This document shows, in pieces, positions 1 through 21,869 of a DNA stretch of 21,869 nt. Numbering within the stretch: the stretch's first letter is position 1; the number at the start of each line of letters is the position of its first letter. The DNA comes from a virus: the IMG/VR virus record IMGVR_UViG_3300042453_004506, positions 1 through 21,869 of that record, one strand, 5' to 3'. The notes beneath the pieces are model-generated. The model searched no databases and had not been told where the DNA came from. It worked only from the letters and a program-made list of their open reading frames with translations. The translations under genes were made by a program, and so were the position numbers.

Positions 1-379
1 TCTTGCTATAATTGCCGGTTCCCCCCGCCTTGCGCTTCAGTCTAGTAACGGTCGCTTTCTCACCAGACGAAAGTGCTTTCCATGCTCTGTCGGGAAGATA
101 TCTTTCTCCAGTCTCTTTAGACGGTCGACCGCTTCTTGTTCTCCACCTTTGTCGTGTCCACCTAGAGAGACTAAGGTCTTTTGTCTTTGCCCCGACAAAA
201 CCTCCGCCTCGCTTTTTGTATAACTGGGTCAGGAGTTGGGCTTTTCTTGCAGACCATTTCCCCGGTTCCCCGCCCTTGGAACCATCGGTCACTTGTTTTT
301 TTAGCCTGTCCCATAGCCTAGGCTGTGTTTTCTCTGCAATCTTCCTGTTCTTTACAAAGGCTAGTGCGGCTTTGCCCAT
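1..379 (-). CDS. DUF5872-type small basic phage protein, cut by window edge
   Basis: An open frame starts with ATG at 379 and runs off the left edge with no stop, giving 126 codons. The product is very basic, with recurring K/R and short motifs such as GGEPGKWSARKAQLL, YKKRGGGF, LSRWTRQRWRTR and YLPDRAWKAL. I recognise this pattern from the DUF5872 family of small proteins found in phages and some large algal viruses; their function is unknown. The start lies 2 bases after the stop of the upstream gene, with a GGGGGT purine stretch in front, so it is translationally coupled. The missing part is only the C-terminal tail, since the family is usually about this length. The family name is from memory; the coding call itself is strong. 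A role in virion DNA binding or packaging is only suggested by the charge and the neighbourhood. Confidence 0.8.
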   Translation of the reverse strand, partial: MGKAALAFVKNRKIAEKTQPRLWDRLKKQVTDGSKGGEPGKWSARKAQLLTQLYKKRGGGFVGAKTKDLSLSRWTRQRWRTRSGRPSKETGERYLPDRAWKALSSGEKATVTRLKRKAGGTGNYSK

Positions 380-381
380 GC

Positions 382-807
382 CTACCCCCAAGTCTCATCT
401 CGCCTTGTCAGAAACGAACGAGGAACCGAAACGACAGTCCCATCTTTGCCCGGCCCCCTGTCAATCTCTACAAAAACCCAGTCCGGCGCTCTTGCCGCTT
501 GCTTTTCAGCTTCCGCTTGGCAAAGCTCACACGCCGCGACTTCCGAAATAAGCACCATCTGGCCGTAGGTCATTGCAGTAGTGGGAATGTAGCGCCCGTT
601 AGGATTGGCGTTTTTTAGAGCTGCGGCTACCCACGGTTGCTTTTGCTCTAGGTCGTTGATTTCGACCCATACGCGAATCTTTATTGCGGCCGGCGCTTTA
701 CACTTGAGGCATCGCTGTCGAATTGCAAACGTTCGATGCAGTTCTTCGGCCGTCGTCATTCCGTTGAACAACTTCCTTCTGTGGATGTTTTCTTTTTTGT
801 TGCTCAT
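382..807 (-). CDS. hypothetical protein with two CxxC pairs
   Basis: 141 residues, unrecognised. Cysteine pairs at residues 33/36 (CLKC) and 94/97 (CELC) are spaced like the two halves of a zinc ribbon with a long insert. The segment between them, IRVWVEINDL, resembles a short stretch (GRVWIEVSEL) in the next gene upstream (828-1019), which hints at a shared small beta fold or a duplication. The start is supported by AAGGAG 7 bases before the ATG. It sits 20 bases downstream of the 64-residue gene and 2 bases upstream of the DUF5872-type gene. The product is probably cytosolic, as there is no signal or membrane segment. Function unknown. Confidence 0.72.
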   Translation of the reverse strand: MSNKKENIHRRKLFNGMTTAEELHRTFAIRQRCLKCKAPAAIKIRVWVEINDLEQKQPWVAAALKNANPNGRYIPTTAMTYGQMVLISEVAACELCQAEAEKQAARAPDWVFVEIDRGPGKDGTVVSVPRSFLTRRDETWG

Positions 808-827
808 TGTTTCTCTCCTTGTGCCAC

Positions 828-1019
828 TTACGCGACGATCTCAACTGCATAGACTTCTGCAGAATCTGGCAGCTCACTCACTTCGATCCATACTCGGCCT
901 TCAATTCCGACAATATGGCACTGAACTAGATCTTGATTTCTAAATTGCTTCTTTATCTGATTCCCAGACTTTGGCGGATGAAACATGCACAATCGTGACT
1001 GGATCTTCTCATTCGCCAT
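828..1019 (-). CDS. small hypothetical protein
   Basis: A GTG two codons upstream at 1025 is an alternative start. I prefer the ATG at 1019 because GGAGG lies 9 bases before it, whereas the spacing to the GTG would be only 3. The product is about 63 residues with single cysteines and the segment GRVWIEVSELPDSAEVYAVEIV, similar in look to IRVWVEINDL in the following gene. The start overlaps the end of the HAD gene by 11 bases, so translation is coupled. No family recognised. Confidence 0.6.
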   Translation of the reverse strand: MANEKIQSRLCMFHPPKSGNQIKKQFRNQDLVQCHIVGIEGRVWIEVSELPDSAEVYAVEIVA

Positions 1020-1470
1020 TTTCACTGTCCTCCATCCCGTATTTCTCGATGAGCCACTTCCATGTATGGCCGCCCATTGTCATGCCGTACCGAAGCGCTC
1101 GGTCATCGATAAACACGGCGGCCTGTGGCTTTCCTTGTCGGCCGTCATCAATCGCATCAATCTCGTCTCTAAGATTCTCTTCTACAAAGTCTATCATCTG
1201 CTGATACCTTGCTCGATGCAGAGATCTCTGTTTCTCCCAAGCATTCATGTTTACTTTTTTCTTGCCCGCCCGAACCAGCGGATCGAGCTGCGGGTCTTCC
1301 AGCAAAGCACGAGAAGCTCTCGCCGAATAAAGTAAAACAAGGTGGCCAGCTCTTTTGAACGACCGAAGAGCCTCTTTGGCGTGCGGCAAGAGTTCTAGTG
1401 GAGTTGTCAGATCGTTATAGTCTCTGTCTTGAGAAACGATAGTGCCATCAAAATCAACGGCGATCACCAT
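1009..1470 (-). CDS. HAD-superfamily phosphatase-like protein
   Basis: 153 residues. It begins with the HAD motif I, DFDGT at residues 6-10: D6 would be the nucleophile and D8 the acid/base. A motif II serine or threonine fits S49 in LLYSAR, and an acidic motif IV is seen as IDD at 121-123. The protein is short and has little cap, as in the phage HAD-like proteins related to 5'-nucleotidases or polynucleotide kinase phosphatase domains. The substrate cannot be told from sequence; a nucleotide or a DNA end is the usual guess. The start (ATG at 1470) overlaps the portal stop by 17 bases and has GGAG 6 bases upstream, so it is coupled to the structural operon. Confidence 0.85.
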   Translation of the reverse strand: MVIAVDFDGTIVSQDRDYNDLTTPLELLPHAKEALRSFKRAGHLVLLYSARASRALLEDPQLDPLVRAGKKKVNMNAWEKQRSLHRARYQQMIDFVEENLRDEIDAIDDGRQGKPQAAVFIDDRALRYGMTMGGHTWKWLIEKYGMEDSENGE

Positions 1471-3097
1471 TATAGGCTCCCATCATTTCCTGAATGAGTT
1501 TTCGCTGCTGCTCTTCTTCGTCTCTCAGGAGCTTTTGCAGCAACTCTCCAACGTCTTCAATGTCGAAGAAGGTTGAGACAAACTTGATTGCGTGCTCCTT
1601 GTCAATCAGCTTCGCGGCGACGGCACTTGAAGCCGCTCGAACGGAAACCTCAACATCGTTGATCGAAGGCTTGAAGTATGGCGGCCATTGCAGAGTCATG
1701 ATGCCGCCTTCACCAAGTCTTCTCTCTTCTTTTATGATTTCACCATTGTTGCGATATGACACCTTCGGAGGTAGCTTTAGGTACTGCCTCACGATGGTTT
1801 GTCCATCTTCGTCGTATCTTGGCTCATACAGCTTGCGAGTCGCCTGCATCATGAGTTCCATGAGAGGCAGGAAACATCTTTGCCCATATTGCTCACGGAA
1901 TCGGTCGGCTTTTGCAAGCATCGCAGAGTATCTTTTCTCTATTTCAGTTGCTGTTGTGTTGTTTTGGCCTTTGGTCGTGGTTGAAGAGTCAAGAACGCAT
2001 TGAGCGACCTCTAGGGCATAGTCTCTTAACTCGTGAGCCATATCTCTAGCGGTTTTAGGGCCATCTCCCTTCAGCTCGGCATAAAAGAAGTCGCCACCTT
2101 TCGTGACTTTGATGGCATTATCACTGCCCTTGCGGATTTCTCCAATGTCTAGGTCTTCTACAACCACGGGTGTCGGGTCACAGTTGAACAATACGCCGCG
2201 ATACGCCTGTGAGACGAGAGAGTCGATGGCTTCGACCATTTCATAAATCCCATGACAATCCGGGTCACCATCAATATCGTCAAGAACAGGAAGGTTTTGC
2301 ACCCAAACAACGGGGCAAAATCCTAACTCGTGAATTGCTCTTGTCTTTACTTGCCATCTTGGTTCAGCTCCATCACCGACCTCTGCAGGCTCAAATATGA
2401 TATCTTCAGTTTCAGTGATAATTCGACGATGCCAGAAATTGACTTCTTGCCACTGGCCCCCTACTTGAATGTCTTCAGGCCGCATGTAGCGAATCTCAAG
2501 AGATTTCAGTTTGTTTGTGAAGCTGTCCTTGAATACAGGATTGCACCACCGAGGATCGTGAACCTCAATAACGGGAACACCGTCAATGAACTGAAAGCCT
2601 ACCGCTACAGAACCCATCGCACCGCCGATAGTTCTGGCTAGAATTGCTGTTTGCCACATACGAGATGATTCCGCGAGCGCGGTCACAAAATCTTCAGTAT
2701 CTGGGTCGCCAGCAACACGAAAAGAAGGGTGATTATGCTCGGAAAATAGCAGTCCGGTGAATCGGTCTACAATGACTTTGATAAGATTATAGGGAGCCGT
2801 CGGCTTTCTAAAACGAAGCGGAAATGTTGCTCCTGCGTCATAAAAGCCCGGAGGAATGAAACCCGCTGTTGCTATTGCCTCTGCGTCCAGTTTGCTAACA
2901 GACTCTTTGCCGTCCCAATCAATCTTGCGTGCGTCATAGGCACTACACCTATACCAAGACCAAAGATGATTGAGCTGCTGCTGTCTTGGTGTCATTCCAA
3001 GACGAGCGATCTTGTCACTGTCAGCCATTACGTTCTGATTCAGTGCAGAAACCATCTGTCGCCCTGCGTATGGGTCGTATAAGGTAGCACTACTCAC
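1454..3097 (-). CDS. phage portal protein
   Basis: 547 residues. The call rests on length, position near the large terminase in the packaging/head block, and portal-like features: an N-terminal segment on nucleating at YNLIKVIVDRFTGLLF, a central VxEVHDPRWCNPVF stretch, a long helical stem with ATEIEKRYSAMLAKADRFREQYG, and an acidic helical C-terminus (DEEEQQRKLIQEMM). Portals form the dodecameric ring at the capsid vertex through which DNA is packed and to which the tail joins. The layout resembles the SPP1 gp6-like group, but I cannot confirm the subfamily by eye. It overlaps the preceding 257-residue gene by an ATGA junction and the HAD gene by 17 bases. Confidence 0.75.
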   Translation of the reverse strand: MSSATLYDPYAGRQMVSALNQNVMADSDKIARLGMTPRQQQLNHLWSWYRCSAYDARKIDWDGKESVSKLDAEAIATAGFIPPGFYDAGATFPLRFRKPTAPYNLIKVIVDRFTGLLFSEHNHPSFRVAGDPDTEDFVTALAESSRMWQTAILARTIGGAMGSVAVGFQFIDGVPVIEVHDPRWCNPVFKDSFTNKLKSLEIRYMRPEDIQVGGQWQEVNFWHRRIITETEDIIFEPAEVGDGAEPRWQVKTRAIHELGFCPVVWVQNLPVLDDIDGDPDCHGIYEMVEAIDSLVSQAYRGVLFNCDPTPVVVEDLDIGEIRKGSDNAIKVTKGGDFFYAELKGDGPKTARDMAHELRDYALEVAQCVLDSSTTTKGQNNTTATEIEKRYSAMLAKADRFREQYGQRCFLPLMELMMQATRKLYEPRYDEDGQTIVRQYLKLPPKVSYRNNGEIIKEERRLGEGGIMTLQWPPYFKPSINDVEVSVRAASSAVAAKLIDKEHAIKFVSTFFDIEDVGELLQKLLRDEEEQQRKLIQEMMGAYNGDRR

Positions 3098-3867
3098 GGC
3101 GTTCTCCGTTCTTCCGCTTCTAAGATTCGTGCATTCGCTTGAGCGGCAAGATTTCGCAGCCGGTCAAGCCTCTTCAATGCGTCTTCTTGACTCATTTCTG
3201 TGACAGCGACATGACTGTCAGGCTCTCCCATCAACAGTCGCTCTAAGCGGATTGCTGCTTCGACAGAACCTTGCCAAGTCTCAATATACCCTGATAACTT
3301 AGAAACTACATTCAATTTTTGCATTGTGTTCAACTTTGGAAGTTCGTTTGCAATGTCTCCGATGGCTGTTTCTATGGTTGTCATTGCCTTCTTGATTGTC
3401 GGAGCCTGCTGCGAAAGCACAGCCTTCAGTGCACGAACATATTTTATTGATCCGAGACGATCCTCTACGGTTTCGGCAATTATTTCCGCAGTCTCATGTA
3501 TTTCTTTGGCATGATTTTCCGTGTTGCTGTGTCGAATCGAGTGGCGAACGAGCTTCATCTTTTCTTCTTCAATGTCAAACTCTTCGGCGAGGTTTAGTTC
3601 GGGAGGCATTTCGGATAGCCGTTCTTGAGGAAGGCCGTTTTTCTCTCGAATCATATTCATTGCAAGTTCCCTTGCAATTCTCTGCTCTTCCGCAATTACA
3701 GCAAAAATTGATGCTCTCGGCGGATTCTGAGTTCCGCTCTTGTAGATTCTTTCGACCAGATCGGAGTCGAGGCCAAGTTCTCGTGAGACATCGCTGCAGG
3801 TTCTGCCTAGCCGAAACAGAGACAGCATCTGATAGTACTGGTCTTTTTGGACTACTGTGTGGTTCAT
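3094..3867 (-). CDS. HTH protein upstream of portal, possible small terminase subunit
   Basis: 257 residues. Residues 8-45 (YYQMLSLFRLGRTCSDVSREL and following) look like a helix-turn-helix of the type found at the N-terminus of small terminase subunits and other recombinase-like DNA-binding proteins. The rest is charged and almost all helical, with a probable coiled coil around residues 95-215 and a final arginine-rich tail. AGGAG lies 6 bases before the ATG. The four-base overlap with the portal gene ties it to head assembly or packaging. A small terminase is a reasonable guess, yet TerL lies 2.2 kb upstream and 257 residues is long for a TerS, so an HTH regulator or a head accessory protein remains possible. 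Confidence 0.7.
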   Translation of the reverse strand: MNHTVVQKDQYYQMLSLFRLGRTCSDVSRELGLDSDLVERIYKSGTQNPPRASIFAVIAEEQRIARELAMNMIREKNGLPQERLSEMPPELNLAEEFDIEEEKMKLVRHSIRHSNTENHAKEIHETAEIIAETVEDRLGSIKYVRALKAVLSQQAPTIKKAMTTIETAIGDIANELPKLNTMQKLNVVSKLSGYIETWQGSVEAAIRLERLLMGEPDSHVAVTEMSQEDALKRLDRLRNLAAQANARILEAEERRTP

Positions 3868-3889
3868 GCTTATCTCCTAGAGGTTTTTG

Positions 3890-4519
3890 CTACTGTGGTT
3901 CTGCCATTATGCGAATAATTGCCAGCGCTTTTTCCTCGTCCTCGTCGAGAGGAATATTCAACCACATTTTCATCCATTTCTTTTTTGTATCTTCAGAGAC
4001 ATTGAAGAAGATAGCCGGCGACTTTGACTCTTTTTCTTGAAGCAACGACTGGTCGTCCCCAAAGAGGTCACCCATGTCTCCGACTCCATCTAGGAGTTCT
4101 TTCTCAAAACTCGCATCATTGACTAGGTCAGCAAGCAAAGATGAGATTCCACTACGCTCGTCCGCGTCGACAAAATCGGCCAGAGCACTGATCGCATCCT
4201 TGTCCGTCTCTGCTAGTGCGGCAATCGGGTCGATTGTGGCAAGAATCGTCGCCTCTTCCTTCTCTGAAAGACTTACATACTTCACAGGAATCTTCTCTTC
4301 CCCCTTGGAAGCGGCAAGCTCTACTCGAAGGTGTCCATCAACGATCAGTCCTGTTTCTTGGTTCACGATAACTTCTTGCACCCACCCGACCGTTGAGAGT
4401 ACTTCATTCAATACATCTTTCTGATGCTGAGGATGCACTCTCCAATTCCTCGGATTTGCAACAAGCTCTTTGGGATTTGCTAGCCCGCTTGCAATGATTC
4501 TATTTTTATAGCTCTTCAT
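3890..4519 (-). CDS. ParB/Srx-fold protein (ParB N-domain-like)
   Basis: 209 residues. The N-terminal 90 residues match the ParB-like nuclease/sulfiredoxin fold: ANPRNWRVHP at 21-30, a helix, then IVNQETGLIVDGHLRVELA at 52-69, where the G-H-x-R motif forms the nucleotide-binding site in ParB and Srx relatives. It is followed by EKEEATILATIDPIAALAE, a typical continuation in phage members. The C-terminal half is acidic and helical. In phages this family often sits next to a DNA methylase and is thought to bind or nick DNA; here a Dam-type methylase lies just upstream, separated by one small gene. The start overlaps the 60-residue gene by ATGA. Enzymatic activity (CTPase, nuclease) is not provable from sequence. 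Confidence 0.85.
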   Translation of the reverse strand: MKSYKNRIIASGLANPKELVANPRNWRVHPQHQKDVLNEVLSTVGWVQEVIVNQETGLIVDGHLRVELAASKGEEKIPVKYVSLSEKEEATILATIDPIAALAETDKDAISALADFVDADERSGISSLLADLVNDASFEKELLDGVGDMGDLFGDDQSLLQEKESKSPAIFFNVSEDTKKKWMKMWLNIPLDEDEEKALAIIRIMAEPQ

Positions 4520-4698
4520 TTGCGTCTCTTCTTCACCAAAGGCGTTTCATCATACTTGTTTCTTTTGGGAGCAGGCTCTTGCACAAAGTCAAAACTCGCT
4601 TGTTCTTCAAGTCCCGCTTGTGTCTTTTTTGTAAGGTCTTGGTTTATTTCTCTCCAGTAAATTAGCTCACTACTTTTCTTTGTTTCCTGTTCTGACAT
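4516..4698 (-). CDS. small charged hypothetical protein between methylase and ParB-like genes
   Basis: 60 residues, highly charged, with a basic C-terminus (ETPLVKKRRK) and no cysteine or membrane segment. It overlaps the methylase gene by 29 bases and the ParB-like gene by ATGA, which makes it a credible coupled gene despite its size. AAGGA lies about 9 bases before the ATG. It may be a small partner of the methylase or ParB-like protein; that is inference from position only. Confidence 0.6.
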   Translation of the reverse strand: MSEQETKKSSELIYWREINQDLTKKTQAGLEEQASFDFVQEPAPKRNKYDETPLVKKRRK

Positions 4699-5188
4699 TC
4701 TGTATTTTCCTTAGAAGCTTTCCGTGCTCGCCAAAAACATCACAAAATAGTTGTTCTCTATGTCCGAAATACACTATTGCCGACGGGAATGGAGCTGATG
4801 ATGGAGCGCCAAGAAAAGTAAGGCGACCTGACCAAAACAAGCAAAGGTTGCAATACTCTAGCATCAATTGCATCCAAAACGTATCTGTGCGAGAAGGAAC
4901 GAGAGCGATAATCTCCGTCCCGTCTCTTCCTTCCATGACCATCTTTCGACTCCAATCCGCAATTACTCTGCCATACGGTGGATTGCAGTATACCAATCCA
5001 CGACCGTTCCACGCCGCCCTTAGGCCATCTTGTCCATTTTCTAGCGAAAGACTTTCTCGTGCCCCAACAAGAGAATTGGGATTCGAGCATGGGTCAAGAC
5101 CAATCTCTCCCATCTTCTTAACAAGATCGACGACTTTCTGAGGGGTATTCCAGTCGATTCGGTCTGATGAAAAAAGCGCATTTTCCAT
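4670..5188 (-). CDS. dam: phage DNA N-6-adenine methyltransferase (Dam-type)
   Basis: 172 residues, the usual size of the phage Dam family. Visible motifs are DWNTP at 12-16, GLDPCSNP at 30-37 (the SAM-binding region of this family) and CNPPYG at 68-73, the catalytic motif IV that acts on the adenine amino group. There is no restriction partner nearby, so this is an orphan methylase, probably protecting phage DNA or marking it for packaging or gene control. Relatives are often GATC-specific, but specificity is not readable here. It matters because four promoters in this window carry a GATC in the spacer. It lies 2 bases after the transglycosylase stop and overlaps the next gene by 29 bases. 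Confidence 0.88.
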   Translation of the reverse strand: MENALFSSDRIDWNTPQKVVDLVKKMGEIGLDPCSNPNSLVGARESLSLENGQDGLRAAWNGRGLVYCNPPYGRVIADWSRKMVMEGRDGTEIIALVPSRTDTFWMQLMLEYCNLCLFWSGRLTFLGAPSSAPFPSAIVYFGHREQLFCDVFGEHGKLLRKIQNVRTGNKEK

Positions 5189-5190
5189 AA

Positions 5191-5706
5191 CTATTTGTCC
5201 TCACTCGTCTTGTTCTTAGAAGCCGCTGCTTTCTCGTACGCCTCTTTATAGAGAGAGCCGATCTTTAGTATTCTTGCCGCGTGCTTGACCGCCTTGCTTG
5301 ATTTTGTGCATATGCTTCCGGCCGCGTAACATGCGATCATGAATGTCTCTTTGTCCGTCGTGCCCTTCGGAGCTTGCTCTTTCCAGCCTAAAAGAATTCG
5401 AGGAATAGCCTGTAGAGAAATCTTAGGTTCTTTGAGCTGGGAACATGTCTCCGGCACAAAAGACGGATTGATTTGCCCGATGCCGCAGCATGACCCGTCA
5501 AATGCGTTTACGTCCCACCTCGACTCGTTCCAAACAATCGCGGCAATAATAAAAGGATTGATGCCGTACTTCTCTGCTGAAGCGATGAGCGACTCTGCAT
5601 TCTCACAGGCAACCTTCACTGACTTTGAAGTCATTTCATACTTGCTTCCTTTAGCGGACATTGCCTCGATTGCCATACACATTACGACAGCGCTTAGTGG
5701 TTCCAT
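5191..5706 (-). CDS. lytic transglycosylase, SLT domain
   Basis: 171 residues from the chosen start. An ATG four codons upstream (5718) is in frame but lacks a Shine-Dalgarno site, whereas GGAG lies 6 bases before the ATG at 5706. The SLT goose-lysozyme-like fold is shown by YGINPFIIAAIVWNESRWD at 48-65, with E61 as catalytic acid, followed by CCGIGQINP at 73-81. The enzyme cleaves the MurNAc-GlcNAc bond of peptidoglycan to make 1,6-anhydroMurNAc. A cluster of non-polar residues at the N-terminus (LSAVVMCMAIEAM) could be a weak export signal. Its place in the packaging/head block suggests a virion enzyme for DNA entry, though an endolysin role is possible; I see no clear holin beside it. Confidence 0.88.
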   Translation of the reverse strand: MEPLSAVVMCMAIEAMSAKGSKYEMTSKSVKVACENAESLIASAEKYGINPFIIAAIVWNESRWDVNAFDGSCCGIGQINPSFVPETCSQLKEPKISLQAIPRILLGWKEQAPKGTTDKETFMIACYAAGSICTKSSKAVKHAARILKIGSLYKEAYEKAAASKNKTSEDK

Positions 5707-5749
5707 CTCATTCTCCATTCAAAGGCCGTAAAAGGCTCTGTTCTCTCCT

Positions 5750-6031
5750 TTAATTGGAGGCGTGTCTTATCTTCTCGCCTCGTCTGCGGTTTTGCCGAAG
5801 AGATACTTGCTCACACTTTTCATATAGTTGCAAGTCTTCAGCCCGTGCGTTTCCGGAGGCCAGCATCGAGTCTCTATGCAAAAGAATTGCAGAAAGGATG
5901 TCTTTTAGGTCTTCTTGGAAGGTTCCCAGCAAAAACATTGCTTCTTGGAAGGTGCTTTTCATCACAACAGCGTCTTTATCTACTGTGATGAGAGTCTTGA
6001 GACTAGGTATCGTAGGCTTACGCTTCTTCAT
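5750..6031 (-). CDS. hypothetical protein, first gene after a sigma70 promoter
   Basis: 93 residues, basic at both ends and helical in the middle (FQEAMFLLGTFQEDLKDILSAILLHRDSML). No family recognised. GAGAGG precedes the ATG by 5 bases, and the promoter at 6054-6082 would start transcription about 16 bases upstream, so this is the first gene of the transcript that then runs through the transglycosylase, Dam, ParB-like and portal genes. Confidence 0.7.
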   Translation of the reverse strand: MKKRKPTIPSLKTLITVDKDAVVMKSTFQEAMFLLGTFQEDLKDILSAILLHRDSMLASGNARAEDLQLYEKCEQVSLRQNRRRGEKIRHASN

Positions 6032-6053
6032 TGTGACCTCTCAATCGCAAAGC

Positions 6054-6082
6054 AAAATACCCGAAGAGAGATCTGGTGTCAA
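6054..6082 (-). promoter_or_regulatory. sigma70-type promoter with GATC in the spacer
   Basis: Read on the minus strand: TTGACA (-35), a spacer of exactly 17 bases, then TATTTT (-10). The spacer begins CCAGATCT. The predicted start is near 6047, 16 bases before the ATG of the 93-residue gene. The whole gap between that gene and TerL is only 59 bases, so the promoter occupies it. It is the best-looking of four promoters that share TTGACA-N3-GATCT. Confidence 0.75.
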
Positions 6083-6090
6083 CAATAGAT

Positions 6091-7536
6091 TTACCGAGAA
6101 AACAGGTTGAGCTTTCCTGTTTGTGGCCTTGCCTTTACGCCTGTAGTTGTAGTTCGGCGGTAGGCTTCTCTAGCAAACCACGAGGCCATCAAATGGTCGC
6201 CGGTGTGAGAGTCTGGAGAATAGTACATCATGTCTGCGATCCATGATTCAATCTCGGAGTCACAGACACCACCTCTATTTGGGATAATCCATTGCCCATT
6301 GGCCAACTCCGCAAACATGCTTTCAATACCAAACTCCGGGTTGGCTTTGTTTCTGCCCGTCGTGAAGCCCTCGACTGGAATTCTATGCTGCATTGCGAGC
6401 TGACGAATGAAGTCCTGTGCGGCGTTGTTCTCGACCATGATCTTCGAGTGATATCGCTTGTGCATCATCACAATCTCGTCAACAATCTCATCAACACCGT
6501 AGCGACCAGAGGTAATGTTCAGAATCTCTCTGGCACCGTCGGGATGTACAGCAATTGTAAAAAACACGGTCTTGTCTGATTTTGCGTGCCGCTGCACCGC
6601 AAGATCCACTCCTGTATATGTAAAGTAGCCTTGCGGAACATACGAGAGTGCGTAGCACATTTCCTTTCCGTTACCTCGCTCTAAGCACAGGTCTATCCAC
6701 TCTCTCTTGCAGAGACTGGAAGCCTCGTCACGAGCCAAACAGAGCATCTGCCTTGCAAACTCTAAGGGGCCAAGCTCTATTTTCTTTTTCTCTATGCGCT
6801 CGATAGGCCACCTTTCAGGCCAGTGCGAGTCTCCTTCGTCGGTAAGAACTGGAAATCGAACTCCGGCAAACCCTCGCTGGTTCACTAGTCGATGTAGCAA
6901 GTCATCCGGATGATATGCTGTTCCTACGCAAATAACTCTAGCGTTGTGAGTCAAGCGTCCTGCGACGGCCGAAGCATACCAGTTCCATGTCTCATCTCTT
7001 TGATATTTGGTTCGAGTGTTTTCGTAGTCGAGAATGTCATCGAGAATGATCAGATCGAGACGTGAACCCGTAATGTTTCCGTGAACACCGCACGATTGAA
7101 TCGTCGGGTCTTTGGCGTTTGTCTTTCGCTCGACGGTTAGAGCGTTGTGAGTCCACGGCTTTGACGGTTTCAGGTGGGGGAAAACGTTGTGCAGCCTTGT
7201 GCTTTTCTCTATGTAGTTGGCGAGAAGATTTATCATCTTTTCGGATTGATTCGAGGTGTTAGAGATAATTGCACATCTGATTGACGGATTCTTGCCGATC
7301 CGAAACAGCAATTCGGCCACGTTGATTTGTTGCGTTTTCCCGGCCTCTATATGCGCCCATATGACGACTCTATCGTTCCTGTTTATTAGTTCATGCCACG
7401 CAACGTGGTGCGGAGCCTGCATGATAGTCTCGCCTGTCTCCTCATCTTGAAGGACATACTCCGCAAAGACGTTGATGTCGTGACGAGCAAGAGTAACTAT
7501 TAGTTCTTCCGTCTCACTCATGCCCTTGGTTGCCAT
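6091..7536 (-). CDS. terL: terminase large subunit
   Basis: 481 residues, usual length. ATPase domain: a variant Walker A, HIEAGKTQQ, at 62-70; Walker B with catalytic acid, DLIILDD, at 161-167; and a coupling-type motif CVGTAYHPDDLLH at 203-215. The RNase H-like nuclease has acidic residues at D311 (TGVDLAVQ), E369 (IMVENNAAQ) and D447 (TGDHLMASW). The enzyme cuts the concatemer and pumps DNA through the portal. GGAG lies 9 bases before the ATG at 7536; a second ATG five codons in is possible. The start overlaps the 126-residue gene by 23 bases. The Walker A differs from GxxxxGKT by having HIEAGKT, as in a known set of phage terminases. Confidence 0.95.
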   Translation of the reverse strand: MATKGMSETEELIVTLARHDINVFAEYVLQDEETGETIMQAPHHVAWHELINRNDRVVIWAHIEAGKTQQINVAELLFRIGKNPSIRCAIISNTSNQSEKMINLLANYIEKSTRLHNVFPHLKPSKPWTHNALTVERKTNAKDPTIQSCGVHGNITGSRLDLIILDDILDYENTRTKYQRDETWNWYASAVAGRLTHNARVICVGTAYHPDDLLHRLVNQRGFAGVRFPVLTDEGDSHWPERWPIERIEKKKIELGPLEFARQMLCLARDEASSLCKREWIDLCLERGNGKEMCYALSYVPQGYFTYTGVDLAVQRHAKSDKTVFFTIAVHPDGAREILNITSGRYGVDEIVDEIVMMHKRYHSKIMVENNAAQDFIRQLAMQHRIPVEGFTTGRNKANPEFGIESMFAELANGQWIIPNRGGVCDSEIESWIADMMYYSPDSHTGDHLMASWFAREAYRRTTTTGVKARPQTGKLNLFSR

Positions 7537-7894
7537 TGGTCTCTTCTCCTAGTAAATGGTTCTCCTTGCTATCGTTACTGATGTCTGGCACGCCCGACCA
7601 GAGTATTCTCGCGACGAAGTCACACAAGACTTTGTCGCTTGGCTCTTGCATCTCAACGATTGCAGCATGGCGAATTGTGTGCGCCCATAGATATAGCTTT
7701 TCCTGTGGAGATTCATACTGAGACTCCATCCACTCCAGCACAGAAACCCTTGACTCTTGCCGTTGCAGAAGACCTCTCATGCAGAATAAAATCTCTCTAC
7801 AGACTAAAAAAAGACTCTCTTTGCTAGTTCCTTGTCGGTCTAGTTTAGATAGAAGCGCTCTCGCTTCTTTCTTTTCTTCCCGAAGTTCGACCAT
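7514..7894 (-). CDS. hypothetical protein directly upstream of terL
   Basis: 126 residues, mostly helical and charged, with two cysteines around residues 32 and 38 and an acidic C-terminus (SNDSKENHLLGEETN). It overlaps terL by 23 bases and the preceding zinc-ribbon gene by 55 bases; the latter is long, so the true start may be further in. Its place just before terL would suit a small terminase subunit, but I see no HTH, and the 257-residue HTH protein near the portal is a competitor for that role. Function unknown. Confidence 0.6.
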   Translation of the reverse strand: MVELREEKKEARALLSKLDRQGTSKESLFLVCREILFCMRGLLQRQESRVSVLEWMESQYESPQEKLYLWAHTIRHAAIVEMQEPSDKVLCDFVARILWSGVPDISNDSKENHLLGEETNGNQGHE

Positions 7895-8043
7895 AGACTC
7901 TCTCTTTGCCGCAAGTAGCTAAGAATGTCCGGAGCACACTCCCCGCAAAACAAGATTCCGATTCCAACTAGGGACATTGCCTCTTGCGACGTGCAGCAGC
8001 ATTCATCGCAGACAAGAGTCGTACACTGGAGCTGAAATAACAT
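7840..8043 (-). CDS. small zinc-ribbon protein
   Basis: 67 residues. Cysteines at 12, 15-17 (CDECCC) and 33/36 (CGEC) give a CxxC-x17-CxxC zinc ribbon, and the C-terminus is strongly basic (FGKKRKKRERF). The start codon overlaps the previous stop as TAATG. Such small ribbons are common in phage early regions and may bind DNA, RNA polymerase or other proteins; nothing more specific can be said. Confidence 0.65.
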   Translation of the reverse strand: MLFQLQCTTLVCDECCCTSQEAMSLVGIGILFCGECAPDILSYLRQRESLWSNFGKKRKKRERFYLN

Positions 8044-8510
8044 TATTTGCTAGTCTCCACTAACTTATGAGCTTCCGCCAATGAGGACTGTGCGTCCTGT
8101 AGCTTTTGACGCACCTCATCGAGAGAAGACCGCCCGGAAAGCTCCGACAACAAGCCAATTGCTCCGTCTACAAGTATCTTCGCTGCCTTTATGTCTTCTG
8201 TTATTGCCGAAGCGCTTATTGTCGGCGACGCGGACACCGCAACACTTTCTGGTGGCTTTGGCGGTTTGTATTCAAGTCCTGTAGCTTGAAAAACGTGTCT
8301 CGACAAAACCTCTTTTCTAACAGAGATGATGCCTAGGCCGTTGTTTTCGTGTCTATGGTATTGCACGAAATGACTAAGTCTTGCCTGCTGACGCACCGCG
8401 TCATCAGGCAGCATCAAAATATCTGCTAACTCACTAGTCTCAAACAAGCCTCTTGAGATAGCCATCTCAAAATTATTGAACAAAAAATGATCAAGTACCG
8501 ACCGTCTCAT
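8043..8510 (-). CDS. hypothetical protein with C-terminal coiled coil
   Basis: 155 residues. The first 80 residues look globular (SELADILMLPDDAVRQQARLSHFVQY could be a winged-helix or HTH-like segment). Residues 86-103 form a Ser/Ala/Pro linker, and the last 50 are a helical, heptad-like stretch (LDEVRQKLQDAQSSLAEAHKLV). The start overlaps the zinc-finger gene by 20 bases, and no strong Shine-Dalgarno is seen, so it probably depends on coupling. Family not recognised; an oligomeric DNA-binding or adaptor protein is a guess. Confidence 0.65.
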   Translation of the reverse strand: MRRSVLDHFLFNNFEMAISRGLFETSELADILMLPDDAVRQQARLSHFVQYHRHENNGLGIISVRKEVLSRHVFQATGLEYKPPKPPESVAVSASPTISASAITEDIKAAKILVDGAIGLLSELSGRSSLDEVRQKLQDAQSSLAEAHKLVETSK

Positions 8511-9030
8511 GTTGTTTCGTCTTGCCCCTTAGTTGTCGTTGCACTTCAGCTCGATGCCTTTGCTTTGCTCTGGTGATTAAAACGTAAAGCTCTGGGTCTT
8601 CTTCTTTGAAGAGCCGCCGATACTCTCTTTGTCGATAGTTTGTATACAGTCGAAGGCATTCTCTCGAACATGTCTTTTGCTGCTGGGTTCCGCCAATTCG
8701 CACGAAGGTCTTTTTGCAGATGAGACAGGCCGTCTCAGAGCGTTTTAGAGGCCGATTCTTCTTTGCATATGGAACCTGCTTTCGGACGCTAGCGCGACAC
8801 AAGTCGGAACAATAAGAATGATGCCTGCAATACGGAATAAAAGCATGACCACAAACAAGACAGGGCCGAGAATGGCTTTCAATATGAAGCTGTCTTTTGC
8901 TGCTTCTTACTTCTAGTAGTCTTTGTCGATAGCATTCTAGGGAGCAACAAGAAAGTCTTCTACTGGTCACGAGGCGGGCCGAAGACCCACAACAAGAACA
9001 ACTACGATTCTCCAACATGACCCTCATCAT
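8491..9030 (-). CDS. triple treble-clef zinc-finger protein (paralogue A)
   Basis: 179 residues with three repeats of CxxC-x13 to 15-CxxxC: C11/C14 with C29/C33, C57/C60 with C74/C78, and C102/C105 with C121/C125. The second half of each finger reads CSxxC, followed by a basic helix (LYTNYRQREYRRL after finger 3). The C-terminal 50 residues are Arg/Lys-rich. The same three-finger plan recurs in the gene at 10357-10911. Such fingers usually bind nucleic acid and resemble the CSxxC clusters that precede HNH domains in some phage proteins, but no HNH is present. Two further in-frame ATGs (9027, 9018) make the exact start uncertain. Confidence 0.78.
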   Translation of the reverse strand: MMRVMLENRSCSCCGSSARLVTSRRLSCCSLECYRQRLLEVRSSKRQLHIESHSRPCLVCGHAFIPYCRHHSYCSDLCRASVRKQVPYAKKNRPLKRSETACLICKKTFVRIGGTQQQKTCSRECLRLYTNYRQREYRRLFKEEDPELYVLITRAKQRHRAEVQRQLRGKTKQHETVGT

Positions 9031-9301
9031 TCTCCCAAGGACACGGTCGCAGAGGAGGTTTCGAGCAGATTCTCAATTGAGCGAGAGTAACGCTCAGCTC
9101 TAAAGAGTTCTCAATCGCTTCTTGATGCGGCCACATTGAACAAGAAGTCAGAAAGTATCCAGATGGCACCTGTAGAGAATCACAAACGAAGCCCGGACGA
9201 TGCCGAAGGATAGCAATCCAGTGCCCGTTCGAGAACAATACTCGGCTTATCTCTACGTTCTGTTTGTAATGAGCGCGAAATATAAGATCTTCATATCTCA
9301 T
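9002..9301 (-). CDS. hypothetical protein
   Basis: I take the ATG at 9301, which overlaps the preceding stop as TAATG and has GGGAGG 10 bases upstream; an ATG six codons earlier (9319) lies inside the upstream gene. About 99 residues with scattered cysteines and a proline-rich C-terminus (SKPPLRPCPWENDE). The segment SRVLFSNGHWIAILRHRPGFVCDSL suggests a small beta fold. No family recognised. Confidence 0.62.
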   Translation of the reverse strand: MRYEDLIFRAHYKQNVEISRVLFSNGHWIAILRHRPGFVCDSLQVPSGYFLTSCSMWPHQEAIENSLELSVTLAQLRICSKPPLRPCPWENDEGHVGES

Positions 9302-9627
9302 TACGACAAGACCTCCCATAATAAGCCATTAAGCATGATTGTCTCCAGTGATTCCTCTTCTATTTCATCCAAGCGCTCACCGTCTCTTACCGCCGACACG
9401 ACCAAAGGGCCGCCCTCTCCGAAGTATGAGAGACTGCCAATCGTATTGTAGCTCACAAAGTCAATTGCCTCTTCAATGGCCTTGTCTAACTCAATTCGTT
9501 CTTTGCTGTTTTTGACAAAGTGCTCGGCGTAACAGCGAACGAGAGACTCATAGTCATAAATGACTCGACCGTTTTGAGTAGCAATGATGGCATTGTCTAG
9601 GTCTTCTCTAGGCTCAAGATAAATCAT
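9301..9627 (-). CDS. acidic hypothetical protein downstream of thyX
   Basis: The ATG at 9627 has AAGGAG 7 bases upstream and overlaps the thyX stop as ATGA; a longer frame to 9660 would lie inside thyX and lacks such support. About 108 residues, acidic, ending in a helical EEESLETIMLNGLLWEVL. Coupling to thyX hints at a link to nucleotide metabolism, but no motif supports a function. Confidence 0.7.
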   Translation of the reverse strand: MIYLEPREDLDNAIIATQNGRVIYDYESLVRCYAEHFVKNSKERIELDKAIEEAIDFVSYNTIGSLSYFGEGGPLVVSAVRDGERLDEIEEESLETIMLNGLLWEVLS

Positions 9628-10301
9628 GTGTTCACTCCTTCTTCTACCAATGCAGACCAAGAATGGGGAAAAGACTTCTCCACGAGTTGCCCTAGTGCGA
9701 TAGCGTAGTCTCTGATTTCTTGCTGAGCTGTCTTTTCAGTGCGGAGAGAGTAAATCCTAGCATACGCGGCTAAAGAGCCTGTTTCTATAAATTCGGTAAA
9801 CATTGCCTGTGGCAGAATCATGCGAGCTTGTTCTGCACAGACATTATCCTCTAGCAACATGTGATAAGTACGAAGAGACTCTCTGTAAGACTGTCGCATT
9901 AAGTTAAGGAGTACACCACTAAAGGTATGCTCTTCATCAGAAGAACCTTGCTTTACATTTTCTGCAGACATGCGAAGATATTGTGGCAAGTAAAATTCAG
10001 GCTCTGAAGTAACGTACCGTCTTGAAACTTCGTTTCTTGTCAAGCCTACTGAATGCTTATACCATTGTCTTGCGACAAAGATAGGCATCCGAATTCTAAA
10101 TCGTAAATGAGGCTGCGCGAACGGAGTGTAGTGGTTATGCTTTGCAAGATACTTGATGAGACGAATGTCTGAAGAATCCAGTTCGCTTTTTTGCTTTGAA
10201 AATGAAACCCTAGCCGCATTGACAACTGTCAGGTCATCCCCAAGAACATCCTGAAGCTCAATGCAGCCACCACCGGCAATGGAAATCAATCTCTCATTCA
10301 T
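9624..10301 (-). CDS. thyX: flavin-dependent thymidylate synthase
   Basis: 225 residues, full length. ThyX makes dTMP from dUMP using methylene-tetrahydrofolate and FAD. The signature region at 78-96 reads RQWYKHSVGLTRNEVSRRY. It keeps the NEVSRRY half of the ThyX motif (RHRxxSxNExSxRY), but the RHR half is replaced by RQW-KH, a variant I know from other phage ThyX proteins. NAARVSF at 28-34 and HYTPFAQPHLRFRI at 57-70 (folate and substrate pocket) and the C-terminal TAQQEIRDYAIAL helix also fit. AAGGAG lies 5 bases before the ATG, and the gene has its own promoter at 10321-10349. It lets the phage make thymidylate independently of host ThyA. Confidence 0.96.
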   Translation of the reverse strand: MNERLISIAGGGCIELQDVLGDDLTVVNAARVSFSKQKSELDSSDIRLIKYLAKHNHYTPFAQPHLRFRIRMPIFVARQWYKHSVGLTRNEVSRRYVTSEPEFYLPQYLRMSAENVKQGSSDEEHTFSGVLLNLMRQSYRESLRTYHMLLEDNVCAEQARMILPQAMFTEFIETGSLAAYARIYSLRTEKTAQQEIRDYAIALGQLVEKSFPHSWSALVEEGVNT

Positions 10302-10320
10302 GCTCTCTCCTTTTAGAGAC

Positions 10321-10349
10321 TATCTATCCGGCGGTGACGCAATAGTCAA
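10321..10349 (-). promoter_or_regulatory. sigma70-type promoter for thyX
   Basis: Minus strand: TTGACT, 17-base spacer, TAGATA. The predicted start near 10314 is only about 13 bases before the thyX ATG. A second TTGACG lies 11 bases further upstream. Unlike four other promoters here, this spacer has no GATCT. Confidence 0.65.
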
Positions 10350-10356
10350 TAGCCCG

Positions 10357-10911
10357 TCAACATATTCTTGCTCTTTGTTTACGAGCCTGTCTTCTGAATT
10401 TTGCAAGCTCATCTAGTTTTTGTCGATATTGTAGCCATGCCTCAGAGCCGTGCTCATTCAAGAACTTTTCCTTGTTTCGTGCGTAGGTGCCTGTGTTGTT
10501 GTACTTCTTCGAGCACTTCTTTCCGCATGTAAGTGCGGTATGCCTAGGCCAAGCCTGCCTAAATGGCTTTTTACACTGGTTGCATTCGACGAACGGATCG
10601 GTGAGTCGGTCTTTGGCTCGGTCTGATTGTCGCTGTTTATCTCTTTTTCTTGACCTGCAAATTCCGGAGCAGAATCGGTGAATTGAATTCAGAGGCTCAA
10701 AACTTCGTAGACAATACCCGCACTGTGATGTCGAGTATGTGACCGGCGACTTTTTCTTCTCTTCTCGATACTTTATGTTTCTTCTGCGATGAGCTTCGGT
10801 CTGGCATTTCATCCCACAGTACTTTACTCGTGGCCCGGCCATGAAAGCAGATTTGCAGATTCCACACTCTTTTTCTTTCTTTTGAGGCTTGAACTTCCAC
10901 CACCATATCAT
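10357..10911 (-). CDS. triple treble-clef zinc-finger protein (paralogue B)
   Basis: About 184 residues. A GTG three codons earlier (10920) abuts the previous stop, but AGGTGA is 5 bases before the ATG at 10911, which I prefer. Counting from the GTG, fingers are C19/C22 with C35/C39, C67/C70 with C84/C88, and C113/C116 with C132/C136: the same CxxC-x12 to 15-CxxxC plan, three times, as in 8491-9030. Basic linkers (HRRRNIKYREEKKK, RSRKRDKQRQSDRAKDR) and a basic C-terminal helix point to nucleic-acid binding. The two proteins look like an old duplication with little sequence left in common beyond the zinc ligands. Confidence 0.8.
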   Translation of the reverse strand: MIWWWKFKPQKKEKECGICKSAFMAGPRVKYCGMKCQTEAHRRRNIKYREEKKKSPVTYSTSQCGYCLRSFEPLNSIHRFCSGICRSRKRDKQRQSDRAKDRLTDPFVECNQCKKPFRQAWPRHTALTCGKKCSKKYNNTGTYARNKEKFLNEHGSEAWLQYRQKLDELAKFRRQARKQRARIC

Positions 10912-10920
10912 GTGCGTCAC

Positions 10921-11274
10921 CTATTCTTCTCTTGCGGATACGACATGTTTCTCTATCGACCGCCAAGCGTTTGAATTCTGCAAGTCATAGTCAATCTCTG
11001 TAAACTCTTTGGTCAGAGAATTGGTCTTGCGAAAATGACCTGTTTTTGTCTTGAGGCTTACCGACAAGTCAATACGAACATCACCGAATGACCATTCGAG
11101 TTGAATGCTTCCGAAGATGGTAGGCACAACGAGCGGCGGCGGCATCCTTTCGGAGCAGCTGTCAGAATAGGTTTGCTCAAACCAATCTAGCGCCTCCGGA
11201 GCGGGCACTTTTCCATATCCTCGTAGCCATCCCTCACGAAGCAGTCGGATCTTATCTATTTGTATCTTTATCAT
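10921..11274 (-). CDS. hypothetical protein with GSIQLEW motif
   Basis: 117 residues. The segment PPPLVVPTIFGSIQLEWSFGDVRIDLSVSL at about 46-75 resembles a motif (P-x-P-x-GGxQLEW followed by an alternating-charge strand) that I recall from small uncharacterised proteins of bacteria and phages. No catalytic residues are evident. AGGATG lies just before the ATG, and the start overlaps the 58-residue gene by 23 bases. Confidence 0.68.
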   Translation of the reverse strand: MIKIQIDKIRLLREGWLRGYGKVPAPEALDWFEQTYSDSCSERMPPPLVVPTIFGSIQLEWSFGDVRIDLSVSLKTKTGHFRKTNSLTKEFTEIDYDLQNSNAWRSIEKHVVSAREE

Positions 11275-11428
11275 TTTTCATCCTTCCGCAGTCGGGACAA
11301 CTTATTCTCTCTTGGCGCTCTTGCCTAAACTTCAAGTCAAGCAACCTTCTCCCCAGCTCCGTAGCTGAGTCGTAGGTCTGTAGCCAGTGCTGAAGACAGA
11401 TCTCGTCCGCTTGTTTTTTGGCGCTCAT
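11252..11428 (-). CDS. 58-residue hypothetical protein with CPDC motif
   Basis: ATG at 11428, stop TAA at 11252-11254. The product is basic and helical (ATELGRRLLDLKFRQERQER) and ends with ISCPDCGRM, half of a zinc ribbon. Support for it being real: it is the first frame after the promoter at 11461-11489, its ATG lies about 26 bases after the predicted transcription start, an AGAGAG purine stretch precedes it, and it is joined to the next gene by a 23-base overlap. Without it there would be an unexplained 150-base leader. No homologue recognised. Confidence 0.58.
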   Translation of the reverse strand: MSAKKQADEICLQHWLQTYDSATELGRRLLDLKFRQERQERISCPDCGRMKNDKDTNR

Positions 11429-11460
11429 CAGATGCTCTCTACGGGAATGGGATTCAGGCG

Positions 11461-11489
11461 CAGATAATTTGAGAAAGGTTTTTTGTCAA
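11461..11489 (-). promoter_or_regulatory. sigma70-type promoter for the 58-residue/117-residue/zinc-finger genes
   Basis: Minus strand: TTGACA, 17-base A/T-rich spacer, TATCTG. Another TTGACA lies 20 bases upstream (11509-11504) with no good -10, so it may be a duplicated element or activator/repressor site. It lies in the short gap between 11428 and 11512. Confidence 0.68.
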
Positions 11490-11511
11490 GAACAAGAAAT
11501 CATTGTCAAGA

Positions 11512-11793
11512 CTATCGGGGAGTTATGTTTCGGATTGCATTTTGAGAACGGATCGTCTCTTCTATCAGCCCTCTTTCAAGATCACTGTCTACCCACAGAA
11601 CCCTCGCAACAGTTGACTCTAAGCCAGACTTCTTGGCCCAGTCGTCATAGGTTGCAAGAATCGTATTCTCAATTTGTTCAAGCAGTTTGTCGTCGGCTCT
11701 TGCGTGAGCCGGCTTCATGAACACCAACATATTTTCTAGCAGGCCGATGTATTCGTATTCGTACATTTTCAACCACCATTTTGCGGCAACCAT
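11512..11793 (-). CDS. hypothetical helical protein
   Basis: The ATG at 11793 has AGGAG 10 bases upstream; a GTG two codons earlier (11799) overlaps the previous stop but sits only 4 bases from the AGGAG. About 93 residues with a tryptophan/tyrosine-rich N-terminus (AAKWWLKMYEYEYIGLLENML) and a helical remainder. No family recognised. It is the last gene of the run that begins at 13136, and promoter 11461-11489 follows its stop. Confidence 0.65.
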   Translation of the reverse strand: MVAAKWWLKMYEYEYIGLLENMLVFMKPAHARADDKLLEQIENTILATYDDWAKKSGLESTVARVLWVDSDLERGLIEETIRSQNAIRNITPR

Positions 11794-11795
11794 AT

Positions 11796-12515
11796 TCACT
11801 TATCTCCTACCCATAGCAATCCTCCGCATTTGAAGTATTCACTAGGGTCTTTGCCAAACGGAATCTTGCCACAGCACGCCGCTCTCATAAATGCAACAAA
11901 ATCTTGTGCTGCAACAATACTGCGAGGATACTGTCTGACTATTCTGATCGTTCCGATCTCGGCCAATCGGTACAACAAACCCGGCAACGGGCCTAGTGTT
12001 TTCTCCTCAAGCCCCGCAATCCGTGCGAAGAGTTCTTTCACCTGACCGCTATAGAACGCCTTTACAGTACCATGCCATACTCCTGTCATTGACTGCGCAA
12101 GTAATACGCCCGCACTTTGTTCGTTTTCGTCCCTAAACCATGCGAACGTTTTGCCGTAAAAGTCGGGCCATGCCTCTTGAATACTCATCTCGTCAAGCTC
12201 TTGTACCGTCACTTGCGCTGGAGAGTATATCCTAAAACTCCTAGGCTTTTGCTTCGCTCTTCTCTCGAAGTGATTTTGTAGAGCGGCGGGACGAACCAAA
12301 CGAAGTGTGTCCTCGGCAATTTTTTCGTAGCGCAGGATGAAAGAACCTCGTGTCTGAGAGTCTGCCTTTCTCACCATTCCATGGGAGCCAAGGGGCAAAG
12401 TAATCAGAGCAGACCTCAATTCGTGAAATGCAGCCGTCTTGGAAGACATGCTGAATTGTGTTCTTTTTTTTGTCTCCGCGTCGTACCAGACAACGCGATA
12501 CCTATTTTCATTCAA
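11796..12515 (-). CDS. hypothetical protein, TTG start
   Basis: 239 residues. The start is TTG at 12515, overlapping the preceding TGA as TTGA, with GAGG 6 bases upstream; there is no in-frame ATG nearby. The N-terminus (YRVVWYDAETKKRTQFSMSSKTAAFHELRSAL) looks like a small alpha/beta domain. The central part (residues 85-130) is basic then acidic, and the C-terminus has a CCGK motif. There is no signal peptide or membrane segment. Function unknown. Confidence 0.7.
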   Translation of the reverse strand: MNENRYRVVWYDAETKKRTQFSMSSKTAAFHELRSALITLPLGSHGMVRKADSQTRGSFILRYEKIAEDTLRLVRPAALQNHFERRAKQKPRSFRIYSPAQVTVQELDEMSIQEAWPDFYGKTFAWFRDENEQSAGVLLAQSMTGVWHGTVKAFYSGQVKELFARIAGLEEKTLGPLPGLLYRLAEIGTIRIVRQYPRSIVAAQDFVAFMRAACCGKIPFGKDPSEYFKCGGLLWVGDK

Positions 12516-12730
12516 AACACACCTCGCAGGAGATGAACGAGCAATCCAATAACAGAGACAATAATCGCTATGATTGCACTAGCCCCGACAGACGGCTCAT
12601 CGACTTTCTGTTGGTTTGCTTCTCGTAGACACTCGTAATCTTTCCGTGTCTTTTTCTTCGCCGCCCGAAGAGCCAGTGCAATGTCCGCCGAACTAAAGAA
12701 CTTGTCGTCTTTGTCTTGCTCACCATTCAT
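12512..12730 (-). CDS. small tail-anchored membrane protein
   Basis: 72 residues. The first 45 are charged and polar; the last 25 hold one transmembrane helix (VGASAIIAIIVSVIGLLVHLL) with a short basic tail (RGVF). This is a C-terminal anchor topology. It overlaps the previous stop by one base (TAATG) and the next gene by TTGA, so it is part of a coupled trio. A holin-like or membrane-docking role is conceivable but unsupported. Confidence 0.68.
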   Translation of the reverse strand: MNGEQDKDDKFFSSADIALALRAAKKKTRKDYECLREANQQKVDEPSVGASAIIAIIVSVIGLLVHLLRGVF

Positions 12731-12927
12731 TATTTAGAACTCCATCCACAGCTTCTGCACGTCTTGCAGTTGTTGCTATAACGCAAGTCCGGCCCCCCGC
12801 CTTTTTTTGAATATCTCCAGCTCACGGAACCTCGCTGCTGACATTGCGGGCACTGCTCTTGAGAGAAGTGCATCGCGAAACCAAGCAAGCACACAAACGC
12901 ACAGACCATCAAAACAAGAATTTCCAT
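12730..12927 (-). CDS. membrane-anchored zinc-ribbon protein
   Basis: 65 residues. An N-terminal transmembrane or signal-anchor helix (EILVLMVCAFVCLLGFAMHF, residues 2-21) is followed by a zinc ribbon with C26/C29 (CPQC) and, after a glycine-rich turn, CKTCRSCGW. AAGGAG lies 6 bases before the ATG. With the anchored protein encoded next, this suggests a small membrane complex. The only firm statements are the helix and the ribbon. Confidence 0.7.
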   Translation of the reverse strand: MEILVLMVCAFVCLLGFAMHFSQEQCPQCQQRGSVSWRYSKKGGGPDLRYSNNCKTCRSCGWSSK

Positions 12928-12938
12928 TGTGTTCTCCT

Positions 12939-13136
12939 TTAGCGACGACGATAAAAGTTGGCTGGATTTAGCGGGCAGTCTGGAAGACCTTGACGACCGT
13001 GGAAGTAATTAGGAATTGAAGCCTCTGTCTCGTCCTCGTACCATTGCCCGCAGTGCGGACAGCGACACGGGCCTGAATCGAGCCTAGCGGAAAAGTCTTC
13101 AGCATGCCTTCGTGGAATATCATCGCCAATACTCAT
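12939..13136 (-). CDS. small zinc-ribbon-like protein
   Basis: The start at 13136 (MSIGDD...) has AAGGAG 7 bases upstream and lies downstream of the promoter's predicted start site (~13171); a longer frame reaching 13187 would start upstream of it, so I reject that. 65 residues, with CRCPHCGQWYED near the middle and a lone cysteine in LPDCPLNP that could complete a metal site. Function unknown. Confidence 0.66.
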   Translation of the reverse strand: MSIGDDIPRRHAEDFSARLDSGPCRCPHCGQWYEDETEASIPNYFHGRQGLPDCPLNPANFYRRR

Positions 13137-13177
13137 TAATTTTCTCCTTTTCAGTCGCAACAACACGACCGATGAAG

Positions 13178-13206
13178 AACCTACCAATGACGAGATCCTG
13201 TGTCAA
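13178..13206 (-). promoter_or_regulatory. sigma70-type promoter with GATC in the spacer
   Basis: Minus strand: TTGACA, 17-base spacer starting CAGGATCT, then TAGGTT. The predicted start is near 13171, ahead of the ATG at 13136. It separates the que/dpdA operon from the small-gene run 11512-13136 and shares the TTGACA-N3-GATCT layout with promoters at 6054, 16794 and 17845. Confidence 0.68.
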
Positions 13207-13214
13207 GACTTTGT

Positions 13215-13475
13215 TTACTTGGCCTTCGTTACATTTCGAATAGTAACTGTATATTCAACAAGATGTAGGCCATCAGAAAGTTGAACGGCGTATCCGGCTT
13301 GTAGCTTTGTGTTGTCGGCTGATGCGCCAATCGATTCTTCTTTGTCTTTGTGCTTGAGGAGATCGGCGGAGTCCCTGAGAGACTGAAAGAACATTGATTG
13401 TATTTGAGACTTGAAGTGAGGATTGTCTTCCATTCGAGTTTCCTTGACCGCATAAAAGACATTCGGAAAGTTCAT
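13215..13475 (-). CDS. hypothetical protein, last gene of the que/dpdA operon
   Basis: 86 residues. N-terminal NFPNVFYAVKETRM, a helical centre, and a C-terminal strand-rich part (LQAGYAVQLSDGLHLVEYTVTIRNV). It starts directly after the stop of the 150-residue gene (TAAATG), so it is read through from the 7-deazaguanine genes. No family recognised. Its operon position makes it a candidate accessory to DNA modification, but it may simply be a passenger. Confidence 0.65.
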   Translation of the reverse strand: MNFPNVFYAVKETRMEDNPHFKSQIQSMFFQSLRDSADLLKHKDKEESIGASADNTKLQAGYAVQLSDGLHLVEYTVTIRNVTKAK

Positions 13476-13928
13476 TTAGTTGACGGCGATGCTATCGACT
13501 AACTCTTGTCGCAAGGACATCGCCTCTTCCATGTACATCTCGTAAAAGTGACAATGTGTACGATACAGTGTCTCAATCCATGACAATTCTTCCGGCCAAT
13601 AAGCGGTATCGCTGAGAGCCAAAAAAACACAACTTAGCGCCTCCGGTTTTTCGATTAAGCGTTCAATCGAGCATCGACAGTCTACAAAAAAACCATCTAA
13701 TTCAAGAAAAAACTGCAAGTCTAGCAATGTTACATAATCTGAGCTTGGGTGCATGACTTGCTCGAGCTGAATGAACACACGGAGGTTGTCGTAAAAAATT
13801 TTGCAATGAAATTGTTCATGGCGAGTGCTTATAGGGCTTTGAACAGGACATCGTTCGGAAAACTCTTGAAAAGAAATGCTTTTTATTTCCCGCCGATAGA
13901 TAAGCTCTTGCTGTTGCCAAATGCTCAA
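13476..13928 (-). CDS. unknown 150-residue protein coupled to dpdA
   Basis: The start is TTG at 13928, overlapping the dpdA stop as TTGA, with GGAGG 6 bases upstream, so translation is tightly coupled to dpdA. Seven scattered cysteines (including CRCSIE) and many aromatic residues (YDNLRVF, FFLELDGFFVDCR, YWPEELSWIETLYRTHCHFYEMY) give a compact, partly helical protein. I recognise no family and see no SAM, ATP or Rossmann motif. Coupling to dpdA suggests it helps DpdA or tailors the inserted base; that is inference from position. Confidence 0.7.
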   Translation of the reverse strand: MSIWQQQELIYRREIKSISFQEFSERCPVQSPISTRHEQFHCKIFYDNLRVFIQLEQVMHPSSDYVTLLDLQFFLELDGFFVDCRCSIERLIEKPEALSCVFLALSDTAYWPEELSWIETLYRTHCHFYEMYMEEAMSLRQELVDSIAVN

Positions 13929-14593
13929 AACAAGCCTCCTTGCTGCTTTAGTTTGTCGATGGTATTCATGAAAAATGGCAACTTAATTTTCGTAAATCGG
14001 CAGATGCCCGTACCATCGACGGAGTCAACTCCCCACTCATATGCTAGCTTGTATCTCTTCGCGGAGTTCACTCGCCCCATATGAACGAGCTTTCCCAATA
14101 CCTTCGCTCTCGATGCTAGCGTCCTAGCCTGTTCGGATAGCTTGAATTCCGTCGTGCCTCCGATAAAGACTGCGGCGATATCGCTCCAAGGTATATCTTG
14201 TTCAATAACTCCGTCCTGAAGGACAAAGGCCATTGGAAGGTTCCTGTCCTGCAGCTCTTTCTTCCATTGGCCGAATGACTCTAGCGTTTCTGTGTGAGAG
14301 CCTACTTTGTCGGGAACGTTTATCCACATGCACCCGTCTCGGTTCTTCGCCGCAAAATCAAGCATTCGAAGATACGCCGGCCCGTCAAAGTCTGCGAAAG
14401 AATTATTATCGCAAGCCCAAGGACAACCGAACTCTTCATAGTATCTCACCGACTTTAAGATCCGAGAATGCTCGTATGGCACACAGAGAATTCCAAGGTT
14501 TCGAGAATACATCTGCAGATAATGGTCAATGTCTTTAGGGATATTATTCAAAAGAGCGCGGAAATCTCTAAACCCTACGCTATCATTTGCCAT
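13925..14593 (-). CDS. dpdA: phage DpdA, DNA 7-deazaguanine transglycosylase
   Basis: 222 residues, TGT-like barrel, much shorter than bacterial DpdA or tRNA-guanine transglycosylase but typical of the compact phage form. Family-typical segments in order: WACDNNSF at 59-66, VPDKVG at 93-98, FVLQDG at 123-128, FIGGTTEFKL at 143-152, HMGRVNS at 171-177 and DSVDGTG at 190-196. Conserved aspartates (62, 95, 127, 190, 193) include the likely nucleophile; I cannot say which. The enzyme exchanges guanine in DNA for preQ0 or a derivative. It overlaps folE by 19 bases with GGAG 8 bases before the ATG. Context (folE, queE, queD, queC upstream) makes a DNA rather than tRNA role very likely. Confidence 0.88.
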   Translation of the reverse strand: MANDSVGFRDFRALLNNIPKDIDHYLQMYSRNLGILCVPYEHSRILKSVRYYEEFGCPWACDNNSFADFDGPAYLRMLDFAAKNRDGCMWINVPDKVGSHTETLESFGQWKKELQDRNLPMAFVLQDGVIEQDIPWSDIAAVFIGGTTEFKLSEQARTLASRAKVLGKLVHMGRVNSAKRYKLAYEWGVDSVDGTGICRFTKIKLPFFMNTIDKLKQQGGLF

Positions 14594-15111
14594 AGTCTTT
14601 TCTCCATTTCGGCGTTCTCTAAAAATTGTCCGCTGAGATGAACGGTAACAAACTCGGCCCTATCCTGCATAACGCCTCGATGAGCCATACAGCCGTGCGT
14701 TGACTTGATTACACAGAAACTGCCTTTGGTCGGAATGTACTTATCAAGAGCTGAGAGAATCTCTTCACCTAGACGTTCTTGAAGCTGTAGTCTCCTTGAT
14801 AGGCAATCTACGAGACGTGCGAGCTTGCTTAGCCCGACAAGACTTTCTGGAGTAGCAGCATAGCCTAGGGATATTGTTCCGCTAAATGGCAGAAGATGAT
14901 GCTCGCAGACGCTTGTAAACTTCACTTGTCTCAATGCGACAATTCCAATGTATTTCTCCATGTTGTCAAACTGCTTCTCTAGTATTTCAGAGGGTTGCTG
15001 CTGGTATCCAGAGAGCATCTCTATCAGTGCCTTTTGGAATCGTCGGGGAGTATTTTCTCGTATTTCCTCGCCGGTGTTCAAAGACGCAAGCAAATCACTT
15101 AGCCAATCCAT
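14575..15111 (-). CDS. folE: GTP cyclohydrolase I
   Basis: 178 residues, lacking the long N-terminal helices of E. coli FolE but with the full catalytic core. VCEHHLLPFSG at 68-78 gives zinc ligands C69 and H72; GLSKLARLVD at 93-102 and RLQLQERL at 107-114 are the usual core; GCMAHRGV at 140-147 gives the third zinc ligand, C141. It converts GTP to 7,8-dihydroneopterin triphosphate, the first step to preQ0. The start lies one base after the queE stop with AGGTGAT just ahead. It could also feed folate for ThyX, but operon membership points to deazaguanine synthesis. Confidence 0.95.
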   Translation of the reverse strand: MDWLSDLLASLNTGEEIRENTPRRFQKALIEMLSGYQQQPSEILEKQFDNMEKYIGIVALRQVKFTSVCEHHLLPFSGTISLGYAATPESLVGLSKLARLVDCLSRRLQLQERLGEEILSALDKYIPTKGSFCVIKSTHGCMAHRGVMQDRAEFVTVHLSGQFLENAEMEKRLWQMIA

Positions 15112-15112
15112 A

Positions 15113-15733
15113 TCACCTCACAAAGTAATCTTTATGCAGCTGCCATCCCGCCCTTAACCTCGGGTTGTTTTTCACCGCATTTGCAATAGATGCCAAGACT
15201 TCCGGTTGATTTCTCCGGCTCTCTTCAGGCTGAAGCCAAATATCGCAGCATCTTTCTCCGACCAGTTGAAGCTGTTCTTTCAGTTCTTTTTCTCCTGAGA
15301 CAATGAGCTTGATCTGCGTAGCTTTTCCCATGTTCTCTTCAAGAGGTTCTTTGCCAAACATCCACTTGGGGCTAACAGTGATACAGTCGAATTCGCCTCG
15401 TATTGGTAGATGCCCCGCCGTCTCAAGATGAATCTTTCGCCCTTGCGCACGAATAGCATCTGTGATTGCCGTAAGATCGTAAAGGCATGGTTCTCCGCCT
15501 GTAAGCACGACAAAGACATCCCTGTGAAGCTCAGAAACGAGAGAACTGATCTGCTCGGCAGATAGTCGTTCAATTTTAGGGCGAAGTTCTTTCTTCCAAG
15601 TGAATGCGGAATCACACCATGTACATTGTACGTCGCAACCATACAATCGAACGAAGTATGCAGCTCTGCCTATATGCAATCCTTCACCTTGAAATGAGAA
15701 GAAATGCTCTGCTACAGAATATAGCTTGCCCAT
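15113..15733 (-). CDS. queE: 7-carboxy-7-deazaguanine synthase (radical SAM)
   Basis: 206 residues from the ATG at 15733 (MGKLYS...), which matches the family N-terminus; a GTG six codons earlier is possible. FSFQGEGLHIGR at 12-23, the 4Fe-4S cluster motif CX3CX2C at C33/C37/C40 (GCDVQCTWCD) and TGGEP at 78-82 mark QueE. It rearranges 6-carboxy-tetrahydropterin to 7-carboxy-7-deazaguanine using SAM and Mg2+. The start overlaps queD by 22 bases. Confidence 0.95.
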   Translation of the reverse strand: MGKLYSVAEHFFSFQGEGLHIGRAAYFVRLYGCDVQCTWCDSAFTWKKELRPKIERLSAEQISSLVSELHRDVFVVLTGGEPCLYDLTAITDAIRAQGRKIHLETAGHLPIRGEFDCITVSPKWMFGKEPLEENMGKATQIKLIVSGEKELKEQLQLVGERCCDIWLQPEESRRNQPEVLASIANAVKNNPRLRAGWQLHKDYFVR

Positions 15734-16104
15734 GTCTTCCAATCTCCACACCGCTCGGTAACGTCACACCTCGCTAGTTGCACCATGTTCTCTCTCAGTG
15801 TTTCTTTAAGAAGCTCGCTCGCTATCTCGAAGAAATACTTTGCAAGATTCTCCGCTGAGGGGTTGAATGAGAGAATCTCGTTTAAGTTTTGATGGTCTAA
15901 TTCATCAACCATCGGCTTTATCTTCTCTCGAATGTCTCCGAAGTCAATCAGCCACGCTCTGGAGTCTAAAGCATCTCCTCTGAACACAAAGCGAACGGCC
16001 CAAGAGTGGCCATGAAGTCGCTTGCAATGATGACCATCAGGAGCATTCGGATTGCTATGAGCCGCGCAGAAGTCAAACTCTTTGGCACATTCAAAGTATG
16101 GCAT
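15712..16104 (-). CDS. queD: 6-carboxytetrahydropterin synthase
   Basis: 130 residues, standard for QueD. Zinc-binding histidines H16 (FCAAH), H31 and H33 (LHGH), catalytic cysteine C27 (CKRLHGH), the D70/H71 pair in LDHQNLNE, PSAENLA at 82-88 and E117 in VTERCGDW are all present. It turns dihydroneopterin triphosphate into 6-carboxy-tetrahydropterin. GGAGG lies 4 bases before the ATG, and the gene overlaps queC by 14 bases and queE by 22. Confidence 0.95.
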   Translation of the reverse strand: MPYFECAKEFDFCAAHSNPNAPDGHHCKRLHGHSWAVRFVFRGDALDSRAWLIDFGDIREKIKPMVDELDHQNLNEILSFNPSAENLAKYFFEIASELLKETLRENMVQLARCDVTERCGDWKTWASYIL

Positions 16105-16765
16105 CGTGCCTCCTTCTTACATACTGAGTTGGGTCTTGTATGCCGGCGAACTCAAATGCTTCCTGTCTCTCGTAGCATGTGCCACAAGTGCCACAGTGAA
16201 TCATTTGCCCCTTGTAGCAAGACCATGTAAGGTCTATGGGCACGCCTATTCTATGAGCCAAAGCAGCAATATCTTGCTTTGTCATTTCGATGAATGGAGA
16301 AGCGATCTCGATTGGAGACTCGTTGCCGACCTGCAAAGCACTGCTAAGTCTTAAGATGAAATCTTTTCGGCAATCTGGATAGATAAACGCATCTCCTGCG
16401 TGAGCCGCAAACGCGACGATATCTGCACCGGAATCTATTGCTTTCGCATATGCGATTGACAGCATAATGGCATTTCGATTCGGGACGACGGTCGCCTTCA
16501 TTGTTGGGTCTGCATAATGTCCATTCGGGACACTTTTGTTCAGCTCCGTGAGGCACGACATTTCAAACCCTACAGTTTGAAGGTCAACTATGGCGTTGGC
16601 GACCCCGTAGTATATTGCCAGTTTGTGCGCGTATTCTAACTCTCTATTATGTCTCTGCCCGTAATTGAAAGATACCGTTACGCAGCGAAATCCCTCTCGC
16701 AACAAGAACGCCAACAGCGTCGCGCTGTCCAGCCCTCCGCTCAGTAGCACAATAGCCGTCTTCAT
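16091..16765 (-). CDS. queC: 7-cyano-7-deazaguanine (preQ0) synthase
   Basis: 224 residues from the ATG at 16765, which has GGAG 7 bases upstream and lies just after the predicted transcription start; a frame extending to 16822 would include the promoter itself and is rejected. PP-loop SGGLDS at 9-14, FNYGQRH at 33-39, VPNRNAI at 94-100, AHAGDAFIYPDCR at 121-133, and the zinc cluster C183, C191, C194, C197 (CYKGQMIHCGTCGTC). It converts 7-carboxy-7-deazaguanine plus ammonia and ATP to preQ0. It is the first gene of the seven-gene operon. It is a stand-alone QueC, without the fused glutaminase domain seen in Gat-QueC. Confidence 0.96.
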   Translation of the reverse strand: MKTAIVLLSGGLDSATLLAFLLREGFRCVTVSFNYGQRHNRELEYAHKLAIYYGVANAIVDLQTVGFEMSCLTELNKSVPNGHYADPTMKATVVPNRNAIMLSIAYAKAIDSGADIVAFAAHAGDAFIYPDCRKDFILRLSSALQVGNESPIEIASPFIEMTKQDIAALAHRIGVPIDLTWSCYKGQMIHCGTCGTCYERQEAFEFAGIQDPTQYVRRRHDAIL

Positions 16766-16774
16766 GCTGTATCT

Positions 16775-16792
16775 CCTTTCCAGCAAGAAAGG
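16775..16792 (-). promoter_or_regulatory. hairpin in the queC leader next to the ribosome site
   Basis: Inverted repeat CCTTTC / GAAAGG with a 6-base loop. On the minus strand it covers the predicted 5' end of the transcript, and its 3' arm runs into the Shine-Dalgarno sequence (GAAAGGAG), so folding could limit ribosome access to queC. The leader is too short, about 22 bases, for a preQ1 riboswitch. The hairpin may be chance. Confidence 0.35.
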
Positions 16793-16793
16793 A

Positions 16794-16822
16794 ACGCTAA
16801 CACGCATAAGATCTGGTGTCAA
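16794..16822 (-). promoter_or_regulatory. promoter of the que-folE-dpdA operon, GATC in spacer
   Basis: Minus strand: TTGACA, 17-base spacer, TAGCGT (a weak -10). The first 8 spacer bases, CCAGATCT, are identical to those of the promoter at 6054-6082. The predicted start near 16787 is 22 bases before the queC ATG. The weak -10 may make the promoter dependent on an activator. Confidence 0.65.
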
Positions 16823-16840
16823 TAACCTGTAGGCGGGTGA

Positions 16841-16895
16841 GAAAGAAAAACCGGAGCCTCCGAGAAGAAGAGAGAGAAGATTCGGAGGCTCCGGT
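16841..16895 (-). terminator. strong intrinsic terminator after the PP-loop gene
   Basis: A perfect 14-base inverted repeat, arms at 16850-16863 and 16882-16895 (ACCGGAGCCTCCGA and its complement), with an 18-base purine loop. On the minus strand it is followed by TTTTTCTTTC. It begins 11 bases after the stop of the 16906-17811 gene and lies just before the queC promoter, so the two units are insulated. Confidence 0.92.
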
Positions 16896-16905
16896 CAAGA
16901 GTAGA

Positions 16906-17811
16906 TTATTTCTTGTTTTCGTCGTCTATGTTTGTCTCACATAGACCCCAACGCATGCAACCGGCATCTTTTTCGTCCGCAGAGAAAAGCTCAAACTGTC
17001 TCCCTCCGTGAGCTGTCTTGCTCCACTGGACAACGTCTTCGATTGGGAACGAGCCATCTGCATTTCCGGCGCTTCCTGAAGACTTTGCCTGAAAGAACGT
17101 CGGCAGATACTTTGGCTTCTCTCCCTTTGCCTCTGCCTGTTCTTCCATCTTGCGAGCAAGAGTATCTTCGAGTCTTTTGATTCGAGATATTCTCTCTGGA
17201 TAGTTTTCAGCAATGAATCGAATCTCGTTCTTGCGTGCAAAGATGCAAGGAAAGCATCCTACACGAGATGCTCCCTTCAAGTACAGGGGATTTGGTGTCA
17301 CATCATGCTTTCTGTGCATGTCGATCACGTCTTGCTCCGTAAACTGAAGAAGCGGTCGCCATGTTTCACAATCAAATCCATCACTCCACTCCCATTCGTC
17401 CATCTTCGCTCGTGCCGCACTTTCTCCTCGACGAATTCCTACCGCATTTACAAAGTCATCATCAAACGTGAGTGTTTCAAAGTACTTCTTTAGAGGCTGA
17501 ATCTTTAGTTCCCTTGTGCAGAATCTGATAACACGCGACGGGAATAAAGACTTGCGGACAATCAAATCTTCCATTTGATTGTCCGCACTAATCCACGTTA
17601 TGGTGCCGATGTGCTTGGGGAGAACCTCTCGTAAGTAGGTGTATGTCTCCTCGGCCTCCCACCCAGTATCTACAAACACAGCTGTGTATGGGATGCCATT
17701 CTCTCGAAGGTACAGACACATTGCTGTCGAGTCTTTTCCTCCTGACACTGACGCGACTACTGCTCTGTTTCCTAGATGCTCTAGGGACTCTTTGCTGATT
17801 GGTGCGACCAT
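16906..17811 (-). CDS. PP-loop ATPase, PAPS reductase/DndC-like
   Basis: 301 residues. SGGKDST at 23-29 is the PP-loop that binds ATP or an adenylated substrate; FVDTGWE at 46-52 and GIRRGES at 125-131 fit the PAPS reductase/CysH-DndC branch. Cysteines C98 (RFCTRELK), C186/C189 (GCFPC) and C285/C291 (GCMRWGLC) could hold an Fe-S cluster or zinc. Standard CysH has one C-terminal catalytic cysteine; here the extra pairs recall DndC and TtcA-type sulfurtransferases. No other dnd genes are seen. It forms a single-gene unit with its own promoter and strong terminator, directly upstream of the queC unit. Possible roles are sulfur transfer to a base or backbone, a step in base tailoring, or sulfate metabolism; sequence alone does not decide. 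Confidence 0.85.
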   Translation of the reverse strand: MVAPISKESLEHLGNRAVVASVSGGKDSTAMCLYLRENGIPYTAVFVDTGWEAEETYTYLREVLPKHIGTITWISADNQMEDLIVRKSLFPSRVIRFCTRELKIQPLKKYFETLTFDDDFVNAVGIRRGESAARAKMDEWEWSDGFDCETWRPLLQFTEQDVIDMHRKHDVTPNPLYLKGASRVGCFPCIFARKNEIRFIAENYPERISRIKRLEDTLARKMEEQAEAKGEKPKYLPTFFQAKSSGSAGNADGSFPIEDVVQWSKTAHGGRQFELFSADEKDAGCMRWGLCETNIDDENKK

Positions 17812-17833
17812 TGACGACTACCTTTCTGCCTCG

Positions 17834-17846
17834 TGGCAATTTGCCA
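17834..17846. promoter_or_regulatory. palindromic operator candidate at the PP-loop gene start site
   Basis: TGGCAATTTGCCA, a perfect 6+1+6 palindrome, overlaps the -10 edge and predicted transcription start of the promoter at 17845-17873. That is a classic repressor position. The binding protein is not known and none of the other promoters here shows the same palindrome. Confidence 0.45.
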
Positions 17847-17873
17847 AGTAGTCGCTCGCAGATCTATTGTCAA
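17845..17873 (-). promoter_or_regulatory. promoter for the PP-loop gene, GATC in spacer
   Basis: Minus strand: TTGACA, 17-base spacer starting ATAGATCT, then TACTTG (poor -10). The match in layout to the other TTGACA-N3-GATCT promoters supports it more than the -10 does. The predicted start is near 17838; the ATG is at 17811. Confidence 0.55.
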
Positions 17874-17964
17874 CACTGAACAGTAAAATTATTTACACTG
17901 GATCTCGAAGGGGTATGCGTGACATGCAATGCCAGACGCAAAGTGATGCCTGTTTTCCTGCATA

Positions 17965-17987
17965 ATACCGACTTTCTCGGGAGATTA
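17965..17987. repeat. dispersed CTCGGGAGATT element, copy 1
   Basis: Minus-strand core TAATCTCCCGAGAAAG then TCGGTAT. It can form a 4-base stem (CCGA/TCGG). It lies about 165 bases downstream of the four-gene unknown operon and about 155 bases upstream of the PP-loop gene. Three other copies are at 19363, 19611 and 21244, all in intergenic DNA and all in the same orientation. Confidence 0.75.
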
Positions 17988-18149
17988 CGTCCAGTGAATC
18001 TTCTGTTCAATGCTTGACGTGAATTTTATTGCATTGAGAAGACAGCCGGCAGGAGGATACGAGGAGATGAGTGCCAGTGATCGCCGTTGTTCTTGCAGCA
18101 CAATGTATGGCACCTAACTGAAGCGGTTTTTTCTAAAAAATATTGGCAC

Positions 18150-18467
18150 CTAGGGGTAATTGATATCTATTATTTCTTCACTTTTCTGTTCTGCCCCTTG
18201 GCTCGTGATTGCCTCATTGGCGACAGAGTCTTCTTGAACGAGAGTCTCAAGTTCACGAACGTTACGAGCAAGACGACAGAGCTGACAGAACGCGCTCTTG
18301 AATCCTTCACTTTCACACATAGGGCAATGCTTCAAAATTGCAAAGCTCATTCGAGCAAGGTCTATCGCACGAATGTCTCCGAAGACCTTCATGTCAGGCT
18401 CAATGACCATGCAGTTCTGTAATGTCATCGAGGCCAAAATCTCTACAGCACTCTTCACTCGTCTCAT
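18150..18467 (-). CDS. hypothetical protein with zinc-ribbon motif
   Basis: 105 residues. HCPMCESEGFKSAFCQLC (about residues 48-65) is a compact CxxC-x10-CxxC zinc ribbon, followed by an acidic, helical C-terminus. The start overlaps the preceding gene by ATGA. It is the last gene of the four-gene operon 18150-19313. No family recognised. Confidence 0.7.
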   Translation of the reverse strand: MRRVKSAVEILASMTLQNCMVIEPDMKVFGDIRAIDLARMSFAILKHCPMCESEGFKSAFCQLCRLARNVRELETLVQEDSVANEAITSQGAEQKSEEIIDINYP

Positions 18468-18652
18468 TTGCTGTCTCCTTTGCCGTCCGTTATCTTGGGG
18501 CGAGAGATTATCTCAGCACGGTGAGACATATTGCAACTGTCGCCACACCGAATACGCAACAATTTTGCAATCGACCTCTCGTCGTCATACAGCCGAAAAC
18601 TGGAGAACGATGTTGTTTCGCAGACATACACTTGATACCAATTCTTTCTCAT
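18464..18652 (-). CDS. small hypothetical protein
   Basis: 62 residues, basic, with three cysteines (VCETT, IRCGDSCNM). It is credible as a gene because both ends overlap neighbours by exactly four bases (ATGA at 18649-18652 and 18464-18467). Function unknown. Confidence 0.62.
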   Translation of the reverse strand: MRKNWYQVYVCETTSFSSFRLYDDERSIAKLLRIRCGDSCNMSHRAEIISRPKITDGKGDSK

Positions 18653-18945
18653 TGCAGCTTCCAGAAACCGAAGTCCGCCCCATCATTCTCATGCGCACCG
18701 AATCTCATGTCAGATGCCGCCGCAATCGCGTCCAGCTCATCAAAGAGCCGCTCTAGGGCTTCCGACTGCAACTCCGGCTTCATCAATAGAAGCTCGTGTC
18801 TCGTCTCTATCTCGTAGTCGTCTTTGACTCTGTTAGCCTTTTCTTCATCAATAGACTCTAGCATTCGCATGAACGCAATCAGCAAGTCCTCGGCCCTAAG
18901 AGAGCCATGTATCACTGTACCTTCCGTTACCACGTGCTCACTCAT
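18649..18945 (-). CDS. conserved phage hypothetical protein (ADFGFW type)
   Basis: 98 residues. TVIHGSLRAEDLLIAFMRML near the N-terminus and FGAHENDGADFGFWKL at the C-terminus match a pattern I have seen in many phage proteins of unknown function (HGTLRPxDLIPAF ... FGAHxGDGADFGFW). Acidic and helical between. Overlaps both neighbours by ATGA. No catalytic motif is evident, but the conserved C-terminal aspartates and histidine could be a site. Confidence 0.75.
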   Translation of the reverse strand: MSEHVVTEGTVIHGSLRAEDLLIAFMRMLESIDEEKANRVKDDYEIETRHELLLMKPELQSEALERLFDELDAIAAASDMRFGAHENDGADFGFWKLQ

Positions 18946-19313
18946 TTGTGCCTCCCCGCTGTGACATAACGATAACCAAACCAGCCTCTCTCGATATCCT
19001 CAACCCGAAGCACAACGCTGTCATGGCTGAACCATCTTTCCCATAGACGCACTGACTTCTCCCCAAGAACCGGAGGAATGCGACTTCTATCTAGGTCTAT
19101 CCCCATCAGCTCATATGACGCACCGCCGCTGTTCTTCGCAAACCCAAAACAGACAACGACACCATTGGCTAACTTCACATAGTGCTCTTGATAGTCTCTT
19201 GTCTTTGTCTCCTTGCGAGCGCTTATCGCCGCATTTTCTTCCGCCGTTCTTTTAACAGCATTCCTCAGCACGCTCTCGACACTGCCCATTACCCTCGACA
19301 CCGCTTTTCTCAT
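18942..19313 (-). CDS. hypothetical protein, first gene of a four-gene operon
   Basis: 123 residues. A basic N-terminal helix (residues 1-40) is followed by a beta-rich part: HYVKLANGVVVCFGFAKNSGGASYELMGIDLD, then LWERWFSHDSVVLRVEDIERGWFGYRYV. GGAGAGAAGAGAG precedes the ATG. It is followed by the ADFGFW-type gene with an ATGA overlap. A degenerate copy of the dispersed repeat and an AAGATATCTT palindrome lie just upstream and may carry its control region. No family recognised. Confidence 0.7.
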   Translation of the reverse strand: MRKAVSRVMGSVESVLRNAVKRTAEENAAISARKETKTRDYQEHYVKLANGVVVCFGFAKNSGGASYELMGIDLDRSRIPPVLGEKSVRLWERWFSHDSVVLRVEDIERGWFGYRYVTAGRHK

Positions 19314-19362
19314 CTCTCTTCTCTCCTTGCTCGACCTAACTTGGCGACAAATCTCCTAGAAG

Positions 19363-19385
19363 ATATCTTGTTTTCCGGGAGATTA
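19363..19385. repeat. dispersed CTCGGGAGATT element, degenerate copy 2
   Basis: Minus-strand core TAATCTCCCG-GAAAAC then AAGATAT. One base is missing and the stem-forming CGG is lost, but the AATCTCCCG start and terminal TAT are kept. It lies about 50 bases upstream of the 123-residue gene's ATG. Confidence 0.55.
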
Positions 19386-19478
19386 TGTCTACATGTGCCC
19401 AGAAACCGTAAGCTAACCTCAAAATTTTCTATGCCGACACTTTGCTCTATTGCCTCGCACGGCATTCCTGTGTATATT

Positions 19479-19515
19479 CTCTTTCCCTTGTCGCGCAGGA
19501 CAGCAAGGGAAAGAG
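19479..19515. other. perfect 12-base inverted repeat
   Basis: Arms CTCTTTCCCTTG (19479-19490) and its exact complement (19504-19515) around a 13-base loop, immediately next to the terminator hairpin at 19514. No T-run follows on either strand, so by itself it is not a terminator; in an RNA the two hairpins would stack end to end. Confidence 0.8.
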
Positions 19516-19550
19516 CCACGTTGTAATGGTGCAACGTGGCTTTTATTTTG
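19514..19550 (+). terminator. intrinsic terminator, plus-strand polarity
   Basis: AGCCACGTTG and CAACGTGGCT form a perfect 10-base stem with an 8-base loop, followed on the plus strand by TTTTATTTT. On the minus strand the tail is only CTCTTTCCC, so it works best for rightward transcripts even though no plus-strand gene is visible here. It may also act weakly for the methyltransferase transcript arriving from the right. Confidence 0.8.
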
Positions 19551-19610
19551 CCAGCTCTACCCTTCTTAGAAAACGAATCCGACACTATACGCCGTAAAAT
19601 CTTCCCCGCC

Positions 19611-19632
19611 ATACCGATTTTCTCGGGAGATT
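19611..19632. repeat. dispersed CTCGGGAGATT element, copy 3
   Basis: Minus-strand core CAATCTCCCGAGAAAA then TCGGTAT, with a CCGA/TCGG stem. It lies 10 bases after the methyltransferase stop codon, similar to copy 4, which lies just after the stop of the 21270 gene. Confidence 0.78.
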
Positions 19633-19641
19633 GTGTTGATG

Positions 19642-20424
19642 TTAGCGAATATAGCTCGACAATCGCTGGCGCATTACTGTTATTGCCTGTGGATTCTGGT
19701 CTATCAACGTCACGTTTCTGCCTAGCATCGCTCCCGCCTCGCCAAATGAACCACTGCCTGCAAAGAAGTCCAACAGGCTGTCGCCGGGCATAGAGTGAAC
19801 GCGAACTATTCGACTCAACAATCCCAAGGGCTTTTGGGTCGGATAGCCCGTGTTTTCTTTGCTCTGGGTAGGCACAATAGTATGCCACCATGTGTCCGTC
19901 AGCGTCTTGCCCTGTAATGATTTTTCTTTGCTTACGCGCTCTGGAGACAGATACGGCATGCGGTCTATTTCTTCATAGTTGAACCGGTAGTTCTTTCGAT
20001 TTTTTGCATACCATAGGATATTATCGTGCTTTGCAGGCCATCGACTTTTAGAGCGCCCCCCATAGTCGTATGCCCAAATGATCTCGTTTATAAAGTTGCT
20101 CCGTCCGAATATTGAATCCAGTGCGACCTTTACATAGTGAACCTCACGGTAGTCCAAGTGTACGAACATGCTTCCGCCGTCACGAAGAAGTTCATAGCCA
20201 CGCCTTAGACGAGGTAGCAAAAAGCTTAGATAGTTTTCGTAACTGTCAGAGTACGAAAAACTATCGCCCGAAGACAAAACTCGCCGCTGAGTAACGCCCG
20301 TGTTATAGGGCGGGTCGAGATATATCAAATCAAAGCTGCCCGACTCCATGCCGGACATTACGCAAAGGTTGTCTCCTTCGACAATACTTACGGTACCAGA
20401 CAAGCCTAACTCTTGCTGTAGCAT
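19642..20424 (-). CDS. beta-class DNA methyltransferase (N6-adenine or N4-cytosine)
   Basis: 260 residues. Catalytic motif IV is near the N-terminus (LDPPYNTG, about 36-43) and the SAM-binding motif I near the C-terminus (DFFAGSGSFGEA, about 218-229), the order that defines the beta class (N6_N4 methylase family). GYPTQKP precedes motif I as expected. It adds a methyl group to the exocyclic amine of A or C; specificity is not readable. No restriction enzyme gene is near, so it is an orphan, probably for protection from host restriction. It is the second amino-methylase of the window and is unrelated in layout to the Dam-type one. GGAG lies 12 bases before the ATG, a loose spacing, but an upstream in-frame stop excludes earlier starts. 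Confidence 0.93.
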   Translation of the reverse strand: MLQQELGLSGTVSIVEGDNLCVMSGMESGSFDLIYLDPPYNTGVTQRRVLSSGDSFSYSDSYENYLSFLLPRLRRGYELLRDGGSMFVHLDYREVHYVKVALDSIFGRSNFINEIIWAYDYGGRSKSRWPAKHDNILWYAKNRKNYRFNYEEIDRMPYLSPERVSKEKSLQGKTLTDTWWHTIVPTQSKENTGYPTQKPLGLLSRIVRVHSMPGDSLLDFFAGSGSFGEAGAMLGRNVTLIDQNPQAITVMRQRLSSYIR

Positions 20425-20496
20425 AACGTGTCATCTCTCCTTTTTTTGTCATGACCCGTTCAAAACCAACAAACATGCACCGACTATCCAAGAAGG

Positions 20497-21180
20497 CTAT
20501 TGAGACTCTCGATATCTTCTTGTGCTCTCTCTCAGCTCTTCCGCATAAGAACGAAGCACAGCACCTAGATTCGGTATCTCAAACAAGCCATTGTCGTCAA
20601 TCCGACTTCTCAAGCTGCCCGCACTAGTATCGCTGTCCACTCCGTACATGATATCAAGAAACACAGCAAACCTATCCTTCCGCTCCAACACTTCCTCTTC
20701 AGCGCCGGGCATAGGATAACTAGCTGACCATTCCTTCCGGCCGGCCCAGTGACTTCCATAACTAAGACGACATACTGTCATGCCATCAACACCACGCCGA
20801 ATATCAACGCCACAAGACTCGTCCCCATACTTTGAAGACCTTAGCCACAACGCCATCCGACCCGTAACAGTTGTATGCTCATAACGAGTAAACGAATCCC
20901 CACCGTCAAGGCAGTGCGTTCTACTCCAACCCTTTAGCCCAGCTATCTGACAAGACCTGTTATTCAGCCGACCGTAGTACTCGTGCAAGCAATGAACGTC
21001 GTCAATCCCAAACACGGAATCCTTGTAGCCTACATCAGATACAGGCCAGTCATTCACCAACACAACCTTCTTCTCACTGTCATAACGAATATCACCAGTT
21101 GGCAACGAATGACCATGACCCAGTGACTGACTTGCACATACATAGAAACCCGCCGCGACTGTCAACTGTACTGTCCCCAT
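20497..21180 (-). CDS. hypothetical protein
   Basis: 227 residues. Mostly beta-like with scattered cysteines in the first 140 residues (QSLGHGHSLPTGDIRYDSEKKVVLVNDWPV, VHCLHEYYGRLNNRSCQIAGLKGW), then an acidic linker and a helical C-terminus (AVLRSYAEELRESTRRYRE). No signal peptide is convincing. AAGGAG lies 8 bases before the ATG. The plus-strand composition across this gene and the next is richer in C and A than the rest of the window. No family recognised. Confidence 0.7.
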   Translation of the reverse strand: MGTVQLTVAAGFYVCASQSLGHGHSLPTGDIRYDSEKKVVLVNDWPVSDVGYKDSVFGIDDVHCLHEYYGRLNNRSCQIAGLKGWSRTHCLDGGDSFTRYEHTTVTGRMALWLRSSKYGDESCGVDIRRGVDGMTVCRLSYGSHWAGRKEWSASYPMPGAEEEVLERKDRFAVFLDIMYGVDSDTSAGSLRSRIDDNGLFEIPNLGAVLRSYAEELRESTRRYRESQ

Positions 21181-21243
21181 CCGAATCTCTCCTTCTCACT
21201 ACAACGCAAATTCATCACAATCCGCCCATAAAAAACGCCGTCG

Positions 21244-21266
21244 ATACCCGTTTTCTCGGGAGATTA
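21244..21266. repeat. dispersed CTCGGGAGATT element, copy 4
   Basis: Minus-strand core TAATCTCCCGAGAAAA then CGGGTAT. The stem here is CCCG/CGGG rather than CCGA/TCGG, a shifted but still paired version. It lies just after the stop of the 21270 gene and 64 bases upstream of the 227-residue gene. Confidence 0.78.
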
Positions 21267-21269
21267 CCT

Positions 21270-21545
21270 CTATACACCCAGCTTCTTCATCAGCTCACCC
21301 ACGCCAGCCATCCTCTCATCACGCTCATCTATCACCTGACGCAGATACACCGCCAAATCCAATACCTCCTCATACGCATCCCTTAACCCATCACGACCAT
21401 TACACGCCTGCAAGTACGTTCCATACTTCCTCAACCCCATGTCAGCTCTCGCACGCATGTCCTCTATCACACGCTCATACACGTAACCACTTCCCTCTAC
21501 TGCCTTAGGCTCCGGCTGCTCATTCACACTCTTTACTCTGCTCAT
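21270..21545 (-). CDS. small all-alpha protein, MazG-like candidate
   Basis: The ATG at 21545 has AAGGAGG 7 bases upstream; a frame extending to 21578 lacks this. 91 residues. RADMGLRKYGTYLQACNGRD followed by AYEEVLDLAVYLRQ is a pattern I recall from many phage proteins annotated as MazG-like or nucleotide pyrophosphohydrolase-like. The EE and D of the second segment could be metal ligands, but the full four-acid MazG signature is not obvious, so the enzyme call is tentative. If right, it would trim the nucleotide pool early in infection. It is the first leftward gene of the window. Confidence 0.7.
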   Translation of the reverse strand: MSRVKSVNEQPEPKAVEGSGYVYERVIEDMRARADMGLRKYGTYLQACNGRDGLRDAYEEVLDLAVYLRQVIDERDERMAGVGELMKKLGV

Positions 21546-21568
21546 ACTTACACCTCCTTTCTCCAATA

Positions 21569-21597
21569 ACACTCTCACAAGTGTCCACAGATGTCAA
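21569..21597 (-). promoter_or_regulatory. possible leftward promoter, weak -10
   Basis: Minus strand: TTGACA, 17-base spacer, GAGTGT. The -35 is perfect, the -10 poor. It is placed correctly for the gene starting at 21545, just downstream of a palindrome at 21600-21618. Other spacings do not give a better -10. Confidence 0.4.
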
Positions 21598-21599
21598 CC

Positions 21600-21618
21600 C
21601 GATATTTACCAAATATCG
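21600..21618. promoter_or_regulatory. perfect palindrome upstream of the -35 box
   Basis: CGATATTT-ACC-AAATATCG, 8-base arms, 3-base loop, followed on the plus strand by TTTTTGG. Its A/T-rich symmetry just upstream of the TTGACA at 21597 suits a regulator site; the T-run would also allow a weak rightward terminator. Confidence 0.5.
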
Positions 21619-21750
21619 TTTTTGGTAGGCATTGTCTGGCAATGTTCTCGACGCTGTAGGCATATGTATACAGAGGTAGGTCGGTCTTTCAGACCTCGGC
21701 AGCGGGGGTCTGGCCTCCTTCCGTGTTTTTCTTCTCTTTTCTTGCCAAGA

Positions 21751-21869
21751 AGAGGCAGCGAAGCAGCGAAGCAGCGAGGCAGCGAAGAGGCAGCGAGGCA
21801 GCGAAGCAGCGAAGCAGCGAGGCAGCGAAGAGGCAGCGAGGCAGCGAAGCAGCGAAGCAGCGAGGCAGC
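21751..21869. repeat. tandem repeat of RGCAGCGA in 43-base higher-order units
   Basis: The 8-base unit RGCAGCGA repeats to the window edge. An extra AGA inserts at regular points, giving a 43-base higher-order unit (AGAGGCAGCGA, GGCAGCGA, AGCAGCGA twice, GGCAGCGA) that starts at 21786 and 21829; the first block at 21751 is 35 bases, lacking one GGCAGCGA. Neither period is a multiple of three, so it is not a coding repeat. It may mark a genome end, an origin or an assembly break. Confidence 0.92.

Follow-up and report, generated by a model that had tools for sequence, protein, structure and literature searches.

The seven-gene operon described here probably supplies preQ0 and, through a compact transglycosylase of the DpdA kind, swaps it into phage DNA, thereby blocking restriction. 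It lies in the virus record IMGVR_UViG_3300042453_004506, the whole of which (21,869 bases, classified as linear and a probable fragment) forms the window analyzed. Bases of the 7-deazaguanine type shield phage DNA from restriction, and the inserting enzyme determines which guanines are changed. The preQ0 pathway itself is known; what is new is the compact DpdA subfamily, which lacks a zinc subdomain, and the tie of this subfamily to preQ0 supply. Our reading draws on an intact biosynthetic pathway, a coupled operon, a predicted tRNA-guanine transglycosylase (TGT) fold, conserved catalytic residues, and the recurrent association of the family with preQ0 supply. A widespread family of proteins of ~200 aa, mostly labelled hypothetical and present in at least 206 viral contigs, thereby gains a link to preQ0 and a TGT-type active site, and modified DNA is accordingly predicted for many phages, both actinophages and environmental ones, whose genomes are annotated without it. 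The compact DpdA is also a very small enzyme of its class, which may suit biochemistry or use as a tool.

A coupled operon for preQ0 synthesis

The seven genes run on the minus strand from 16765 to 13215, overlapping or abutting and without internal stops, in the order queC, queD, queE, folE, the TGT-like gene, and two orphan ORFs (Table 1); the same strand holds every other nameable gene of the record. This is the operon of the preliminary description, with each ORF in its place and with the close packing claimed for it: the successive junctions from queC to the 86-aa ORF measure −14, −22, +1, −19, −4, and 0 nt, and all seven genes are therefore very probably co-transcribed and coupled. Only the outer limit shifts. 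A TTG at 16822 had been given as the edge, whereas the ATG at 16765 is preferred as the queC start because a strong Shine–Dalgarno sequence (AAAGGAG) directly precedes it. Strong Shine–Dalgarno sites are also found upstream of queD and the 150-aa ORF, and queE most likely starts at the ATG at 15733.

Table 1. Features of the operon region, in order of transcription
Feature	Coordinates	Strand	Length	Evidence and remarks
Intrinsic terminator	16851..16894	−		CCGGAGCCTCCGA...TCGGAGGCTCCGG followed by TTTTT; direct sequence reading, inner stem also recovered by scan
queC, preQ0 synthase (CDG to preQ0)	16091..16765	−	224 aa	PF06508 E 1e-61; phrog_1550 E 3e-65
queD, 6-carboxytetrahydropterin synthase	15712..16104	−	130 aa	PF01242 (PTPS) E 1e-29; TIGR03367 E 7e-25; overlaps queC by 14 nt
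queE, radical-SAM 7-carboxy-7-deazaguanine synthase	15113..15733	−	206 aa	phrog_2076 E 4e-35; TIGR04322 E 1e-30; overlaps queD by 22 nt
folE, GTP cyclohydrolase I	14575..15111	−	178 aa	PF01227 E 4e-48; begins 1 nt past queE
Compact DpdA (TGT-like)	13925..14593	−	222 aa	AlphaFold2, Foldseek, profile alignment, family neighbors; overlaps folE by 19 nt
Orphan ORF	13476..13928	−	150 aa	TTG start, Shine–Dalgarno AAGGAGG; 4-nt overlap with compact DpdA
Orphan ORF	13215..13475	−	86 aa	ATG immediately past previous stop, no Shine–Dalgarno

The terminator, a strong one with a long stem and a T run, sits between an upstream PAPS-reductase gene and queC, so that the operon forms its own transcription unit. 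Transcription from one promoter, as had been proposed, is plausible given a TTGACA-like box between the terminator and queC, but a consensus scan returned no site there. Rfam and tRNA searches of the record were empty, with no known preQ1 riboswitch. No close phage relative was recovered in the collections searched, TerL being at most 28% identical to that of named phages, nor did the DNA of the operon region have a nucleotide-level match in them.

The preQ0 pathway described for this DNA is complete, and its four enzymes are confidently identified, with catalytic, metal, and ATP motifs intact in each case. QueC matches TIGR00364 above its cut-off and carries the SGGLDS ATP loop and a C-x7-CxxCxxC zinc motif, without a fused glutaminase domain; QueD has the CxxxHGH motif, QueE a radical SAM match (E 2e-8) and the CxxxCxxC cluster motif, and FolE a CEHH motif. 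Together, FolE, QueD, QueE, and QueC would convert GTP to preQ0 (7-cyano-7-deazaguanine).

The two terminal genes, previously listed as uncharacterized, do appear to be coding: codon bias is best in frame and resembles that of the rest of the genome, and shuffled copies remain open in just 0.0% and 0.7% of trials. The shorter ORF is likely translationally coupled to the longer one. Neither has relatives in Pfam, PHROGs, NCBIfam, PADLOC, phage and plasmid records, or viral contigs, and an AlphaFold model of the 150-aa protein, built without relatives, is uninformative (pLDDT 49). Their place at the end of the operon suggests that they take part in the pathway.

A compact transglycosylase with a TGT-type active site

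The name dpdA for the fifth gene needed proof, because its sole family match is an unnamed PHROG (phrog_15826, E 1e-45). The protein has no significant match to a Pfam or NCBIfam model, the Pfam TGT family included; short matches to Pfam DUF4096 (E 0.0017) and an NCBIfam IS5-transposase model (E 0.03) lie far under the cut-off and were dismissed as chance. Plain phmmer and hmmsearch comparisons with the PDB likewise gave chance matches only, and the link to TGT came from fold comparison. An AlphaFold2 model built from an alignment of 52 sequences (pLDDT 93.4, pTM 0.90) has tRNA-guanine transglycosylases as its best PDB matches (Foldseek E 8e-7, probability 1.0), at a moderate TM-score of ~0.56, and among its viral fold matches are proteins annotated as queuine transglycosylases in Mycobacterium phage Bella96 and in the Arthrobacter phages Mufasa8 and Sonali. 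The predicted structure is thus a TGT-type barrel, and its C-terminus falls where the zinc subdomain of a TGT would start.

Conservation within the family points to the same enzyme class. Across the 52 compact-family sequences, 18 columns are invariant and the active-site series Asp/Asp/(Gln or His)/Gly-Gly/Asp is present; residues D62, N63, P94, D95, Q126, G128, F143, G145, G146, K151, H171, G173, R174, R180, and D193 are invariant in 70 distinct relatives. Alignment with hhalign to 87 DpdA1-type proteins, at a probability of 52–72%, pairs D62 with D72, D95 with D114, Q126 with H141, the two Gly-Gly pairs, H171 with H196, and D193 with D215 (numbering of the 9g DpdA). The catalytic and base-binding positions of TGT (D102, D156, Q203, G229–230, and D280 in Zymomonas) were mapped onto the compact protein by motif order. 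By analogy, Asp193 would serve as nucleophile, Asp62 and Asp95 would handle the base, and Gln126 and the Gly-Gly loop would take part in its recognition. The window protein departs from its relatives at two semi-conserved positions, with PDKVGS for PDVVGD and DNNSF for DNGxF. The fold and the profile alignment therefore uphold the dpdA name in a broad sense, but this is not an ordinary DpdA, and the protein databases Pfam and NCBIfam do not recognize it as one.

Relation to known DpdA and TGT enzymes

The compact protein falls outside DpdA1 as delimited by similarity to the 9g enzyme and a length of ~300 aa, given its 222 aa and weak profile–profile match. Its active-site residues follow the same order as those of the 9g DpdA1, the His196 position included; however, the 9g enzyme has 317 aa, the compact protein has Gln at the position of His141 and further invariant features (K151 and a GRVN..R motif), and plain tblastn finds no match between them. 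Nor does it belong to DpdA2. The enzyme of Vibrio phage nt-1 is, like the window protein, TGT-like and adjoins preQ0 genes, but it has 464 aa and is reported to lack the conserved His, which the compact family keeps as the invariant H171; the hhalign probability is 0.1%, and the compact profile finds nothing in nt-1. With bacterial Tgt the compact DpdA has a common fold and active-site layout, yet it is ~150 residues shorter and lacks the zinc-binding subdomain.

A wider search with the compact profile covered the whole records of nine phages whose DNA is reported or predicted to contain 7-deazaguanine (9g, Dp-1, nt-1, CAjan, 7-11, HVTV-1, CP220, phiSM, and Laurie), none of which gave a match at E 1e-3. 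The phages with measured DNA therefore say nothing direct about this subfamily. For the DpdA3 and DpdA4 subfamilies, to which the Campylobacter CP220-type and archaeal-virus enzymes belong, it gave one partial, sub-threshold match in CP220 (E 0.007) and none in HVTV-1. The phiSM enzyme was grouped with the DpdA1-type proteins in the DpdA1 profile used. The phages in which dPreQ0 was reported combine FolE, QueD, QueE, and QueC with a DpdA and no amidotransferase, as the window does, but they have a DpdA1-type enzyme of ~300 aa or more (Hutinet et al., 2019; PMC6884629); the whole-record search found no compact family member in CAjan or in Laurie, a relative of Rosebush. The 261-aa DpdA of Pantoea phage MED16, whose DNA contains dADG (PMC8306585), has weak similarity to both the compact and the DpdA1 profiles, which fits a compact family lying inside a wider DpdA group.

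Distribution and genomic neighbors of the family

Scanning viral contigs with the compact DpdA as a single sequence gave no match, and an alignment query was required; this recovered at least 206 confirmed viral contigs, the best 80 of which were taken as loci, along with 27 loci in bacterial genomes. Among the phage relatives, at 34–42% identity, are gp54 of Mycobacterium phage Majeke, genes of Arthrobacter phages annotated as DpdA-like, and proteins listed as hypothetical in Synechococcus, Vibrio, Rhodococcus, and Erythrobacter phages. The Fishburnevirus protein called a DpdA-like tRNA-guanine transglycosylase (Majeke gp54, 40% identical) and the members of phrog_15826 belong to the same family as the window protein, although they are paired with the transporter YhhQ rather than with biosynthesis genes, and their names are annotation only.

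This pairing recurs. In 32 of the best 80 viral loci, yhhQ (the preQ0 transporter family, Vut_1) lies within 600 bp of the compact gene on the same strand, mostly overlapping it, and in the ~0.95 Mb that these loci span it never appears farther away; queC, queD, or queE abuts or overlaps the compact gene in about ten further loci of this set. Such adjacency ties the compact family to preQ0. A quick tree requires 7 changes to account for the que link, of which well-supported branches impose at least 4, and 15 to account for the yhhQ link; both links have therefore formed repeatedly, which favors function over inheritance alone. Among 50 whole records, Vut_1 is present in 20 and QueC in 3, and none has both. 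Of the loci scanned for neighbors, only the window combines all four preQ0 genes with an adjacent compact DpdA and no DpdA1 in view.

Partial sets also occur: five records, up to 78 kb long, carry a compact DpdA with queE only, queD only, or queD and queE, and without queC. This suggests that such phages supplement individual steps of their host's pathway or draw on an intermediate that comes earlier. PAPS-reductase-like genes directly adjoin the compact DpdA gene in Rhodococcus phage ReqiPine5 and in three actinobacterial loci. We do not claim a special link between the two, since the genes are near each other in some loci but spread across kilobases.

Some genomes hold two transglycosylases. 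DpdA1 accompanies the compact DpdA in phages SHIN8, phiG7, R29Z, and Sonali, in the record L186, and in two metagenomic records where queC is present as well. In L186 the compact gene immediately follows DpdA1, and the same run includes queC, queD, folE, clamp, and polymerase genes; SHIN8 likewise has its compact gene in a single run with que genes, DpdA1, clamp, and DNA polymerase. In the Seuratvirus SHIN8 (L002:5827-6473) and in phiG7 two overlapping ORFs between the clamp and DNA polymerase genes make up the compact gene, which may be decaying, contain a frameshift, or encode two subunits. Given this co-occurrence, the compact enzyme may not be the sole inserting enzyme, and phages with both raise a testable question of division of labor. 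A search of the window record with the DpdA1 profile found no match, and 48 of the 50 compact-family records lack a DpdA1-type gene, many of these records being fragments.

Proposed function and alternative readings

The compact DpdA would be a TGT barrel stripped down to a form without the zinc subdomain, replacing guanine in phage DNA with preQ0 by the TGT mechanism; dPreQ0 at some guanines would then keep host restriction enzymes from cutting. Base exchange by this protein is very likely. We infer its DNA target, the insertion of preQ0 instead of a later product, the protection conferred, and an accessory role of the orphan ORFs. In this respect the preliminary description, which had DpdA placing preQ0 in DNA, stands as regards a transglycosylase-like gene coupled to the preQ0 pathway, but its DNA step becomes a presumption about a separate, small subfamily. 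Its choice of dPreQ0 as the expected base is the right default, because dPreQ0 amounts to about 28% of G in Rosebush and about 32% in CAjan, two phages of like gene content (group 2 of Hutinet et al.), and deletion of dpdA in CAjan leaves no dPreQ0 (PMC6884629). It was also correct that the 21.9-kb record has no QueF (PF14489 was not found) and no glutaminase-fused QueC; the record being a fragment, absence of QueF or ArcS says little, and later-acting enzymes may be encoded outside it.

That last point leads to a variant that overlaps with our preferred reading: DNA insertion does occur, but the orphan proteins or genes beyond the record convert the base further. We consider this unlikely. 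The orphan ORFs do close the same coupled run, and other phages make dADG, dG+, and dPreQ1 (PMC6884629; PMC8306585), but neither ORF has a recognizable catalytic domain and no other phage was found with them. A bolder and rather doubtful proposal is that the compact family forms a branch of its own among DNA transglycosylases and does what DpdA1 does not, by acting at different sites or inserting a different base, the orphan proteins tailoring or targeting the modification to yield an undescribed guanine derivative. Against our preferred reading stand the co-occurrence with DpdA1, which would be odd if both enzymes acted identically, the lack of compact-family matches in the characterized phages searched, the hhalign probability to DpdA1 of only 52–72%, and the moderate TM-score to TGT. 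It is unlikely, but consistent with SHIN8, R29Z, Sonali, the adjacent genes of L186, the two metagenomic records, and the fragmentary state of the window, that the compact DpdA is an accessory to a DpdA encoded elsewhere that does the bulk of insertion, acting itself on other sites or a different intermediate, or serving as a partner subunit. The scarcity of DpdA1 among the 50 records, fragments though many are, argues otherwise, as does the compact gene's mostly standing alone or with a transporter, with no DpdA1 in the window record.

A role on tRNA, in which the operon boosts queuosine-type modification in the host and leaves DNA unmodified, seems quite improbable. The fold is that of a TGT, and such a role has been proposed for phages with preQ0 genes and no DpdA (PMC6884629); but the zinc subdomain of TGT is missing, QueF was not found in the record, family members sit between clamp and polymerase genes, and Majeke has the enzyme and the transporter although its host, M. 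smegmatis, lacks the preQ0 pathway (PMC6884629). A relic operon whose transglycosylase is dead is hardly credible: the two deviating semi-conserved positions are all that favors it, whereas every invariant residue is kept, the frames are intact, and the Shine–Dalgarno sites are strong.

Other genes in the record

The PAPS-reductase-family gene upstream of the operon (16906–17811, minus strand) has SspD as its nearest PADLOC model (E 7e-29). A ThyX-type thymidylate synthase gene (9624–10301, minus strand; Thy1 E 1e-39) has HNH-endonuclease-like genes near it at 8491–9030 and 10357–10920. Beside the portal gene, a 153-aa ORF (1009–1470, minus strand) matches a phosphoheptose isomerase PHROG (E 1e-14) and no Pfam family, and that name is doubtful. 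At 3890–5188 on the minus strand, 9 kb from the operon, lie a ParB-like gene and, after it, one for a Dam-type adenine methyltransferase; in phiSM, Sonali, and Laurie, ParB-like genes adjoin genes of the DpdA1 type. A second DNA methyltransferase is encoded at 19642–20424 on the minus strand (N6_N4_Mtase E 3e-46), and the phage may therefore carry methylated bases besides 7-deazaguanine.
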